DNA from: Oscillospiraceae bacterium
GTDB lineage: Bacteria > Bacillota > Clostridia > Oscillospirales > Acutalibacteraceae
Reading direction: 5' to 3'
DNA: 64,000 nucleotides
Assembly (NCBI GenBank): GCA_015066635.1
Contig: SVOA01000002.1
Coordinates: 62,001 to 126,000 of the forward strand
A program made the translations under genes and the position numbers. Of this stretch, positions 1-64,000 are shown one piece after another. Each line of letters begins with the position of its first letter. The first letter of the stretch is position 1. Below the pieces are notes generated by a model, which was given only the letters and a program-made list of their open reading frames with translations, was not told the origin of the DNA and did not search any database.

Positions 1-873
1 ACGTATTTCGCAAAAAAGCACGCACGCAGGATATTTACCGACCATAATCGAATTCTTATATGCCTCGTTGAGCGCTGCCGACGCAGTTCTGCTTTTAACA
101 AAACGGTTGTTGACAAAGAATATCTGCATTGAGCCGGAGCCCCTTGCGCAGTACGGCTTTGAAATAAAGCCGTGTATTTTTAAAGAGTCGGTTTCATACT
201 CAACGGGAATCAGCGTGTCGGAAAATTCCCTTCCGTAAACGGCATAAACAGCGTCCTTTAAATTGCCGTTGCCGTTGGTGCAGATAACCTGCTTGCCGTC
301 CTTTATGAATCTGATTGCGATTTCGGGATGGGAAAGCGCGATTTTATCTATAATTCCCGCGACAGCCATACCCTCTGACTTATCGCTTTTCAGGAATTTC
401 ATCCTTGCGGGAGTGTTATAGAATAAATCTCTGATTATGACGGTAGTGCCGTCAGGACAGCCCGCGTCGTCAAGAGAAATCTGCTCTCCGCCTTTTATTT
501 CAATTCTTGTACCCGTTTCGCTTCCGCGGGTTTTGGTAAGCATCTCAACCTTTGAAACCGCGGCAACGCTTGCAAGCGCCTCTCCGCGGAAACCGAGAGT
601 GCCTATTGCTTCCAAATCGGAGGCGGTGCTGATTTTGCTCGTCGCATGGCTGACAAAGGCAAGCGGCACATCCTGTCTGTCAATTCCGCAGCCGTTGTCG
701 GTAATTCTGATATATCTGATACCGCCGTTCTGAATTTCAAGCGTAATACTGTCAGCGCCGGCGTCAATGGAATTTTCCATAAGCTCCTTAACGACGGACG
801 CAGGTCTCTCAACGACCTCTCCCGCTGCAATAAGTTCCCAGACATTTTTCGGAAGTTTATTTATTTTTCCCAT
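1..873 (-). CDS. mutL: DNA mismatch repair protein MutL, N-terminal part (cut by window edge)
   Basis: This is the first 291 codons of MutL, the ATP-dependent mismatch-repair protein that links MutS to strand excision. The frame stays open to base 1. The GHKL ATPase signature is clear: an N-terminal helix with IAAGEVVERPASVVKELMEN, then DAGAD, the DNGCGI motif, and SHATSK followed by LGFRGEAL. The C-terminal dimerisation/endonuclease part lies outside. The ATG at 873-871 has a GGAGGTG ribosome site a few bases upstream. It starts 37 bases after the mutS stop, so the two are almost certainly co-transcribed. The downstream end cannot be judged here. Confidence 0.95.
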   Translation of the reverse strand, partial: MGKINKLPKNVWELIAAGEVVERPASVVKELMENSIDAGADSITLEIQNGGIRYIRITDNGCGIDRQDVPLAFVSHATSKISTASDLEAIGTLGFRGEALASVAAVSKVEMLTKTRGSETGTRIEIKGGEQISLDDAGCPDGTTVIIRDLFYNTPARMKFLKSDKSEGMAVAGIIDKIALSHPEIAIRFIKDGKQVICTNGNGNLKDAVYAVYGREFSDTLIPVEYETDSLKIHGFISKPYCARGSGSMQIFFVNNRFVKSRTASAALNEAYKNSIMVGKYPACVLFCEIR

Positions 874-909
874 TTCAACACCTCCGCTTTCAAATTCGTA
901 ATAATCGGT

Positions 910-3516
910 TTACTCCCCCTGCTTTGCCTTGCCCGAAAGTTCAAAAAGTTTAGTCATGGCTTCTATGGGAGTAAGGGTATTTACATCAAGATTTCTTAAT
1001 TCATCATAGATTTCGCTGCTTGCATTTGAGCCGAAGCTTATCTGCGGAGTATCGTCATAATCTCTCGGCGGCAGATGTCTCGGCATCTCCCCGCTCTCAA
1101 GATTGCGGAGAATTACTCTTGCCCTCTTTACCACCGCATCCGGCACTCCCGCAAGACGGGCAACATCAATTCCGTAACTGCCGTCGGCGGCGCCCCTGAC
1201 TATGCGGCGCAGAAAGACTATATCCTCGCCCTTCTTTTTGACGGCGATATTGTAATTCTTTATAACGTCCGTTTCATTTTCAAGCTCGGTCAACTCGTGA
1301 TAATGAGTTGCGAACAATGTCTTTGCGCCGAGCTTTTTGGTGTCGGCTATGTATTCTATAACCGCCTTGGCTATGCTCATACCGTCATAGGTCGAAGTGC
1401 CTCTGCCGATTTCGTCAAGTATGATAAGACTTTTTGAGGTTGCGTTCTCGAGAATTTCGGCAACCTCGTTCATCTCGACCATAAATGTTGACTGTCCCGA
1501 GGCGAGGTCGTCCGAAGCTCCGACGCGCGTAAAGATACTGTCAACAAGCCCTACCGAAGCGTAGGATGCAGGCACAAACGAGCCCATCTGCGCCATAAGA
1601 GTAATAATTGCGACCTGGCGCATATAGGTAGATTTACCTGCCATATTCGGTCCCGTGATAATCGCAATTCTGTTTTTGCCGCAGTCAAGCGAGGTATCGT
1701 TGGGAACAAACGGAGTATCCCTGAGCATTTTCTCGATAACGGGATGTCTGCCGTCTTTTATGATAATTTCCTCGGAATTGTTTATGTCGGGTCTCGTGTA
1801 GTTATTCTCGACCGCAACCGACGCAAGCGACAGAAGGGTGTCAAGCTCTGCTATCGCCTTTGAGGTACGGCTTGTCCTGTCGTACTGCTCGCCTATTTTT
1901 TTACGCACCGAGCTGAAAATTTCGTACTCCAGCGAAACTATCCTCTCCTGCGCGCCGAGAACCTTTGTTTCAAGAATTTTGAGCTCCTCGGTTATGTATC
2001 TCTCGCAGTTTGTGAGAGTCTGTTTTCTTATATAGTTATCGGGAACTATCTCCTTATAAGCGTTCGGGACCTCGATAAAGTAACCGAAAACCTTATTGTA
2101 CTTGATTTTGAGTTTTTTAATTCCCGTTTCGTTCTGTTCCTTGGTTTCAAGCTCCGTAAGGAAGCTTCTGCCGCCGTGGACTATCTTGCGCAGTTCGTCA
2201 AGTTCGGAATTGAAGGAGTCTTTAATCATACCTCCCTCACGCACCGAGAACGGCGCGTCCTCGCTGATAGCGTCATCCACAAGCTTGTAAACATCCTCAA
2301 GCAAATCTATGTTTGAGTAAATATTCTTTAAAAGAGCCGACTTGGAGTTTTTGAGCATTTCCTTGATGTCCGGTAAAGGCGCAAGAGTGGTTTTGAGCGA
2401 AAGAAGTTCCTTGGCATTTGCCGTGTTGTAAAGCACTCTTGTCATAAGGCGCTCCATATCGTAGATATTAACAAGTCTCTTAATGAGCTCCTGCCGTTTT
2501 TCGGTATCGTCGTATAGTTCCTGAACCGCATTGTGCCTCTTTGAAATCTCGGCACAGTCATAAAGCGGACACTCTGTCCAGCTTCTTATAAGACGTTTGC
2601 CCATGGCTGTCTTTGTTTTGTCAAGCACCCAGAGAAGCGTGCCCTTTCTCTCCCTGTCGCGCAGAGTTTCGGTAATTTCCAGATTTCGCCTTGCGGAAAT
2701 TCCGAGTTTCATACATTTGGCGTCGGAATAGTAATTGATTTCCTTGATATTACCGAGTTCTGCCTTCTGAGCTTCGCGAAGATACGAGATCGCCGCACCG
2801 AGCACACAGACAGCGCTGTTTTTGTTTTCAAGAGAAAGCTGCTCCAAATTTGATTTACCGAAATGAGTCAGCACCTGCTTTTTGCAGATTTCATAGTCGA
2901 AGCTCTGCGCGGGAAGCGTTTCCGCCGTGCAGTCAAGCTTCTTTGAAACAAATGCCGCAAAATGTCTGAGCGTTGCTGCCTCTTTGTTTATAAGAATTTC
3001 GCTGGGCATAAAGCGCGAGAATTCATCAACCGTTCTCTCATCCGCGTTTTCCGTAAAGGAAGTAAGCTCAACTCTGCCCGTTGAAACATCCACAAAGCAA
3101 AGTCCCACACTGTCAAAAAGCAGCGCGCAGACCGCAAGATAGTTGTTTTTGGTTTCGTCGAGCATACTGCTCTCGATAACGGTACCCGCGGAAAGAACTC
3201 TGATAACCTCGCGTTTAACTATGCCTTTTGCTGTTTTGGGGTCCTCGACCTGCTCGCAGATGGCAACCTTGTAGCCCTTTGCAACAAGCCGTGCAATATA
3301 GGAATCTGCGCTGTGGAAGGGTACGCCGCACATCGGCGCACGCTCCTCCTGACCGCAGTCCCTGCCTGTCAGGACAAGCTCGAGCTCGCGTGAAACAAGC
3401 TCTGCATCGCCGTAGAACATCTCGTAAAAATCGCCCAGACGAAACATAAGAATTGTATCGGGGTAATCTTTTTTTATTTCAAAATATTGTTTCATCATCG
3501 GGGATAATTCAGCCAT
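910..3516 (-). CDS. mutS: DNA mismatch repair protein MutS
   Basis: Full-length MutS1 (868 residues), which recognises mismatches and recruits MutL. The mismatch-reading Phe-Tyr-Glu is in the motif GDFYEMF near residue 30. The lever and clamp domains fill the middle. The ABC-type ATPase has a Walker A GPNMAGKST at about residues 618-627, then DEIGRGTSTYDG and FATHYHEL (Walker B and H-loop). It follows the YlbF-family gene by 33 bases and precedes mutL by 37, inside a miaB-ylbF-mutS-mutL transcription unit. An AGGAG lies about ten bases before the ATG. Length and all key motifs are normal, so it should be functional. Confidence 0.97.
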   Translation of the reverse strand: MAELSPMMKQYFEIKKDYPDTILMFRLGDFYEMFYGDAELVSRELELVLTGRDCGQEERAPMCGVPFHSADSYIARLVAKGYKVAICEQVEDPKTAKGIVKREVIRVLSAGTVIESSMLDETKNNYLAVCALLFDSVGLCFVDVSTGRVELTSFTENADERTVDEFSRFMPSEILINKEAATLRHFAAFVSKKLDCTAETLPAQSFDYEICKKQVLTHFGKSNLEQLSLENKNSAVCVLGAAISYLREAQKAELGNIKEINYYSDAKCMKLGISARRNLEITETLRDRERKGTLLWVLDKTKTAMGKRLIRSWTECPLYDCAEISKRHNAVQELYDDTEKRQELIKRLVNIYDMERLMTRVLYNTANAKELLSLKTTLAPLPDIKEMLKNSKSALLKNIYSNIDLLEDVYKLVDDAISEDAPFSVREGGMIKDSFNSELDELRKIVHGGRSFLTELETKEQNETGIKKLKIKYNKVFGYFIEVPNAYKEIVPDNYIRKQTLTNCERYITEELKILETKVLGAQERIVSLEYEIFSSVRKKIGEQYDRTSRTSKAIAELDTLLSLASVAVENNYTRPDINNSEEIIIKDGRHPVIEKMLRDTPFVPNDTSLDCGKNRIAIITGPNMAGKSTYMRQVAIITLMAQMGSFVPASYASVGLVDSIFTRVGASDDLASGQSTFMVEMNEVAEILENATSKSLIILDEIGRGTSTYDGMSIAKAVIEYIADTKKLGAKTLFATHYHELTELENETDVIKNYNIAVKKKGEDIVFLRRIVRGAADGSYGIDVARLAGVPDAVVKRARVILRNLESGEMPRHLPPRDYDDTPQISFGSNASSEIYDELRNLDVNTLTPIEAMTKLFELSGKAKQGE

Positions 3517-3549
3517 TTTGTCCTGACTCCTGTCCGTTAAATAGTTAGA

Positions 3550-3969
3550 TTAGTGGCAGCCGCCGCAGGTGGAGCACTCTCCGCCGCAGTCGTGGTCGTG
3601 CATATGCGCCTTGGGGTCGCAGGTTTCGGGGTCCTCTCCGTTTACGCACAGAGCAAGGATACCCGTGAGATAATTCATCATATCGTCAACTGCCTGTCTT
3701 GCCTTTTCAAACTTCTGCATTGTTTCGTTTGACATAATCTGAGCGTAAAGTCCCTGAAATTCCTGCTGATAGGAATTGAGCTTTGACTCGTCTGCGTTTT
3801 CCTTCTGTGCCTCTGCCTGATAATTCATCTGAAGAAGGCGGATTTTGGACATAAGCTCGTTTAAAGCGCTGTCCTCATCGTTGGCTTTCATAGCCGCCTG
3901 ATATTCAAGATAGGTTTCGTCCTTCTGAATTGCCGCGCCTAACTGACGGGCGATTTTTTCAAGTTCCAT
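3550..3969 (-). CDS. YlbF/YmcA-family regulator with Cys/His-rich C-terminal tail
   Basis: A 139-residue helical protein of the YlbF/YmcA (Com_YlbF) family. In Bacillus subtilis YlbF, YmcA and YaaT form an Fe-S-containing complex that affects RNase Y-dependent mRNA maturation. Residues 1-115 are the predicted coiled helical domain. The last 23 residues contain C117, H122, H124, H126, C128, C132, C135, C138 and H139, including CGGECSTCGGCH, which looks like a metal or Fe-S ligand set. An AAGGAG ribosome site precedes the ATG. The gene sits between miaB and mutS. Assignment to the family is fairly safe. The role of the tail is inferred, and a partner YmcA is not in the window. Confidence 0.8.
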   Translation of the reverse strand: MELEKIARQLGAAIQKDETYLEYQAAMKANDEDSALNELMSKIRLLQMNYQAEAQKENADESKLNSYQQEFQGLYAQIMSNETMQKFEKARQAVDDMMNYLTGILALCVNGEDPETCDPKAHMHDHDCGGECSTCGGCH

Positions 3970-4020
3970 GTTTTTCTCCTTAAAATATATTTTAACTTTA
4001 CCCTTAACGGGATAATTAAC

Positions 4021-5448
4021 TTAATCCGAAAGCTCTCCTCTGAGTATCCAGTTGAGAGATTCCGTAACCTTGACAAGCGAATAATTGCCGATAAGCTTTT
4101 CGCTGTCTTTGGGTGCGGGAAACTCAACGATAATGTTGGAGTCCGTCCTGCCCGCAAGCCAGCCATCTCTGGTTTTTGAAGCGCCCTCGACAAGCACGGT
4201 GTATGTGTTGCCGAGCATACGGGCGGTGCGTTTTGCCGCTATTTTCTCCTGAACGTCGCAAAGCTCCTTAAACCATCTGCCCTTTTCCTCTCTCGTAACG
4301 GGGTCGGGAAGCTCCGCGGCCTTTGTCCCCTTCCTTGCGGAGAAGATAAAGGTAAACAGCGAGGTAAACTCAACCTCTTTAATAAGAGAAACCGTGTCAA
4401 GAAATTCATCATAGGTTTCGCCGGGAAAGCCGACTATGACGTCGCTCGTAAGCGAGAGAGACGGAATTGTCTTTTTGGCGTAATCTATAAGCGACAGATA
4501 TTTCTCGCGTGTGTAGTGTCTGTTCATCGCCTTGAGAATTCTGTCGTTGCCCGACTGAAACGGGAGATGCAGATGCTTCGACACCTTATCGCACTCGGCT
4601 ATCGTATCAATAAGCTCGTGGGTGCAGTCCTTGGGATGCGAGGTCATAAAGCGAATTCTGAAATCTCCGTCAAGGTTATTGATTTCGCGCAAAAGACCTG
4701 CGAAATTCATATCGCTGACATTGTTTTTTCCGTAGGAATTGACGTTCTGTCCGAGCAGGGTTATTTCCTTGTACCCTGCCTCGATAATCTGCTTTGCCTC
4801 CTCGATTATATGCTCGGGTTCGCGGCTTCTCTCCCTGCCTCTGACCGACGGTACGATACAGTAGGTACAGAAGTTGTCGCAGCCGTACATTATGGGAAGC
4901 CATGCCTTGACTGTCTGATCCCTGTAAACGGGAAGGTCCTCGGCTATGCTGCCCGTTTCCTCGGGAGCGCAGACCACCCTCTTTTGCCTGCTTATCCTCT
5001 CAAAGAGAAGCTCGGGCAGGCGGTGTATGGCGTGAGTGCCGAACACGATGTCAACATAGGGGTAGCTTTTATAAATCTTTTCCCTGATATGCTCCTGCTG
5101 CATCATACAGCCGCACAGCGCAGTTATTAAATTGCTCTTTTCTTCTTTATACTTTTTGAGAATTCCGACATTTCCGAAAACCCTGTCCTCAGCATGCTCC
5201 CTGACGGCACAGGTGTTGTAAAGTATGAAGTCGGCATCCTCGAGGTTATCGCAGAAATCATAACCCATATTTCTGAGCATACCCATAATTCTCTCGCTGT
5301 CGGCAACGTTTCCCTGACAGCCGTAGGTATGGACATACGCTTTGGGCGTTCCCGTCGGGTAATAATAGTGCAGAAGTTCTCTGACTCTGTTCCCGTATTC
5401 CCTCTGTCTTCTGATTTCAACCTCGGGTATATTTGACTGTTTTGACAA
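4021..5448 (-). CDS. miaB: tRNA-2-methylthio-N6-dimethylallyladenosine synthase MiaB
   Basis: Radical-SAM methylthiotransferase (475 residues) that adds a methylthio group to i6A37 of tRNAs reading UNN codons. The N-terminal UPF0004 domain shows its three cluster cysteines in YGCQGNVADSE, NTCAVREHAED and GCMMQQEH. The radical-SAM CxxxCxxC is GCDNFCTYC at about residues 188-196, followed by GQNVNSYG. A TRAM RNA-binding domain ends the protein. The only start in reach is TTG at 5448, with GGAG nine bases upstream, so a non-ATG start is likely. It begins 14 bases after the preceding hydrolase gene and is probably co-transcribed with it. Confidence 0.95.
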   Translation of the reverse strand: MSKQSNIPEVEIRRQREYGNRVRELLHYYYPTGTPKAYVHTYGCQGNVADSERIMGMLRNMGYDFCDNLEDADFILYNTCAVREHAEDRVFGNVGILKKYKEEKSNLITALCGCMMQQEHIREKIYKSYPYVDIVFGTHAIHRLPELLFERISRQKRVVCAPEETGSIAEDLPVYRDQTVKAWLPIMYGCDNFCTYCIVPSVRGRERSREPEHIIEEAKQIIEAGYKEITLLGQNVNSYGKNNVSDMNFAGLLREINNLDGDFRIRFMTSHPKDCTHELIDTIAECDKVSKHLHLPFQSGNDRILKAMNRHYTREKYLSLIDYAKKTIPSLSLTSDVIVGFPGETYDEFLDTVSLIKEVEFTSLFTFIFSARKGTKAAELPDPVTREEKGRWFKELCDVQEKIAAKRTARMLGNTYTVLVEGASKTRDGWLAGRTDSNIIVEFPAPKDSEKLIGNYSLVKVTESLNWILRGELSD

Positions 5449-5462
5449 AGCTTTTTCTCCGA

Positions 5463-6398
5463 TTAAGATACATAAGTTGATTTAAGCCACGAAATAATAT
5501 CCTTATAGACAACTGTGTTGTCCTCCTCGTTAAGTATCTCGTGTCTGTCGCCGGGATAGAGAATAACGGTAGGGTTCTTGCCCTCGTACATAAGATGGTC
5601 GGAAGCAGCGATAACGCCCTTGCCGTTCATACCGACGGGGTCGTTGGCGCCCGAAATGATAAGTATGGGCAAGTCGGCGGGAACCTGCTTTGCCCAGAAT
5701 CTTCCCGAGCACTCGTTTGCAAGTGCAAAAACATCTCTGTATGCGCTCAGCGTAAAGGTAAAGCCGCAAAGGTCGTCGGAAATGTATTTGTCCTTGTTCG
5801 CCTGACTGCGTGAAAGCCACGCAACGGGAGAATCCTCATCCGAAATTCCGATATTTGAAACTGTATTGAAAATTTCACCGAGCTTATCGACTACCGTTCT
5901 CGGTCCGAACTTATCAACGAGCTTGTCAATCACGGGTTCAAGAACAAGCGCCGCCGAGGGAACCTCCGCCGTGCCGCAGAAAATCGCGCCGTTAAGCTCG
6001 TCGCCGAAGTGTGCCGTATAAACTCTCGCGCAAAGAGAGCCCATGCTGTGTCCGAAAAGGAAATAAGGAATATCGGGATATTTCTTTTTCATAATCTTTG
6101 TAAGGATGTGCATATCGTCAACTATTCTGACGTTGCCGTCCTTCTCGGCAAAGAAGCCGAGCTCGGAGCGGTCATTGACGCTCTTGCCGTGTCCGAGATG
6201 GTCGTTGCCGCATACGACAAAGCTGTTCTTTGCCAGCGCTCTTGCAAAATCGTCATATCTTTCGATATGCTCAGCCATGCCGTGGGCAAGCTGAACAACG
6301 CCTATGGGAGTAAGCTTGTCGTCCTTCCAGATAAGCGTCCTGATTTTATGAATTCCGTCTGATGAATTGAAATATGCTTCTGTTCTGACTATAGCCAT
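5463..6398 (-). CDS. Alpha/beta hydrolase, lysophospholipase/monoacylglycerol lipase-like (S33)
   Basis: A 311-residue serine hydrolase of the Hydrolase_4/lysophospholipase group, probably cytoplasmic, acting on lipid or other small esters. The oxyanion region is VQLAHGMAEH, the nucleophile elbow is GHSMG at about residue 115, and an Asp and His near the C-terminus (SGANDPVG, GDRHEIL) complete a plausible triad. The start is set at ATG 6398, preceded at five bases by GGAGGTG. An upstream in-frame ATG at 6464 coincides with the promoter -35 element and cannot be the start. It is probably the first gene of the unit that continues into miaB. The substrate cannot be told from sequence. Confidence 0.85.
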   Translation of the reverse strand: MAIVRTEAYFNSSDGIHKIRTLIWKDDKLTPIGVVQLAHGMAEHIERYDDFARALAKNSFVVCGNDHLGHGKSVNDRSELGFFAEKDGNVRIVDDMHILTKIMKKKYPDIPYFLFGHSMGSLCARVYTAHFGDELNGAIFCGTAEVPSAALVLEPVIDKLVDKFGPRTVVDKLGEIFNTVSNIGISDEDSPVAWLSRSQANKDKYISDDLCGFTFTLSAYRDVFALANECSGRFWAKQVPADLPILIISGANDPVGMNGKGVIAASDHLMYEGKNPTVILYPGDRHEILNEEDNTVVYKDIISWLKSTYVS

Positions 6399-6435
6399 AT
6401 CGGCACCTCCGAAAATAATAATATATACGGAAAAT

Positions 6436-6464
6436 ATTATACAATAATAAAGCCGATTTGTCAT
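6436..6464 (-). promoter_or_regulatory. Sigma-A-type promoter of the hydrolase-miaB-mutS unit
   Basis: On the minus strand ATGACA, a 17-base spacer, then a perfect TATAAT. Transcription would begin about 6429, roughly 30 bases before the hydrolase start codon. Confidence 0.65.
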
Positions 6465-6588
6465 TATGTTTTTTTAATTATTTATAATATTTTAATAAAT
6501 AAATATAATTATAGTAAAGTATTGTCTAATTCAATAAAAAATACAGCGCCCCGGGCTTAAATATCGTGCTTTTAACGATTAAAAAAAC

Positions 6589-6617
6589 TTGTTTATGACA
6601 TACGTTTGTGCTAAAAT
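6589..6617 (+). promoter_or_regulatory. Promoter of the SCP2-domain gene
   Basis: TTGTTT, 17 bases, TAAAAT, followed by an AAAGGAGG ribosome site and the ATG at 6648. The intergenic stretch from 6465 to 6588 is very A+T-rich and shows nothing else I can name. Confidence 0.5.
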
Positions 6618-6647
6618 ATTGAAAAATCAAAAAGGAGGACTGTTATT

Positions 6648-6971
6648 ATGACATATGAACAGGTAGTTGCTAAGGTTAAGGCAAAGTTTGCAGATGCTGA
6701 CGCTTCTTCTATCGAAGGAACTCAGGCAATTCAGATTAACCTCGAGGGTAAAAATGTAGAAGGTATCTTCTATATCGAGGCAAAGGACGGAAAGGTAAAT
6801 GTTGAGCCTTATGATTATCACGATAACTGGGCAACAGTTACCATCGCACCGACCAACCTTTTAAAAATCCTTGACGGCAAGCTGGACCCCGCCGCAGCAT
6901 ACGCTGCAGACAAGGTTGTTATCAACGGCAGCGCTGATGCGGTTATGCGTATCCTCAAGCTTGCAAAATAA
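6648..6971 (+). CDS. SCP2 sterol-carrier-fold domain protein
   Basis: A 107-residue stand-alone SCP2-like domain. The family is a small alpha/beta fold with a hydrophobic tunnel for lipids or other apolar ligands. In clostridia it occurs alone, and its ligand is not known. The pattern here (IQINLEGKNVEGIFYIEAKDGKVNVEP, then TVTIAPTNLLKILDGKLDPAAAYAADKVVINGSADAVMRILKL) matches single-domain members. A very strong AAAGGAGG site and its own promoter and terminator make it a monocistronic and probably well-expressed gene. There is no signal peptide, so it should be cytoplasmic. Confidence 0.8.
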   Translation: MTYEQVVAKVKAKFADADASSIEGTQAIQINLEGKNVEGIFYIEAKDGKVNVEPYDYHDNWATVTIAPTNLLKILDGKLDPAAAYAADKVVINGSADAVMRILKLAK

Positions 6972-6985
6972 TCGGACGGATAATA

Positions 6986-7018
6986 AAAATGCACTGTTTT
7001 TTTAACAGTGTATTTTTT
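6986..7018 (+). terminator. Intrinsic terminator after the SCP2 gene
   Basis: A CACTGTT/AACAGTG stem (6992-6998 and 7004-7010) is followed by TATTTTTT. Confidence 0.8.
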
Positions 7019-7100
7019 CGCTTTTTTGGGAATTTCGCTTTATTTTTTTTGAAGTGTGATATATAATTATTGTAAACCTCAATAAAAAGGATATGGTGCT

Positions 7101-8402
7101 ATGTCAGATTTGCCGATTACGGCTGTGATAGTAGGCGCGGGACACAGAGCATTTACCTATGCAAAGCTTGCGCTGACAAACCCCGAACTTCTAAAAATTG
7201 TCGGAGTTGCCGACCCCGATAAAATAAGGCAGAAAAAAGCTATGGAGATGTTCGGCTTTCCTGCGGAAAACTGCTTTGACAGCGCCGAGGAATTAAGCCG
7301 TCAGCCAAAGCTTGCCGACGCGGTAATAAACGGAACTATGGACGAGCAACACCTTGCGACCTCGCTGCCATTGCTTAAAGCAGGATACGATATGCTCCTT
7401 GAAAAGCCCTTTGCTACCAACGAGCAGGAAATGAGAGAGCTCGTTGACTGCGTCCGTGAAAACGGCAACAAGGTTATGATTTGCCATGTGCTGCGTTACA
7501 CTCCGTTTTATCTGTCAATCAAGCAAAGAGTTGCTTCGGGAGAAATCGGAGATATTATAAATATTCAGACCAGCGAACACGTCAGTTACCACCATCTCTC
7601 GACCTCTTATGTCAGAGGCAAGTGGGCGAACTCCGAGCGCTGTCATACTTCAATGCTCCTTGCAAAATGCTGTCACGACATTGATATTATGATGTGGATG
7701 ATGAGCGAAACGAAACCCGTAAGCGTGGCTTCCTTCGGTTCAAAGTTTCAGTTCAAGCCCGAAAACGCTCCCGAAAATGCGGGCACGCGCTGTCTCGTTG
7801 ACTGCCCGTTGGTTGACACCTGCAGATATTCCGCAAAAAGGCTGTATCTTGACCAGCCGGAGCGCTGGGCATTTTATATCTGGGATAAGCTTGAGGGCAT
7901 AGAAAATCCCACCGATGAGGACAGAATCAACCTGCTCAAGGGCGATTCAAACTACGGCAGATGTATATACAAATGCGACAACAATGTGGTTGACCACCAG
8001 TCGGTTCTGGTTAACTTTGAGAGCGGCGCCACGGGCACTCACAACATGGTCGGCGGCTCGTCAAAGCCGTTAAGAAGAATTCATATAATCGGCACAAAGG
8101 GCGAGATTTACGGCGACTTTGAGGAGTCGAAATTCTATGTGTCGATGATTCATCCGACAAAGACAGGCGAAAACACCGTTGAGGAGGTTGACCTGAGAGT
8201 TACGGGCGATATGGTCGGCGCATACGGAGGACACGGCGGCGGAGACGAAAGACTTGCAGAGGACTTTGTAAAGTTCCTGCACGGCGAAAAACCGTCGCTT
8301 GCCTGCACCTCGATTTTTGACTCGGTAGCGGGACATCTGTGCGTATATCTCGCGGACAACTCACGCGAAGAAAACGGCGCTCCGCAGAAGGTTGTACTGT
8401 AA
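7101..8402 (+). CDS. Gfo/Idh/MocA-family oxidoreductase
   Basis: A 433-residue NAD(P)-dependent sugar or polyol dehydrogenase. The N-terminal Rossmann motif is VIVGAGHRAFTY, the family EKP motif (LLEKPFATNE) is near residue 98, and the active-site HD follows in KCCHDIDIMMW near residue 195. An insertion carries a cysteine cluster (CLVDCPLVDTC about 230-240, CIYKC about 290), shared by a subset of clostridial members. The family catalyses hydride transfer at a sugar carbon, but the substrate cannot be predicted. The gene stands alone: it has an AAAGGAT-type site, an A+T-rich upstream region with a TATAAT at 7062, and a strong terminator after the stop. Confidence 0.85.
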   Translation: MSDLPITAVIVGAGHRAFTYAKLALTNPELLKIVGVADPDKIRQKKAMEMFGFPAENCFDSAEELSRQPKLADAVINGTMDEQHLATSLPLLKAGYDMLLEKPFATNEQEMRELVDCVRENGNKVMICHVLRYTPFYLSIKQRVASGEIGDIINIQTSEHVSYHHLSTSYVRGKWANSERCHTSMLLAKCCHDIDIMMWMMSETKPVSVASFGSKFQFKPENAPENAGTRCLVDCPLVDTCRYSAKRLYLDQPERWAFYIWDKLEGIENPTDEDRINLLKGDSNYGRCIYKCDNNVVDHQSVLVNFESGATGTHNMVGGSSKPLRRIHIIGTKGEIYGDFEESKFYVSMIHPTKTGENTVEEVDLRVTGDMVGAYGGHGGGDERLAEDFVKFLHGEKPSLACTSIFDSVAGHLCVYLADNSREENGAPQKVVL

Positions 8403-8415
8403 AAACACATATTTT

Positions 8416-8443
8416 AAGGAGGGCGTCTGCCCTCCTTTTTTTA
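8416..8443 (+). terminator. Intrinsic terminator of the Gfo/Idh/MocA gene
   Basis: A nine-pair stem AAGGAGGGC/GCCCTCCTT with loop GTCT, then a run of T. Confidence 0.9.
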
Positions 8444-8451
8444 TAAAAGGC

Positions 8452-8481
8452 AAAAAAAATAGCCCTCCTATTGGAGAACTA
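8452..8481 (-). terminator. Intrinsic terminator of the 5S rRNA gene
   Basis: On the minus strand TAGTTCTCC-AATA-GGAGGGCTA (nine pairs, two of them G-T) followed by eight T, starting 12 bases after the mature 5S end. Confidence 0.85.
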
Positions 8482-8492
8482 CTTTTGTTTGT

Positions 8493-8608
<116 letters not shown>

Positions 8609-8655
8609 TCTTGAGAAACCTTGTTTTTGCAACTCATCTCTCAAATGCAAGAGGT

Positions 8656-8684
8656 AGTATATCACAAGGTTTTACAAAATGCAA
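8656..8684 (-). promoter_or_regulatory. Promoter of the solitary 5S rRNA gene
   Basis: Minus-strand TTGCAT, 17 bases, TATACT. The start point would be near 8649, giving about 40 bases of 5' leader removed on maturation. Confidence 0.7.
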
Positions 8685-8728
8685 GTATTTTTTTGAAAAA
8701 GTTTGAAATATTTTTTTATGCTGTTTTT

Positions 8729-9229
8729 TTACTCTTTTACATATACAGCTTTTATTTCTCCGACATAGGTTCTGTGGAAATCGTTTTGGGCGTAGTTCCC
8801 GATAATCTCATTGTCGATAAAGCCGTCTGGTTTCATATCCTGATAAGCGATTTTTTTCATAACGAGAACGGTGTCGGCTTCCTCAAAGGCAACTCCGCCG
8901 TCAAGGGTTACGGGAGTAAAGCCCGTTTCTTTTATCTTATCGCAATCTCTGCCCGATTTGGTGCCGCAGAAACCGAGTTCCTTTTTATAGCCGCCGTCAA
9001 AGAAGGAAAGCGTGAAATATTCGCCTTTTTCCATAAAACCGTAGGTGTATCTCTGAGGACGCACAAAAACTATGGCGACATCCTTGCTCCAGAGTTCTCC
9101 TACCGCGCCCCAGGAAACGGTCATGGTGTTAAAGCTGTTTTCATCCCCTGCCGTAAGCAAAGCCCAGTCGTCGCTTATCATTTTAACGGGACTTTTTCTT
9201 AGATTTCTTATATCAATTTTTTTAAACAT
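8729..9229 (-). CDS. Flavin reductase-like FMN-binding protein
   Basis: A 166-residue protein of the flavin reductase-like/split-barrel FMN-binding family. Features typical of these proteins are FNTMTVSWGAVGELWSKDV (flavin-binding loop), FVRPQRYTYGFMEKGEYFTLSFF and the C-terminal VGEIKAVYV. Members use or carry FMN; some reduce flavins, others are reductases of unknown substrate. The start is placed at ATG 9229, which has GAGGTG at a normal distance. An in-frame ATG 48 bases upstream has no ribosome site. The gene appears to stand alone between the 5S promoter and the htrA terminator. Confidence 0.8.
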   Translation of the reverse strand: MFKKIDIRNLRKSPVKMISDDWALLTAGDENSFNTMTVSWGAVGELWSKDVAIVFVRPQRYTYGFMEKGEYFTLSFFDGGYKKELGFCGTKSGRDCDKIKETGFTPVTLDGGVAFEEADTVLVMKKIAYQDMKPDGFIDNEIIGNYAQNDFHRTYVGEIKAVYVKE

Positions 9230-9265
9230 ATTTCTCACCTCAAATATTATTATATTAAAAATTAG

Positions 9266-9310
9266 GTAAAAAAACAATAAAGAGCAGAAATTAAATTCCT
9301 GCTCTTTAAT
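9266..9310 (-). terminator. Terminator after htrA
   Basis: A nine-pair AAAGAGCAG/CTGCTCTTT stem (9279-9287 and 9299-9307). On the minus strand it is followed by ATTGTTTTTTT, directly downstream of the protease stop. Confidence 0.8.
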
Positions 9311-9321
9311 ATTTTTATGAA

Positions 9322-10890
9322 TTACTGGTCAAAGAAACCGCCGAAGGGGTTGTAATAATACTGCGGCTGTGTTGTCTGCTCAACTTCGGTGTCGCCCTTA
9401 TCCTCGACAAGAGTTACGGTTACGTCAAACTGAGTAGAACGGTAATTGCTGTCAAAACGGCAGAGAGTAAGCACAAGCTTGTCGCCGACGCTTGACTTCT
9501 CAATAATCTCGGGAAGCGTATTCGCACTCTCAAGCTCCTCGCCGTTGACTTTTATAATAACGTCGCCCTGTCTTACGTCCTGACCTGCGAGTGAACTGTC
9601 GGCGCTGATACTGCTGATAACAAGCGAGCCGTCGGGAAGTCCCGAAGCACCTGCAAGCATACTGTAGGTTGAATTTGAGGACGCGGGGAAGTAATAAATG
9701 CCTATCTTTGCTCTGTTGGTAACATAGCCGTGGGCAACTATATCGTTATATACGTCCACAAAGGTTGAGCTCGGAACTGCAAAGCTCATACCCTCATACT
9801 CGGTGCTGACTATCTTTGAGGAATTGATGCCGACAAGCTGACCGTATTCGTTGACAAGCGCGCCGCCCGAGTTACCGGGGTTGATGGCGGCCGTGTGCTG
9901 AATACATTTCATCTCATAGCCAATCTGACTGTTGACGGGTCTCGAAATAGCCGAAACCATACCGTCTGTAAACGAGCCCGCAAATACCGTACCGCCGGGA
10001 TTACCGATAGCATATACGGGAGAGCCTACGCTCAAATCGTCAGACTTACCGATTTCAATAGCCGTAAGTCCCGTTTCGGATATTCTGACAACGCCGATAT
10101 CTGTTCTTGAATCGTAGCCGATTATCTGCGCATCATACTGACTCTCATCCGAAAGCTGAACTCTAACCTTACCTGCTCCGTTGACTATATGGGCGCAGGT
10201 TATTATATAGGTATATTTGTCCTTTTCGCCTATAATAACGCCCGAACCCTGTCCTGCCTGAGTGTTAGTGTTTCCGTTATAAACGAGTATGCCGACGGAA
10301 GCATCCTTGATTTTTTGATAAATGGCTTCCGCGGAAAGCGCGCCGCTCTTTGCTCCGCTTTCTTCCTCCGAAGCGCCGCCGGGCGTTTCATTTTCCGTAA
10401 TGGACGGAGCATCAATTTTCTCGCCCTTATTTTTCTGCGCGGTTTTACCGTTGAAGGTCAGTACGGTCATAATGATTGCAAATACCGCAATAGCCGCAAT
10501 AATTACGGCAAAGACCTTTCTGCCTTTCTTTGTTCCTTTGGTGCTTACCTGTCCCGGAGCGTATTGGGGATAATTCTGAGCCGGCGCTCCGTTATAGACA
10601 TAATTCTGCCCCGGACGGTTATACGCATTGGGATTAAACGCGCCGTTAGGAGTGTAGCCGCCGTTCTGACCGTAATATCCCTGATGTCCGTAATAGCCGC
10701 CCTGCTGCTGACTGTAGGGATTTACATTGGGTCTGCCCGCAGGGGGAATGTAACCCTGCTGCTGCGCACCGTTCTGCATATTCGGTGTGTTCGGCGTGCC
10801 CTGAGGCACGGAATTCTGAGAACTCTGCTGACTTTCGGCAGATGAACCGTTTTCGCCCGTTTCGTTGGGCTTCTCATCGTAATCTTTCAT
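9322..10890 (-). CDS. HtrA/DegP-type membrane serine protease with PDZ domain
   Basis: A 522-residue envelope quality-control protease. Residues 1-125 are a low-complexity cytoplasmic region rich in Gln, Asn, Pro, Gly and Tyr with repeated GYYGQN-like units. One membrane segment spans about 130-150 (VFAVIIAAIAVFAIIMTVL). An extracytoplasmic trypsin-like domain follows with His in TCAHIV (about 232), Asp in SRTDIGVV (about 263) and Ser in GNSGGAL (about 338). A C-terminal PDZ domain covers about 395-490. It follows a histidine kinase and response regulator and is preceded by 12-base-period repeats. In B. subtilis CssRS controls htrA, so a similar misfolded-protein circuit is a reasonable inference. 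Confidence 0.92.
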   Translation of the reverse strand: MKDYDEKPNETGENGSSAESQQSSQNSVPQGTPNTPNMQNGAQQQGYIPPAGRPNVNPYSQQQGGYYGHQGYYGQNGGYTPNGAFNPNAYNRPGQNYVYNGAPAQNYPQYAPGQVSTKGTKKGRKVFAVIIAAIAVFAIIMTVLTFNGKTAQKNKGEKIDAPSITENETPGGASEEESGAKSGALSAEAIYQKIKDASVGILVYNGNTNTQAGQGSGVIIGEKDKYTYIITCAHIVNGAGKVRVQLSDESQYDAQIIGYDSRTDIGVVRISETGLTAIEIGKSDDLSVGSPVYAIGNPGGTVFAGSFTDGMVSAISRPVNSQIGYEMKCIQHTAAINPGNSGGALVNEYGQLVGINSSKIVSTEYEGMSFAVPSSTFVDVYNDIVAHGYVTNRAKIGIYYFPASSNSTYSMLAGASGLPDGSLVISSISADSSLAGQDVRQGDVIIKVNGEELESANTLPEIIEKSSVGDKLVLTLCRFDSNYRSTQFDVTVTLVEDKGDTEVEQTTQPQYYYNPFGGFFDQ

Positions 10891-10906
10891 AAAATAATCT
10901 CCTTTT

Positions 10907-10943
10907 TTGATATCCGATTTGATATCTGAATTGTAATATCTGA
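10907..10943. promoter_or_regulatory. Three 12-bp-period repeats before htrA, candidate response-regulator site
   Basis: Three related units start at 10907, 10919 and 10931: TTGATATCCGA, TTGATATCTGA and TTGTAATATCTGA, spaced exactly 12 bases. The third overlaps a perfect nine-base inverted repeat (TTGTAATAT/ATATTACAA, 10931-10953). OmpR/PhoB-class regulators usually bind tandem repeats about one helical turn apart, and such a regulator is encoded by this cluster. Confidence 0.45.
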
Positions 10944-10979
10944 AATATTACAAATTTTTGCAAAAAAACTTAAACCCGT

Positions 10980-12506
10980 TTATTTTTTCTTTGATATATC
11001 GGGAAGCGTGAAATAAAACTCGGTAAATTTGCCCTCCTCACTCTCACAGCCGACCGTACCTGAATGCATCTCAACTATGGTCTTGACTATGTAAAGGCCG
11101 AGTCCCGTGCTCTTGGTATCGTAACTCCTTGACTTATCAACCTTGTAAAAACGCTCAAAAATTCTTGCAAGCTCCTCGCTCGGAATTCCTGCGCCCGTAT
11201 TCCTGATGCTTACGGTAACGGACTTATCGGGATTTTTAACGGTCCTTACGGTAATCTGCCCGTTCTCGGTAAACTTGACCGCATTATCGACAAGGTTATA
11301 GATGACCTGATGTATCATATCCTCGTCCGCCGTTACAATAGTAGGTTCAATGCAGTCAAGACCGCAAACCTCGATGTTTTTCTGCTCAATTTCGCGTTCG
11401 AAGGACAGCAGTACGTTAAAAATATCCTTGCAGATATTGAACTGCTTGGGCGCGAGCTGAAGCTCGCCCGCCTCTATCTTGGAAAGGTTGAGCATTGAAA
11501 TAACAAGCCTTGAAAGGCGCTTGGTTTCGTCTGAAACAATTTTAAGATAGTAATTCTGTTTTTCCGGCGGAATTGTGCCGTCAAGAATTCCGTCAATAAA
11601 GCCTCCGATAGTAGTCATCGGGGTTTTCAATTCATGGGAAACATTGGCAACAAAGCTTCGCCTTGAGCTCTCGTGAAGCGCCAGTTCAGACGCCATATTG
11701 TTAAACGCCTGCAACAGAGAAGCTAACTCCCCGCCTCCCCTGACGCGGACTCTGTAACTGAAGTCGCCCTTGGCGTAAGACTTGGTAGCGTTTGACATAT
11801 CCTTTAAAGGGGAAAGAAGATTTACCGTAAAGACATAAATGCCTACCGCACCGATTATAAGCGTTACCGCCGAGGCGACAAGGAAAATTTTGATTGTCGA
11901 GTACAAATAGTCGGTAGTTCCCAACGAAACGGGCGTTGCCGCAAATACTATAGAGACAACCTCGCCGTCAACAGTAACGGGCGAAGCGGAAACGAGCTGT
12001 TCCTTTGAATACACGCCGTCAAGAGTAGTACGATTCTCGTTAAGATTACCTCTGACCGCCTGCGAAATAACGCTCTCGGGTATTTTGTAAACCGAGTGAA
12101 GCGGACATTTTCCGTCGCTGCTGACTACAAAATCATCGCCGAGCAAATCTTTGCAGAGAATAACGTCTCCGTTCATATCGGTAACATAAATATCGGCGTC
12201 AATGGCGTCGGAAATCATTTTCATATTATTGCAAAGCATAAAAATCGAACTTTGCGCCGCAAGGTCGGAATCAAGCTTGTTTTTGATGACCTCTGCGGTA
12301 AGGTCCGCAACGCTTTTTGAATTCTCGCGCAGAAGTTCAAGTCTCTGTGCGGACCACTGCCCGCTTCCGAGAACACTGAAAGCAATACCGAGTATTATGA
12401 AGCCGAGAAACTCAAGCACAAGCAGAGCCGTAAAATATTTAACTATCAAAGAACGGTTAATAAAGCGCAGTTTAATTCTGTCTTTAAACTTTACGATTTT
12501 CCCCAT
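10980..12506 (-). CDS. Sensor histidine kinase (HAMP-HisKA-HATPase)
   Basis: A 508-residue membrane kinase. Membrane helices lie at about 24-46 and 199-222 and enclose an extracytoplasmic sensor domain of about 150 residues. A HAMP linker, the phospho-accepting His in VSHELKTPM (about 289) and a full HATPase domain (N box HQVIYNLVDNAVKF, GAGIP, FERFYKVD, GLGLYI) follow. The gene begins ten bases after the response-regulator gene and is followed by htrA, so the three form one unit. The sensor domain does not reveal its ligand. Context suggests cell-envelope or secretion stress, by analogy with CssS. Confidence 0.9.
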   Translation of the reverse strand: MGKIVKFKDRIKLRFINRSLIVKYFTALLVLEFLGFIILGIAFSVLGSGQWSAQRLELLRENSKSVADLTAEVIKNKLDSDLAAQSSIFMLCNNMKMISDAIDADIYVTDMNGDVILCKDLLGDDFVVSSDGKCPLHSVYKIPESVISQAVRGNLNENRTTLDGVYSKEQLVSASPVTVDGEVVSIVFAATPVSLGTTDYLYSTIKIFLVASAVTLIIGAVGIYVFTVNLLSPLKDMSNATKSYAKGDFSYRVRVRGGGELASLLQAFNNMASELALHESSRRSFVANVSHELKTPMTTIGGFIDGILDGTIPPEKQNYYLKIVSDETKRLSRLVISMLNLSKIEAGELQLAPKQFNICKDIFNVLLSFEREIEQKNIEVCGLDCIEPTIVTADEDMIHQVIYNLVDNAVKFTENGQITVRTVKNPDKSVTVSIRNTGAGIPSEELARIFERFYKVDKSRSYDTKSTGLGLYIVKTIVEMHSGTVGCESEEGKFTEFYFTLPDISKKK

Positions 12507-12516
12507 AGTTTAAATA

Positions 12517-13215
12517 TCAGTCCTTGGTTTCAAATTTATACCCTATTCCCCATACGGTTTTGAGTTCCCATTTATCGGAAACTCCCTCAATCTTTTCACG
12601 CAGTCTTTTAACGTGAACGTCAACGGTTCTCGAATCGTTGCTGTAATAGTCAAAGCCCCATACCTTGTCGAGAAGTTCATCTCTTGTGAAAGCCCTGTTC
12701 GGATTGGACGCAAGATAGAAGATTAGCTCGAGCTCTTTGGGAGGCGTATCAACTCTGACGCCGTCAACTCTCATCTCATAGTTATCAAGGTTTATGCTCA
12801 GCTTGTCAAAGTTAACTAACTTCGGTTTTTCTGCCGATGCCGAGCTGTTGTTGGTGCGCCTGAGAACCGCCTTGATTCTGGCAATAACCTCTTTATTGTC
12901 AAACGGCTTTGTAACGTAGTCGTCAGCGCCGAGTTCAAGTCCGAGCACCTTGTCAAAGGTTTCGCCCTTTGCCGTAAGCATTATGATAGGTCTGTCCGAA
13001 AACTTGCGGATTTCACGGCAAACCTGCCAGCCGTCAAGCTTCGGAAGCATAATGTCAAGCAGAGTCAGGTCGGGATTCTCCGTTCTGAATAAATCAATGG
13101 CGGTTGCGCCGTCATTGGCTATTTTTGTAACATAACCCTCTTTGTCGAGATAGAGTCTTAAAAGTTCGCAAATATTGATGTCGTCATCAACTATAAGAAT
13201 TTTTTCGTTAGCCAT
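12517..13215 (-). CDS. OmpR/PhoB-family response regulator
   Basis: A 232-residue two-domain regulator. The receiver domain has the acidic pocket D10-D12, phospho-acceptor Asp54 (LTLLDIMLP), the Thr in MLTAKG and Lys in TKPFD. A winged-helix DNA-binding domain follows (LELIFYLASNPNRAFTRDELLDKVWGF, then SRTVDVHVKRLREKI). The ATG is preceded by AAGGAG. It is the first gene of the regulator-kinase-htrA unit, and two TTGTGAACAA palindromes lie upstream. Probable targets are its own operon and htrA (inference). Confidence 0.92.
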   Translation of the reverse strand: MANEKILIVDDDINICELLRLYLDKEGYVTKIANDGATAIDLFRTENPDLTLLDIMLPKLDGWQVCREIRKFSDRPIIMLTAKGETFDKVLGLELGADDYVTKPFDNKEVIARIKAVLRRTNNSSASAEKPKLVNFDKLSINLDNYEMRVDGVRVDTPPKELELIFYLASNPNRAFTRDELLDKVWGFDYYSNDSRTVDVHVKRLREKIEGVSDKWELKTVWGIGYKFETKD

Positions 13216-13282
13216 GTTTCTTCTCCTTAGCTGTCTGAATCTCTGTACTTATACTTTTATTATAATTACAATTTAGAATAAT

Positions 13283-13321
13283 TTGTGAACAAAAGAATAA
13301 CTTTTGTTAAATTGTGAACAA
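13283..13321. promoter_or_regulatory. Paired TTGTGAACAA palindromes upstream of the response regulator
   Basis: Two identical ten-base TTGTGAACAA copies at 13283-13292 and 13312-13321, 29 bases apart. The second begins just past the galM stop codon, inside galM. Between them AACAAAAG-AATAA-CTTTTGTT can form a weak A+T hairpin that might end galM transcription. A TATAAT for the regulator lies just downstream at about 13259-13264. They could be autoregulatory sites. No direct evidence. Confidence 0.3.
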
Positions 13322-14353
13322 ATAGACAGTTGTTGATTTAAACGGCCTGTCAGGCGAAAAAATATTCTGTATAAATTCGCTGTGATTTACGGCGTCGGGG
13401 AAATACTGAGTTTCAAGGCAAAAGCCCGTTCTGTACTCAAGCGGAAGTCCCGCTTTTCCCGTCTGCGTGCCGTTCATGAAATTACCTATATAAAGCTGTA
13501 CTCCCGGCAGGTCGGTATATGCTTCCATTTTAATTTTTGAAATGTCGCCGACACTCTCTGCAAACCTGCGGAGAGTTCCGTCATATCCCGTAATTTGGAA
13601 ATTGTGGTCATATCCTCTGCCGATAATCAGCTGTTCATCGGGAACGCTTACATCCTGCCCTATGGTCTTGCCGTTACGAAAGTCAAAAGCGGTGTTCTCA
13701 ACAGGTCTTATTTCGCCCGTGGGAATAGCCTTCTCATCCGTAGGGGTATATGCGTCGCAGTAAAGCTTCAGGTAATGTCCGAGCACGGTCCCCGCGTCAA
13801 AGCCGTTAAGATTAAAATAGGCATGATTTGTAAGATTCAGAGGACATTTTTCGCTCGGTACGGCATAATATTCGATTTTAACCGCGTTATTATCATCAAA
13901 GCTGAAGATTACTTCATTTTTTACGCTTCCGGGGAATCCCTCTGCTCCCTCGGGACTGAAGTAACTGAATTTAACGCTGTCGTCCGACAGAATTTCGCTG
14001 TCCCACACCGCTGTTTCGTACTCGTGATTTCCGTGAAGGGTGAACAACCCGTCAACATTTTTTGTTATCTGATAGTTTCTGCCGTCTATTGTAACGCCCT
14101 TGCCTGCAATTCTGTTGGCAACTCTGCCGACCGTCCTGCCCTGAGAATCGGTGCAGATTTCCTGTCCCTCCATCGTGTCAAAGCCGACAAGCACATCGCG
14201 GAAAACACCGTCTTTGTCGGGAACAACGATTTTATTGAGTGTAGCGCCGTAACTGACAAGCTCAATGTATGCGCCGTTTTTATTGCGGATAATATAGGAA
14301 TAAACCTCTTTTCCGTCCTTTGTTATGCCATATAAATTCTTTGTAAGAGTCAT
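13307..14353 (-). CDS. galM: Aldose 1-epimerase (galactose mutarotase)
   Basis: A 348-residue galactose mutarotase that interconverts alpha and beta anomers of aldohexoses, feeding the Leloir or related pathways. Conserved elements include GRVANRIAG, the catalytic His in LTNHAYFNL (about 173), RGYDHNF and the active-site Glu in RTGFCLETQYFPD near the C-terminus. It has its own promoter divergent from the FHA operon and ends close to the response-regulator promoter. Full length and apparently intact. No other galactose genes are nearby, so its physiological sugar is open. Confidence 0.93.
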   Translation of the reverse strand: MTLTKNLYGITKDGKEVYSYIIRNKNGAYIELVSYGATLNKIVVPDKDGVFRDVLVGFDTMEGQEICTDSQGRTVGRVANRIAGKGVTIDGRNYQITKNVDGLFTLHGNHEYETAVWDSEILSDDSVKFSYFSPEGAEGFPGSVKNEVIFSFDDNNAVKIEYYAVPSEKCPLNLTNHAYFNLNGFDAGTVLGHYLKLYCDAYTPTDEKAIPTGEIRPVENTAFDFRNGKTIGQDVSVPDEQLIIGRGYDHNFQITGYDGTLRRFAESVGDISKIKMEAYTDLPGVQLYIGNFMNGTQTGKAGLPLEYRTGFCLETQYFPDAVNHSEFIQNIFSPDRPFKSTTVYLFTI

Positions 14354-14384
14354 AATACATATCCCCTTTGTTTTAATATATTAA

Positions 14385-14414
14385 AGTATATTATTTTAAC
14401 TTTGCGCTTGTCAA
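14385..14414 (-). promoter_or_regulatory. galM promoter
   Basis: Minus-strand consensus TTGACA, 18 bases, TATACT, about 30 bases before the ATG. Confidence 0.65.
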
Positions 14415-14433
14415 GGTTTTAAGCCTTCTTCGG

Positions 14434-14462
14434 TTGACTTTTATTTGTTTTAATTGTATTCT
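14434..14462 (+). promoter_or_regulatory. Promoter of the FHA-FtsW-PBP operon
   Basis: TTGACT, 17 bases, TATTCT. It is divergent from and adjacent to the galM promoter. An AAAGGAGAG site precedes the ATG at 14498. Confidence 0.5.
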
Positions 14463-14497
14463 ATATTATATAGTTTCTATTATTAAAGGAGAGAATT

Positions 14498-15229
14498 ATG
14501 GAAGCATTGCTCGGACAGTTTGATTACCTTGTTCGGTATGTATTTGCCGTAATTGCGGTTATTGTTCTGCTGCGCTGCGTTATCTCGCTTTTCAGGTCAA
14601 GACCGAGACGCGAGGTTATGGCAACGCTTTTGAATCTTGCCGACGACAGCAAAATCGAAATAACAAACTGGGAAACCTCCGTAGGCAGAAGCCGTTCGTG
14701 TGATATTGCGCTCAAAACCTATCAGACGGTTTCGAGATTTCATGCCGTTATTGCCCTGCGCAAGGGCGGCTGGTACATCTTTGACACGGGTTCAAAAACG
14801 GGCGTCTATGTCAACGGCGAAAAGATAGAAAAGGGCTGTCAGATTTTTGACGGCGACACCGTTTCCTTCGGTAATGCGGTTATGAAATTCTCCTCTAACG
14901 GCTACGGCAGTCAGAAGCAGGAAGCCAAGCAGAATGTCAAAGACTATACCAGCGCCGCAAGACTTGTCAATATGTCGGACAAGAGCGCGTTTTACCTTGA
15001 CTCAAGCTGTCTTATAGGCAGGGACAGAAAGTGCAACATCTGTCTGCCGATGAACGATGTTTCCAAGGAGCACGCCGAGGTTTATCTGTCAAGAGAGGGC
15101 TGGATGATAGCGGACCTTAACTCGCACAACGGTACATATCTGAACAACGATATGGTGTTTGACTCCTTCCCGCTTTACGACGGCGACATAATCAGAATCG
15201 GTGCATACCGATTTATGTTCAGAGAATAG
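14498..15229 (+). CDS. Membrane-anchored protein with two FHA domains
   Basis: A 243-residue protein with one N-terminal membrane helix (about 10-30) and two cytoplasmic forkhead-associated domains that bind phosphothreonine. The first has VGRSRSCDI, SRFHAVI and TGVYVNG. The second has IGRDRKCNICLP, SKEHAEVYL and NSHNGTYLN. The Arg, Ser/His and Asn residues that form the phosphopeptide pocket are present in both. It heads an operon with FtsW/RodA and a class B PBP. FHA proteins in this position are thought to couple Ser/Thr kinase signalling to cell-wall synthesis. No kinase gene is in the window. Confidence 0.88.
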   Translation: MEALLGQFDYLVRYVFAVIAVIVLLRCVISLFRSRPRREVMATLLNLADDSKIEITNWETSVGRSRSCDIALKTYQTVSRFHAVIALRKGGWYIFDTGSKTGVYVNGEKIEKGCQIFDGDTVSFGNAVMKFSSNGYGSQKQEAKQNVKDYTSAARLVNMSDKSAFYLDSSCLIGRDRKCNICLPMNDVSKEHAEVYLSREGWMIADLNSHNGTYLNNDMVFDSFPLYDGDIIRIGAYRFMFRE

Positions 15230-15240
15230 GAGGTCTTTCT

Positions 15241-16548
15241 GTGTCAAAGAAAAAAACGACAAAGAGCAACGCTCAGACAAAGAAAAGAAAATTCAGATAC
15301 AGAAAGCCCGTCAACTGGTTTTTCCTTTTACTTCTGATTACCGTTTTTCAGGTTTTCTGCGCGGCGCAGATACTCTTAAACAGCGCCAAGGAAATTGTCC
15401 CCGCAACTATCTTTATTGTTTTCGGCTCATATATACTTGCGGAGTGGGTTTATTTCCTCGTTTTTGCAGGCTTTTTAAGGCGTAAAAGCTTTGAGGTTGA
15501 GTTAATAGCGTTTTTCCTTACGGGCATAGGACTTGCGCTGACGACAAGCGTTTATCCCGACAGGGCCTATACTCAGCTTATCGCCGTATTTCTCGGTATA
15601 GGCGTCTTTATTGTACTGCTTTGGATACTCGGCGATATTGACAGAGTTATAAAGCTGAGAATTCCCGTTGCCGTACTTTCGATAGGCGCGCTGATTTTTA
15701 CGCTGATTTTTGCAAAAGAAATCAACGGCGCAAGAAACTGGATAATCATAGGCAATAACCTGATGTCCATACAAACCTCGGAAATAATCAAAATCGCATT
15801 TGTCTTTGTCGGCGCGGCAACGCTCGAAAACCTGCAGACGACAAAGATACTGACAAAATACATTATCTTCTCTGTTGCGGTTATCGGCTTCCTTTTTATA
15901 ATGAAGGACTTCGGTACGGCGCTGATATTCTTCTTTACCTTCGTTATAATCGCTTTCCTGCGCTCGGGAGATATTAAGACCATCTTCCTCATTCTGGCAG
16001 GTGCGCTGATGGGCGGAATAGGCGTACTGACCTTTAAGCCGTATGTCGCAAACAGATTTGCCACATACCGTCATATCTGGGAATATGCGGACGACAAGGG
16101 CTATCAGCAGGTAAGACTGCTCATTTATTCGGTCAGCGGAGGTCTTTTCGGACTCGGACTCGGAAACGGAAAACTCCGTTACATCTATGCGGCGACAGAG
16201 GACCTTGCTTTCGGTATGGTTTGCGAGGAATTCGGTATGATAATCGCATTTACCGTTCTGCTGACATTTGTTGCTCTGGTCGTTTACAGCATACGTTATT
16301 CGGTTGCGGCACGCTCGTCGTTTTATTCAATAGCGGCGTGCGCCGCCTCATCACTGTTGCTTTTCCAGACTGCTCTGCACGTTTTCGGCGTTACCGATTT
16401 GCTTCCCTGGACGGGAGTAACGCTCCCCTTTATCAGCCGAGGCGGTTCGAGTATGATGTGCTGCTGGGGACTTGTCGCGCTCATAAAAGCAGTTGATGTC
16501 AAGACCTACAAACGCTACGATAAAATGGTAAGGAGTGATAAGGAATGA
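15241..16548 (+). CDS. FtsW/RodA/SpoVE-family peptidoglycan glycosyltransferase
   Basis: A 435-residue SEDS protein with about ten membrane helices and a basic N-terminus. SEDS proteins polymerise lipid II into glycan strands together with a class B PBP. Family hallmarks are KEINGARNWI, the TSEIIKIAFVF segment, MKDFGTALIFF and the C-terminal GVTLPFISRGGSSMM. The start is GTG at 15241, preceded by AGGAGG. It follows the FHA gene by 11 bases and overlaps the PBP start by four (ATGA). Whether it serves elongation or division cannot be decided from the sequence. Confidence 0.93.
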   Translation: MSKKKTTKSNAQTKKRKFRYRKPVNWFFLLLLITVFQVFCAAQILLNSAKEIVPATIFIVFGSYILAEWVYFLVFAGFLRRKSFEVELIAFFLTGIGLALTTSVYPDRAYTQLIAVFLGIGVFIVLLWILGDIDRVIKLRIPVAVLSIGALIFTLIFAKEINGARNWIIIGNNLMSIQTSEIIKIAFVFVGAATLENLQTTKILTKYIIFSVAVIGFLFIMKDFGTALIFFFTFVIIAFLRSGDIKTIFLILAGALMGGIGVLTFKPYVANRFATYRHIWEYADDKGYQQVRLLIYSVSGGLFGLGLGNGKLRYIYAATEDLAFGMVCEEFGMIIAFTVLLTFVALVVYSIRYSVAARSSFYSIAACAASSLLLFQTALHVFGVTDLLPWTGVTLPFISRGGSSMMCCWGLVALIKAVDVKTYKRYDKMVRSDKE

Positions 16549-17945
16549 AAACGCTTTTCCACAGAGCCTGGGTTCTGTACCTTATAGCTCTCATATTCCT
16601 GTGCGGTGTGGGAATACTCTCCTATACCTTCCTTACCAATGCAGATTCGTGGGCTATGAAACGTTCAAACAGACACATTTTCAAGTCGGGTAATCTCGTT
16701 ACGGCGGGTACCATTACCGACGAGAGCGGTGTTGTTCTTGCCGAAAGCTCGGACGGAAAGAGAACATACCACAAGAGCAAGGATATCAGGACAGCTACGC
16801 TTCACATAGTCGGCGACGCTCAGGGCTATATCGCCTCGGGCGTGCAGACCTCATACAACGGCGTACTCACGGGTTATAACCTTATTGACGGCGTTTACGG
16901 ACTTAAAAAATACGGCAAGGGCAGCGATATTCAGCTGACCGTCAACGCAGAACTTTGCGCGACGGCATATAACGCGCTCGGCAACAACAAGGGTACCGTA
17001 GGCGTATATAACTACAAGACAGGCGAAATAGTCTGCGTGGTTTCAAAGCCGTCGTACGATATTCAGAACAAGCCCACCGAGAATATTAACAACGATACAA
17101 AAGGCGTTTACGACGGCGTTTACCTTAACAGATTTTTCTCGGGCGTTTACACCCCCGGCTCAACCTTTAAGGTAATTACTTCGGCGTGTGCGATAGACAA
17201 TATTGCCAACATTGATTCGCAGACCTTCAAGTGTACGGGCGAATACAGCGTTGACGGAAACTCGGTTAAGTGTATGTCCGTACACGGCAGTATAAACTTT
17301 GAGCAGGCGCTTAATCAGTCCTGCAACAGCGCTTTTGCAAGAATTGCCATTGAACTCGGCTCGGAGAAACTGAACGCAACCACGGCACAGCTCGGCTTCG
17401 GAAAGAGATACAAGGTCGGCAACGTAACGCTCGCAAGAAGCAGCTTTGACCTGACGGGAGCGAGCGACCTTGAAATAGGATGGGCAGGCGTAGGTCAGCA
17501 CAAGACGAGAGTAAATCCCTGCCATATGATGATGATAATCGGCGCCATAGCGAACGGCGGAAGCTCTCCGCAGCCCTATTTTATCAAGTCCGTTACCTCC
17601 CCTACGGGAAACAGAAGCGAAACCAAATCGGGCGTAATGCTTGAGCAGATGATTAACCCCGCAACGGCAGACAAGCTTGCCGATATGCTCAGAAGCAACG
17701 TTAAGAACAGTTACGGCGACGGCAAATTCCCCTCGCTTGAAATGTGCGGTAAAACGGGCACGGCGGAAGTCAGCTCGGAGGAAGGCGGCGCGGCGCCCCA
17801 CGCATGGTTTGTTGGCTTCTCACAGAAGGAAAATTTTCCCTATGCAATAGTTGTCGTCGTTGAAAACGGCGGCGGAGGAAGTTCGGTCGCTATCCCCGTT
17901 GCAAACAAGACCATGCAGAAAACGGCTCAGTTATTTGCAAAATAA
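16545..17945 (+). CDS. Class B penicillin-binding protein (transpeptidase)
   Basis: A 466-residue peptidoglycan transpeptidase, the expected partner of the upstream SEDS glycosyltransferase. One membrane helix (about 9-31) anchors a short N-terminal domain. The transpeptidase domain has the nucleophile Ser in PGSTFKV (about 207), SCN (about 258) and KTGTAEV (about 402). The protein is shorter than classical FtsI/PBP2 and lacks a large dimerisation domain, like the PbpA group. Translationally coupled to the SEDS gene by an ATGA overlap. Beta-lactams would be expected to target it. Confidence 0.92.
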   Translation: MKTLFHRAWVLYLIALIFLCGVGILSYTFLTNADSWAMKRSNRHIFKSGNLVTAGTITDESGVVLAESSDGKRTYHKSKDIRTATLHIVGDAQGYIASGVQTSYNGVLTGYNLIDGVYGLKKYGKGSDIQLTVNAELCATAYNALGNNKGTVGVYNYKTGEIVCVVSKPSYDIQNKPTENINNDTKGVYDGVYLNRFFSGVYTPGSTFKVITSACAIDNIANIDSQTFKCTGEYSVDGNSVKCMSVHGSINFEQALNQSCNSAFARIAIELGSEKLNATTAQLGFGKRYKVGNVTLARSSFDLTGASDLEIGWAGVGQHKTRVNPCHMMMIIGAIANGGSSPQPYFIKSVTSPTGNRSETKSGVMLEQMINPATADKLADMLRSNVKNSYGDGKFPSLEMCGKTGTAEVSSEEGGAAPHAWFVGFSQKENFPYAIVVVVENGGGGSSVAIPVANKTMQKTAQLFAK

Positions 17946-17965
17946 TTCTTTTTTGAAGGTGCTTT

Positions 17966-19318
17966 ATGAAATACTTTTATCCCGAAAACTACGGTGCAGC
18001 CGCAGACGGAAAAACAGACGACTGCAAAGCAATTCAGCTATGTATTGACGACGCCGCAATAAGCGGAGGTACGGTTGTACTCGAGAGCGGAAAGACATAT
18101 TATTCAGGTTCCGTTACCCTCAAAGCAAATGTCGAACTGCATCTGCAGAAGGGCTCGGTGCTTAAAGCCGCAAGCGACATAGACAGTTATTTCCGCCCCT
18201 GCAATTTCATAAATGACGAAACGAATACCCTTATCGGAAATCCCGTTACGGGCAAGCCCTCCTTCTGCTTTATTTACGGTTACGGGGCGGACGGATGTTC
18301 GATTACGGGCGAGGGTACCATTGACGCAAACGGGCACTCGTTTGTCGAGCGCAAGGACAGATATTACGTTACGGGCAATTTTTACCCGAGACCTACGGTC
18401 ATTTACATAGAAAACAGCAAGCATATTTCGTTTAAAGATTTTACAGTTACCGACGCGCCCTTCTGGACTCTGCACCCTGCGGGATGTTACGACGTGTTAA
18501 TTTCAAAAATAAGAATTCTCAATGACCTCGATGTTGCAAATTCCGACGGAATTGACCCCGACCACTGCTCAAACGTAAGAATCGAGGGCTGTCATATCGA
18601 GTGCGCGGATGACTGTATCTGCCTTAAAACAAGCAAGGGTAATGCCGAATACGGTCCGTGCGAAAATATTATAATTACGGGATGTACGCTGATTTCGACA
18701 TCCGCCGCAATAAAAATCGGCACCGAGGGCGTAGGAGACTTCAGAAACATTACGGTCGATAACTGCATTATTTCAAGGAGCAACCGCGGTCTTTCAATTC
18801 AGATAAGAGACGGCGGAAATGTCGAAAACGTAAGCTATTCAAATATCATAATAGAAACAAGGCGCTTCTGTCCCGACTGGTGGGGCACTGCCGAGCCGAT
18901 AGTGATAACATCCTTTAACCGTGACGAAAACACAAAATCGGGACATATAAGGAATATAAGATTCTTTAATATCGACTGTAATGGCGAAAACGGTGTGCTT
19001 ATTCACGGCAATAAGGACAATATCATTGAGGAAATCACATTTGAAAACGTCAGCGTTACTCTGTCAAAGCAGAGCAAGTGGGAAACGGGACTTTACGACC
19101 TGCGTCCCTGCCTTGACTACGGTGTTGAAAAATATAAAAACTCAGGTTTCTTTATCAGATATGCAAAGAATTTAGTCATAGCGAAATCGTGCGTCAAATG
19201 GGGTAAGGTCTGCGACGATTACGGCTTCGCCATAGACGCCCGAAACGCGGAAAATGTCGAGCTTATCCGTTTTAACGGCACAGCCGCAGACGGAAGCGAC
19301 GGAATTAAAATAGGATGA
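17966..19318 (+). CDS. Glycoside hydrolase family 28 (polygalacturonase-like)
   Basis: A 450-residue parallel beta-helix enzyme of family GH28, which hydrolyses galacturonic-acid linkages in pectin or rhamnogalacturonan. The N-terminal FYPENYGAAADGKTDDCKAIQ is the common pectate-lyase-like start. Catalytic motifs are recognisable: NSDGIDP (variant of NTD, about 180), ECADDCICLK (DD, about 213) and the C-terminal SIQIRDGG (RIK-like). There is no signal peptide, so it may act on imported oligosaccharides. It starts 20 bases after the PBP and overlaps the HAD gene by four bases, so it appears to ride in the cell-wall operon. Confidence 0.85.
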   Translation: MKYFYPENYGAAADGKTDDCKAIQLCIDDAAISGGTVVLESGKTYYSGSVTLKANVELHLQKGSVLKAASDIDSYFRPCNFINDETNTLIGNPVTGKPSFCFIYGYGADGCSITGEGTIDANGHSFVERKDRYYVTGNFYPRPTVIYIENSKHISFKDFTVTDAPFWTLHPAGCYDVLISKIRILNDLDVANSDGIDPDHCSNVRIEGCHIECADDCICLKTSKGNAEYGPCENIIITGCTLISTSAAIKIGTEGVGDFRNITVDNCIISRSNRGLSIQIRDGGNVENVSYSNIIIETRRFCPDWWGTAEPIVITSFNRDENTKSGHIRNIRFFNIDCNGENGVLIHGNKDNIIEEITFENVSVTLSKQSKWETGLYDLRPCLDYGVEKYKNSGFFIRYAKNLVIAKSCVKWGKVCDDYGFAIDARNAENVELIRFNGTAADGSDGIKIG

Positions 19319-20145
19319 AAACGCTTTACATTACCGATCTTGACGGAACTTTTCTTACCAATAAGGGTACCGTCAGCGAAATCAGCAAACAGATTATAAA
19401 CAGACTGTCCTGCGACGGTCTGCTGTTTTCTGTCGCAACGGCAAGAAGCGTTCTTTCCGCCCTCCCCCTGCTCGACGGAATAAACGTTACGGCTCCGATA
19501 GTTGCCATGAGCGGAGTTGTCGTCTATGATACGTTTCGGCACAAAACCGTAAAATACTATTCTGTAGGCGAAAACGACTTTAATTCTCTTATAAGTGTTT
19601 TTACCTCTCACAAAAAGGCGCCGTTTGCCTTTTTCTTTAACAAAAAGACCGAGGAATATCAGATTATTTTTACAGAGTTGAAGCTCGGTATTCACAAAGA
19701 CTATTATGACATCAGGCACAAAACTCTCGGAGAGCTAATTCACAAGGCGGACAGCTATGAAATTCCAAAAGACTTTGAGCCGATTTTTGTGAGCATCTGC
19801 GACGGGCACGACGACCTTGTTAAAATCTGTGCCGAGCTTGACAAAATCGGCGGCGTTACTTACTCGTTCTACAAGGACACCTATACCCCCTACTGGTTTT
19901 TGGAGGTGTTTAACAGTCAGGTCAGCAAGGCGAACGGCTTAAAAGCCGTAAAGCAGCTTATCGGCGCCGACAGAACGGTTGCTTTCGGAGACAACAGAAA
20001 CGACCTTGCGCTTTTTATGGAAGCCGACCTTAAATGCGCCGTGGAAAACGCCGTTGACGAATTAAAGGAAAAAGCAGATATTATCATCGGCTCAAATGAG
20101 GATGACTCGGTGGCAAAGTTTATTGAAAACGATTTCATAAAATAA
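19315..20145 (+). CDS. HAD-superfamily hydrolase, Cof type
   Basis: A 276-residue Cof-type HAD phosphatase, usually acting on sugar phosphates, nucleotides or other small phosphoesters. Motif I is ITDLDGTFLT with the two catalytic Asp, motif III is the Lys near 213 (VSKANGL) and motif IV is FGDNRNDLALF. A C2-type cap lies between. It overlaps the GH28 stop by an ATGA and is the last gene of the FHA operon. The substrate is unknown. No terminator is obvious before the tRNA promoter. Confidence 0.88.
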   Translation: MKTLYITDLDGTFLTNKGTVSEISKQIINRLSCDGLLFSVATARSVLSALPLLDGINVTAPIVAMSGVVVYDTFRHKTVKYYSVGENDFNSLISVFTSHKKAPFAFFFNKKTEEYQIIFTELKLGIHKDYYDIRHKTLGELIHKADSYEIPKDFEPIFVSICDGHDDLVKICAELDKIGGVTYSFYKDTYTPYWFLEVFNSQVSKANGLKAVKQLIGADRTVAFGDNRNDLALFMEADLKCAVENAVDELKEKADIIIGSNEDDSVAKFIENDFIK

Positions 20146-20158
20146 TTGCCGTTTCCCG

Positions 20159-20190
20159 TTGACATTTCGGGCATAAAATGGTAATATAAT
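20159..20190 (+). promoter_or_regulatory. Promoter of the tRNA-Leu gene
   Basis: TTGACA at 20159-20164 with TAATAT after 17 bases. A better TATAAT (20185-20190) overlaps it at a 20-base spacing. Confidence 0.65.
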
Positions 20191-20205
20191 TTGCAAATTG
20201 AATTT

Positions 20206-20292
20206 GCGGATATGGCGGAATTGGCAGACGCGCTAGATTCAGGTTCTAGTGGTAGCAATACTGTGCAGGTTCAAGTCCTGTTATCCGCACCA
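20206..20292 (+). tRNA. tRNA-Leu (anticodon CAG)
   Basis: Class II tRNA of 87 bases with encoded CCA. The acceptor stem GCGGATA pairs with TATCCGC. The anticodon stem CTAGA/TCTAG encloses the loop TTCAGGT, giving anticodon CAG (reads CUG). A long variable arm and the T arm CAGGTTCAAGTCCTG follow. Confidence 0.96.
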
Positions 20293-20295
20293 AAT

Positions 20296-20333
20296 AAGAG
20301 GTAATCGCATAGGCGGTTACCTCTTGTTTTTTA
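20296..20333 (+). terminator. Terminator of the tRNA-Leu gene
   Basis: A twelve-pair stem AAGAGGTAATCG/CGGTTACCTCTT followed by TGTTTTTT. Confidence 0.88.
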
Positions 20334-20342
20334 TTACAATTA

Positions 20343-20354
20343 AGGACTTGAACC
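20343..20354 (-). repeat. 12-base inverted copy of the tRNA-Leu T-arm sequence
   Basis: AGGACTTGAACC here is the exact reverse complement of the T-arm GGTTCAAGTCCT at 20268-20279, about 65 bases away. It may be a relic of a tRNA-associated recombination event or chance. Confidence 0.4.
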
Positions 20355-20373
20355 GAATTTTAATATAAACTGT

Positions 20374-20625
20374 TCATCTGCCAAAGAAACCGCGTTTTTT
20401 GTATTCCTCGCTTGAGCAGGAAACAAAGGTGTACCCCATTGTTTCTATTGCTTTTTTAAGCGCCGCTTCATCAACGGGTTTCTCTGTAACAAAGACAGCT
20501 TCCTTGTTTTTTCTTGACGCGGAAACCTTTTTTGCATCGGGGAATTCACGCCTTATCGTGTCGCAGATATGCGCCTCGCACATACCGCACATCATTCCGT
20601 CAATTTTTACTGTTACTCTGTTCAT
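20374..20625 (-). CDS. Heavy-metal-associated (HMA) domain protein
   Basis: An 83-residue single HMA domain with the ferredoxin-like ββαβ pattern of copper chaperones. The metal motif is GMMCGMC (C13, C16), and a further Cys sits near the C-terminus (VSCSS). Such proteins bind soft metals, mainly Cu(I), and hand them to P-type ATPases. No ATPase is adjacent: it follows the large ABC permease by ten bases and is therefore probably the third gene of that exporter operon, which is an unusual setting. Function as a chaperone or sensor subunit is inferred only. Confidence 0.8.
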   Translation of the reverse strand: MNRVTVKIDGMMCGMCEAHICDTIRREFPDAKKVSASRKNKEAVFVTEKPVDEAALKKAIETMGYTFVSCSSEEYKKRGFFGR

Positions 20626-20635
20626 ACGATTCCTC

Positions 20636-23029
20636 TCATTCTGCGTTTTTCAACGCTTCAACCATATCAATTTTTCTGTTTTTACGCGCTACCATCCAGC
20701 CGACGAGAAGCGAAACGCCGAAGGTCAGCAAAATTGAAACGGAATACGTTATCGGTCCGAGCATAAGCTTCATTTCATATTCCGAGGCAAGAGCCGAAAG
20801 CATCCATTGAAGCGTTCCGAGTCCTGCGGGAAGTCCGAGCAGCACCCCGATAACGGTCAGCCAGATATTTTGCGAAATCAGAAGCCGTCCTATCTTTCTG
20901 CTTCTGAAGCCGAGCACCTTCAGCGTGGCAAGTTCCCTTGAACGCTCAACATAACTCATAACGCCGAGGTTATAAAGCACCACTATTCCGAGGATTACGG
21001 CGGCAATAACGAGTATAAACACCATAGAATCCATTATGCTCACAAAACTGCCGAAGCTGTCCATAAGCTGACGCTTATCCTGCTTGCCCGAAATAAGTTC
21101 GGACGGGGAAATCTCGTTTGATTTTTTGTCCGTGTACAGTGCGGAAACGCTGTATTTTATACCCAGCTTATCTGCGAGTTTGTCGGTTAAGGTAATACTT
21201 TCGGTCATTATAGAACGGTTATAACCCGCAACCTTTACCCTGTATGTTTCTTCGCTGCCGTAAGGCGAAAATTCTATATAATCGCCTATATCTGCTCTGT
21301 CGGCAAGGCGCAGACAAAGATATACTCCGTCGTCGCAAAGGTCTATCTTATTATTATCCTTGTCAATAACGTCAAATCTGCCCTTTTCGTTATGAACTAT
21401 ATCAAGCGTAGCCGTATAACCGTCTATGCTGATACCCGAAAAGCTTTCCCAGTCTGCGTCGAGGTTGTTTATCAACTGATTTGCTTCTTTTGTCCCTGTG
21501 CCTTCAACAAGGTTGACCTTGGTTGCATAATGAGAAACACCGTTGTCGAGCAAATCGAGAAATCCTGCCATTGTATCGCGCATACCGAGTCCGCCGACAA
21601 GAAGTATCATACAGCCGATTATTCCGACAAGAGTCATCGCAAAACGGCTCTTGTGTCTCATTAAATCGCGCAGGTTCCATTTTGTTGCGAAGTTTGTATT
21701 CCTGAGAAACGGCAGTTTTTCAAGCAGAGATTCCTTCATGTTTTTCGGAGTGTAAGGGCGCAAAGCGTCTGCGGCGGTGCCTTTAAGCTGCAAGCGTACC
21801 GAAAGAAAACTGATAAGCGCAAGAAGAATAACGGCTCCGATAAGCACGGGATAGCAGAATTCAGGAGTTGCCGCCGTCCAGTCGGGCATATCAAAATAAG
21901 TGCCCATCATTCCGTCTTCGCTCATAACCATCTTGCATACATAATATCCGAGAACGCTGCCGAGCGCAGCTCCGACAATACCGATAAACAGACCGTAAAA
22001 TGAATAATGAAGTAAGATTTTTCTGTTTTTAAAGCCGAGCGCCTTTAATATGCCTATCTGAGTTTTTTCATTAGTGGCAACACGGTGCATTGTCGTTACC
22101 ATTGTCAGTATTGCAATAGCAAGGAACAGTACGGGAAGAATTGAGCCCATAGCTTTTCCTTCCTTGGCTTCTCCCATCGCCTCTTTATACACAACATGGT
22201 CGTCCTTTGAAACAACCATAAGCGTCCGTCCGAGTTTATCCTTAATGGCGCTTTCAAGCTTTGCTTTATCTATATCCGAGCGCAGATTTATCTGTGAAAA
22301 AACTTTATCGGCAGCTTCCGTGAGGACCTCGTCCGTTACAACCGACTCTGCCTGAGTTTTTGCAATATCCTCGGGAAGTCCCATTTTTTTCATCTCATCG
22401 GCAGCCGTGTTTATTGCTTTTTCTTTTAAAACCGATTTCAGCTTTGCAGGAGAAATATATGCGTAACCGAAGGTGGTAAAATCAGGCATAACCTGATTGC
22501 TGTCGGCAAGGCAAATCATATGCTCTCCGGCTTTGATAAGCCCGACAACCTCGCCTTTTATTTCCGTGCCCTGAAACTCGAGAGTAAGCGTGTCTCCTAT
22601 TGATATGTTATTAAGTCCGGCAAATTTATCGGACAGCCAGATGCCGTCTCCGTTTTCGTCATATGCCTTTCCGCTCATAAGCGTAAAGGTTGAAACCGTA
22701 TAGTTTTCCGAAACATCAACAGCGAGCGCTTTTTTGCTGTCGCCCTTTATTTCAAGATTTGCCGACAGATACCTTGTAGCCGCATCGACTCCGTCGATTG
22801 ACCTGATTCTTTCAAGCTCGTCCTTTGTGAATCCCGTCTCGGAATAAAGTCTGTAATCGGCATATTTGGTATCGTTAAAAAAGTTTGAGGTATCGTATTC
22901 AATAGTCTTCCATTCCATATTGAAGCCAAGAAAAATACCGATTCCCAGCGTCATCATAAGAACCATCGAAATAAACTGCGACTTGTAATTCCACGCAGTA
23001 CGGAGCATCTTTCTTATAAGCATTACCAT
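20636..23029 (-). CDS. FtsX/MacB-type ABC transporter permease
   Basis: A 797-residue permease with an N-terminal membrane helix (about 13-31), a large extracytoplasmic region, a three-helix FtsX block at about 290-420, a second extracytoplasmic region and a second FtsX block at about 680-790. This duplicated layout is typical of Gram-positive exporters of the MacB superfamily that move peptides, antibiotics or lipids by a mechanotransmission mechanism. It overlaps the ATPase gene by seven bases. Substrate not predictable. The paralogous pair at 41.4-45.3 kb has the same ATPase type but a longer permease. Confidence 0.88.
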   Translation of the reverse strand: MVMLIRKMLRTAWNYKSQFISMVLMMTLGIGIFLGFNMEWKTIEYDTSNFFNDTKYADYRLYSETGFTKDELERIRSIDGVDAATRYLSANLEIKGDSKKALAVDVSENYTVSTFTLMSGKAYDENGDGIWLSDKFAGLNNISIGDTLTLEFQGTEIKGEVVGLIKAGEHMICLADSNQVMPDFTTFGYAYISPAKLKSVLKEKAINTAADEMKKMGLPEDIAKTQAESVVTDEVLTEAADKVFSQINLRSDIDKAKLESAIKDKLGRTLMVVSKDDHVVYKEAMGEAKEGKAMGSILPVLFLAIAILTMVTTMHRVATNEKTQIGILKALGFKNRKILLHYSFYGLFIGIVGAALGSVLGYYVCKMVMSEDGMMGTYFDMPDWTAATPEFCYPVLIGAVILLALISFLSVRLQLKGTAADALRPYTPKNMKESLLEKLPFLRNTNFATKWNLRDLMRHKSRFAMTLVGIIGCMILLVGGLGMRDTMAGFLDLLDNGVSHYATKVNLVEGTGTKEANQLINNLDADWESFSGISIDGYTATLDIVHNEKGRFDVIDKDNNKIDLCDDGVYLCLRLADRADIGDYIEFSPYGSEETYRVKVAGYNRSIMTESITLTDKLADKLGIKYSVSALYTDKKSNEISPSELISGKQDKRQLMDSFGSFVSIMDSMVFILVIAAVILGIVVLYNLGVMSYVERSRELATLKVLGFRSRKIGRLLISQNIWLTVIGVLLGLPAGLGTLQWMLSALASEYEMKLMLGPITYSVSILLTFGVSLLVGWMVARKNRKIDMVEALKNAE

Positions 23030-23724
23030 TCCACCTCGTCAGCGGAAAGGGGCGTTTTCTGTTCCTCAACAGAGCGAATCTTTCCGTTTTTTACACGAAT
23101 AACGACATCCGCCATTTTTGCTATGTTCTGATTGTGAGTTACGATTACGATTGTTTTCCCGTAATTCTTAGCCATATCAAGCAAAAGTTTCAATACCATT
23201 ACTCCCGTTTCGGAGTCAAGAGCACCTGTCGGCTCGTCGCAAAGAAGAATCTTAGGATTCTTGCAAAGCGCACGGGCGATGGAAATACGCTGCTGCTCGC
23301 CGCCCGAAAGCTCCGCAGGAAAATTTTTAAGATGGTCAAGCAGACCGACCTTGTCAATCATATCCTTTGCGTCAAGTGCGTTTTTGGATATTTCCGAAAC
23401 AAGCTTTACATTTTCGTAAACGGTCAAAGTCGGTATCAGGTTATAAAACTGAAAAACAAATCCGACACCGGATGCACGGTAATCGGCAAGTTCATTATCG
23501 CTGAGCTTGGAAATATCCTTTCCCGATACGGTTATTGTTCCTTCGGTCGGGCTGTCAAGTCCGCCGAGCAGATTCAAAAGCGTGCTTTTGCCCGCCCCCG
23601 AGGGACCGAGAATAACGACAAATTTTCCCTCGTCAAGCGTAAAGCTTACATTGTCAAGCGCGCGCAGTTCGTGGTCGCCGCTTGTGTAAACCTTTGAAAC
23701 ATTTTCAAATTTTACAATAGACAT
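23023..23724 (-). CDS. ABC transporter ATP-binding protein (MacB/LolD type)
   Basis: A 233-residue ATPase with Walker [11 protein letters not shown]-loop [10 protein letters not shown], signature [15 protein letters not shown], Walker [13 protein letters not shown] and the H-loop THNQ. It is the LolD/MacB class that pairs with FtsX-like permeases. It is the first gene of an operon with the permease and the HMA protein. The leader carries a consensus promoter with a palindromic operator at the start point, so expression is probably repressed and induced by a ligand. Confidence 0.93.
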
Positions 23725-23754
23725 AATGAACCTCCCTCTATGTCAAAACAGTTT

Positions 23755-23772
23755 GGTTAGCGTTTGCTAACC
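23755..23772. promoter_or_regulatory. Operator-like palindrome 1 in the ABC exporter leader
   Basis: Perfect 18-base inverted repeat GGTTAGC-GTTT-GCTAACC, inside the transcribed leader, about 30 bases upstream of the ATPase start codon. Confidence 0.6.
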
Positions 23773-23817
23773 TTGCAGCCAAATAATAAAGCCATATGGT
23801 AATGGCTCGAATATTTG

Positions 23818-23833
23818 GTTAGTCTTTGCTAAC
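23818..23833. promoter_or_regulatory. Operator-like palindrome 2 at the ABC exporter start point
   Basis: GTTAG-TCTTTG-CTAAC, sharing both half-sites with palindrome 1. It lies just downstream of the -10 box and covers the predicted transcription start, the classic position for a repressor. Confidence 0.65.
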
Positions 23834-23834
23834 T

Positions 23835-23863
23835 ATAATATCATTTTTTGTTTTTTATGTCAA
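23835..23863 (-). promoter_or_regulatory. Promoter of the ABC exporter-HMA operon
   Basis: Minus-strand TTGACA, 17 bases, TATTAT, immediately upstream of palindrome 2. A third weaker inverted repeat (GCCAT/ATGGC, 23791-23806) lies between the two palindromes. Confidence 0.7.
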
Positions 23864-23952
23864 TATTTATATGTCTGAATTTTTTATATCTTTATATAGG
23901 GAAAAACGGTTTTTACAAATGTGCGGGCTGCCGAGGTCGTCAGCACCTACGA

Positions 23953-23982
23953 AAAGAACCCTCTTTTTCAAGAGGGTTCTTT
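23953..23982 (-). terminator. Terminator of the SLH surface-protein gene
   Basis: A 13-pair stem AAAGAACCCTCTT/AAGAGGGTTCTTT placed 16 bases after the stop of the SLH gene. The T run is better on the plus strand, so it may act in both directions. Confidence 0.7.
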
Positions 23983-23997
23983 TTATTGTAATTTTAC

Positions 23998-26900
23998 TTA
24001 TGCGTTAAACATACCGTTCCGGTCCATACGCATAATTATTGAAGCTATCTGCGCTCTTACCGCCGTGCCCTTGGGAGCAGCCGTGCCGTCCTGCATACCT
24101 GAGATAATGTTATTCTCTACTGCCCAGGCAAGAGGTACTTTTGCAAACTCGCTGATATTTCCTTTATCGGGGAATTTTGCAAGTTTGGAGTCAACATCGG
24201 TTACTGTGGGAGAGCCCATATATCTGTAAAGTATGGTTGCAACCTGCTCTCTTGTTATCGGGTCGCCGACACCGAATTTGCCGTTCTGATAACCTGCAAT
24301 AATTCCCTTATCAACTGCCCACGCAACTGCTTTGCCGTAGTAGGCGCTCATCTGAACGTCAGTAAGCTTGCATGAGGTATATCCCGAAAGGTCTGCGCCT
24401 GCTATGTTGGCAAGTATTACAACGAAATCCTGTCTCTGTAATGCGTCATTAGGTCCGAAGTTTCCGTTACCGTATCCGTTTACAAATTTATGAACTGCGC
24501 AGTATTTAACCGCGTCATAATACCACGAGCCTGCAGGAACGTCGGGGAAGGTTTTGTAAGAATTAAACACTACCTTCTGAACCTCGCCGAGCATATATTC
24601 TTCCTGATTGGTATCATTTAAGATAATATCCGTATCCAACGGGGAATAACCGGAGAATATCGGCGAAGCATCATCTGAATTTACATAGAGTTCAGTCTTT
24701 ATATAATCGTCAACATTAAGATAGGTGTTGGTAATCGGACGGAAATTATAATATGAACCCTGAACTGCCGTGAAGCCGTTTTTTGCTCCGGTGCAGGTCA
24801 TTGTGCCTTTCCATTCTTTAATACTCAGGTTAACCCTGCTGCCGAAACCGTCATTATTAAAACCAAATGAATTAAATGCATCGGGACAGGCATTACAATT
24901 TAAAATAACATTGCCTTTTAAATTAAGAACAGTGTCTCCGCTGCAAAGAATGCCATAGCTCCCGGCATAACTGTCATTGACAGTTCCTGATGATGTATTT
25001 ACAACAAGGTCTCCTTCAAACGTGGTGGTTGCTCCGAGACGGATACCACCGCTGGTGCAGGAATAAAAGGAAACATTACCTCCGGCTGCGTTGAGCGTTC
25101 CCTTACCGGTAACATTCAGTGTTGATCCGCTCGGGTTGATACCGTAACTGCCGTTTTGACATTTTTCACTGTTTCCGCCGATAAGGTTAAGCGTTGCGCC
25201 GTCAACAAGCTCGATATTTATTGTATTATTACCGCCATAGCTGTAGATACCGCAGGTAGGATAAGAGTTATCAACCGACGCGCCCTTAACGGTGTTTGTG
25301 CCTATAGCTTTGATATTGAGAGTATATGCAGAGTTGTAATCATCGCTTGTGCCGAGTTGAATGCCGTTGATGTCGGGCATAAAATCTTTTGTTCCCTTTG
25401 ATTCAATATTTGTATTGTTAAGAGTAAGCGTGCATGTTTCTTTATCATAGCTGACTGTGCCGTCGCCGAGAACATCGTCATAATTGTATTCGGTAACCCT
25501 TACACCGCCAACCCAAAGAGGCTGCTTTTCAAAACTCGGCTTTATAATAACGGTCTTGTTGTACGAGTATTCGCCGCTCGGAGTTGAGGGGGAAAGGTCT
25601 CTTTCGCCACCGCCTGTATAGATACCTGTAATATCAACATTTCCTTCAACGACAAAGTTCACGTATGAGCTTGTTGCAGATGCCCAGCCGTCTATAGTCA
25701 TTGAACCGCTCCAGCCGTCCGCAAATGAAAGGACAGGATTAAAGGAGCTGTTTGACAAATTCAAGCCGTAGCAGTAAGCGTAGTTAGGATTGCCGTTGGC
25801 TTCTCCTGTTGAAAACGTTACCGTCGCAGCGTCAGCAAGGGTAAAATTACCCATGATATACGCACCGTAGCTGTAACAGCTTCCCGAACCGACGTTGTTA
25901 TCCTCAACAAGCGCGTCCGCACCGACAGCGTTGAGCGTAGCGTTGCCAGAAACGGTAAGATTTCCGCGAACATACATACCGTAGTTTTCGGGATTATACT
26001 GCTTATTTGCGCCGGCAAGAAGGTTGAGCGTGCCGCTGCCGGTTACCGTAATATCGCAATTTTCGGCGGAATAGAACGGCGTATTTCTTTCATTTTCGCT
26101 GAACCTAAACGTACAATCGCCGCTGACGTCGATAATTATATCGTCCCAGCATTCAACGCACGCCTTTATGGATTGGTTCTTAACGCTTCCGCCGACGCCC
26201 GTATAAGAGAAATTGTCAAGCGTAAGAATCGCGGGTGAAGTATCGGTTGCGGGAGTAAACGTAGCCGTTCCGCTTGCGGAATCGGGGTATTTCTCGTTAA
26301 GAGCGGCGGTTATATCGCCCATATTTTCGGTCGTGATACGGATGCCGCCGAAATACACATTATAAGGCTTAAAGAACGGAGCCGGAGCCGGTTTAACCGA
26401 AACGCGGCAAAGCTCGGAGGTGTTCAGTACGTCAAGCGCCGTACTTTCCTTTAGATTAACCGTTCCGTTAACGGGAGTTGTATAACCTACGGAAACGAAC
26501 TGACCGTTACCCGAAAGAGCGCTGACGTCGGGGCTTCCGTTATAACCGTAACTGTTTTCGGCACAGCCGCCGACAGCAGTAACGTTTACGTTACCCGTTA
26601 TGGCAACCTCATAGTTTGATCTTATTCCGTAGCTTTCGGTATCTGTGCCCTTGAACGTAGGACCGACAGCGATAAGCTGACCGCCGTCGCCCGTAACCGT
26701 CGTATTGTCTCCCAGCGACAGTGCACAGGCAAATTGGTCTGAACCTTCGTAAAGGTTTGCTGCAAGAAACGTATGGTCGCCGAGATTAATCGTTCCGTAG
26801 CCAAGCGAAATCGCTGACTTGGACGTTGAAGCAAAATAGTTGTCGTTTTCAAGTGTAAAATTACCGGCATATTCCGTCCACGAATCGGGCACGATAAGCA

Positions 26901-28140
26901 TACCCGTCGGATAAACGTAATAGCTTGAGCCTAAATTGGAATATACAGAAACGTCATTGACGGTACCCTGTATAGTCGACAGAGTGCTGTGGTCCGACGT
27001 TACAGTACACAAGCCGAAACTGTTTTCAGCGCCGTCACTTGTCGAATAACCGACAGCCTCAGCTATGACAGAGCCGTCCAGCTTCAGCCAACCGTTAACG
27101 GCGGCACGTCTTATACCGCCTTTCACACGAACGGTATAACCGTTATTAGAAGTACCGCACTTTGCAAGCAGCGCGCCTCCGCTGACCTCTGTACTTCCGT
27201 AAACGCCCTGAGAATAAGCGCTTCCGCTTACGGCTTCACCGCCCTGAGCGATAACCGTTCCGCCGGTAATATACAAAGCGGCTGGCATTGAGCTGTCGTA
27301 ATATGCAGAACTGCTTATGGCAATACTTGACGAACTGTATCCGTTTGTGTAGCCGGCTGTAGCAACAAGCGTTCCGCTGGTAACCTTGACTCCGTTATCG
27401 GTAAAACGCACGCCGTTAGAAGAGGCAGACTCGCTGGCAGTAACCTTACCGCCGACAGCAGTAACCTTACCGCCGCAGACACGAAGTCCACTTCCGTTAA
27501 AACCGCAACTTGTATAACTTGATTCATTAGTTGCGTTTATATTACCGCCGACAGCAGTAACGCTGCCGCTGTAAACATAAGCGTCCATCGCATAGATACC
27601 GGTGGACGCACCTCCTACGGAGGTGTTACCGCCTATTGCGGTAATGCTGCCGGTAAAGGCCTCGGGATCGTCTTCTTTGCCCACGTTCAATCTGCACCAC
27701 AAGGTCATGGCGCTGCTGTTGGCACTTGTCATATCGTCACCCTTTATTGTAAGCGAACCGTCGCCGATAAAGGTCAACTCTGTCGAGGTGCTGGCGCTGT
27801 AGTTACAAATACCGATAGTCGACTTCGTTGAGCCGGTCATGGTGATGCTGTTTTCACCCAAAAGACGGACGTTCAAAGAGCCGGAGAAAGCCATGCCTAC
27901 ACAGACGTCGCTGCTGTAAGCCGTTGTACCGGGGCCTTCATAATTATAGCCCGCCAGAGTGAGCGTTGCGGTTTCGGGGTCGTATCTGACCGTGCCGTCA
28001 CCGAATACGTCGTCGGCATTGTCGCTTGTAACCTTTGTATCGGCTAAAAAGATGCCGTAATCAGTTGCCGCAAATACCGATAAAGGCATAACGGACATTA
28101 CAAGCACAATGCAGAGAATAATGCTTAAAACCTTTTTCAT
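23998..28140 (-). CDS. Large secreted S-layer-homology (SLH) beta-helix surface protein
   Basis: A 1380-residue exported protein. Residues 1-25 are a classical signal peptide ending at AFA. Most of the chain is Gly/Thr/Ser/Asn-rich repeats of the type TVTAVGGxxx and VSGGTVTA, predicted as a right-handed beta-helix of the Cthe_2159/carbohydrate-binding kind. A module of the form GG(V/I)R(V/I)T..N..D..DGTV.YD..T.TLTL.N opens three segments near residues 29, 590 and 871. Three SLH repeats fill about 1193-1375 (FPDVPAGSWYYDAV and so on) and would bind a pyruvylated secondary wall polymer. The function is adhesion or glycan binding by inference. The promoter and a hairpin leader are described separately. 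Confidence 0.88.
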   Translation of the reverse strand: MKKVLSIILCIVLVMSVMPLSVFAATDYGIFLADTKVTSDNADDVFGDGTVRYDPETATLTLAGYNYEGPGTTAYSSDVCVGMAFSGSLNVRLLGENSITMTGSTKSTIGICNYSASTSTELTFIGDGSLTIKGDDMTSANSSAMTLWCRLNVGKEDDPEAFTGSITAIGGNTSVGGASTGIYAMDAYVYSGSVTAVGGNINATNESSYTSCGFNGSGLRVCGGKVTAVGGKVTASESASSNGVRFTDNGVKVTSGTLVATAGYTNGYSSSSIAISSSAYYDSSMPAALYITGGTVIAQGGEAVSGSAYSQGVYGSTEVSGGALLAKCGTSNNGYTVRVKGGIRRAAVNGWLKLDGSVIAEAVGYSTSDGAENSFGLCTVTSDHSTLSTIQGTVNDVSVYSNLGSSYYVYPTGMLIVPDSWTEYAGNFTLENDNYFASTSKSAISLGYGTINLGDHTFLAANLYEGSDQFACALSLGDNTTVTGDGGQLIAVGPTFKGTDTESYGIRSNYEVAITGNVNVTAVGGCAENSYGYNGSPDVSALSGNGQFVSVGYTTPVNGTVNLKESTALDVLNTSELCRVSVKPAPAPFFKPYNVYFGGIRITTENMGDITAALNEKYPDSASGTATFTPATDTSPAILTLDNFSYTGVGGSVKNQSIKACVECWDDIIIDVSGDCTFRFSENERNTPFYSAENCDITVTGSGTLNLLAGANKQYNPENYGMYVRGNLTVSGNATLNAVGADALVEDNNVGSGSCYSYGAYIMGNFTLADAATVTFSTGEANGNPNYAYCYGLNLSNSSFNPVLSFADGWSGSMTIDGWASATSSYVNFVVEGNVDITGIYTGGGERDLSPSTPSGEYSYNKTVIIKPSFEKQPLWVGGVRVTEYNYDDVLGDGTVSYDKETCTLTLNNTNIESKGTKDFMPDINGIQLGTSDDYNSAYTLNIKAIGTNTVKGASVDNSYPTCGIYSYGGNNTINIELVDGATLNLIGGNSEKCQNGSYGINPSGSTLNVTGKGTLNAAGGNVSFYSCTSGGIRLGATTTFEGDLVVNTSSGTVNDSYAGSYGILCSGDTVLNLKGNVILNCNACPDAFNSFGFNNDGFGSRVNLSIKEWKGTMTCTGAKNGFTAVQGSYYNFRPITNTYLNVDDYIKTELYVNSDDASPIFSGYSPLDTDIILNDTNQEEYMLGEVQKVVFNSYKTFPDVPAGSWYYDAVKYCAVHKFVNGYGNGNFGPNDALQRQDFVVILANIAGADLSGYTSCKLTDVQMSAYYGKAVAWAVDKGIIAGYQNGKFGVGDPITREQVATILYRYMGSPTVTDVDSKLAKFPDKGNISEFAKVPLAWAVENNIISGMQDGTAAPKGTAVRAQIASIIMRMDRNGMFNA

Positions 28141-28159
28141 AAATCTAACCTCCTTAATT

Positions 28160-28220
28160 TAAAAAAAGCGTTATTGCTTTTCGGTTTTGCAGGGAATTTG
28201 CAAAGGGAAAGAATAACGCT
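28160..28220 (-). promoter_or_regulatory. Terminator-like hairpin in the leader of the SLH gene
   Basis: On the minus strand AGCGTTATT (28212-28220) pairs with AATAACGCT (28167-28175), followed directly by seven T. The 36-base loop contains its own hairpin TTTGCA/TGCAAA. It begins about eight bases after the predicted start point and ends just before the AAGGAGG site. It could be an attenuator, or a 5' stabilising stem as known for long-lived S-layer mRNAs. Confidence 0.6.
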
Positions 28221-28234
28221 CTGAACTTGTCTTT

Positions 28235-28263
28235 ATAATACCATACAATAATATAGCCGTCAA
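28235..28263 (-). promoter_or_regulatory. Promoter of the SLH surface-protein gene
   Basis: Minus-strand TTGACG, 17 bases, TATTAT. Start point about 28228, giving a leader of nearly 90 bases. Confidence 0.7.
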
Positions 28264-28336
28264 CAAATAAATCCCGATTATTTCGGGCAGCCGCTTACAT
28301 CTGCAAACTATTTCATCACAAAATCCGTCGCTGTTT

Positions 28337-28377
28337 ATTATCTCTTTTTATGTTAAAAATTTGTGATTATCTCTTTT
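28337..28377. repeat. Direct repeats ATTATCTCTTTT upstream of the fucosidase gene
   Basis: Two identical 12-base copies at 28337-28348 and 28366-28377, starts 29 bases apart, just upstream of the putative -10 of the fucosidase gene. Possible activator site. Confidence 0.4.
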
Positions 28378-28393
28378 AATTCATTTCTATTTT

Positions 28394-28402
28394 TGATATA
28401 AT
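28394..28402 (+). promoter_or_regulatory. Extended -10 element before the fucosidase gene
   Basis: TGATATAAT with no convincing -35. Transcription would begin near 28409, at the ribosome site itself, so the mRNA leader would be very short. The activator-like direct repeats upstream could compensate for the missing -35. Confidence 0.4.
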
Positions 28403-28418
28403 GAGGCGAGGTGATAAT

Positions 28419-29897
28419 ATGACTCATGAGGAATACTTAAATCAAATTGACGAGGTTATCAAAAACGGTAAATACAAGGATAACTGGCAGTCCCTTTCGG
28501 GACACAAAACGCCTTCCTGGTATTATCAGGGTAAGCTCGGCATTTTTATTCACTGGGGTATATACAGCGTGCCCGGCTTCGGCAACGAGTGGTATTCAAG
28601 AAATATGTACTGTATAGGTTCGCGTGAATTCATTTACCACAAAATGAAATACGGAAATCAGAAAGACTTCGGTTACAAAGATTTTATTCCTATGTTCAAG
28701 GGAGAAAAATTTGACGCCGACGAATGGATTTCCCTGTTTAAGGAAGCAGGCGCAAAGTTTGTTACGCCCGTCTGCGAGCACCACGACGGTTTTGCGATGT
28801 ACGATACGGAATTCAACCGCTGGAACGCAAAGAATATGGGTCCGTGCAGAAATGTTGCGGGCGAATTAAAGGAAGCCTGCGAAAAGCAAGGACTTACCTT
28901 TTGCGCCTCAACCCACCGCGCCGAGCACTATTTCTTTATGAATCCCGGCAGAACTATCGACAGCGACGTAAACGACGACAATTACCGTGATTTTTACGGC
29001 CCTGCAGTTAATCTGCCCGAATTCCTCGGAGCCAAAATGGGTCCAACAACGGAGGATACCTACTCGACAGGCGCAAGCAAAGAGTGGCTTGACGACTGGC
29101 TTGTTCGCACCTGCGAGCTTATTGACAGATACCGGCCAGGCATAGTCTATTTTGACTGGTGGATACACAATCACTCCTTCAAACCCTATCTCAAAAAACT
29201 CTGCGCATACTACTACAACCGCGCCGAGGAATGGGGCAAAGAGGTTACAATCAACTACAAACACGAGGCTTTCCCGCCGACAGTCGCAACCTTTGATGTT
29301 GAACGCGGCGCGCTGACCGACATTTCCCCTATTCCGTGGCAGACGGATACGGCTATCGGCAAGTACTCATGGGGTTATATAAAGGGCAATAAATTCAAGT
29401 CCTCAAGGCAGATAATCTGCGACCTTATCGATATTGTTTCAAAGAACGGTATGCTGCTTTTGAATATAGGTCCCAAGCCCGACGGTACATTTACAAAAAA
29501 AGAAACCGCCGTGCTTAAAGAACTCGGTGCCTGGATGCAGAAAAATTCGGACGGCATTTACGGCACAACCTTCTGGAAACAGTTCGGCGAAGGCAAGGTT
29601 AACAGCAAGGCAGGCTTCTTCCAGGACGGAGAGGAAAAGAAATTCACGGCAAAGGATTACCGTTTTACATATAAAAACGGTTATCTCTATGTTTTCCAGA
29701 TGCGTCCGAACGGAAAAGACGCCGTTATAAAGACTCTCAAAAAGCACAATCCTCATGATTATCTTATCAAATCGGTTACCCTGCTCTCAACGGGAGAGGA
29801 GCTCTCCTTTGAACGCACGAATAACGCTATGACGGTCTTTGCAAATAAAGGCTTTGAAAGCCGCACCCCGATTTGCTTTAAAATGGAGATTGAATAA
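28419..29897 (+). CDS. Alpha-L-fucosidase, glycoside hydrolase family 29
   Basis: A 492-residue GH29 enzyme that releases alpha-linked L-fucose from plant or host glycans. The catalytic barrel shows GIFIHWGIYSVPGF, HHDGFAMYDTEFNRWNA and the nucleophile Asp in VYFDWWIHN, followed by the C-terminal beta-sandwich. No signal peptide is present, so it should act on imported oligosaccharides. The start is set at ATG 28419, with GAGGTG five bases upstream. The in-frame ATG at 28401 overlaps the TATAAT and lacks a ribosome site. It is monocistronic and ends in a terminator. Confidence 0.93.
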   Translation: MTHEEYLNQIDEVIKNGKYKDNWQSLSGHKTPSWYYQGKLGIFIHWGIYSVPGFGNEWYSRNMYCIGSREFIYHKMKYGNQKDFGYKDFIPMFKGEKFDADEWISLFKEAGAKFVTPVCEHHDGFAMYDTEFNRWNAKNMGPCRNVAGELKEACEKQGLTFCASTHRAEHYFFMNPGRTIDSDVNDDNYRDFYGPAVNLPEFLGAKMGPTTEDTYSTGASKEWLDDWLVRTCELIDRYRPGIVYFDWWIHNHSFKPYLKKLCAYYYNRAEEWGKEVTINYKHEAFPPTVATFDVERGALTDISPIPWQTDTAIGKYSWGYIKGNKFKSSRQIICDLIDIVSKNGMLLLNIGPKPDGTFTKKETAVLKELGAWMQKNSDGIYGTTFWKQFGEGKVNSKAGFFQDGEEKKFTAKDYRFTYKNGYLYVFQMRPNGKDAVIKTLKKHNPHDYLIKSVTLLSTGEELSFERTNNAMTVFANKGFESRTPICFKMEIE

Positions 29898-29914
29898 AAT
29901 AACTAATAAAAAAT

Positions 29915-29953
29915 AAAGCCAACTTATTCACTTTGCAATAAGCTGGCTTTATT
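29915..29953 (+). terminator. Terminator of the fucosidase gene
   Basis: A 14-base stem AAAGCCAACTTATT/AATAAGCTGGCTTT with one mismatch, then ATTCATT. The T run is poor. Confidence 0.65.
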
Positions 29954-30027
29954 CATTACTCTCTATTATTTCCTCGTTATTTAGCATAATGATCACATCC
30001 CTTCGTTTAAATTATGAATACAACTGT

Positions 30028-30594
30028 TTACATTGCCTTTTTGTAACGGCTGTCAATGAGTTCCAAATTGACAAGTCTGAAATGCAACGGGAAAGTAACA
30101 ACATTATTGTTGTTAAATATTGCGTCCAACGGGCTGTACCCGTTTTTCACAAAGTCGATAATCGAGTTAAGCATTAAAATATCTTCTTCGGTAAGCTCAG
30201 CAACACATGTTTTAAAAATGCTTTCTGCAAATCTTTTATCTTCCTTTGTAAAAAGACCTGTCTGAAGACATTTTGCATACAAAAATGAGCCAACTTTGTT
30301 GCCTGACTTGTATGACTCCTTGAGCCATAAGACGCCCTGTTCGGCAGGACAGTAATTGATATCGAAACAAGTACTGGTGTCCATATCAATCAGAAGTCCC
30401 AACAGACCTAAAACGCCCAACTCGACCTGTGCAGGTGAATAGTGCCAACCTGCTGCCTTGTAGCAATGATTCTGAACAATAACCTGATTGGCTTTACGCT
30501 CAGAGAAATCACATGAAAGAAGGTAAGCGTTTCTTCCGTCACACTTTCTTTCGGCTTCAATACGTTTCATAATGGTATCGGAATGCTGCATCAT
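30028..30594 (-). CDS. Protein of unknown function with a Sel1-like stretch
   Basis: I do not recognise this 188-residue protein. The middle (EQGVLWLKESYKSGNKVGSF, then YAKCLQTGLF) resembles Sel1/TPR-type helical repeats, which mediate protein contacts. It has scattered Cys (for example LSCDFSE, NHCYKAAG, TCFDINYC) and no signal or membrane segment. The start is ATG 30594, after GAGGAGG; a second ATG follows immediately. A perfect promoter lies only 37 bases upstream, which rules out the longer in-frame start. It is a single-gene unit between the fucosidase and the TGS gene, and looks real from its promoter and codon use. Confidence 0.65.
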   Translation of the reverse strand: MMQHSDTIMKRIEAERKCDGRNAYLLSCDFSERKANQVIVQNHCYKAAGWHYSPAQVELGVLGLLGLLIDMDTSTCFDINYCPAEQGVLWLKESYKSGNKVGSFLYAKCLQTGLFTKEDKRFAESIFKTCVAELTEEDILMLNSIIDFVKNGYSPLDAIFNNNNVVTFPLHFRLVNLELIDSRYKKAM

Positions 30595-30630
30595 AACTCT
30601 GCTCCTCCTCAAATATTTATTTGTGGCTTC

Positions 30631-30659
30631 ATTATAATTCGGTATCCGGGCATTGTCAA
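30631..30659 (-). promoter_or_regulatory. Perfect-consensus promoter of the Sel1-like gene
   Basis: Minus-strand TTGACA, exactly 17 bases, TATAAT. Start point about 30624. Confidence 0.75.
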
Positions 30660-30764
30660 TGAAACTTCGGACCGTAAAATGTGAACACGATATATTTTTG
30701 AACAAAAAATCACAGTTATTTTCAAATATTTGAACGCGTTGTATGCTTTTGAATTTTTTATCTA

Positions 30765-31091
30765 TTATCTTTCCAGCTTTTCCTCCAGATATTTGGTGAT
30801 TTGACGCCTTGCATTGTCTGTAGCAACATTATTAAGCCATTTAATTTTAACGGTTTCAAGTCCCTTACTGTCTTCATCTTTTTTAGCATAACTAAAGATT
30901 TCAACCTTTTCTCCGGAATGCAATTCAGAGAAAATACTTGCATCTTCGTTATTTATCTTCGCTTTGTAAAGCGTTTTACCTGAACCGGCACTTATTTTAA
31001 ATGCAAAATCAATCACAGTTGACCCCTTAGGTAACCGAAGTTCTTCGCCGCTCTCGGTATAAACGGTAACAGCGTCCAAAAGGTCTTCCAT
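30765..31091 (-). CDS. Stand-alone TGS domain protein, RelA/SpoT-like
   Basis: A 108-residue protein whose first 65 residues match the TGS domain of RelA/SpoT (ELRLPKGSTVIDFAFKIS, AKINNEDASIFSEL, GEKVEI). The remainder (VKIKWLNNVATDNARRQITKYLEEK) resembles the helical segment that follows TGS in RelA. The hydrolase and synthetase domains are absent, and no trace of them lies upstream, where a normal promoter is found instead. TGS domains contact RNA, and in RelA the A-site tRNA CCA end. It is either a reduced RelA descendant or a free-standing regulator. I cannot tell which. Confidence 0.75.
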   Translation of the reverse strand: MEDLLDAVTVYTESGEELRLPKGSTVIDFAFKISAGSGKTLYKAKINNEDASIFSELHSGEKVEIFSYAKKDEDSKGLETVKIKWLNNVATDNARRQITKYLEEKLER

Positions 31092-31133
31092 AAACGCAAC
31101 CTCTCTGTCAACCCTGACATTATTATTACCGTT

Positions 31134-31161
31134 AATATAGCATAAAAGGCCAAAATGTCAA
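31134..31161 (-). promoter_or_regulatory. Promoter of the TGS-domain gene
   Basis: Minus-strand TTGACA, 16 bases, TATATT. The A+T-rich stretch between it and the cysK terminator holds nothing else visible. Confidence 0.6.
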
Positions 31162-31270
31162 TAAAAAAATGAATTTTTTACTTATATAAATGAATTTTTT
31201 TGCTTTTTTATTTGCTATTTTTATAATACTTCATTATATTGAACGTATATTTCATTGTTTAAAATTAAGC

Positions 31271-31310
31271 AAAAACAGCAAGCAATTACAAAGAATTGCT
31301 TGCTGTTTTT
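31271..31310 (-). terminator. Terminator of the metY-cysK operon
   Basis: A perfect 17-pair stem (31271-31287 with 31294-31310) ending in T runs on both strands. It is 15 bases past the cysK stop. Confidence 0.88.
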
Positions 31311-31324
31311 TCTGTGCTATTATC

Positions 31325-32257
31325 TCAGTCAGCAAAAAGAGGGGTGGAAAGGTATCTGTCGCCCGTATCGGGGAAGAGTACGACTATCTTTTTGCCTTCG
31401 TTTTCGGGACGGCTTGCAACGTTTACCGCTGCGGCAAGAGCCGCACCCGATGAAATTCCGACAAGTACGCCTTCGCTTCTGCCGACAAGTCTGCCGTATT
31501 TGAAAGCGTCCGCATCGTCAACTGCGATTATTTCGTCATAAACCGATGTGTCGAGTACCTCGGGAACAAAGCCGGCGCCGATTCCCTGAATTTTATGAGC
31601 ACCCGGAGTTCCTTTTGAAAGCACGGGGCTGCCCGACGGCTCGGCGGCAACAACCTTGACAGAGGGCTTCTTTTCTTTGAGATATTTGCCCGTACCCGTA
31701 ACGGTTCCGCCCGTTCCTACGCCTGCTACGAAGAAGTCAACTTCTCCGTCCGTATCGCTGTAAATCTCGGGACCCGTAGTGCTGTAATGGGCCTCGGGGT
31801 TTGCGGGGTTGGTAAACTGTGAAGGAATAAAGCTGCCGGGAATTTCCGCGGCCAATTCCTCGGCCTTTGCAATAGCGCCCTTCATACCCTTGACGCCCTC
31901 GGTCAGAACAAGCTCTGCGCCGTACGCCTTCATAAGCTGTCTGCGCTCAACCGACATGGTTTCGGGCATTACAATAATAATTCTGTATCCTCTTGCCGCC
32001 GCAACGGAAGCAAGACCTATACCCGTGTTTCCCGATGTGGGCTCGATAATAACGGAATCTTTTTTTAGAATTCCGTCCGCCTCGGCTTTGTCAAGCATTG
32101 CCTTGGCAATTCTGTCCTTAACGGAGCCTGCGGGGTTAAAGTATTCCAGCTTTGCATATATTTTTGCCTTGAGTCCGAGTTCAGACTTGATATGTGTAAG
32201 TTCAAGCAGAGGTGTTCCTCCTATGAGAAGGTCTGCAGATTTAAAAATTTTTGACAT
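31325..32257 (-). CDS. cysK: Cysteine synthase (O-acetylserine sulfhydrylase)
   Basis: A 310-residue PLP enzyme that makes cysteine from O-acetylserine and sulfide. The PLP lysine is in [11 protein letters not shown] (about 46), the substrate loop is [12 protein letters not shown], and the phosphate-binding loop is [12 protein letters not shown]. The C-terminal SSGAALAA is also present. Full length. It follows the homocysteine-forming metY gene by 15 bases with a normal ribosome site, so both sulfide-fixing reactions are co-expressed. The operon begins with an Rrf2-type operator and a leader ORF ending in cysteine codons. Confidence 0.94.
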
Positions 32258-32272
32258 AATAATTACTCCTTT

Positions 32273-33562
32273 TTATAATTCTGATACGGCCCTGAACGCA
32301 CCGTCAAGGTCCGCAATAATATCGTCTATATGTTCCGTGCCTATTGAAAGTCTGATTGTATTGGGATGGATATTCTGACTCTCAAGCTCCTCTGTACTCA
32401 GCTGACTGTGAGTGGTTGTTGCGGGATGAATTACAAGACTCTTTACATCGGCAACGTTTGCGAGTATGGAGAAGATTTTAAGCGAATCAATAAATTCCTT
32501 TGCCTCGCGCTCCCCGCCTTTTATGTCAAAGGTAAAGATGGAACCTGCTCCGTTGGGGAAATACCTGTCGTATAATTCCTTATACCGTGAGTCAAGCGAA
32601 GGATGGTTGATTTTCTCAACAAGCGGATGGCTGTTAAGGTAGTCAAGTACCTTCTTTGTATTCTCAACATGTCTCTCAAGGCGCAGGGATAAGGTTTCGG
32701 TTCCCTGCAAAAGCAGAAATGCATTGAACGGGGAAATTGCCGCGCCCGTGTCGCGCAGTATTATGGCTCTGATATAGGTTACGAAAGCCGCCGCGCCGAC
32801 AGCGTCCGAAAAGCTTATGCCGTGATAACTCGGATTGCCCTCGGAAATGTGCGGATATTTGCCCGACTTTTTCCAGTCAAAGTTTCCGCTGTCAATTATT
32901 ATACCACCTAAAGTAGTGCCGTGTCCACCTATGAATTTTGTCGCCGAGTGAACAACTATGTCTGCGCCGTGCTCAATCGGGCGAAGCAAAAACGGAGTGG
33001 TAAAGGTTGAATCAACAACAAGAGGTATGGAATGACGGTGTGCAATTTCGGCAACGGCGTCAATGTCGATTATATTGGAATTGGGATTGCCCAGAGTTTC
33101 AATGAATATCGCTTTGGTGTTGTCCTTGATTGCTTTTTCAAAATTGCTTACATCGTCCGGGTCAACAAAATCGGTTTCAACGCCGTAAAGCGGGAAGGTG
33201 TGTGCAAGGTAGTTGTATGTGCCGCCGTAGATTGTTTTGGCGGCAACAATTCTGTCGCCGGAATGTGCAAGCGCCTGAAGGGAGTACGATATTGCCGAAG
33301 CTCCGCTTGCGGTTGCGAGCGCCGCAACGCCGCCCTCAAGCGCGGCAATTCTCTTTTCCAGAACGTCCTGAGTTGAGTTTGTAAGGCGTCCGTAGATGTT
33401 GCCTGCATCTGCGAGTCCGAAGCGAGCCTGAGCGTGCTCGGAATCTCTGAAAACATAACTTGTGGTCTGATATATCGGAACCGCTCTTGCGTCCGATGCG
33501 GGATCGGGGTTCTCCTGCCCTACATGAAGCTGGAGAGTTTCAAATTTATAACTGTTACTCAT
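32273..33562 (-). CDS. metY: O-acetylhomoserine sulfhydrylase (homocysteine-forming)
   Basis: A 429-residue Cys/Met-metabolism PLP enzyme, best matched to O-acetyl-L-homoserine aminocarboxypropyltransferase, which fixes sulfide into homocysteine for methionine synthesis. The N-terminus KFETLQLHVGQENPDPAS and the PLP lysine in HSATKFIGGHGTT (about 209) are typical. The C-terminus LRLSIGTEHIDDIIADL is also typical. Weaker alternatives are cystathionine gamma-synthase or beta-lyase; the longer length and the YQTTSYVF region favour MetY. It is the first structural gene after the leader ORF. Confidence 0.88.
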   Translation of the reverse strand: MSNSYKFETLQLHVGQENPDPASDARAVPIYQTTSYVFRDSEHAQARFGLADAGNIYGRLTNSTQDVLEKRIAALEGGVAALATASGASAISYSLQALAHSGDRIVAAKTIYGGTYNYLAHTFPLYGVETDFVDPDDVSNFEKAIKDNTKAIFIETLGNPNSNIIDIDAVAEIAHRHSIPLVVDSTFTTPFLLRPIEHGADIVVHSATKFIGGHGTTLGGIIIDSGNFDWKKSGKYPHISEGNPSYHGISFSDAVGAAAFVTYIRAIILRDTGAAISPFNAFLLLQGTETLSLRLERHVENTKKVLDYLNSHPLVEKINHPSLDSRYKELYDRYFPNGAGSIFTFDIKGGEREAKEFIDSLKIFSILANVADVKSLVIHPATTTHSQLSTEELESQNIHPNTIRLSIGTEHIDDIIADLDGAFRAVSEL

Positions 33563-33611
33563 GATGATAAAATCCTTTCAATAATAAAATACTTTTGGTT
33601 TAGTTTCAGTG

Positions 33612-33680
33612 TCAACAGTAACAGTACATTCGTCCGAACCGATAATTCTGTCTTAACAGTGTTACGAATAAAAATCTCAT
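33612..33680 (-). CDS. 22-residue leader peptide ending in Cys codons, candidate attenuator of metY-cysK
   Basis: Minus-strand ATG at 33680 with GAGGG eight bases upstream opens a 22-codon frame. It begins MRFLFVTLLR and ends Met-Tyr-Cys-Tyr-Cys-stop (TAC TGT TAC TGT TGA). It lies entirely inside the metY leader, about 50 bases after the predicted start point and about 50 before the metY start. Clustered codons for the pathway product next to the stop are the hallmark of amino-acid-responsive leader peptides. I found no clear terminator hairpin downstream, so the control may act on translation rather than transcription. Too short for routine gene callers. Confidence 0.6.
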   Translation of the reverse strand: MRFLFVTLLRQNYRFGRMYCYC

Positions 33681-33702
33681 TTTTTCGCCCTCGTTTCTTT
33701 TA

Positions 33703-33719
33703 CCTACCTTTTTTGTAGG
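33703..33719. promoter_or_regulatory. Operator B (CCTA-N9-TAGG) downstream of the metY start point
   Basis: Plus-strand CCTACCTTTTTTGTAGG, a 17-base inverted repeat with the same CCTA-N9-TAGG form as operator A, located about 8-24 bases into the transcript. Confidence 0.65.
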
Positions 33720-33733
33720 TTATTATGTTTTGA

Positions 33734-33762
33734 ATTATATCAACATTTTCCTACTTTGTCAA
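33734..33762 (-). promoter_or_regulatory. Perfect-consensus promoter of the metY-cysK operon
   Basis: Minus-strand TTGACA, 17 bases, TATAAT; start point about 33727. A promoter this strong next to inverted repeats suggests control by repression. Confidence 0.85.
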
Positions 33763-33766
33763 TAGG
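33750..33766. promoter_or_regulatory. Operator A (CCTA-N9-TAGG) over the metY -35 box
   Basis: Plus-strand CCTACTTTGTCAATAGG, covering the -35 hexamer. Its centre is 47 bases from operator B. Binding would block RNA polymerase. Confidence 0.65.
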
Positions 33767-33779
33767 TTTTTAAAAAATT

Positions 33780-33812
33780 TTTTTAAAAACCCCGTCACGC
33801 ACAGTGACGGGG
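33780..33812 (-). terminator. Terminator of the rrf2 gene
   Basis: A nine-pair stem CCCCGTCAC/GTGACGGGG with loop GCACA, followed on the minus strand by TTTTTAAAAAAATTTTTTT. It separates rrf2 from the metY promoter. Confidence 0.9.
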
Positions 33813-33828
33813 CGGTTATTTATAAGTT

Positions 33829-34257
33829 TCAGATTTGATAATCTGCCGATGTTTCGGGATTCAGCAGGTCTTTGAGAGTTACGGAATAAAGATAATTATT
33901 TATTATCGTATTAAGGTTTTCCCACATAGGCAGCGTCTTGCACTCCGAAGCCTTACTGCAGGTGTTGGGAGTTGAGTCAAGGCAGGCAACGGGAGCAAGA
34001 GAGCCCTCCGTCAGTTTTAAAATCTCGCCTACCGAATATTCCTCGGGCTTACGGGAAAGGCAGTATCCGCCTTTTTTTCCGCGCAGGGAATAAACAAGTC
34101 CTGCGCGCGCAAGTATTACAATAATGCTCTCGAGGTATTTCTCGCTGATTTCCTGCTCCCTGGCAACCGTCTGCAAAGGGACAAGCTTGCCCTCCTCCTT
34201 CTCGGCAAGAGAGAGCATAACTCTGAGCGCATAACGTCCTTTGGTTGATATGAGCAT
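33829..34257 (-). CDS. Rrf2-family transcriptional regulator with IscR-like cysteines
   Basis: A 142-residue winged-helix regulator (STKGRYALRVMLSLAE start, then the recognition region ISEKYLESIIVILARAGLV and GKKGGYCLSR). Three cysteines, C92, C100 and C106 (C-x7-C-x5-C), lie where IscR carries its Fe-S cluster (C92, C98, C104). CymR, the B. subtilis cysteine regulator of the same family, lacks this cluster. It sits directly upstream of metY-cysK and has a related operator on its own promoter, so it most likely represses that operon and itself. The signal could be Fe-S status, cysteine or sulfide. Confidence 0.88.
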   Translation of the reverse strand: MLISTKGRYALRVMLSLAEKEEGKLVPLQTVAREQEISEKYLESIIVILARAGLVYSLRGKKGGYCLSRKPEEYSVGEILKLTEGSLAPVACLDSTPNTCSKASECKTLPMWENLNTIINNYLYSVTLKDLLNPETSADYQI

Positions 34258-34282
34258 ACAAACACCTCGTTTCTTTATTAAA

Positions 34283-34299
34283 CCTATTATAACACTCGG
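34283..34299. promoter_or_regulatory. Operator C (CCTA-N9-CGG type) over the rrf2 -10 box
   Basis: Plus-strand CCTATTATAACACTCGG, matching the CCTA-N9-TAGG pattern at seven of eight defined positions. It overlaps the rrf2 -10 element and would give autoregulation. Confidence 0.55.
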
Positions 34300-34314
34300 T
34301 TAATATTTTTTCAA
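34286..34314 (-). promoter_or_regulatory. rrf2 promoter
   Basis: Minus-strand TTGAAA, 17 bases, TATAAT. An ACGAGGTG site precedes the ATG at 34257. Confidence 0.75.
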
Positions 34315-34318
34315 CAGT

Positions 34319-34343
34319 AAAGGCAGAAACAAATTCTGCCTTT
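34319..34343 (-). terminator. Terminator after the diacylglycerol kinase gene
   Basis: A ten-pair stem AAAGGCAGAA/TTCTGCCTTT with loop ACAAA, 11 bases after the stop. The T run is short. Confidence 0.6.
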
Positions 34344-34353
34344 AAAATATGTA

Positions 34354-35289
34354 TTAAAGTTTACCGTTCTTTTTTCTTTCAAAATAATCTGAGGTTGACG
34401 GAATAATGAATTTACAGCCCTTTTCGATTATTTCAAAGGTTGACTCGGTTACTGTTTCGCATTCTCCGTCAACATTTACCGAAGCGGGCTGAGTGCTGAC
34501 TATGCGCATTTTTTTACCGTTCATATAAACAGTTTCCGCCCATGAGAGATGCTCTCCCCTCTTGTACTCTCCGACGCGCATTGCAAGCTTGACTCTGCCG
34601 AAGCCTTTTTTGACTATAACGCAATCGAGCAAACCGTCATCGGGAACCGCTTTGGGAGCGCCCATATATCCGCCGCCGTACCATCTTGAGTTGGCGCACA
34701 GCGCAAAGATGGTCTTGCCCTCATAGACAAGCTCGTCGTCAACGTAAACCTTGAAATAACTGTTGAACTTCTTTAAAAGGCAGTAGAAAAGCGAAACTGT
34801 ATAGGCAAATTCGCCGTTTACAAAAGGAAGTTTTTTTGAACTTGCCTGATTTGCGCAAACCTCCGCATCAAAGCCCATTGAACACTGATTTATCGCAACC
34901 TTATCGCCCGCTTTAATCAGGTCGAATTCGGTAACGGTTCCGCCGACCTGCGCGTCAATGTCCTGCAGTTTCTCTTTGTCGCCTATAATTCTGATGAAAT
35001 CGTTACCCGAGCCGAGAGGGATAACGCCTATACTGACATTGGGATATTTGTATGCGCCGTTAAGAACCTCATAGAGCGTGCCGTCTCCGCCGCAGGCAAA
35101 TATGCTGACCTCCTCGCCCGAAGCTCCGAGCTTATCAGAATACTGTATAGCGTCTGACGCGAATTTTGTAAGATACATTTCGGCGTCAAGCTCCTTGTGC
35201 GCGGCAATATAGCTTTCGAGTTTCGGAATAAACTCCTGCGCCGCTTTGCCTTTACCCGCATTTGAATTGACAATAAATACGTATTTCAT
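34354..35289 (-). CDS. Diacylglycerol kinase-family lipid kinase (DgkB/YegS type)
   Basis: A 311-residue lipid kinase that phosphorylates diacylglycerol or a related lipid, recycling it into phospholipid synthesis. The nucleotide site is CGGDGTLYEVLNG (about 65-77) with SNAGKGKA at the N-terminus and IPLGSGNDF following. The C-terminal domain has PDDGLLDCVIVKK and SVNVDGE. It starts 13 bases after the RNA methyltransferase gene and is co-transcribed with it. Full length. Undecaprenol or sphingoid bases cannot be excluded as substrates. Confidence 0.88.
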   Translation of the reverse strand: MKYVFIVNSNAGKGKAAQEFIPKLESYIAAHKELDAEMYLTKFASDAIQYSDKLGASGEEVSIFACGGDGTLYEVLNGAYKYPNVSIGVIPLGSGNDFIRIIGDKEKLQDIDAQVGGTVTEFDLIKAGDKVAINQCSMGFDAEVCANQASSKKLPFVNGEFAYTVSLFYCLLKKFNSYFKVYVDDELVYEGKTIFALCANSRWYGGGYMGAPKAVPDDGLLDCVIVKKGFGRVKLAMRVGEYKRGEHLSWAETVYMNGKKMRIVSTQPASVNVDGECETVTESTFEIIEKGCKFIIPSTSDYFERKKNGKL

Positions 35290-35302
35290 TTTATATCTCC
35301 TC

Positions 35303-36418
35303 TTATTTATAGTACATATAAAGCTGACATTTTATCATACCGTTATAAAGTTTTCTGCGTTTGTCGGCGCGTCTGCCGAAAAGCTCCTCAAAGTCCTCTG
35401 AAGGACTTATAATACTGTAGCTGAAGCCATGCTTCTGAGGAAATACCCTGCCGAGTTCTTTAATAAGCGCAGAAACCTCTTTCTCATCCATCATACGCTC
35501 TCCGTACGGAGGATTGCAGATTACGGTGCCTCTGTCGGTAACGGGTTTGAAACTGCGGACGTCAGCTTTGCCGAGTCTGATGTAATCGGAAACCTCTGCT
35601 CTCTCAGCATTGTGGCGCGCTATTTCAAGAGAAGCCGAATCAATGTCCGAGCCGTATGCGGCAAAGTCGCTCTGCCTTGTTTCAAGGCTCTTTGCCCTGT
35701 CTCTCTCCTCGTCAAAGACCGCAGAATTTATCTGCTCAAAGCGCTCCGCAGAGAAGCTTCTGTGAAGTCCCGGCGCTATGTTGTGGACAAGCATGGCGCC
35801 CTCTATCAGAATTGTGCCCGAACCGCACATCGGGTCATACAGCGTGTGATACGGGCGAAGTCTTGAAAGCTTCGCCATAGCGGCAGCAAGCGTTTCCTTT
35901 AAGGGCGCTGCGTTTGCCTCGGGACGGTATCCGCGTTTGTGAAGTCCCTGCCCCGTAGTATCTATGAGCATATAGACCTGATTTTTTATAATCGAAAACT
36001 CTATCTGATGCTTTGCGCCCGTTTCCTCAAACCAGTCGATATGATAAACCGATTTCAGCCTCTCAACAACCGCCTTCTTTATAATTGACTGACAGTCGCT
36101 GACGCTGAAAAGGTCGGAATTAACGCTGTAACCCTTGACGGGAAACTCGTCGTACTCGGTAAGCCAGTTTTCCCAATCAAGCGATTTGACGCCCTGAAAA
36201 AGCTCCTCAAAGCTATGCGCCTCAAAGGAACCGACAACTATGTATATTCTCTCGCTGAAACGCGAGCAGATATTTGCCCGTGCGAGCATATTCGCGTCTC
36301 CGCAGAAAAACACTCTGCCGTTCTCCGCCGTAACATCCTGAGCTCCCATTTCGCGAAGCTCGTCGCCGACAAGTCCCTCAAGTCCGAAAATGCACGGCGC
36401 AACCATTTTAATATTCAT
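35303..36418 (-). CDS. THUMP-domain class I RNA methyltransferase (RlmL/YpsC-like)
   Basis: A 371-residue SAM-dependent methyltransferase. The N-terminal THUMP/ferredoxin-like region (about 1-155) binds RNA. The Rossmann domain has DPMCGSGTILIEGA (about 196) and the N2-guanine catalytic motif NPPYGERM (about 310). This places it with the YpsC/RlmL N-terminal group, which forms m2G in 23S rRNA or tRNA. The exact nucleotide is not determinable here. A GGAG precedes the ATG and a good promoter lies 28 bases upstream. First gene of a two-gene unit with the lipid kinase. Confidence 0.87.
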   Translation of the reverse strand: MNIKMVAPCIFGLEGLVGDELREMGAQDVTAENGRVFFCGDANMLARANICSRFSERIYIVVGSFEAHSFEELFQGVKSLDWENWLTEYDEFPVKGYSVNSDLFSVSDCQSIIKKAVVERLKSVYHIDWFEETGAKHQIEFSIIKNQVYMLIDTTGQGLHKRGYRPEANAAPLKETLAAAMAKLSRLRPYHTLYDPMCGSGTILIEGAMLVHNIAPGLHRSFSAERFEQINSAVFDEERDRAKSLETRQSDFAAYGSDIDSASLEIARHNAERAEVSDYIRLGKADVRSFKPVTDRGTVICNPPYGERMMDEKEVSALIKELGRVFPQKHGFSYSIISPSEDFEELFGRRADKRRKLYNGMIKCQLYMYYK

Positions 36419-36445
36419 TTTCTTCTCCGAAAGTTTATTTACTTA

Positions 36446-36474
36446 ATTATATAATTTATAAAAGGAAAAATCAA
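36446..36474 (-). promoter_or_regulatory. Promoter of the RNA methyltransferase-lipid kinase unit
   Basis: Minus-strand TTGATT, 17 bases, TATAAT. Confidence 0.65.
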
Positions 36475-36507
36475 GAAAATAAAAAACGGCATCTTTTGAT
36501 GCCGTTT
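36475..36507 (-). terminator. Terminator of the rplU-prp-rpmA operon
   Basis: A ten-pair stem AAACGGCATC/GATGCCGTTT with a four-base loop, followed on the minus strand by TTTATTTT. Confidence 0.9.
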
Positions 36508-36519
36508 GATATTAAACAA

Positions 36520-36804
36520 TTACTGCTCTACTGCGTAAACGCTGACCTTTTTGCGGTTCTTGTCGAGTCTCTCGAAACGAACTACGCCGTCAATCTTTGC
36601 ATAAAGCGTATCGTCAGAGCCCTTGCCTACGTTCTCGCCGGGATGAATGTGTGTGCCTCTCTGGCGAACAAGGATGTTACCTGCAGGTACAAACTGACCG
36701 TCTGCGCGCTTAACGCCAAGACGCTTTGACTCTGAGTCTCTGCCGTTCTTTGTAGAACCCATACCTTTTTTATGAGCGAACAGCTGAATGTTTATTTTAA
36801 GCAT
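36520..36804 (-). CDS. rpmA: 50S ribosomal protein L27 with Prp-cleaved N-terminal extension
   Basis: A 94-residue L27, a component of the peptidyl-transferase centre whose N-terminus reaches the P-site tRNA. The first ten residues, [10 protein letters not shown], followed by HKKG, form the Firmicutes-type propeptide that the protease Prp removes to expose the functional N-terminus. The start is ATG 36804, with GAGGTG seven bases upstream. A TTG six bases earlier is less likely. The start lies two bases past the prp stop, in the usual rplU-prp-rpmA order. Confidence 0.96.
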
Positions 36805-36806
36805 TA

Positions 36807-37121
36807 TCAAGCACCTCTTTCAAGTATAATGTAATCGGGATACTGCTTTGCAAGTTCTTTTATGTGAAGTGCGAAGCCCTCTAAAATATCCCTTGCCTTC
36901 TCTGCCTCATCCGACCTGAGCGAAAGACTTAAACTGCCGTCTTTTTCGTTTATTACGGGATTAAGTCCGAGAATATCGGTTACCGTGTTCGCCGTCATAT
37001 AAGCTGCCGAAGAAACCGACGCGCATATTATGTCGCTGCCTGCCTCCGAGTAGCCCGAATGACCGCTCACATCAAAACCCGTAATACAACCGCCTGTACG
37101 GATGACCTTGACTTTAATCAT
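36807..37121 (-). CDS. prp: Ribosomal-processing cysteine protease Prp
   Basis: A 104-residue cysteine protease that cleaves the L27 N-terminal extension, an essential maturation step in Firmicutes. The catalytic His is in GHSGYSEAG and the Cys in DIICASVSS, at the usual spacing of about 12 residues. The start is placed at ATG 37121, five bases past the rplU stop. A TTG at 37130 overlapping rplU is the alternative. The presence of the cleavable L27 next door supports the function directly. Confidence 0.93.
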
Positions 37122-37126
37122 GGAAA

Positions 37127-37438
37127 TCAAGCGTTAATTGCGGAAATCTCAACCTTGGTGTAGGGCTGACGATGACCCATCTTGCGCTTTTCATTCTTCT
37201 TAGGCTTGTAAGTAAATACCGTGATTTTCTTACCCTTACCTGTTTTAAGCACCTTAGCGGTTACGGATGCGCCCTTAACATAGGGAGAACCTACCTTGAT
37301 ACCGTCATCAGTGCCGACTGCAAGTACCTTGTCAAAGGTTACTTCCGAGTTGTCCTCAGCGTCAAGCTTCTCTACATAAACGGTGTCGCCGTTCTGTACC
37401 TTGTACTGCTTTCCGCCTGTTACGATGATTGCGTACAT
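37127..37438 (-). CDS. rplU: 50S ribosomal protein L21
   Basis: A 103-residue L21, which binds 23S rRNA with L20. The sequence [25 protein letters not shown] and the C-terminal [12 protein letters not shown] are characteristic. It is the first gene of the L21-Prp-L27 operon and is preceded by a structured leader and a near-consensus promoter. Confidence 0.97.
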
Positions 37439-37527
37439 TTTTTTACCTACCTTAATATAGTCTCGCTACTGAGGGTGGAATACTCACTTTCAGCGTGCCG
37501 GGACACACTACCCCCATATATGCGGCA
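37439..37527 (-). promoter_or_regulatory. L21 leader RNA (structured 5' region of rplU)
   Basis: About 89 bases between the start point and rplU with several helices: AATACTC/GAGTATT (37530-37536 with 37479-37485), TGCCG/CGGCA inside it, and GGGGGT that could pair with ACCCTC. This is the layout of the Firmicutes L21 leader, thought to bind L21 for autoregulation. The match to that RNA family is from memory of its form, not a search. Confidence 0.65.
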
Positions 37528-37533
37528 AAGAGT

Positions 37534-37562
37534 ATTTTAACAGAAAAGTCAAGCCTTGTCAA
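37534..37562 (-). promoter_or_regulatory. Promoter of rplU-prp-rpmA
   Basis: Minus-strand TTGACA, 17 bases, TAAAAT. Confidence 0.8.
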
Positions 37563-37579
37563 CAAGTTTTTTAACGAAT

Positions 37580-38629
37580 TTATCTGTCTTTCATATCCCG
37601 AAGCTTTTCGGGAGCTATAACTCCCCTCTCGGTAATGAAAGCCGTTATCAAAGAGCTGTCCGTAACGTCAAATGCGGGATTAAGCGCCTTTGCTTCTTTC
37701 GGGGTCATACGCTCACTGTACCACATTTCGCTGATTTCGTCGCCGTCGCGCATTTCTATTTCTATTCCGTTTCCCGTCTTTGTTCCGAAATCAACCGTTG
37801 AAAAAGGAGCGGCAACGTAAAACGGGATATTATAATGCTTTGCAATAACCGCAAGTCCCGAGGTTCCGATTTTATTGGCAGTGTCGCCGTTTTCGGCAAT
37901 TCTGTCCGCGCCCGTTATTACGGCTTCGCAAAGCCCGTGCGAGAGAACATAAGATGCCATATTGTCGCAAATAACCGTTGTGTCTATGCCCGCCTTTGCA
38001 AGCTCGTATGCCGTAAGCCTCGCTCCCTGCAAAAGAGGACGGGTTTCGTCGGCATAGACTTTAACATCTGCGCCGTTTTCCTTAAGTACATAAATCGGCG
38101 CAAGCGCCGTACCGTACTTTATGCAGGCAAGCCGTCCTGCGTTACAGTGCGTCAGAAAAGAGGTTTTTCCTTTTAAAAGTTCTGCGCCATACTCGCCTAT
38201 CTTACGGCATCTCAAAATGTCGTCGTCAAGAATTTCGAGAGCACGTTTTTTAAGGGCGGCTTTGATTTCGGGAATACTCTTTGAGAGGTTTTCCGAAAAA
38301 GTTTTTTTCATCACGTCTGCTGCCCAGAAAAGATTGACTGCCGTGGGACGCGAGGAAACAAGATAGCTGCAGTTATTTATGAAATTCTCATAAAAACTCT
38401 GCTTATCGTTTTCATGGTCCCTTGCCGAAAGCACGGAAAGCGCTATTGCCATTGAAACGCCTATGCAGGGCGCTCCTCTGAGTTTCAATTCTTTAATCGC
38501 AGCAAAAATTTCCTCTTTTTTTGTCAGCGACAGAATCACCTCCCTTGCGGGAAGTAAGGTCTGGTCTATTATAACGAGCGCTTCGTTTTCGGTATCGTAG
38601 CCCGCTGTCTGTCCTTTTAAATCAAACAT
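37580..38629 (-). CDS. mtnA: S-methyl-5-thioribose-1-phosphate isomerase
   Basis: A 349-residue eIF2B-like isomerase that turns methylthioribose-1-phosphate into methylthioribulose-1-phosphate in methionine salvage; it also accepts 5-deoxyribose-1-phosphate. Typical motifs are KLRGAPCIGV, THCNAGRLACIKYGTALAPIY (with the catalytic Cys), and GADRIAENGDTANKIGT with the catalytic Asp. The start overlaps the PNP stop by one base (TAATG). It completes a deaminase-phosphorylase-isomerase trio. The later steps of salvage (aldolase or dehydratase) are not in the window. Confidence 0.93.
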   Translation of the reverse strand: MFDLKGQTAGYDTENEALVIIDQTLLPAREVILSLTKKEEIFAAIKELKLRGAPCIGVSMAIALSVLSARDHENDKQSFYENFINNCSYLVSSRPTAVNLFWAADVMKKTFSENLSKSIPEIKAALKKRALEILDDDILRCRKIGEYGAELLKGKTSFLTHCNAGRLACIKYGTALAPIYVLKENGADVKVYADETRPLLQGARLTAYELAKAGIDTTVICDNMASYVLSHGLCEAVITGADRIAENGDTANKIGTSGLAVIAKHYNIPFYVAAPFSTVDFGTKTGNGIEIEMRDGDEISEMWYSERMTPKEAKALNPAFDVTDSSLITAFITERGVIAPEKLRDMKDR

Positions 38630-39432
38630 TATATCTCTCCGATTACCGTGTAAATAAGCTTCTGCATTTCCGCGCCCTTTCGCGCACCTGCCTCAAGGAC
38701 TTCCTCCTCGGTAAGAGGCTGAGGAAGAATTCCCGCCGCCATATTTGAAATGAGAGAAAACGCAAGTATGTTCATCTTCATATGGCTTGCGGCTATGATT
38801 TCGGGTACGGTTGACATACCGACCGCATCAGCGCCGAGAATACGAAAGGCTCTGATTTCCGCAGGTGTTTCATAGCTTGGTCCCGCAAGTCCGAGATACA
38901 CTCCCTTTTTAAGCTCTGTGCCGAGTTCTGCGGCAGTTTCAACTGCAAGCGTCTGCAAAGACGGCGTGTATGCAAAGCTCATATCAGGAAAGCGTACGCC
39001 GAGCGAATCATTGTTTTTGCCGATAAGCGGATTTGTCCCCATCAGGTTTATATGGTCTGTTATCAGCATTATGTCGCCTGCACGGAAGTCTTTATTGATT
39101 CCTCCCGAAGCGTTGGTAACTATGAGGGTTTTTGCTCCGAGTTTTTTCATAACTCTTACGGGCAGAACTATCTGCTCCATAGTATAGCCCTCGTAAAAAT
39201 GAAAGCGTCCCTGCATACAGACTATGTTTTTACCATTTATTCTGCCAAAAACGAACCTGCCCTTATGTCCCGGAGCGGTGGAAACGGGGAAGCCGTCTAT
39301 TTCGCTGTAATCCACATAGACGGGGTTTTCAATTCTGTCCGCGAGTCCGCCGAGTCCCGAGCCGAGTATAACGGCGATTTCGGGAGCTTCGGTAATTTTC
39401 GACTTTATATATTCAACTGCTCTGTCAAGCAT
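38629..39432 (-). CDS. punA: Purine-nucleoside phosphorylase (trimeric class)
   Basis: A 267-residue phosphorylase of the PNP/MTA phosphorylase family, cleaving purine nucleosides to base and (deoxy)ribose-1-phosphate. Seen are VILGSGLGGLAD (phosphate loop), GHKGRFVFG, MQGRFHFYEGY, NASGGIN and the specificity region TYETPAEIRAFRILGADAVGMSTVPE. The Glu and Asn pattern fits guanosine/inosine-type specificity (6-oxopurines). With a deaminase upstream and mtnA downstream, methylthioinosine or 5'-deoxyinosine is a likely physiological substrate. Confidence 0.9.
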   Translation of the reverse strand: MLDRAVEYIKSKITEAPEIAVILGSGLGGLADRIENPVYVDYSEIDGFPVSTAPGHKGRFVFGRINGKNIVCMQGRFHFYEGYTMEQIVLPVRVMKKLGAKTLIVTNASGGINKDFRAGDIMLITDHINLMGTNPLIGKNNDSLGVRFPDMSFAYTPSLQTLAVETAAELGTELKKGVYLGLAGPSYETPAEIRAFRILGADAVGMSTVPEIIAASHMKMNILAFSLISNMAAGILPQPLTEEEVLEAGARKGAEMQKLIYTVIGEI

Positions 39433-40723
39433 TTTCCTTTACCTCTCTTACAACCTGTCTGACGATTTCGTTACATTTTTCGCCTATTGTCTTAACGTCA
39501 ATGTACTTGTATTCTCCGTCTCTGTAAAGCACGTCGCCGTCAACCATTGTAAGCACTACGTCGCTTTTTGATGCCGAATATACTATATTATTTATAACGT
39601 CAAAATCGGGATAGAGATTGGGTTTATCCATATCTATTACGGTAAGGTCGGCGCAGAAGCCCTCCTTGATAAGTCCGCAGTCAAAACGTCCCTGCGCTCT
39701 AGCTCCGTTTACAGTAGCCATACGGAGTACCTGCCTGGGCTCAACTATGTCTGCCTGACGGCGGAATCCCTTGGGAAGAATTGAAGCGAGATACATCTCT
39801 CTGAGCATATCAAGTCCGTTGTTGCTTGACGCTGAATCCGTACCCAGCGCAACATTTACGCCGTTTCCGAGAAGTTTATATGTATCGCATACTCCGCTGC
39901 CGAGTTTCAGATTGCTCGCGGGGCACGAGGCAACGCTGACACCGTTTTTGCGGAAAATTTCAATGTCGCCGTCCTCCACCCATACGCAGTGGGCAAAAAG
40001 ACACGGTCTCTGCATAACGCCTGCGCTTTCAAAAAGCTCCGTCGGAGTTTTGCCGTACTTCTCCCTGCAACTTTCGTGCTCCGATTCCGTTTCCGAAACG
40101 TGAATATGATTCACGGTATCCATCTGCGCGGTGTATTTACCGAACTGCTCTATCATTGAGAGCTTGTTGGTGTATTCCGCGTGAAGGCACATATCGATTT
40201 TAATTCTGCCGTTTTCGGTATTGTGGTATTTTTCGTAAGCGTCGAGCGCTTCTCTTACCCTGCTGTCCTCGGTAAAGACGACATCCTCAAAAGAAGTTAT
40301 CGAGCGGCTGTAATTAACCTTGATTTTTGCCTCCTTTACCGCCTTCATAACGCCCTCGGTAAAGAAGTACATATCGGAAAAGGACGTAGTTCCCGAAGCA
40401 AGCATCTCGGCAATACTGAGCATAGTACCGAAATACGCTCTGTCAGGGTTAAGTCTGTTTTCAAAAGGAAATACCTTTTCATTAAGCCATCTTGCAAGCG
40501 GGAGATTCTCCGCATATCCGCGCAGAAGCGTCATAGGAGAATGCGTATGCGCATTGACAAAGCCCGGAAGAACAACCTTTTTGCGTCCGTCATAGACCTC
40601 TCCGAAATCTTCCGACGGCATTTCGGACGAAATATAAGCTATTTTGCCGTCTCTGACGCCGACATACATATTTTCCTCGTAATCAAAGTTTTCGTTGATT
40701 ATACCGATATTTTTAAAAAGCAT
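39425..40723 (-). CDS. mtaD: Amidohydrolase, MTA/SAH/5'-deoxyadenosine deaminase-like
   Basis: A 432-residue amidohydrolase of the 5-methylthioadenosine/S-adenosylhomocysteine deaminase group. Metal ligands are in VNAHTHSPM (HxH, about 58-60), LHAEYTNK, HIHVSETE and the Asp of LGTDSASSNNGLDM. Members hydrolyse the 6-amino group of MTA, SAH or 5'-deoxyadenosine to the inosine analogue. The next two genes, a 6-oxopurine phosphorylase and mtnA, then process the product. The start has AAGGAG upstream and follows the cyclophilin gene by 53 bases containing a hairpin. It overlaps punA by eight bases. Confidence 0.85.
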   Translation of the reverse strand: MLFKNIGIINENFDYEENMYVGVRDGKIAYISSEMPSEDFGEVYDGRKKVVLPGFVNAHTHSPMTLLRGYAENLPLARWLNEKVFPFENRLNPDRAYFGTMLSIAEMLASGTTSFSDMYFFTEGVMKAVKEAKIKVNYSRSITSFEDVVFTEDSRVREALDAYEKYHNTENGRIKIDMCLHAEYTNKLSMIEQFGKYTAQMDTVNHIHVSETESEHESCREKYGKTPTELFESAGVMQRPCLFAHCVWVEDGDIEIFRKNGVSVASCPASNLKLGSGVCDTYKLLGNGVNVALGTDSASSNNGLDMLREMYLASILPKGFRRQADIVEPRQVLRMATVNGARAQGRFDCGLIKEGFCADLTVIDMDKPNLYPDFDVINNIVYSASKSDVVLTMVDGDVLYRDGEYKYIDVKTIGEKCNEIVRQVVREVKENA

Positions 40724-40748
40724 ATTATTCTCCTTATATTTTTAAAAC

Positions 40749-40772
40749 AAGACGGCAGAATACTGCCGTCTT
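40749..40772 (-). terminator. Hairpin/terminator between cyclophilin and mtaD
   Basis: A ten-pair stem AAGACGGCAG/CTGCCGTCTT with loop AATA, followed on the minus strand by GTTTT. mtaD has no separate promoter that I can see, so this may only attenuate. Confidence 0.7.
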
Positions 40773-40776
40773 TAAA

Positions 40777-41376
40777 TTAAAGCGTTTCTACGGTAATATT
40801 CTCTATCACAACATCCTCAACAGGCTTGTTGCGTAAGAAATCAACCTTGACACCTGCAATAGCGTCAACAGTATCCATACCGTCGTAAACCTGACCGAAT
40901 ACCGAGTGATGATAGTCAAGCCACGGTGTGCCGCCGACCTTCTCATAATTTTCGATGCACTCGGTCGGATAGTATTTCTCGTCAGCCATCCTAAGCTGGT
41001 CAAGCATCTCGTCGGGAACGGACTTCGCCTGAACAATAAAGAACTGGCTTCCGTTTGTGTCGGGTCCTGCATTTGCCATACACAGTGCGCCTCTGAAATT
41101 GTGAAGCTCGGGAGTAAATTCGTCCTCGAAGCTCTCTCCCCAGATGCTCTCTCCGCCCGTACCCGTGCCTGTAGGGTCTCCGCCCTGAATCATAAAGTCA
41201 TTGATAACACGGTGGAAAATAATGCCGTTGTAGTAGCCGTTCTTTGCAAGGGTTATAAAATTCTCTACCGATTTCGGAGCAAACTGTGGGAAAAGTCTGA
41301 TTTTAATTTCCCCCATATTTGTCTTCATAATTGCAACGGTTTCGCCTTTTTCGGCAGATGAAAACTGATTAAACAT
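40777..41376 (-). CDS. Peptidyl-prolyl cis-trans isomerase, cyclophilin type
   Basis: A 199-residue cytoplasmic cyclophilin that speeds proline isomerisation in folding proteins. The catalytic Arg and surroundings are in [27 protein letters not shown], with SQFFIV and HSVFGQV completing the active site. An insertion of about 25 residues ([20 protein letters not shown]) is common to clostridial members. The ATG has AGGAGA upstream and lies 11 bases past the large ABC permease gene, so it is probably co-transcribed with that exporter. Confidence 0.93.
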
Positions 41377-41387
41377 ATTATTCTCTC

Positions 41388-44300
41388 CTATTCTATACTC
41401 TTGAGTGATTCAACCATATCAATTTTCTTTAATTTAAAGCTCATCAGGAAATTGACTATAAATGTAAACAGCATTGTTATCGCTATACTCAGCACAAAGC
41501 TGTACCATTTTATATCCATACCGAACATCATCATATCGGTTTCAACAGAGCGCATCACAAACAGGTGAAGCACTACGCCGACCGCAAGACCTATGAGCAT
41601 TCCGAAGAAGGTCATAATGAAATTCTCTCTGTAAACATACTTTTTGAGTTCGTCGGGATAGAAGCCGATAACCTTGAGCGTGGCAAGCTCTCTGCGTCTC
41701 TCGGTAATGTTGATGTTATTCAGGTTGTAAAGGACAACAAACGCAAGCAGTCCTGCCGAAACAATCATCAGTATTACTACAACCATAAGCTTGTCAAGAG
41801 TGTCGTTCGCCTTCTGCTGTGCATCGGAATTCATTGTTACCGAAGTAACGCCGTTATAAGACATAAGCTGTCTTGAGAAAACATCGGGTTCGGGAGTTAT
41901 ACATCTTAATAAAAGCGTATTGAGTTCCGCGCTCTCGCCGAAAAGAAGCTTATATACTCCCGGCGTCATATACGCGTAATGGTTAAGATAATTTTCCGTA
42001 ATGCCCTTTATCTCTATCTCGACCGTCGCTCCCGAATCTCTGTCGGACTTGAAAGCAAGTGTATCGCCTACCGAAACGCCGAGCAGTTTTGCGAGCTTCT
42101 CCGTAATGATTACGCCGTTGTCGTCAGGCAGATAACTCTCGTGAGAGATTCTTGACGTAAGCGAAATGTAATCGCCGAGATAATCGACGTTTTGCGGAAC
42201 GACAATGAAAACATCCTTCTCTGTACTGCCCTTGACGGCAACCGCATTTGAGCGGTAAACCTGCAGATAATCGCTGACTCCGGGCGTGGTCTGTATCTCG
42301 GAGAGAAGATGTCTTTTTTCCGTTCTGCCGAGCGAAGTATCTATTGTTACGGACGCCTGATAATTCATTATCTTGTTGTACTGTTTCTCTGTCATTGAAG
42401 AAACCGAATCGCGTATTCCGAAGCCCACAACAAGCAGAGCCGTACAGCCCGCAACTCCGAACAAAGTCATAAACAGACGTTTTTTATACCTTGCAAGATT
42501 ACGGAACGCCGCCTTCTGACCGTAGCTGAGTCTTACCCAGAACCATCTGAACTTCTCGAGCAGTATCTTTTTTCCGCTCACGGGCGCCTCGGGACGCATA
42601 AGAAGCGCAGGAGTCTGCTTTAAATTCCTGCGGCTTGCAAAGAACGCCGCTCCCGTGGTGCAGGCAAGCGCTGCCGCAACCGCAATAAGCGCATAGAGAA
42701 GGTTAAACGGCGCCGCCGTTTTAGTCAGATTGACATATACGACCTTATAGGTGTTTACCACTATTGAAGGGATAATGCTCTCGCCGAGTATCACGCCGAT
42801 AACCGAGCCGGCAAGTGTTGCGCTGAAGGCGTAGAGCAAATATTTTACCGTAATGCTCTTTTTACCGTAGCCCACCGCCTTAAGCGTACCTATCTGGCTT
42901 CTCTGCTCCTCTACCATCCTTGTAACCGTGGTAAGACTTACAAGTGCAGCGACAAGGAAGAATATAATCGGAAATACGGTACCTATTGCGCTGATACCGT
43001 CCGCATCATTGTCAAATGCGGCAAAAGTGCCTACGACATCCCTGCCGTTGACATACCACTTGGGTTTACCCGTCGCGTCAATTTTTTGCTTATATGCGTC
43101 GAGTCTTGCCTGAGCGTCGTCAAACTCTGCCGACATCTCATTCTTGGAAAGCTCGTATTCCTCTTTTTTCTTGTTAAGTGTCGCCTGCTTCTCGGTAAGG
43201 TCTCTCTGCGCCTTCTGAAGCTCGGCATCGCCCGTGGCTATTTTTGCTCTGGCGTCGGCTATTGCCTCGGGGCTTCCGTTAAGCGCCTGCTCATACGCGG
43301 CAATTCTTTTGTTGCCCTGGTCAATAGCAAGACTAATAGCATCGAGCTGCGACTGATAAAACTGTGACTGTGCCTTGTAGCTGTATATTGTAAACGCTGC
43401 GTCGGCATAGTCTGAAGCAGTCATTGAGGACGCCGCTCTGCGCAACTCCTCCTCCATTTTTGAAATAACCTGATTGTTTGCATTGAGCTGACTTCTTGTC
43501 GCCGTGTACTGAGCCTGAATCTCCTCAAGAGATTTCTTTGCCTCGGCAACTCTCGCCTTGTTTTCGGGCAGATTCTGCTCCTGCATATTGAGCATTTCCT
43601 GCGCGTCGGCTATCTCCTGTTTTTTCGAGTTAATTTCATTTTGTGCTATGTCAAGCGCCGACTGTGCGTCAGAAAGCTCCTTATACGCTCTTTCAAGCTG
43701 ATCGAGAGCCTTCTGCTTCTGCTCGCTGAATTTATCCTCAGCCCTGTTTATAAGCGCGGTCGCTTCCGACTGAAACTCCGCATAACGCACATCACAGCGC
43801 GTATCGGAAATTGTTTTTATATTATTGATAACCTGCTTTACAAGTCTGTCATATTTTGAGCTGAAACAGTTAAGTCCTGCTGCATCAGCAACCGTAACGT
43901 AAAGCCTTGTGAAATACGACAGTCTGAAAGCCTCCTTTGGTATAACAAGAAAAGCGTCAACCGTGCCGCTGCCTATCTCCGCCGTACCTCTGTCGTCGCT
44001 GAGGTAGTACGCGGTGTTGCCGACTCCGACGATGGTAAAGCTGTTTGCGGCAAGCGTATCAAGTATATCGTTGCTGTTGCCCGAATAAAGACTTACCGTA
44101 TCTCCGAGCTTGTAACCCGTTTTTTCGAGGAATTTACGGTCTGCAATACACTCGTCATATTTTTCGGGGAATCTGCCTTCGGTAACTCTGACGAGGTTGA
44201 TTCTGTCGGTAAGCGAAAGAAGCGAGGTAACTGTCTCCGCACCGTTGGCAGAACACATTACGTCAGCGGTGTACGCACCTTCAACGTCGGACACGCCTAT

Positions 44301-44537
44301 AACCTTTGAAACCTCCTCGACATCCTTTTCGGTAACGCCGAGCGTTCCCTGAATACATATATCCATAAAATTCTCGGAGTCATAGGTCGCGTCAGCCGAT
44401 TCGCGCATAGCGGGAGCCGATGCCTTAATTCCCGAGAAAAAGGCCGTGCCGAGCACTGCTATTAAAAGAATTGAAAGGAACCTTGCGAAGGTGTATCTGA
44501 CCTCACGAAGGAAATCCTTTTTCATCGGTTTAGTCAT
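41388..44537 (-). CDS. Large FtsX-type ABC permease with coiled-coil extracytoplasmic domain
   Basis: A 1049-residue permease. Residues about 15-35 form the first membrane helix. Then comes an extracytoplasmic domain that includes an unusually long coiled coil at about 260-500 (repeated [20 protein letters not shown]-like heptads). The first FtsX block lies at about 525-660, a second extracytoplasmic domain follows, and the final FtsX block is at about 930-1045. The coiled-coil stalk recalls MacB/YknX-type adaptors built into one chain. It follows its ATPase by 12 bases. Substrate unknown; peptide or cell-wall related export is the usual guess for this class. Confidence 0.87.
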
Positions 44538-44549
44538 ATACGTTCTTCC

Positions 44550-45251
44550 TTACCACTCAATGTACTCGACAGGTGTCGGTCTTTCATTTATCAGCAGCTT
44601 GTCCACTCTGCCGTTTTTGATTTTTATAACCTTATCAGCCATAGGCGCAAGAGCCGAGTTGTGAGTAATAACGATAACCGTTACTCCCTTTTCACGGCAG
44701 GTGTCCTGAAGCAGTTTTAAAATTGATTTGCCCGTGATATAATCGAGCGCGCCCGTAGGCTCGTCGCAAAGCATAAGCTTGGGATTTTTTGCAAGAGCTC
44801 TCGCTATGGAAACTCTCTGCTGTTCGCCTCCCGAAAGCTGTGAAGGGAAGTTGTCAAGACGGTTGGACAGTCCGACCTCTTTAAGCATATCGGCGGCGCT
44901 CAGCGAGCCCTTTGCTATCTGCGTGGAAAGCTCGACATTTTCAAGCGCCGTAAGATTGCCGACAAGATTATAGAACTGAAAAACAAAACCTACGTCGTCG
45001 CGTCTGTATGAGGTAAGCTGTTTTTCGTTAAACTTGGTAATCTCGACATTGTCAACATAAATGCTGCCCGAAGTTGCGGTATCCATACCCCCGAGTATGT
45101 TCAGTATGGTGGTTTTGCCCGCGCCGCTCGGACCGACTATTACAACGAATTCGCCCTTATCAATGCCGAAGCCGATTTCATCGACAGCCTTGATTTCGAT
45201 TTCGCCCGTTTTATATGTTTTGGTAACGTTGCGCACTTCAATAAACGCCAT
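44550..45251 (-). CDS. ABC transporter ATP-binding protein (MacB/LolD type)
   Basis: A 233-residue ATPase with Walker [10 protein letters not shown], signature [15 protein letters not shown], Walker [13 protein letters not shown] and H-loop THNS. It closely resembles the ATPase at 23.0-23.7 kb, and the two exporters are clearly paralogous. The start ATG has GAGGTAAAG upstream. The A+T-rich region before it contains a TATAAT (about 45280) but no clear -35, and no palindrome like that of the other exporter. Confidence 0.92.
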
Positions 45252-45369
45252 AGTGACTTTACCTCACTTAACAAATAAATATTCATTATATTTTACCATA
45301 ATATTTTATAAAATTCCACTCTTAATATAAAAATTGAAAAAGTATTTACAAATTATTTATTTTTCCAAA

Positions 45370-45399
45370 ATATAAAAGCCGCAGAAAAATCTGCGGCTT
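45370..45399 (-). terminator. Terminator of the sortase-type surface-protein gene
   Basis: A ten-pair stem AAGCCGCAGA/TCTGCGGCTT with a four-base loop, followed on the minus strand by TTATATTTT. Confidence 0.88.
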
Positions 45400-45414
45400 G
45401 AATTTCAAATTGAA

Positions 45415-46341
45415 TTATTTGTCGTCGTTTGTTCTCTTTCTCGTGAGAATAAATGCTACTCCTGCGAGAAGCGCAACGGTTGCTACCGTGGTAACGGTAT
45501 AGTCGCCTGTAGCGGGAATTGACGGGTTGGATGGGTTTGTGCCGTCCTTACCGCCGTTTTTGTTATCGTCGCTGCCGTCCGCGCCCGAACGGAGAAGATT
45601 TGCAATAGCGGTTGCCATAGTGCTGATAGCATCGCCGAAGCCTCTGAACAGCTGCGAAAGATCTGCGGGAGTATAGCCCTCAAAGATCTTGTCAAGTATA
45701 GACTTGCCTGCCTCGTCGGAATTGATGGCAGCGATTAACTGAGCATACTGGTCAGCGGTAATCTTGCCGTCGTTAAGAAGCTGCTTTGCTATGTACTGTG
45801 CCTCTGTCTTATTGATAACACCGTTACCTATAAGAGCAACAATAACATCCTTCATCTGGTCGAAGGGTAGAGCCTGGACTACCGTGATGATACTGTCTAT
45901 ATTATCTCTGATGGTTTCAGTGCTCTCCTCTGTTGTAGTTTCTGTGGGAACTGTGGTTGTTTCGGTAGGAGCAACTTTGTTTTTGATTCCTGCAAAGATA
46001 TCTGCGGTAAGCATTGAGGCGGACTTATCAGAAAAACTTCCGTCTGCCTTTGCTGCCTCAACAGCTTCTTTGATAAAGGACCTGAGAGCCTCGGGATCCG
46101 AGTTGTAAAGCTCCTCAAGTGCCGAATAATCGGTAATGCCGTTTATAACGCCTGATCTGATCTGGGTGCGTCCGCTGATGCTGTCAACGTCCTTGCCCTC
46201 ATCGATGGCCGATAAAATTAAAGTTGCGATTTCTTTCTGCTGCTCATCAGAGAGAGCATCTACATTCTCTCCTGCAAAAGCAGGTATGCACATGCAGAAG
46301 AGCATAGCCACCGAAATCAGTACAGCTAAAATCTTTTTCAT
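45415..46341 (-). CDS. Secreted cell-wall protein with IPATG sorting signal
   Basis: A 308-residue exported protein. The signal peptide (MKKILAVLISVAMLFCMC then IPAFA) occupies residues 1-23. The body is helical and acidic with no domain I recognise, then a Thr/Glu linker (PTETTTVPTETTTEES) and a second helical region. The C-terminus has the sortase motif variant IPATGD, a hydrophobic helix and the charged tail KRTNDDK. The start is ATG 46341, after GAAGGGA. The longer frame reaching 46722 runs antisense through other sequence and has no signal peptide. A perfect promoter supports this start. No sortase gene is in the window. Confidence 0.8.
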   Translation of the reverse strand: MKKILAVLISVAMLFCMCIPAFAGENVDALSDEQQKEIATLILSAIDEGKDVDSISGRTQIRSGVINGITDYSALEELYNSDPEALRSFIKEAVEAAKADGSFSDKSASMLTADIFAGIKNKVAPTETTTVPTETTTEESTETIRDNIDSIITVVQALPFDQMKDVIVALIGNGVINKTEAQYIAKQLLNDGKITADQYAQLIAAINSDEAGKSILDKIFEGYTPADLSQLFRGFGDAISTMATAIANLLRSGADGSDDNKNGGKDGTNPSNPSIPATGDYTVTTVATVALLAGVAFILTRKRTNDDK

Positions 46342-46402
46342 GTCTGAATAGTTCCCTTCTTTTATGGTCAAAATGGGCATAGTTACATTTATATACATTA
46401 AG

Positions 46403-46431
46403 ATTATATCAGCAGAAAAGGTCAATGTCAA
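46403..46431 (-). promoter_or_regulatory. Perfect-consensus promoter of the IPATG surface-protein gene
   Basis: Minus-strand TTGACA, 17 bases, TATAAT; start point about 46396. Confidence 0.8.
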
Positions 46432-46527
46432 TAAAAAGGTTTTTATTTTCGTAAAAAAGTTTTGCATTTTTTTGTATATTCTGCCAAAAATAAAACAAAA
46501 AGGAAAATAGGGAGATGAAAATGCATA

Positions 46528-46710
46528 ATGGATGACAAGCAGTCGGGAAAAACCGTGTCGGTTGTCTCTAAAATCAACCGTATGTCGTGCGCCGAAAAAC
46601 CTGAAAACTGCGCCGTAAACGAGGAAATCAACAGCGATATTCTCGGCGCTCAGCAGAGCGAACCGGGCTCCCTGCCGAGAAAAAATGCAGAGGACAGCCC
46701 GTCCTCGTAA
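46528..46710 (+). CDS. Small hypothetical protein, doubtful
   Basis: A 60-codon frame with codon use like that of neighbouring genes, encoding a hydrophilic, Ser/Glu/Asn-rich peptide with two cysteines (MSCAEK, ENCAV). No domain is recognised. A GGGAG lies 13 bases before the ATG, further than normal, and I see no promoter. It fills the otherwise empty space between the surface-protein promoter and the rimP promoter. The antisense frame also stays open. It may be a real small gene or a decayed one. Confidence 0.3.
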   Translation: MDDKQSGKTVSVVSKINRMSCAEKPENCAVNEEINSDILGAQQSEPGSLPRKNAEDSPSS

Positions 46711-46730
46711 TGCGCCTTGCAAAAAAACAC

Positions 46731-46759
46731 TTGCATTATTATATTATATATGGTATTAT
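46731..46759 (+). promoter_or_regulatory. Promoter of the rimP-nusA-infB operon
   Basis: TTGCAT, 17 bases, TATTAT. An overlapping alternative (TTGCAA, 17 bases, TATATT) begins at 46718. Start point about 46766. Confidence 0.65.
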
Positions 46760-46784
46760 ATGGCAGTAAGAATAAATGCAGTCT

Positions 46785-46815
46785 GAGAGTGGGTTTTGCC
46801 CACTCTCTTGTTTTT
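46785..46815 (+). terminator. Terminator-like hairpin in the rimP-nusA leader
   Basis: Nine pairs GAGAGTGGG/CCCACTCTC (46785-46793 with 46799-46807), loop TTTTG, then TTGTTTTT. It lies between the promoter and the GGAGGAG site of rimP. In B. subtilis NusA represses its own operon at a NusA-dependent terminator in the equivalent position, so this is a likely attenuator. Confidence 0.75.
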
Positions 46816-46836
46816 GAGAATTTATACGGAGGAGTT

Positions 46837-47328
46837 ATGGCAGAAAAGAAAAAGAGCACTGCCGATACTGTGCGCGAAATTGCCGCGCCTATTGCGGAAA
46901 AGCTCGGTCTTACGCTGTGGGATGTGGTTTTTGTCAAGGAAGGCGTCAACTATTATCTTCGCATAATCATAGACCGTGAGGACGGTGCTGTCGGAATTGA
47001 CGACTGTGTGAATATGAGCCACGCTATTGAGGGCCCCCTCGATGAAGCTGACCCGATAGCGCAGAGCTATTCGCTTCAGGTACAGTCTCCCGGCATTGAA
47101 AGGGAGCTTACGAGAGATTTCCATTTTGAAAAATATCTGGGAAGCCCCGTTACCGTGAAATTCATACGCGCCTTTATGGGCAAAAGAGAATACAAAGGCA
47201 AACTTATTTCATACGATAAAGGTAATATTTCGATAGAATTGCCGAGCGGCGATACTATTGACTTTAATAAAAAAGAAGCTTCATGGATAAAGCTTGATGA
47301 TTTTGGAGGTTTTGGAAAAGATGAATAA
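46837..47328 (+). CDS. rimP: Ribosome maturation factor RimP
   Basis: A 163-residue factor needed for 30S subunit assembly. The N-terminal alpha/beta domain has LRIIIDREDGAVGIDDC and the family signature VQSPGIERELTRDFHFEKYLG. A C-terminal SH3-like barrel follows. The ATG at 46837 is preceded by GGAGGAG; the in-frame upstream ATG at 46717 lies before the promoter start and is excluded. First gene of the operon, overlapping nusA by eight bases. Confidence 0.95.
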   Translation: MAEKKKSTADTVREIAAPIAEKLGLTLWDVVFVKEGVNYYLRIIIDREDGAVGIDDCVNMSHAIEGPLDEADPIAQSYSLQVQSPGIERELTRDFHFEKYLGSPVTVKFIRAFMGKREYKGKLISYDKGNISIELPSGDTIDFNKKEASWIKLDDFGGFGKDE

Positions 47329-48370
47329 AGAATTTTTTGAAGCAGTAAAACAGATGGAAACCGAAAAAGGTATCCCCGCAGACTACCTTTACGAAAAGAT
47401 TTCCAACGCTATAATCACGGCGCTGCGCAAGGACTATAACGGCAAGGACGTTATTACCTGCGAAATCGAGCCCGAAAAGAATGAATTTAACGTTTACTAC
47501 TGCCGCACGGTAGTTGATGAGGTTGAGGACCCCGATTCCGAGATTTCTCTTGAAGAAGCTCACGAGATTAAAAAGAAATACAAGGTCGGCGACGTTGTCA
47601 AGACCAAGTACACAAAAAAAGACTTCGGCAGAATTGCCGCCACCACGGTTAAGAACGTTATCCGTCAGGGTATCCGCGAGGCGGAAAAGAATCAGATACT
47701 TCAGTCCTTCCAGTCAAAGAATCAGGAACTCGTTACAGCCAAGGTTGTAAATATCGACCCCGTTACGGGCAACGCAACCCTTGAAATAGGCAAGGCAGAA
47801 GCTATACTCCCCGTTTCCGAAATGATTAACGGCGAGACCTTTACGGAAAATCAGCTTATAAAGGTATTTATAGTTGACGTCAAGAACACCGAAAAGGGTC
47901 CCAAGGCAATGATTTCGCGCACACATCCCGGTCTTGTCAAGAGACTTTTTGAGATGGAGGTTCCCGAAATCTACGACGGTACGGTTATCGTTGACGCCGT
48001 TTCCCGCGATGCAGGTTCAAGGACAAAAATGGCTGTTCACTCAAAGGATGAGGATATTGACGCTATCGGCGCCTGCATAGGACCGAGAGGCTCGAGAGTT
48101 GAGAAAATTGTCGATATACTCGGAGGAGAAAAGATAGATATTATCAATTACAGCGAGAACCCCGAGGAGTTTATTGCGAGCGCTCTTGCTCCCGCAAACG
48201 TACTCAAGGTTGAAATAGAAGACGAGCAGAAAAAAATCTGCCATGTCACGGTTCCCGACAACCAGCTTTCACTGGCTATCGGCAACAAGGGTCAGAACGC
48301 AAGACTTGCAGCGCACCTTACAGGCTGGAAGATAGACATAAAGCCCGAAAGCGGCTTCTATGAGGGCTGA
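47321..48370 (+). CDS. nusA: Transcription termination/antitermination factor NusA
   Basis: A 349-residue NusA of the short Firmicutes type: RNA-polymerase-binding N-terminal domain (1-125), S1 domain (about 135-200), and two KH domains with GPRGSRVEKIVDIL and GNKGQNARLAA. There are no C-terminal acidic repeats. It modulates pausing and intrinsic termination. The start is ATG 47321, with GGAGGT upstream and overlapping the rimP end. The leader hairpin of this operon is a candidate for NusA autoregulation. Confidence 0.96.
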   Translation: MNKEFFEAVKQMETEKGIPADYLYEKISNAIITALRKDYNGKDVITCEIEPEKNEFNVYYCRTVVDEVEDPDSEISLEEAHEIKKKYKVGDVVKTKYTKKDFGRIAATTVKNVIRQGIREAEKNQILQSFQSKNQELVTAKVVNIDPVTGNATLEIGKAEAILPVSEMINGETFTENQLIKVFIVDVKNTEKGPKAMISRTHPGLVKRLFEMEVPEIYDGTVIVDAVSRDAGSRTKMAVHSKDEDIDAIGACIGPRGSRVEKIVDILGGEKIDIINYSENPEEFIASALAPANVLKVEIEDEQKKICHVTVPDNQLSLAIGNKGQNARLAAHLTGWKIDIKPESGFYEG

Positions 48371-48399
48371 TCCGCGTATTATAAAAAGGAGATGAAATC

Positions 48400-48666
48400 G
48401 TGAAGCAGAAAAAAATTCCCATGAGAAAATGCCTGGGCTGCGGCGAGGTTAAGGACAAAAGAGAACTCGTCCGTGTCGTCAGAAGTCCTCAGGGAGAGGT
48501 AAGCCTGGACCTGACGGGTAAGAAATCAGGCAGAGGCGCTTACATCTGCGCCGAGGTTTCATGCCTTAATAAAGCAAGAAAAGCCAAAAGGTTTGAACGC
48601 GCTTTTGAGTGCGAAATACCCGAGGAAGTTTACAGCGCTATGGAGAGTGAGCTTAAAGGTGAATAA
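48400..48666 (+). CDS. ylxR: YlxR-family RNA-binding protein (RnpM)
   Basis: An 88-residue YlxR protein. The conserved parts are PMRKCLGCGEVKDKRELVRVV and GKKSGRGAYIC followed by a Cys-containing helix. Homologues bind RNA; in B. subtilis the protein (RnpM) modulates RNase P. The start is GTG at 48400 with AAGGAG upstream. It stands in its invariant place between nusA and the L7Ae-like gene. Confidence 0.93.
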   Translation: MKQKKIPMRKCLGCGEVKDKRELVRVVRSPQGEVSLDLTGKKSGRGAYICAEVSCLNKARKAKRFERAFECEIPEEVYSAMESELKGE

Positions 48667-48970
48667 CAAGGTACTTAATATGCTCGGTATGGCAAGACGG
48701 GCAGGCAGACTCTCCTTCGGGCACGACGCGGTAAAGGACGCTTTGAGAAACGGCGAAGCAGAAACGGTCATTTTTGCCTGCGACGCTTCAGACAGACTTA
48801 AAGACGAGCTTACCGCACTTGCCGATATAAATTCGGTAACGGCAGTCGTAACCGGCTTTGGAAGTTCGGAATTCGGAAAAAGCACGGGTATGAAAAGTAT
48901 AGCCGTTATCAGCGTGAACGACGCAGGATTTGCAAAGCGCATTATTGAATTGACGACACAGGAGGAATAA
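48659..48970 (+). CDS. ylxQ: L7Ae/L30e-family ribosomal-like protein YlxQ
   Basis: A 103-residue L7Ae-fold protein (VLNMLGMARRAGRLSFGHDAV, then ETVIFACDASDRLKDEL). Family members bind kink-turn RNAs. The start is GTG 48659, overlapping the ylxR end by eight bases. The upstream in-frame ATG at 48593 would run deep inside ylxR and is not used. The exact RNA partner is unknown. Confidence 0.9.
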   Translation: MNNKVLNMLGMARRAGRLSFGHDAVKDALRNGEAETVIFACDASDRLKDELTALADINSVTAVVTGFGSSEFGKSTGMKSIAVISVNDAGFAKRIIELTTQEE

Positions 48971-48973
48971 TAT

Positions 48974-51370
48974 ATGGCAGTTAAAAAGAATAAATTAAGC
49001 GATGTCGCAAAAAGCTTTGAACTGCAGAGCAAGGTTCTGACACAGCTTTTAGCAAAATATTTTGAAGGCGAAAAGAAATCGCAGACTGCTCTTGAGGATA
49101 AAGAAATGGATGTCATCTTTGAGGTGCTCACAAGAGAGTATGCTCCCGAGGATTTAACCGATTACTTTGCAGAGCAGTCCAACAGAAAGCCCAAGGCAGA
49201 AGCACCGTCAAAGCCTAAGGCAGAGAAAAAGCCTGCCGCAGCAAAGAAAGCCGAAAAGGAAACTGCGGAAGAAAAGCCCAAGACCGCAAAGAAGTCCGAA
49301 ACAGAAGCAAAGCCGAAGAGCGCTGCTCCGAAGACCGAGCTTCCCAAGAAAAAGGAAAAGGACCCCAACAAGCCGCTTCAGTCAAGAACAAAGGGCGAAA
49401 TGCGCCACATTGACACCAGAGCGGGTGCGGTTGACCTTGATAAATACAACGAAAGATATGAGAATATTGCTCCTGCCAATGACAGAAACCATGATAACGA
49501 TGTCAGAAAGCAGAAGCTTAAACAGAAATCTCAGCAATACCGCAAACAGGGCGGTATGAAGCGCAAGCGCGAGACCGAAAAAGAGAGAATGGAAAGAATT
49601 GCCGCAGAGCGCGCAAAGAGACAGCTCAAAATTACTATTCCCGAGGAAATTTCGGTCGGCGACCTTGCATGGCTTCTTAAAATGACGGCCGCAGAGGTTA
49701 TCAAAAAGCTCTTTGCTCTCGGCGTTATGGCAACAGTTAACGAAGTAATCGACTTCGACACGGCAGCCATAGTTGCAACCGAGCTCGGCGCAAAGGTCGA
49801 GAAAGAGGTTGTTGTAACAATCGAGGAGCAGATTATAGACGAGTCCGAGGACAGCGAGGAGGATCTCGTTGAGCGCGATCCCGTTGTTGTAGTTATGGGA
49901 CACGTTGACCACGGTAAGACTTCGCTGCTCGACGCAATACGCAACACTTCGGTTACCGAAACCGAGGCGGGCGGAATTACTCAGCACATAGGCGCTTACA
50001 GAGTTTCGACAGACGCGAGAAAGATTACCTTCCTTGACACCCCCGGTCATGCGGCGTTTACCTCAATGAGAGCCAGAGGCGCACAGGCTACGGATATAGC
50101 CGTACTTGTCGTTGCCGCCGATGACGGTATTATGCCTCAGACAGTTGAAGCCATCAACCACGCAAAAGCTGCGGAGGTTTCAATTATCGTTGCTATCAAT
50201 AAGATGGATAAGCCCGGCGCTTCTCCCGAAAGAATTATGCAACAGCTTACCGAATACGACCTCGTTCCCGAGGAATGGGGCGGCGATGTAATGTGCATCC
50301 CGATTTCGGCTAAGACGCATCAGGGCATTGATAAGGTGCTTGACGCGATTAACCTTATCGCTGACGTACTTGAATTAAAAGCCAATCCCAACCGTGCCGC
50401 CAAGGGTATTGTTATTGAAGCAAAGCTCGACAAGGGCAGAGGTCCCGTTGCAACCGTACTCGTTCAGAACGGTACTCTCAAGGCAGGCGACATCATAGTT
50501 GCGGGCACGGCAGTCGGCAGAGTAAGACAGATGACCAACGAGAACGGAAAACTGCTCAAGGAAGCAGGTCCTTCCGTACCTGTTGAGATTACGGGACTTG
50601 CAGAGGTTCCGCAGGCAGGCGATATCTTTAACTCAGTTTCCGACGAGAAACTCGCCAGAGAACTTGTCGAGCAGAGAAAGCAGGAAGCCAAGGAAGAAGA
50701 ATTCAAGCAGTTCCAGAAGGTTACTCTTGACAACCTCTTCTCCTCTATTTCGCAGGGCGACGTTCAGACTCTCAACGTCATTGTCAAGGCAGACGTTCAG
50801 GGCTCTGTTGAAGCTCTTAAACAGAATATCGAAAAGCTCTCCAACGAGGAGGTTGCCGTTAAGGTTATTCACGGCGGCGTAGGCGCAGTAAATGAGTCTG
50901 ATGTTATGCTTGCAAACGCATCCAATGCCATTATCGTAGGCTTCAATGTGCGCCCTGATTCCGTTGCGGCAAGCATAGCCGAGAGAGACGGTATAGATAT
51001 GAGAATGTACCGCGTTATCTACGACTGCATTGAGGAACTCGAGGCTGCCATCAAGGGTATGCTTGCTCCGAAGCTTCGCGAGGTTGTACTCGGCAAGGCC
51101 GAAGTCCGTAACGTCTTTAAGCTTTCATCCGCAGGCACTATTGCGGGAAGCTATGTCACGGAAGGCAAAATCACGAGAAACTCTCAGATTCGCGTTGTAA
51201 GAGACGGTATAGTAATCTTTGAGGACGCTATTTCCTCACTCAAGAGATTCAAGGACGATGTAAAAGAGGTCGCCTCAGGCTTTGAATGCGGTGTCGGACT
51301 TGAGAAATTCAACGACATCAAAGAGGGCGACGTACTCGAAGCATTTATAATCGAGGAAACCAAGGAATAA
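48974..51370 (+). CDS. infB: Translation initiation factor IF-2
   Basis: A 798-residue initiation GTPase that brings fMet-tRNA to the 30S subunit. An N-terminal IF2N-type helix bundle is followed by a Lys/Ala/Pro/Glu-rich linker (about 70-220). The second IF2N region is [19 protein letters not shown]. The GTPase has [12 protein letters not shown] (about 312), DTPGHAAF and NKMDKPGAS. Beta-barrel domains and the fMet-tRNA-binding C-terminus complete it. It begins three bases after ylxQ with GAGGAATA upstream. Confidence 0.97.
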
Positions 51371-51383
51371 TTCGGAGGAGAAA

Positions 51384-51746
51384 ATGGCAGGTTATAAGGC
51401 TGACAGAACGTCAGAGGATATAAAAAGAGAAATAATCGCCGTTATGCGTGAACTCAAGGACCCGAGAGTTAAAGATAAAATACTTACGGTTGTCCGCGTC
51501 GAGGTTACGCACGACCTTTCGTACGCAAAGGTCTATGTCAGCGCTATGGACGGAATTGACTCGGCAAAGGAAGCCGTCAAAGGTCTTGTCAGCGCTACGG
51601 GCAAAATTCGTCATGAGGTCGGCACCAGACTCAGACTCCGTAAAACTCCGGAACTGAAATTTATAGCGGACGATTCTGTTGAACATAGCATTGAGCTGTT
51701 CAAAAAAATTGAGAAAGCGGCAGGTAATAAAAATGCAGAAAATTGA
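51384..51746 (+). CDS. rbfA: Ribosome-binding factor A
   Basis: A 120-residue KH-fold factor that helps mature the 16S rRNA 5' end and 30S subunit. Recognised by KDPRVKDKILTVVRVEVTHDLSYAKVYVS and the TPELKFIADDSVEHSI C-terminal region. It has GGAGGAG upstream of the ATG, 13 bases after infB, and overlaps the next gene. Confidence 0.95.
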   Translation: MAGYKADRTSEDIKREIIAVMRELKDPRVKDKILTVVRVEVTHDLSYAKVYVSAMDGIDSAKEAVKGLVSATGKIRHEVGTRLRLRKTPELKFIADDSVEHSIELFKKIEKAAGNKNAEN

Positions 51747-52692
51747 TTTATCCGAAGTCGTCTCAATTCTCAAGGAAAACGACAACTTTCTGTTGCTGAC
51801 TCACAGGAATCCCGACGGCGACACGCTCGGAAGCGCATTCGGACTTATGTATGCGCTCAGAACCAGAGGCAAGACCGCAAAGGTGCTTAACTGCGACAAG
51901 ATACCCGAGAAGTATTCATATATGTTCGGCGAGGGCGACATCGGCGAGCTTGACAACCCTTATGTTGTAGCGCTCGATATTGCCGACGAGAGTCTTCTCG
52001 GACCGGGTGTTTTTGAAAAGTACAGCGGTAAGATAAAGCTTTGCATTGACCACCATATTTCAAACAAGGGCTTTGCTGAGAAGCTGTATCTGCGCGACTG
52101 TGCGGCGGCGTGTGAAATCATTTACGATATACTCGTTGAACTTGAAATAGAAAAGAACAAGCTTATTGCCGATTGTCTTTACACCGGCATTTCCACGGAC
52201 ACGGGCTGTTTCAAATTCCCCAATGTTACCAAAAAGACTCATCTTATCGCCGCAGACCTTGTCGATAAGGGCGCAGACATAACAAATATAAACAGACTTA
52301 TGTTTGAGACAAAGCCGAAAGGTTACTATTACCTTGCTTCGGAAGCGCTTTCCACGCTCAAACTGTATTTTGACGGCAAATGCGCGATGATGTATATCAC
52401 TCAGGAAATGCTTGCAAAAACGAATACCGACGAGAGCGACTGCGACGGACTTTCAAGTATTCCGAGAAGAATTGAAGGCGTGCTTGTAGGCGTTACCGCA
52501 AGGGAAAGAAGCGACGGCAGTTTTAAGGTTTCGCTTCGCTCGCACGCGCCCGTTGACGTTTCAAAGATATGCGGCATAATGGGCGGCGGCGGTCATGCAA
52601 GAGCCGCAGGCTGTGAGCTTGACGGCAAAAACATAGAGGCAGAAACAAAGAAGCTTTTAGCTGTTATCAAAGCAGAGCTTGACTCAATATGA
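51733..52692 (+). CDS. nrnA: DHH-family phosphoesterase, NrnA-like oligoribonuclease/pAp phosphatase
   Basis: A 319-residue DHH/DHHA1 phosphoesterase. Metal motifs are THRNPDGDTLGS, the Asp in ALDIADE, and DHHISN. The DHHA1 signature is GGGGHARAAG near the C-terminus. NrnA degrades nano-RNAs and/or dephosphorylates pAp, linking RNA turnover and sulfur metabolism. The start is ATG 51733 (AGGTAA upstream), overlapping rbfA by 14 bases. The longer frame from 51679 lies inside rbfA. Confidence 0.92.
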   Translation: MQKIDLSEVVSILKENDNFLLLTHRNPDGDTLGSAFGLMYALRTRGKTAKVLNCDKIPEKYSYMFGEGDIGELDNPYVVALDIADESLLGPGVFEKYSGKIKLCIDHHISNKGFAEKLYLRDCAAACEIIYDILVELEIEKNKLIADCLYTGISTDTGCFKFPNVTKKTHLIAADLVDKGADITNINRLMFETKPKGYYYLASEALSTLKLYFDGKCAMMYITQEMLAKTNTDESDCDGLSSIPRRIEGVLVGVTARERSDGSFKVSLRSHAPVDVSKICGIMGGGGHARAAGCELDGKNIEAETKKLLAVIKAELDSI

Positions 52693-53579
52693 CAGGATTT
52701 ATAATTCTAAACAAGGAACAGAATATGACCTCCTTTTCCGCGTGCAGCCGTGTAAGACGGCTGACGGGTGCAAAAAAGGCAGGACACACGGGAACGCTCG
52801 ACCCAATGGCAACGGGCGTTCTTACTGTTGCGCTTTCGGGCGCGGCAAGATTCATAGACCTGCTGCCCTCTCACGACAAGAGTTATAAAGCCCGCGCAAA
52901 ACTCGGCGTTACAACGGACACGCTCGATATAACGGGAAAAATTCTTTCAGAGTCTCCCGTAAGCGTTACAGACGGTGAACTGCGGAAAACAGTTTTAAAT
53001 TTCACGGGAGAAATTGAGCAGATACCCCCTATGTATTCGGCGGTAAGCGTTGACGGGAAAAGACTGTACGAGCTTGCGAGAGAAGGCAAAGAGGTAGAAA
53101 GAAAATCACGCAGAGTAAACGTTTATTCCGCGGAGATTTCGGACTTTGACGGCAGGGAATTCGGTATTGAGGTTACCTGCTCGTCGGGAACATACATCCG
53201 TACGCTTATTGACGATATAGGCAGAGCGCTCGGCTGCGGAGCCGTAATGACGCAGCTTGAAAGAACCTCGGCAAACGGTTTCTCCGTAAGCGAGGCGCAC
53301 ACTCTTAACGATATTGAAAAGGCCGTCGGCGAGGGCAGAATAAACGACCTGATTATCCCCGTTGAGCGTTGCTTCGACTCACTCGGAAGAATAGCCGTCT
53401 CCCCTGCTCAGAGCGTCCGTTTCAAAAACGGCGGCGAACTTGCGCTCGACAGACTTAAAGGCAGTTTTAACGATGCCGTTTATACTGTTTTTTCCCCCGA
53501 GGGAGAGTTTCTCGGTCTCGGCGAGGTCAAAACAGATGAAAATATACTGACTGTAAAAAAGGTTTACATCGATGGATAA
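52689..53579 (+). CDS. truB: tRNA pseudouridine-55 synthase
   Basis: A 296-residue pseudouridine synthase making Psi55 in the T loop of tRNAs. The catalytic Asp is in GHTGTLDPMATGVL (about 39). KSYKARAKLGVTTDTLD and SSGTYIRTLIDDIGRALG are further family blocks, with a C-terminal PUA-like domain. The ATG overlaps the nrnA stop (ATGA). It overlaps ribF by eight bases. Confidence 0.96.
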   Translation: MTGFIILNKEQNMTSFSACSRVRRLTGAKKAGHTGTLDPMATGVLTVALSGAARFIDLLPSHDKSYKARAKLGVTTDTLDITGKILSESPVSVTDGELRKTVLNFTGEIEQIPPMYSAVSVDGKRLYELAREGKEVERKSRRVNVYSAEISDFDGREFGIEVTCSSGTYIRTLIDDIGRALGCGAVMTQLERTSANGFSVSEAHTLNDIEKAVGEGRINDLIIPVERCFDSLGRIAVSPAQSVRFKNGGELALDRLKGSFNDAVYTVFSPEGEFLGLGEVKTDENILTVKKVYIDG

Positions 53580-54456
53580 AAAGATTTCTCTGGCTCTGGG
53601 TACCTTTGACGGACTTCATACGGGGCACAAGGCAGTTTTAAAAAGCGCTGCCGACACGGAACTTGAACCGTATGTCCTGCTGTTTGACAGGCACCCCCTC
53701 GAGCTGATTAGGGGCAAGGCCCCCACGGAGCTTATCAACCGTAAAAACGCTCTGGAACTTTTAAAACAGAATAACTTTAAAATCATAAATCTCGACTTTG
53801 CAGAGGTTATGAATCTTGACGCCGAAGAATTCTTTTATGATTACATTGCCAAGAAATTCCGTGCGGGGAAGATTTCCTGCGGAGAGAATTACAGCTTCGG
53901 AAAAAACGGAAAGGGCGATACGGAATTGCTATATAAGCTTTGCCGTGAAAACGGTATTGAGCTTTCGGTCGTAAAGACCGTTTTGTATAAGGGCTCCCCC
54001 GTAAGTTCAACACGGATAAGAGCCTGCATAGAAAGCGGCGAAATAAAAGACGCCAACGAAATGCTCTCGCGCCCGTATTCGTTTGAAAGCAAGGTCATAG
54101 ACGGTGCAAAAAGAGGAAAGAAGCTCGGCTTCCCGACGGCAAACCAGCTTATCCCCGATAATGCAACCCGTCCCGAAAAGGGCGTATATGCTACTGCTGT
54201 ACGGCTTGACGGCAAACTATATCCCGCAGTTACAAACTTCGGCGTGCGCCCGACGGTTGACGGAAAAAAACTTGTCAGCGAAACGCACATTATCGGCTTT
54301 GCAGGCAGTCTTTACGGAAAGACGCTTGAAATTATGTTCCTTGACCGTCTCAGGAGTGAAAGAAAATTCTCCTCACTTGAAGAACTCAGCGCGGCTATAG
54401 GAAGAGACGCCGTAAAATCGGAAGAAATATTTAAAGAACATCTTGAAAAAGTATAA
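53572..54456 (+). CDS. ribF: Bifunctional riboflavin kinase/FAD synthetase
   Basis: A 294-residue enzyme converting riboflavin to FMN and FAD. The N-terminal adenylyltransferase has ALGTFDGLHTGHKAVL and SSTRIRACIESGEI. The C-terminal flavokinase has KKLGFPTANQLIPD and GVYATAV, then VTNFGVRPTVDG and the catalytic Glu region LVSETHIIGF. It is the last gene of the rimP operon; no terminator is evident before the dehydrogenase promoter, whose -35 lies in its 3' end. Confidence 0.95.
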   Translation: MDKKISLALGTFDGLHTGHKAVLKSAADTELEPYVLLFDRHPLELIRGKAPTELINRKNALELLKQNNFKIINLDFAEVMNLDAEEFFYDYIAKKFRAGKISCGENYSFGKNGKGDTELLYKLCRENGIELSVVKTVLYKGSPVSSTRIRACIESGEIKDANEMLSRPYSFESKVIDGAKRGKKLGFPTANQLIPDNATRPEKGVYATAVRLDGKLYPAVTNFGVRPTVDGKKLVSETHIIGFAGSLYGKTLEIMFLDRLRSERKFSSLEELSAAIGRDAVKSEEIFKEHLEKV

Positions 54457-54471
54457 CAAAAATTGTAAAAT
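54443..54471 (+). promoter_or_regulatory. Promoter of the iron-dependent alcohol dehydrogenase gene
   Basis: TTGAAA, 17 bases, TAAAAT; the -35 lies in the last codons of ribF. AGAGGTG precedes the ATG at 54504. Confidence 0.6.
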
Positions 54472-54503
54472 ATATATATTAAATTAAAAGAGGTGCTTTT
54501 ATT

Positions 54504-55712
54504 ATGTCGTCTTTAAAAATTGCTTACTACAGAGCTTATCAGAAAATCATGAAAATCTTTATGCTTTTCCTTGACTGGTCTGAGCCCGAAATGCTCACGG
54601 GACCCGGAAGCATAAAGAAGCTGCCCGGAGTTATCAAATCAAAGGGCATCAGCAACGTCATGGTAGTTACCGATAAGGGACTGATGAGCCTTAATTTGCT
54701 CGACGGTCTTTTTGAGGAGCTTAAAAATCAGGGCATTTCATACGTTGTCTATGACGGCGTTCAGCCCAACCCCTCTATTGAAAATATTGAACAGGCAAGA
54801 GAAATGTTTGTTTCAAACGGCTGTGAGGCAATGATAGCCTTCGGCGGCGGTTCTCCCATGGACTGCGCAAAGGCAGCCTGCGCAAGAGTTGTCAGACCCA
54901 ACAAGTCAATCCCTCAGATGAGAGGCGTTATGAAGGTTATGCGCAAGCTTCCTCCGTTCTTTGCTGTTCCCACGACAGCAGGCACGGGCTCGGAAACCAC
55001 TCTTGCGGCTGTTGTTTCAAACACACAGACTCACGAGAAATACGCTATCAACGACCCCGTACTTCGTCCGAAATTTGCAGTGCTTGACCCCGAACTTACG
55101 GTAGGCCTTCCCAAGCACATCACTTCCACAACGGGACTTGACGCACTTACACACGCAGTTGAGGCATATATCGGCAAATCAAATGTTCCCTCGACCATCG
55201 ACTATGCGGAAAAGGCAACAAAGCTTATCTTCAAGTACCTCGAGGTTGCATACAATGATGGCAAGAATATTGAGGCAAGAGACCAGATGCTTCTCGCTTC
55301 TTTCTATGCAGGTATGGCGTTTACAAGAGCTTATGTCGGCTATGTCCACGCTATCGCTCACAACCTCGGCGGCGTTTACGGAATTGCTCACGGACTTGCA
55401 AATGCGGTTATCCTGCCCGTAATTCTTGAGGAATACGGCACGGCTGTATATCCTCAGCTCGCAAAGCTCGCTGACTGCGCAGGTATTGCAGGTCAGACAG
55501 AGGAAGAAAAGGCAAAGAACTTTATTGCCGAGATTTACGCTATGAACGAGAGAATGTCCATCCCCAAGGGCTTTACGCAGATTAAGGACGAGGACATCCC
55601 GACTATCGTTGAGAGAGCTCTTAAAGAAGCTAACCCGCTTTATCCCGTACCCGTTATCTTTGACGGCGAGAGACTTACTCAGATAGTTAAAAAGCTTCAG
55701 ATAAGCGAATAA
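54504..55712 (+). CDS. Iron-containing alcohol dehydrogenase
   Basis: A 402-residue group III dehydrogenase that reduces aldehydes or oxidises alcohols with NAD(P)H, often serving fermentation redox balance. The nucleotide motif is FGGGSPMDCAKA (about 113), the AVPTTAGTGSE loop follows, and the metal ligands lie in LDALTHAVEAYIG and YVHAIAHNLGGVYGIAHG (Asp and three His). The N-terminal extension YYRAYQKIMKIFMLFLDW is found in clostridial relatives. It has its own promoter and terminator. Substrate not predictable. Confidence 0.93.
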   Translation: MSSLKIAYYRAYQKIMKIFMLFLDWSEPEMLTGPGSIKKLPGVIKSKGISNVMVVTDKGLMSLNLLDGLFEELKNQGISYVVYDGVQPNPSIENIEQAREMFVSNGCEAMIAFGGGSPMDCAKAACARVVRPNKSIPQMRGVMKVMRKLPPFFAVPTTAGTGSETTLAAVVSNTQTHEKYAINDPVLRPKFAVLDPELTVGLPKHITSTTGLDALTHAVEAYIGKSNVPSTIDYAEKATKLIFKYLEVAYNDGKNIEARDQMLLASFYAGMAFTRAYVGYVHAIAHNLGGVYGIAHGLANAVILPVILEEYGTAVYPQLAKLADCAGIAGQTEEEKAKNFIAEIYAMNERMSIPKGFTQIKDEDIPTIVERALKEANPLYPVPVIFDGERLTQIVKKLQISE

Positions 55713-55720
55713 CAAAAAGC

Positions 55721-55750
55721 AACTGCCTTCGTTTAACGAAGGCAGTTTTT
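55721..55750 (+). terminator. Terminator of the alcohol dehydrogenase gene
   Basis: An 11-pair stem AACTGCCTTCG/CGAAGGCAGTT with a five-base loop, then TTTTT. Confidence 0.92.
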
Positions 55751-55761
55751 ATATCTTATTA

Positions 55762-55794
55762 AGGAAAAAGCAGGAAACTCAGTTTCCTGCTTTT
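55762..55794 (-). terminator. Terminator overlapping the end of the GH26 gene
   Basis: A 13-pair stem AAAAGCAGGAAAC/GTTTCCTGCTTTT. The stop codon (55779-55781) sits in the loop, so one arm encodes the last residues. T run TTTTTCC on the minus strand. Confidence 0.8.
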
Positions 55795-56798
55795 AATATA
55801 TCCAGCTCGTCAAGAGTAATAACTCTGTCGCTGTTATACAGTTCTTTTAATGTCTCGGGCGAATTGTTATCGGTCAGATATTCGGTATGCCAGGTCATAA
55901 ACCATACCCACGGAGTTTCCGTAAACTCCTCTGCCGTCGGGTTTGCGCCGCACTCATGGAAGCAGACGGGTTTGCCTTTGAGATTAACCTTTTTTACTTC
56001 CTTATACAGTTCGGGCATTGCGCCGCCGTCATAACTGTCCGCGCCGACTACGTCATAATAATCGGAGCCGGGATTCCATTTGCGGTAGTCCTCGCCGTTG
56101 TGTGAATAGCCGAGCACCCATATAAGATTGTTAAGCTCCCAATATTCTGTGTAACGCTCATACATAATGCGCCAGAGTTTTATGAAGTTTTTATTTCCTC
56201 CTTTTCCCCACCAGAACCAACCGCCGTCAAACTCGTGGAAGGGACGCCATATAACCGTAACGCCCTTATTCTGAAGGTCTTTAAGCGCTTTTGCGCCCTT
56301 ATCCATACCGTTTATAAGGGTTTCGTATTCCTCAGTGCCGGGTGTTAACGCCCTGTCCCAGTCCGTAATTTCATCATTTTGCGCATCTGCCCACTCGCCC
56401 GAGAAATCGGCTCCCGTGTGCCAGCAGATTGTAACAAGGCCTCCCTGCTGCGCCCATTTTACGGCTCTTTCGTTGACGCCGTCAAAATCATCATTCATAT
56501 AATCAAAGCCCCTTATGGCGGGAAGTCTGCCCGAAGCGGACTGTATATATTCAAATTCATAGTCCTCGCTGCCCATCCAGGTTGACTCCTGCTGTCCCGA
56601 CAGAGTATAACTGCCCTCGGCTGACTTTATCATTTCGTAAACCCTTTTTGCGCCGTCATCAGCGTTTTTATTCGACAGAGCTTCATCATTACCAAATTTA
56701 CAGGAACAAAGACAAACAAAAATACAGACAAGCATTATAACGGCAGAGTATTTTACCGCCGTCTGTTTTATCGGTTTAATGTTGCTGAACTGTTTCAT
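55779..56798 (-). CDS. GH26 beta-mannanase-like lipoprotein
   Basis: A 339-residue exported lipoprotein of glycoside hydrolase family 26, most often endo-beta-1,4-mannanase. The N-terminus has a signal helix ending in a lipobox-like LCSC (Cys about 33). The catalytic acid Glu is in WRPFHEFDGGWFWWG and the nucleophile Glu in CFHECGANPT, with VVGADSYDGG between. The gene overlaps the esterase gene by 23 bases and ends in a terminator whose stem includes its last codons. With the esterase it could remove acyl groups and cleave mannan, but other GH26 activities are possible. Confidence 0.85.
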   Translation of the reverse strand: MKQFSNIKPIKQTAVKYSAVIMLVCIFVCLCSCKFGNDEALSNKNADDGAKRVYEMIKSAEGSYTLSGQQESTWMGSEDYEFEYIQSASGRLPAIRGFDYMNDDFDGVNERAVKWAQQGGLVTICWHTGADFSGEWADAQNDEITDWDRALTPGTEEYETLINGMDKGAKALKDLQNKGVTVIWRPFHEFDGGWFWWGKGGNKNFIKLWRIMYERYTEYWELNNLIWVLGYSHNGEDYRKWNPGSDYYDVVGADSYDGGAMPELYKEVKKVNLKGKPVCFHECGANPTAEEFTETPWVWFMTWHTEYLTDNNSPETLKELYNSDRVITLDELDILKAGN

Positions 56799-58128
56799 CG
56801 CTTACCTCATTTACTGATGTATGGCTTTCAAAGAAGGCGAGCATTTCGTCAATGGTCTGTTTGCTCTCGTCAAGCTCGGGATACGCAACGCTTGTAATAT
56901 GTCCCGAGGAACGGTTCAACGAAAGAGGCCAGTCTCTGAACTGATGCTCTATTCCCTTTTCGGTAAGAATATCGTCAAAATACACTCCCGACGCATGAAG
57001 GAAATCCCGCGCACAGGTTACGACATAGCAAGGCGGAAGTACGCCTAAATCCAGCACCTCGTCGGGCTGAAGGTAATTATAGTACGGGGAATTCTTATAG
57101 TCGAAACCGAGATAGCAGGATATCAGCGGAGCGTTAAATCCGTTTTTGAAATCGAACATACCCGAAACAAGTCCGAGCGCGTCAATCTCAAGTCCCGAAG
57201 GTTCAATGCCGTATAGCTCTCTGAGAGTTTCGCTTGAATCTGCAAGCGGCGCATAATATGCAAGCTGACCGCCTGCCGAGTCGCCCGTAACATATACTCT
57301 GTCAAGGTCGCAGTAATAAGCGTCCGCATTTTCCCTTATCCATTTAAACGCCGCAATAACGTCCTGAATCTGAGAGGGATAAAGCACGTCGGGAGACAGA
57401 CGGTAGTTAATCGCAATTACCGTGTATCCCCTTTTTGCGAGTACCGAGCAGTAAACTCTGTTGGAGTCCTTGTCGCCCATCATAAGCCCGCCTCCGTGAA
57501 TATCAATTATCACGGGCAGTTTTTCCGCAGTGCCTTCGGGATAGAATATATCAAGCATATGGGCATTGTTCCCGTCGTCTATATACGGAATGTCCTCAAG
57601 CCTTGTAACGCCCGTTTCCATAGTCTGCGAATCAACTCTGTTGTTGTCATAAAAAGTAACAATATCCCACACAATGGATATGGCGGCGGTAACAAAGCCC
57701 TTGTTTGTGAGCTCGCCCATTGAATTGGGACTGACCTTATAAAGCTGAGTGTCAAGTTCAAAAAGTCCGTTAAAGATTTTCATAAACTCAGCTTCGGCGG
57801 AGTCCGCGTCCCTGACCTCGCCGCCCGCAGTAACTATGTCTTTAAGGAAAAGATACAGCTCGGTAAAAAGTCCCTTTATCTGATTTGAGAATTCGGTATT
57901 ATCCGACATACCCGACTCGGACGCGAGCTTTTCAATAGCTGCCGACTTTGCCCTGAATTCGCTCAAAAGCTCCTCGTCATATTCGCCGTAGGTTATAACC
58001 TCCGAGTTTTTGCCGACCTTGAGAGCAAACTCCTTGCGTCTTGCAAAGGTATCTGTCTGAAACCATATTCCGCCTGTCAGAGCAGCCACAATAAAAAGGC
58101 TGATAATCCGTTTAATTACTGAATTCAT
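56776..58128 (-). CDS. Membrane-anchored alpha/beta hydrolase (BD-FAE/HSL-type esterase)
   Basis: A 450-residue protein with one N-terminal membrane helix (about 5-22), a helical spacer of about 150 residues, and an esterase domain of the hormone-sensitive-lipase/BD-FAE type. The oxyanion motif is DIHGGGLMMG (about 213), the nucleophile elbow is TGDSAGGQLA (about 279), and a His near 415 (SSGHITS) may complete the triad. It could deacylate polysaccharides outside the cell together with the GH26 enzyme. Its ATG overlaps the stop of a 39-codon ORF (ATGA), indicating translational coupling. Confidence 0.83.
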   Translation of the reverse strand: MNSVIKRIISLFIVAALTGGIWFQTDTFARRKEFALKVGKNSEVITYGEYDEELLSEFRAKSAAIEKLASESGMSDNTEFSNQIKGLFTELYLFLKDIVTAGGEVRDADSAEAEFMKIFNGLFELDTQLYKVSPNSMGELTNKGFVTAAISIVWDIVTFYDNNRVDSQTMETGVTRLEDIPYIDDGNNAHMLDIFYPEGTAEKLPVIIDIHGGGLMMGDKDSNRVYCSVLAKRGYTVIAINYRLSPDVLYPSQIQDVIAAFKWIRENADAYYCDLDRVYVTGDSAGGQLAYYAPLADSSETLRELYGIEPSGLEIDALGLVSGMFDFKNGFNAPLISCYLGFDYKNSPYYNYLQPDEVLDLGVLPPCYVVTCARDFLHASGVYFDDILTEKGIEHQFRDWPLSLNRSSGHITSVAYPELDESKQTIDEMLAFFESHTSVNEVSDETVQQH

Positions 58129-58244
58129 TTCTTACCTCTGAAAACCGCATTAAACAGCGAGCCGATATACATTGCTATATCGGCTGCTTTGGTGTTTCTG
58201 AAAATGTCAATAAGTTTCTCTATGAAATCGCCTGATGATTTCAT
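58125..58244 (-). CDS. 39-residue cationic amphipathic peptide between leuS and the esterase
   Basis: A short frame below the size of routine gene calling. The ATG at 58244 has AAAGGTG six bases upstream and lies 11 bases after the leuS stop; the TGA overlaps the next ATG. The product starts MKSSGDFIEKLIDIF, continues with RNTKAADIAMYIGSLF and ends NAVFRGKK. It is a probable amphipathic helix with a basic end and no signal peptide. It could be a true small membrane-active or regulatory peptide, or merely a coupling leader for the esterase. No family is recognised. Confidence 0.6.
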   Translation of the reverse strand: MKSSGDFIEKLIDIFRNTKAADIAMYIGSLFNAVFRGKK

Positions 58245-58255
58245 TTAATCACCTT

Positions 58256-60664
58256 TTATTTTGCAACTATATTTACAAGCTTGCCCTTGACATAAATCTC
58301 TTTAATGATGTTTTTGCCGTCAAGCTCTGCCGCAATTCTTTCGTCAGCCTTGGCAAGAGCAATCGCCTCGTCGTTTGAAATCTCGGCAGGGATGTTGATT
58401 TTAGTTTTGATTTTGCCGTTTATCTGAACAACGATTTCAACCGTTGCGTCTATGCACTTTGCCTCATCGTATTCGGGCCACTTTCCGTCAGCGGCAAGCA
58501 TTTCGCCGTAGCCGAGAGTCTGCCACATTTCCTCGGTAACGTGCGGTGCAAAGGGATTTACGATAAGCAGAAGCGATTTAAGCTCTGCGCGGTTAATCGA
58601 ACCGACCTCATATATCTGATTGAGCAAAGTCATTACAGCCGCGACAGCCGTATTGAATTTCATCTGCTCTATATCGTTGGAAACCTTCTTGATGGTCTTG
58701 TGCATTGCAGACGAGAGCGCTTCGGAATATTCGTCGCCGTCAGTGAGAATCTCCTGAAGCTTCCAGATTCTGTCTATAAATCTCTTACAGCCCTTGACGC
58801 TTGATTCGCTCCACGGTGCTGCCTGCTCATAGTCGCCCATAAACAGAACATAGGTGCGAAGCACGTCTGCGCCGTACTCGTCAACAACAACATTGGGGTC
58901 GATTACGTTACCTCTTGACTTACTCATCTTGACGCCGTCGGGTCCCAGAATAAGTCCCTGAGCAGTTCTCTTGAGATAGGGCTCCTTAAAGGGTACTGCG
59001 CCTATATCATAGAGGAAGCGGTGCCAGAAGCGTGAATAAATCATATGTCTTGTAACGTGCTCCATACCGCCGTTGTACCAGTCAACGGGTCCCCAGTATC
59101 TGAGTTTATCCTGAGAGGCAAGTTCCTTATCGTTGTGCGGGTCAATGTATCTTAAAAAGTACCAGCTTGAGCCTGCCCACTGAGGCATGGTGTCTGTTTC
59201 GCGTTTTGCGTCTGCGCCGCACTTGGGACATTTGCAGTTAACGAAGGAATCAATCTTTGCAAGCGGGCTTTCGCCATCCTGACCGGGTGCAAAATTCTCA
59301 ACGGGCGGAAGCTTTAAGGGAAGCTCCTCATAGGGAACGGCAACAAGTCCGCAGTTCGGACAGTGAACTATCGGAATGGGCTCGCCCCAGTAGCGCTGAC
59401 GGTTGAACGCCCAGTCCTTCATCTTGTACTGAACGCCGCCTTCGCCTAAGCCCTTCTGCTGTAAGAAGTCTATCATCTTTGCGATGGAGTCTTTCTTGTT
59501 ATCAAGTCCGTTAAGGAAGCCTGAGTTGACCATCTCGCCGTCGCCTGTGTATGCCTCGACAGAGATGTCGCCGCCCTTGATAACCTCAATAATATCAATG
59601 CCGAATTTTTTTGCAAATTCGTAGTCTCTCTGGTCGTGTGCGGGAACTGCCATGATAGCGCCCGTACCGTAGCCCATCATTACATAGTCGGAAATATAAA
59701 TCGGAATATCTTCATCATTAACGGGATTCTTTGCCGTAATTCCCTTTATGCAAACGCCCGTCTTGTCCTTGACAAGCTGAGTGCGTTCAAATTCCGTTTT
59801 CTTTGCGCACTCTGCACGGTATGCCTCAATTTCGTCCATATTGCCGATAGCGTCCTTATACTTGTCTATAAGAGGATGCTCAGGGGCGATAACCATAAAC
59901 GTTACGCCGAAAAGGGTGTCGGGACGGGTGGTGTAAATTCTGAGCTGTTCGGGAATTTCATTGAGGTTAAAGTTGACAAAAGCGCCTCTCGATTTTCCTA
60001 TCCAGTTAATCTGCTGAAGTTTGACGTTGGGAAGATAGTCAACCTCCTCAAGTCCCTCAAGAAGCTTGTCGGCATATTCGGTAATGCGAAGATACCATAC
60101 GTCCTTTGACCTCTGAACGACATCGCTGTGGCAGATGTCGCACTTGCCTCCCTGCGAGTCCTCGTTTGAAAGGACAACCTTACAGGACGGACAGTAGTTT
60201 ACAAGAGTCTTATCACGGAAGGCAAGTCCGTGCTCAAACATTTTAAGGAATATCCACTGAGTCCACTTGTAGTAGCCCTCCTCGGTGGTGTCGATAACCC
60301 TCGTCCAGTCAAAGGAAAAGCCGACTCTTTTAAGCTGAGAAGTGAACTTCTTAATATTCATATCCGTAACCTGACGGGGATGAATACCTGTCTTGATAGC
60401 GTAATTCTCGGTAGGAAGTCCGTACGCGTCAAAGCCTATCGGAAAAAGTACGTTGTAACCCTCAAGTCTTCTCTTACGGGAAACAACCTCAAGGCCCGAA
60501 TATGCCTTGATATGTCCGACGTGCATACCTGCTCCCGAAGGATACGGAAACTCTACAAGCGCATAGAATTTCTTTTTATCGGAGCCGTCAACGGCGTGGA
60601 AAACACCTTTTTCTTCCCATTTGTCCTGCCATTTTTTCTCAATTTCTCTGAAATTGTAGTCCAT
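58256..60664 (-). CDS. leuS: Leucyl-tRNA synthetase
   Basis: An 802-residue class I synthetase. The HIGH-type motif is MHVGHIKAY (about 48-56), the CP1 editing domain contains the threonine-rich region IYTTRPDTLFGVTFM, and the zinc ribbon has NCKCPKCGAD. The KMSKS motif is DGVKMSKSRGN (about 578). The start is placed at ATG 60664, with AAGGAAG upstream; an ATG six bases earlier touches that site. The gene lies 34 bases past rsfS in the ftsY-to-GH26 unit. No T-box was seen before it. Confidence 0.96.
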   Translation of the reverse strand: MDYNFREIEKKWQDKWEEKGVFHAVDGSDKKKFYALVEFPYPSGAGMHVGHIKAYSGLEVVSRKRRLEGYNVLFPIGFDAYGLPTENYAIKTGIHPRQVTDMNIKKFTSQLKRVGFSFDWTRVIDTTEEGYYKWTQWIFLKMFEHGLAFRDKTLVNYCPSCKVVLSNEDSQGGKCDICHSDVVQRSKDVWYLRITEYADKLLEGLEEVDYLPNVKLQQINWIGKSRGAFVNFNLNEIPEQLRIYTTRPDTLFGVTFMVIAPEHPLIDKYKDAIGNMDEIEAYRAECAKKTEFERTQLVKDKTGVCIKGITAKNPVNDEDIPIYISDYVMMGYGTGAIMAVPAHDQRDYEFAKKFGIDIIEVIKGGDISVEAYTGDGEMVNSGFLNGLDNKKDSIAKMIDFLQQKGLGEGGVQYKMKDWAFNRQRYWGEPIPIVHCPNCGLVAVPYEELPLKLPPVENFAPGQDGESPLAKIDSFVNCKCPKCGADAKRETDTMPQWAGSSWYFLRYIDPHNDKELASQDKLRYWGPVDWYNGGMEHVTRHMIYSRFWHRFLYDIGAVPFKEPYLKRTAQGLILGPDGVKMSKSRGNVIDPNVVVDEYGADVLRTYVLFMGDYEQAAPWSESSVKGCKRFIDRIWKLQEILTDGDEYSEALSSAMHKTIKKVSNDIEQMKFNTAVAAVMTLLNQIYEVGSINRAELKSLLLIVNPFAPHVTEEMWQTLGYGEMLAADGKWPEYDEAKCIDATVEIVVQINGKIKTKINIPAEISNDEAIALAKADERIAAELDGKNIIKEIYVKGKLVNIVAK

Positions 60665-60698
60665 AATCATCTTCCTTATATAAATAGTTAATTTTTAT

Positions 60699-61055
60699 CT
60701 ATTCGTCTTTTATCCACTCGGAGATGTCAACATCCTCGGCATCCTGCCAAAGCTTCTCAAGGTTGAAATTCTCACGGCTGTCGGGTGTGAAAACGTGAAC
60801 TACCACGTTGCCGTAGTCGAGCAGTATCCAGCCCGTTGCCTTGCCCTCGATATGCTTGGGCTCCTGTCCCATCTCGGCAAGCTTATCCTCAAGCTCCTCT
60901 GCAAGCGCCTTGATGTGGGTTGTCGAGGTACCCGAAACGATAACAAAATAATCGGCAACGCTCGTAAGATCCGTTATTTTAAGGACGACTATGTCCATAC
61001 CCTTTTTGTTGTCGAGTATCTTTACGGAGTTTTCAAGTATTTCCTGTGTAAGCAT
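60699..61055 (-). CDS. rsfS: Ribosomal silencing factor RsfS
   Basis: A 118-residue Iojap/RsfS protein that binds L14 on the 50S subunit and blocks subunit joining in starvation. Typical text: DIVVLKITDLTSVADYFVIVSGTS, then GWILLDYGNVVVHVF and FYNLEKLW-like end (FNLEKLWQDAEDVD). Start and yqeK stop share one base. The nadD-yqeK-rsfS order is conserved in Firmicutes. Confidence 0.95.
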   Translation of the reverse strand: MLTQEILENSVKILDNKKGMDIVVLKITDLTSVADYFVIVSGTSTTHIKALAEELEDKLAEMGQEPKHIEGKATGWILLDYGNVVVHVFTPDSRENFNLEKLWQDAEDVDISEWIKDE

Positions 61056-61654
61056 TATTTATTTCCTTTCCTTTGTCTTTCTTTTTCGCTGATTGCTACT
61101 TCGTTGTATGCAGACAGGCTGTCCTCATGTACCGCCCTGCCCTCTTTTACCATCTCACAGATGGTGTACTGCAGTCCGTACAGCATTGCCTCGTCAAGAT
61201 TTCTGTCGGCCTTTTCCCTCATTATGTCAACGTCGTCATAGTCGCGTTCCTTTGAGGTAAAATCTGCAACATACAGCACCTTTTCAAGCAGGGACATACC
61301 CGCCCTTGCCGTGGTATGATAGCGTACTGCCGAAAGAATCTCCTCATCGCTTACGCCGAGCTCATATTTCAAAAAAAGCGCTCCGCTGACGGCGTGCCAT
61401 GTCTTGGGACTGACAAGCTCCGTGGGAGTCAGCGTATGCCCGTGGCTCTCCATTATCTGCCTTTGCACCGCCTTATCCGTATCCTTCATAATATCGTGGA
61501 CAAGTCCCGCGGTATATGCCTTGTCTGGATCGGCGCCGTATTTGAGCGCCAGCCGTTTGGCTTCGTCGGCAACATTGAGCGAGTGATAAAATCTGTACTC
61601 GGACAGCCGTTTTTTTATTTCCTCTAAAAATTCACTGTTTCTTTTTGTATCCAT
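61055..61654 (-). CDS. yqeK: HD-domain protein YqeK (Ap4A hydrolase family)
   Basis: A 199-residue HD-domain hydrolase. Metal ligands are in RFYHSLNVADEAKRLA, the HD pair GLVHDIMKD, HAVSGALFL and the Asp in LYVADFTSKERDYDDV. The B. subtilis homologue is a symmetrical diadenosine tetraphosphate hydrolase. The gene overlaps nadD by 23 bases and is adjacent to rsfS, as in most Firmicutes. Confidence 0.92.
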   Translation of the reverse strand: MDTKRNSEFLEEIKKRLSEYRFYHSLNVADEAKRLALKYGADPDKAYTAGLVHDIMKDTDKAVQRQIMESHGHTLTPTELVSPKTWHAVSGALFLKYELGVSDEEILSAVRYHTTARAGMSLLEKVLYVADFTSKERDYDDVDIMREKADRNLDEAMLYGLQYTICEMVKEGRAVHEDSLSAYNEVAISEKERQRKGNK

Positions 61655-62267
61655 ACAGTCCCCGTTTTTTGATATAGGAATAAACCTTGTCCGAAATCAA
61701 CGGCGAAACGTCAACGCCGTTCTTTATCATCCGTCTGATTTCGGAGGAGCTTGCCTCAAAGGGTTCCATCGGCGAAATTATAATGCCGTCCCCCTCAAGC
61801 TCGTCAATGTAAATTCTGAACTGTTTAAAGGCGTAACTGCGAAGCTCGTAAACGCTGTCGGCATCCGTACGGGAAGCGACGCACAGAGTGCAGTTTGCCA
61901 TAATTTCCTTGTATTTATACCATTTGTGAAACGACAGGAACATATCGGAGCCGATTATAAGGTAAAATTCCGCATCGGGATATTGCTGCTTTAACTCTCT
62001 TAAAGTCAGCACCGTATAGCTGTCGCTCTCACGGTCGATTTCCATTCGGCTGACCTCATATTTTCCGTCGGTAAAGGCGAGAGCGCACATATCGTAACGC
62101 ATATCGTCTATAACGAGGTCCTCCCATGTCTTGTGAACGGGACGCTTATCAGGAATTATCAGAACTTTATCAAGCTCAAGTCTGTCAGCAAACTCCTTTA
62201 CAAGCCTTTCGTGTCCCTTATGCGGAGGATTGAAAGTTCCGCCGAAAATACCGATTTTCATACTCAT
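61632..62267 (-). CDS. nadD: Nicotinate-nucleotide adenylyltransferase
   Basis: A 211-residue NAD-synthesis enzyme joining nicotinate mononucleotide and ATP. The nucleotidyl-transferase motif GIFGGTFNPPHKGHERL and the second motif ASSSEIRRMI (ISSTxIR type) are both present. It overlaps the yhbY end by four bases; a second ATG six bases later is an equally possible start. Confidence 0.94.
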   Translation of the reverse strand: MSMKIGIFGGTFNPPHKGHERLVKEFADRLELDKVLIIPDKRPVHKTWEDLVIDDMRYDMCALAFTDGKYEVSRMEIDRESDSYTVLTLRELKQQYPDAEFYLIIGSDMFLSFHKWYKYKEIMANCTLCVASRTDADSVYELRSYAFKQFRIYIDELEGDGIIISPMEPFEASSSEIRRMIKNGVDVSPLISDKVYSYIKKRGLYGYKKKQ

Positions 62268-62548
62268 TTCTTTTCGTGAAGCTTCGGGTTAAAACGGTAA
62301 AGTATCATCACTCCGCCGATTACCGAAACTACTTCGCTGCCCGTTGCAGACGCAAGCGCCTCTGCTGCCTCTCTCGGAGTGTCGGGGCAGGTTTCGCGCA
62401 GAACCCTGAGTTTAATAAGTTCTCTTGCGGTAAGCGCGTCGTCCGTCTGTTTTATAAGCGCGGCGGAAATACCGCCCTTGCCTACCTGAAACAGCGCGTC
62501 AAGCGAGTTTGCCTGCGCTCTTAATTTTGCTCTTTCTTTGCTTGTCAT
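62264..62548 (-). CDS. yhbY: YhbY-family CRM-domain RNA-binding protein
   Basis: A 94-residue CRM-domain protein that binds ribosomal precursors. Recognised by LRAQANSLDALFQVGKGGI, ELIKLRVLRETC and VIGGVMILYRFNP (GxxG loop region GKGG). It lies 12 bases after the XTP pyrophosphatase gene and overlaps nadD. Confidence 0.93.
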   Translation of the reverse strand: MTSKERAKLRAQANSLDALFQVGKGGISAALIKQTDDALTARELIKLRVLRETCPDTPREAAEALASATGSEVVSVIGGVMILYRFNPKLHEKK

Positions 62549-62560
62549 ATACCTCTCCGA

Positions 62561-63148
62561 TTAAATGTAATTCTTTATTTCGTCTGCGAATTTACGCAGA
62601 GCATTTCCTCTGTGGCTTAATTTGTCTTTTTCTTCGGCGCTCAGTTCCCCGAAGGTTTTGTCCCCTACAAGAAATACGGGGTCGTAGCCGAAGCCGCCGC
62701 TTCCGTGTTTTTCAAACGCTATAACGCCGCGGCACTCGCCTCTTACGGTAAAGCTTCTGCCGTCGGGAAAACAGCAGCAAACAGCGCTCACAAACTTTGC
62801 CGTGCGTTTTTCGGCTGGAACGTCCTTCATTATTTCAAGAAGCTTTTCAATGTTCTTTGCGTCGTTTCCGTGCTCGCCTGCAAAGCGTGCGGAATATACT
62901 CCCGGCGCACCGTCAAGGAAGTCCACCATAAGTCCCGAGTCGTCGGCAACGCAGACCATACCCGATTCAAGACATCCGCTGTGCGCTTTGAGATAGGCGT
63001 TCTCCTCAAAGGTTGTGCCCGTCTCCTCAACGTCGGTAAGCTCAATTCCCGCCATATCGGCTGTAAGCACCTTTATATCAAGCGGCTCGAGTATTCTCTG
63101 AAGCTCTGCCTGCTTTTTAAGGTTATGAGTTGCGATTAAAAAATCCAA
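62561..63148 (-). CDS. rdgB: dITP/XTP pyrophosphatase
   Basis: A 195-residue HAM1/RdgB-type pyrophosphatase that removes deaminated purine nucleotides. Motifs: [44 protein letters not shown] and [10 protein letters not shown] with SHRGNAL at the end. The start is TTG at 63148, with GAGGAAA upstream, overlapping ftsY by 26 bases. The longer frame to 63220 would read through the ftsY tail and lacks family resemblance there. Confidence 0.92.
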
Positions 63149-64000
63149 AGAATTTCCTCTTTTCCTTTTTGCCGTCATCCTCCGAGTCATCCTCCTCGGC
63201 TTCGGCATTTTCCTGCGCATCCCGGGTTTCTTCGGTTATCTCCTCTTGCGGTTGAAGTCCAGAAACTCCGCTTTCATCTGCTGAACCGATGAATTCCCCG
63301 ACGATTTCCGAGACTGCTTCGAGGACTTCCGCGTTTGTCGGTTCAGAATTCTCCCCGGTATGCTCTTGAGCAGACGCTTGGAGCGTTTCTTCGCCATGTT
63401 CGTATCCATCGTGAGAACCTCGTACGTCTCCCAGGATGTTTTCAGCAATTTTTTCGCTTTCATTTGCATCGCTCTCCTCATACTCTATCTTCTTGAACAA
63501 TCCGTCTGCAAAGGCCTCGGGCTTGAAGGGCTGTAAATCGTCTATCTGCTCGCCGACGCCGATGAATTTTACGGGAATGCCCAGTTCGTTTTTAATAGCA
63601 AGAACGACGCCGCCTCTTGCGGTACCGTCAAGCTTGGTAAGAACTATGCCCGTAATATCGGCAACCGCCTTGAACTCTCTCGCCTGATTGACGGCGTTCT
63701 GTCCCGTTGTGGCGTCAAGTACAAGAAGCACCTCGCGGTCCGAATACGGAAGTTCTCTGTCGATTACTCTGTAAATCTTGGCAAGCTCCTCCATAAGATT
63801 TTTCTTATTGTGAAGTCTGCCCGCCGTGTCGATAATAACTATGTCGGTATTTCTCGCCTTAGCGGCGTTTACGGTATCATAGACAACTGCCGCAGGGTCA
63901 GCTCCCTCGGCGTGCTTGACTATCTCGACTCCCGAGCGGTCAGCCCATATCTGAAGCTGGTCAATGGCCGCCGCACGGAAAGTGTCTGCCGCACCGAGCA
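63123..64000 (-). CDS. ftsY: Signal recognition particle receptor FtsY, C-terminal part, with acidic C-terminal tail (cut by window edge)
   Basis: The last 291 residues of FtsY, the SRP-receptor GTPase. Its G domain shows [50 protein letters not shown] and [14 protein letters not shown]. FtsY normally ends a few residues past that last motif. Here about 120 more residues follow: a highly acidic, low-complexity stretch rich in Glu, Asp and Ser, then a basic/aromatic end [15 protein letters not shown]. That resembles the N-terminal A-domain and lipid-binding tip of other FtsY proteins moved to the C-terminus. The N-terminus is outside the window. rdgB overlaps its 3' end. Confidence 0.93.

Follow-up and report, generated by a model that had tools for sequence, protein, structure and literature searches.

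The locus raises the question of whether a 22-codon open reading frame in front of the metY and cysK genes of an Oscillospiraceae bacterium is a regulatory gene and, if so, which part of it acts as the sensor. The window is the whole stretch of DNA that was analysed (64,000 nucleotides of contig SVOA01000002.1), and all of its features given below lie on the minus strand. The upstream open reading frame (uORF, 33612–33680) encodes MRFLFVTLLRQNYRFGRMYCYC and ends Tyr-Cys-Tyr-Cys-stop, with a Shine-Dalgarno (SD) sequence, GAGGG, at 33688–33692, 7 nt before its ATG. The original prediction had described this frame accurately, leaving the strand unstated, and had proposed its Cys codons as a cysteine sensor. 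The genes that it had named behind the frame were both above cut-off: metY (O-acetylhomoserine/O-acetylserine sulfhydrylase, 32273–33562), with the SD sequence AAAGGA at 33573–33578, scored 611.2 bits with TIGR01326 (cut-off 495.1), and cysK (cysteine synthase, 31325–32257) scored 445.4 bits with TIGR01139 (cut-off 350.95).

A sigma-A-type promoter, TTGACA-17-TATAAT (33734–33762), matched the consensus at 12 of 12 positions and carried a TG before the -10 element. Since the -10 element ends at 33734 and the uORF, preceded by its own GAGGG, begins at 33680, the uORF is not leaderless, as judged from this predicted promoter. Just 3' of the promoter lies an inverted repeat, ACCTAC-AAAAAAG-GTAGGT (33702–33720), whose arms pair in the predicted fold and which is a candidate operator of the adjacent, upstream Rrf2-family regulator (33829–34257). 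This regulator was IscR/CymR-like (PF02082, E 6.2e-38) and fell under both equivalog cut-offs, with 107.4 of 195 bits for the CymR model and 110.8 of 207.55 bits for the IscR model. By eye, similar inverted repeats were seen at the promoters of relatives (CCAACCT..GGTAGGT or CCATACT..CCGATAGGAAAT); together with that of the window they perhaps represent a putative CymR/IscR-like operator. The Rrf2 gene and the window's repeat suggest that this species has transcriptional control as a second layer. An adjacent Rrf2 gene is not a general trait of the leaders, as one was found upstream on the same strand at only 11 and upstream on the opposite strand at only 12 of 158.

Whether the frame is a gene at all was answered by its conservation. 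With a threshold of E 1e-60, metY-like matches were obtained in 39 of 39 genus genomes, several of which had only a distant paralogue of ~44% identity. At loci of true metY orthologues with upstream sequence, a uORF stood before metY in 22 of 23 cases (L025, a partial gene with no upstream sequence, and three second genus copies without a locus were left out). The genus uORFs had similar endings: 16 were of type I, mostly (F)xxLLRxN(F/Y)RFGRM, with NFRNGRM in L012; five were of type II, QCNWRNSRMC; and one, L022, was different (YNRGTWRMCYCCC). In the one genus exception, L003, which has no leader, metY directly follows a NifU-like gene, named by eye. The same arrangement, metY directly behind a NifU-like iron-sulfur scaffold gene (by eye) and no leader, was noticed at L243, L247, L250 and L252.

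Outside the genus, a hidden Markov model (HMM) of the peptide gave 67 matches at E < 1e-3 in 300 family genomes, the own genome and other genus genomes counted, and all 27 non-genus loci examined had a CGA-AUG uORF before metY or metQ. The window leader matched in its own genome with E 1.2e-11, which is not independent because the window's peptide is in the model. At class level 39 of 391 genomes matched at E 0.01 or better, the peptides examined representing 15 families. The phylum sample of 299 yielded only the own genome and, at E 0.004 to 0.01, three weak matches; in two of these three, for which the peptide was seen, AGA and not CGA preceded the ATG. A DNA pattern found at least 120 stretches in named genomes; among the matches listed, these were mostly from Clostridia of several groups, including Oscillospiraceae, Lachnospiraceae, Christensenella, Emergencia and Cuneatibacter. 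The type II DNA pattern matched 14 of the 300 family genomes at 14 loci (L062–L075), of which only L068, itself in the genus, was a clear metY leader, most others being chance-like. No Pfam or NCBIfam model matched any of the six leader peptides searched. As a control, 402 further genes, from the surroundings of the leaders and from the window, were inspected, and an SD-led uORF with in-frame CGA-ATG was found at 5 of them, two of which (L174 and L168) look real. A chance ORF was ruled out by the uORF conservation in the genus and by this gene control. The claim that the window's ORF is a regulatory leader peptide gene was therefore borne out by its relatives, and we regard it as virtually certain that the gene is a conserved one of this kind.

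The most constrained part of the leaders was found to be the dicodon CGA-AUG (Arg17-Met18, 33627–33632 in the window), directly before Tyr-Cys-Tyr-Cys. In 75 leaders from protein-level searches, residue 17 was Arg encoded by CGA in 75/75 and residue 18 was Met in 75/75, in a codon table that is not fully free of codon bias, as its genus and family leaders were located by CGAATG. No peptide-HMM locus was lost to that step, and 27 class-level leaders entered with any Arg codon allowed; L022 was left out because of its other core. In the same 75 leaders Arg14 was present in 75/75 with all six Arg codons in use, and Arg10 in 70/75 with at least five. By its synonymous changes at the Arg, Leu and Gly codons, the uORF is probably a translated reading frame kept ahead of pathway genes, as is sought in a control-codon attenuator.

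A codon-free sample was made from metY orthologues (E 1e-140 or better) in 150 family genomes at least 90% complete, giving 76 upstream regions from 75 genomes. Of these, 58 carried an SD-led uORF with in-frame CGA-ATG, the next best NNN-ATG being found at 4, and Arg codons other than CGA stood before ATG at no more than 1 of the 76. In the class sample, the CGA-ATG uORF occurred at 16 of 61 metY upstreams, with 3 for the next best and at most 2 for other Arg codons. By the same rule, 18/76 family and 45/61 class upstreams had no such uORF, a count that includes L301, which nevertheless holds CGAATG and is the same as leader L196. With a stricter rule, the N-x-R-x-x-RM core was recognised in 29 of 67 family regions with a start found; many other family leaders, for example MKISKYFKPYKSRTERMCCC, MPVKKRTQQPDPVFKERMCRSC and MKTKKYRLNNQNRPLFLHERMCASCRCNRK (each followed by a stop), had only RM obviously in common with FRFGRM.

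CGA also tended to stand before sulfur codons after Met18. Among CGA-NNN pairs in the family sample, CGA-AUG was counted 58 times and CGA-UGU (Arg-Cys) 14 times, with 3 for the next. After Met18, 38 of 95 Arg codons in 182 leaders were CGA; CGA-Cys occurred 32 times and CGC-Cys 8 times. Among 56 representatives below 70% identity, CGA after Met18 preceded Cys in 8 of 8 cases. The frequency of CGA-Cys fits a placement of CGA before sulfur codons. Arg14 was also CGA in 40 of 182 leaders, mostly with no adjoining sulfur codon (codon 15 was Phe or Asn in 72/75), so CGA is not exclusive to sites before Met or Cys.

Conservation that spans six bases could also mean that CGAAUG is kept as an RNA or DNA motif, such as a protein-binding site, an RNA polymerase pause or an editing site, and not as codons. 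The reading frame argued otherwise: CGA/AUG lay in the open SD-led frame at 57 of 62 CGAATG sites, against 3 and 4 for the other frames, and therefore the codons matter, not only the bases. The bases flanking CGAATG also vary, the preceding codon being GGA in 41 leaders, GGG in 16, GGT in 11 and others in the rest, and Rfam 15 gave no match at the gathering score in the window leader or in 16 further leader loci. A motif of this kind is a highly improbable explanation. The TadA editing motif is UACG, and mRNA editing by TadA was rejected as the base before CGA varies; the RNA polymerase pause consensus was not needed, since the frame and CGA are fixed and the following G is not. A riboswitch or T-box was likewise rejected from the Rfam result in the leaders tested. 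The window leader as a whole had a fold that was not unusually stable (z -1.07). Of 300 family genomes, 237 had a SAM riboswitch match somewhere, among them the own genome with one (at G000:C3:36540-36636), and the leader as a simple replacement of that riboswitch was thus not supported.

For the decoding of CGA, the tRNAs of the own genome were collected; 40 matches were obtained, 39 of which were given an anticodon, and one partial match at a contig end was unrecognised. The Arg anticodons found were TCT, CCT, CCG and ACG. Because only ACG fits among these, CGA would be read by tRNA-Arg(ACG) through A/I34 wobble; a tRNA-Arg(TCG) may have been missed, the genome being 97.38% complete. CGA was also the rarest Arg codon in the window's genes (10 of 729). 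Given this rarity and the sole wobble reading by tRNA-Arg(ACG), the CGA-AUG step should be slow; slow reading of it in Clostridia is a proposal. In a his-leader assay in Salmonella, CGU and CGC were decoded more rapidly than CGA, and each Arg codon except AGG showed its highest de-attenuation when paired with CGA (PMC4046918). As a point against slow reading, B. subtilis is reported to use CGA and to decode it with little difficulty (PMC10454642).

The peptide of type I leaders is itself conserved, and this is where the main rival explanation arises. The nascent chain FxxLLRxN(F/Y)RFGRM might stall inside the exit tunnel while Met18 occupies the P site and codon 19 is Cys or UGA, the trigger being a sulfur metabolite or the arrest being the default, in the style of TnaC or ErmCL. 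Such an arrest would be in line with Asn12 in 75/75 leaders, with the retention of Arg14 under six codons and of Arg10 noted above, with Gly16 in 70/75, and with Arg17 at codon 17 in 169 of 194 leaders. Moreover, among 191 leaders the stop came right after Met18 in 52, and it was UGA in 47 and UAA in 5 of these, which recalls the UGA/RF2 arrest of TnaC (PMC10941005). On the other hand, CGA-AUG stays where the preceding peptide looks unrelated, as in L249 (..SRTERMCCC-stop), L259 (..LHKRMCGSS..) and L262 (..LHERMCASC..), and a peptide effect does not account for why the CGA codon is invariant. Because CGA-AUG uORFs with other peptides stand before metY in the same family, one conserved arrest peptide was rejected as a general account. 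Arrest by the nascent peptide is unlikely on balance, although a type I peptide (Arg10, Asn12, Arg14, Gly16) of nearly fixed length is not needed by simple codon sensing.

The Cys codons that had been singled out as the sensor were under selection near the stop. In 182 distinct leaders, codons 20–24 were Cys in 132 of 486; the backgrounds were 22/910 and 20/910 for the two remaining frames, 24/910 downstream of the stop and 16/2764 over codons 2–16. Among the 191 leaders, Cys occurred within codons 19–24 in 137, and 2 had neither Cys nor the stop after Met18; of the 58 family CGA-ATG uORFs, 46 had Cys within six codons, 6 had the stop right after Met and 6 had neither. (Later counts were made without L096, which has no clear start, L158 at a contig edge, L167, a chance match, and L203, a duplicate of the own leader; L213 is the same place as L308 and was left out.) The Cys codons near the stop are thus strongly selected in most leaders without being invariant. 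Codons of the regulated pathway are accordingly enriched at the control site, by the Cys enrichment and by Met18, as is sought in a control-codon attenuator.

It is possible in principle that starvation for Cys-tRNA alone matters and that CGA-AUG is incidental. The in-frame Cys enrichment is strong, and cysK lay downstream of 29 of 40 leaders of the Cys class versus 5 of 14 leaders with the Met18 stop (p 0.024, uncorrected and ignoring relatedness). Mycobacterial polycysteine leaders reportedly provide a tested precedent (PMC9031893). However, Cys sensing cannot be universal because 52 of the 191 leaders have no Cys codon after Met18, the Cys codons are less conserved than CGA-AUG, and metNIQ genes are among the targets. 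Attenuation by Cys codons alone is accordingly quite improbable, more so than arrest by the peptide. In the original prediction the leader and the Cys codons were recognised correctly and the sensor incompletely: the comparison of relatives that it called for confirmed a conserved uORF and also showed that the Cys codons are absent from the leaders stopping after Met18, so that one of the refuting outcomes it had named applies in part.

The targets were mainly metY. The gene next to the first 127 leaders was metY in 105, metQ in 13, metN in 1, a contig edge in 6 and other in 2; among 194 candidate leaders including later loci, it was metY in 163, metQ in 18, metN in 2 and unassigned in 11. One of these metN loci, L174, begins instead with a taurine/sulfonate/nitrate-type permease, and the metQ of L092 was far above the cut-off of the NlpA lipoprotein family (PF03180) and below that of TIGR00363. 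Behind metY, cysK followed on the same strand at 34 of 54 loci with more than 3 kb downstream. When metQ was taken regardless of leader, 10 places were found in 9 of 100 family genomes, and a CGA-AUG uORF was present at 6 of the 10, gene starts being taken from the first-pass setting that mis-set some metY starts; the own genome had no such metQ in the same search. Cysteine may not be the sole signal because the same leader also precedes the methionine transporter genes metNIQ.

Several side loci were noted. At L174 the leader MKLYFPLLLRANFRFGRM, followed by a stop, lies ~60 nt before the taurine/sulfonate/nitrate-type ABC permease, for which all NCBIfam models were below cut-off, and the regulon may thus include sulfur scavenging. 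At L168 a uORF of the CRM..SRA type (MLEANFNAAMFYCRMCTSRAYPYGRVHSG..) lies ~190 nt before a family 3 amino acid solute-binding protein. No recognised sulfur gene was seen behind L182 (..SNYRFGRMYCCSKMCCCC..), where a very short ORF is next, or behind L125, where an opposite-strand ORF is next; these two are perhaps remnants or insertions.

We then come to the output of the window's leader. The strand ACTGTTACT (33617–33625, codons 19–22) was predicted to pair with AGTAACAGT (33559–33551, metY codons 2–4) with probabilities of 0.77 to 1.0, and this pairing was also present in the minimum free energy fold. The codons of Cys20-Tyr21-Cys22 (TGT TAC TGT, 33615–33623, followed by the UGA stop) overlap the masking strand. 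In this prediction the start A of metY is paired together with codons 2–4, and it is the strand of codons 19–22, not 12–14, that masks. A ribosome placed at codons 14–22 would raise the accessibility of the metY start from 0.19 to 0.30–0.36, in agreement with the proposal that a ribosome at the Cys codons changes access to this start. As had also been stated, there was no clear terminator: in the interval from the uORF to metY, no terminator-like site was found on the transcribed strand. It is probable, and well supported, that the window's leader works through the metY start.

Similar masking was predicted in relatives, mostly through another strand. For the main-gene SD in 110 leaders, the predicted unpaired fraction was 0.315 in RNA without a ribosome; placing one on codon 18 raised it to 0.528, whereas with one on the uORF start it was 0.310. 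With a sliding ribosome (up to 105 leaders), SD access was 0.31–0.33 at codons up to 5, 0.41 at codon 7, 0.50–0.54 at codons 9–19 and 0.39–0.45 at codons 21–27. In a scan of ungapped registers, the best pair fractions lay on one diagonal that joins codons 12–14 with the SD (0.79, six pairs) at covarying positions; ranked solely by covariation score, a register with poor pairing (fraction 0.22) equalled the proposed helix. For 56 representatives below 70% identity, the core-SD duplex had -7.41 kcal/mol with the own partner versus -6.33 kcal/mol with swapped partners (0 of 5000 permutations); the early-uORF control was much weaker and slightly non-random (247/5000). Of the flanking RNA structure that was to be checked, covariation was therefore found in relatives, but the swap test was weak with 14 very divergent representatives (258/5000). 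SD sequences of the GGAA type were found with Phe13 in 21 of 41 leaders and with Tyr13 in 0 of 9 (p 0.006). Since codons 12–14 of the peptide coincide with the anti-SD strand, their conservation counts less clearly for an arrest peptide. In unselected metY samples, 40 type I leaders went from a predicted SD access of 0.34 to one of 0.50 (a rise in 25, a fall in 7); for 25 leaders with a different peptide the predicted unmasking was weak, from 0.48 to 0.53 (a rise in 11, a fall in 5). A leader that masks the SD or start and a stalled ribosome that unmasks it, as in ermC-type systems, were thus found by prediction. In three type II leaders (L005, L009 and L010) the uORF SD, GGAGGCTGTTT, looks by eye able to pair with AAACAGCC, which immediately precedes CGA-AUG; translation of the uORF would then limit itself.

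A second output was seen in a few leaders. Terminator-like elements between the uORF and the gene were found in 6 of 166. In a subclass with a CxRM uORF, comprising L238, L241 and L246 of the family sample and L294 of another family, CGA-AUG stands just before a competing helix of the CUCCCGGGC...GCCCGGGAG type, which overlaps a CCGGG...CCCGG-U-run terminator. The five terminator-type loci had no Rfam match at the gathering score, one weak ctRNA match (E 0.3) being obtained. L244 showed this architecture in part, with no terminator U-run found. The same control dicodon thus seems to act through two outputs, start masking and termination.

Taken together, we favour, with a probability of roughly 0.6, an attenuator that responds to sulfur amino acids through slow reading of CGA-AUG(-Cys). 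Ribosomes would translate the uORF and meet CGA-AUG, usually with Cys codons next. When Met-tRNA or Cys-tRNA is short, the ribosome would dwell at CGA-AUG(-Cys); in the window's species a ribosome on codons 14–22 would cover the strand that pairs with the metY start, so that a lack of sulfur amino acids would allow translation of metY, and of cysK. With prompt reading of the codons, the ribosome would move off, the strand would re-pair and metY would be held down. That CGA-AUG is read slowly, which tRNA runs short and in which direction expression responds are our inferences; both the logic and the targets would fit genes that are switched on when sulfur amino acids are scarce.

Attenuators of the his and trp type carry control codons for the regulated pathway. 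Like them, L238, L241, L246 and L294 have a competing helix and a terminator, whereas the window's leader has no terminator. Judged from the available texts, the closest known systems are mycobacterial polycysteine ORFs and the predicted actinobacterial cys leaders. The former, leaderless short ORFs reportedly described by Canestrari et al. in 2020, likewise place a short Cys-codon ORF before other genes and attenuate by ribosome speed; they are leaderless and poly-Cys, whereas the clostridial family is SD-led, has CGA-AUG before Cys and belongs to another phylum. The candidate leaders of actinobacterial cys operons likewise have Cys runs near the stop and no conserved terminator, but they precede different operons, a Rho-dependent mechanism was suggested for them and the available text mentions no CGA-AUG (PMC1262725). 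In ermC-type attenuators a leader-bound ribosome likewise exposes the following gene's SD or start (PMC10219788); the ermC type uses an antibiotic, whereas a codon- or tRNA-based trigger is proposed here. TnaC likewise has a short conserved leader peptide, and its UGA stop is shared by a subset of the clostridial leaders; it combines arrest by a free ligand with Rho control (PMC10941005), whereas the clostridial peptide is not conserved in all members. No recognised description of the CGA-AUG leader family was found in the open-access literature (titles and starts of abstracts), a scope outside which most subscription papers lie.

A broader reading can be offered tentatively, at somewhat less than even odds: CGA before a sulfur codon may be a dedicated device, in which I:A wobble in the P site makes the next codon (Met in CGA-AUG, Cys in the frequent second CGA-UGU/UGC) hypersensitive to tRNA charging, and which would have been joined more than once with leader peptides of unrelated sequence and with the two outputs, start masking and termination, in a sulfur amino acid regulon across Clostridia. 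Leader peptides are usually recognised through runs of codons for the regulated amino acid. Here the strongest constraint is one synonymous choice, CGA before Met, which is kept across many species while the peptide changes. If the proposed attenuator is true, it would be a natural system with a wobble-limited codon pair as the sensor, it would offer a direct test of how codon context sets the sensitivity to starvation, and it would provide a marker for sulfur regulons in uncultured gut bacteria.
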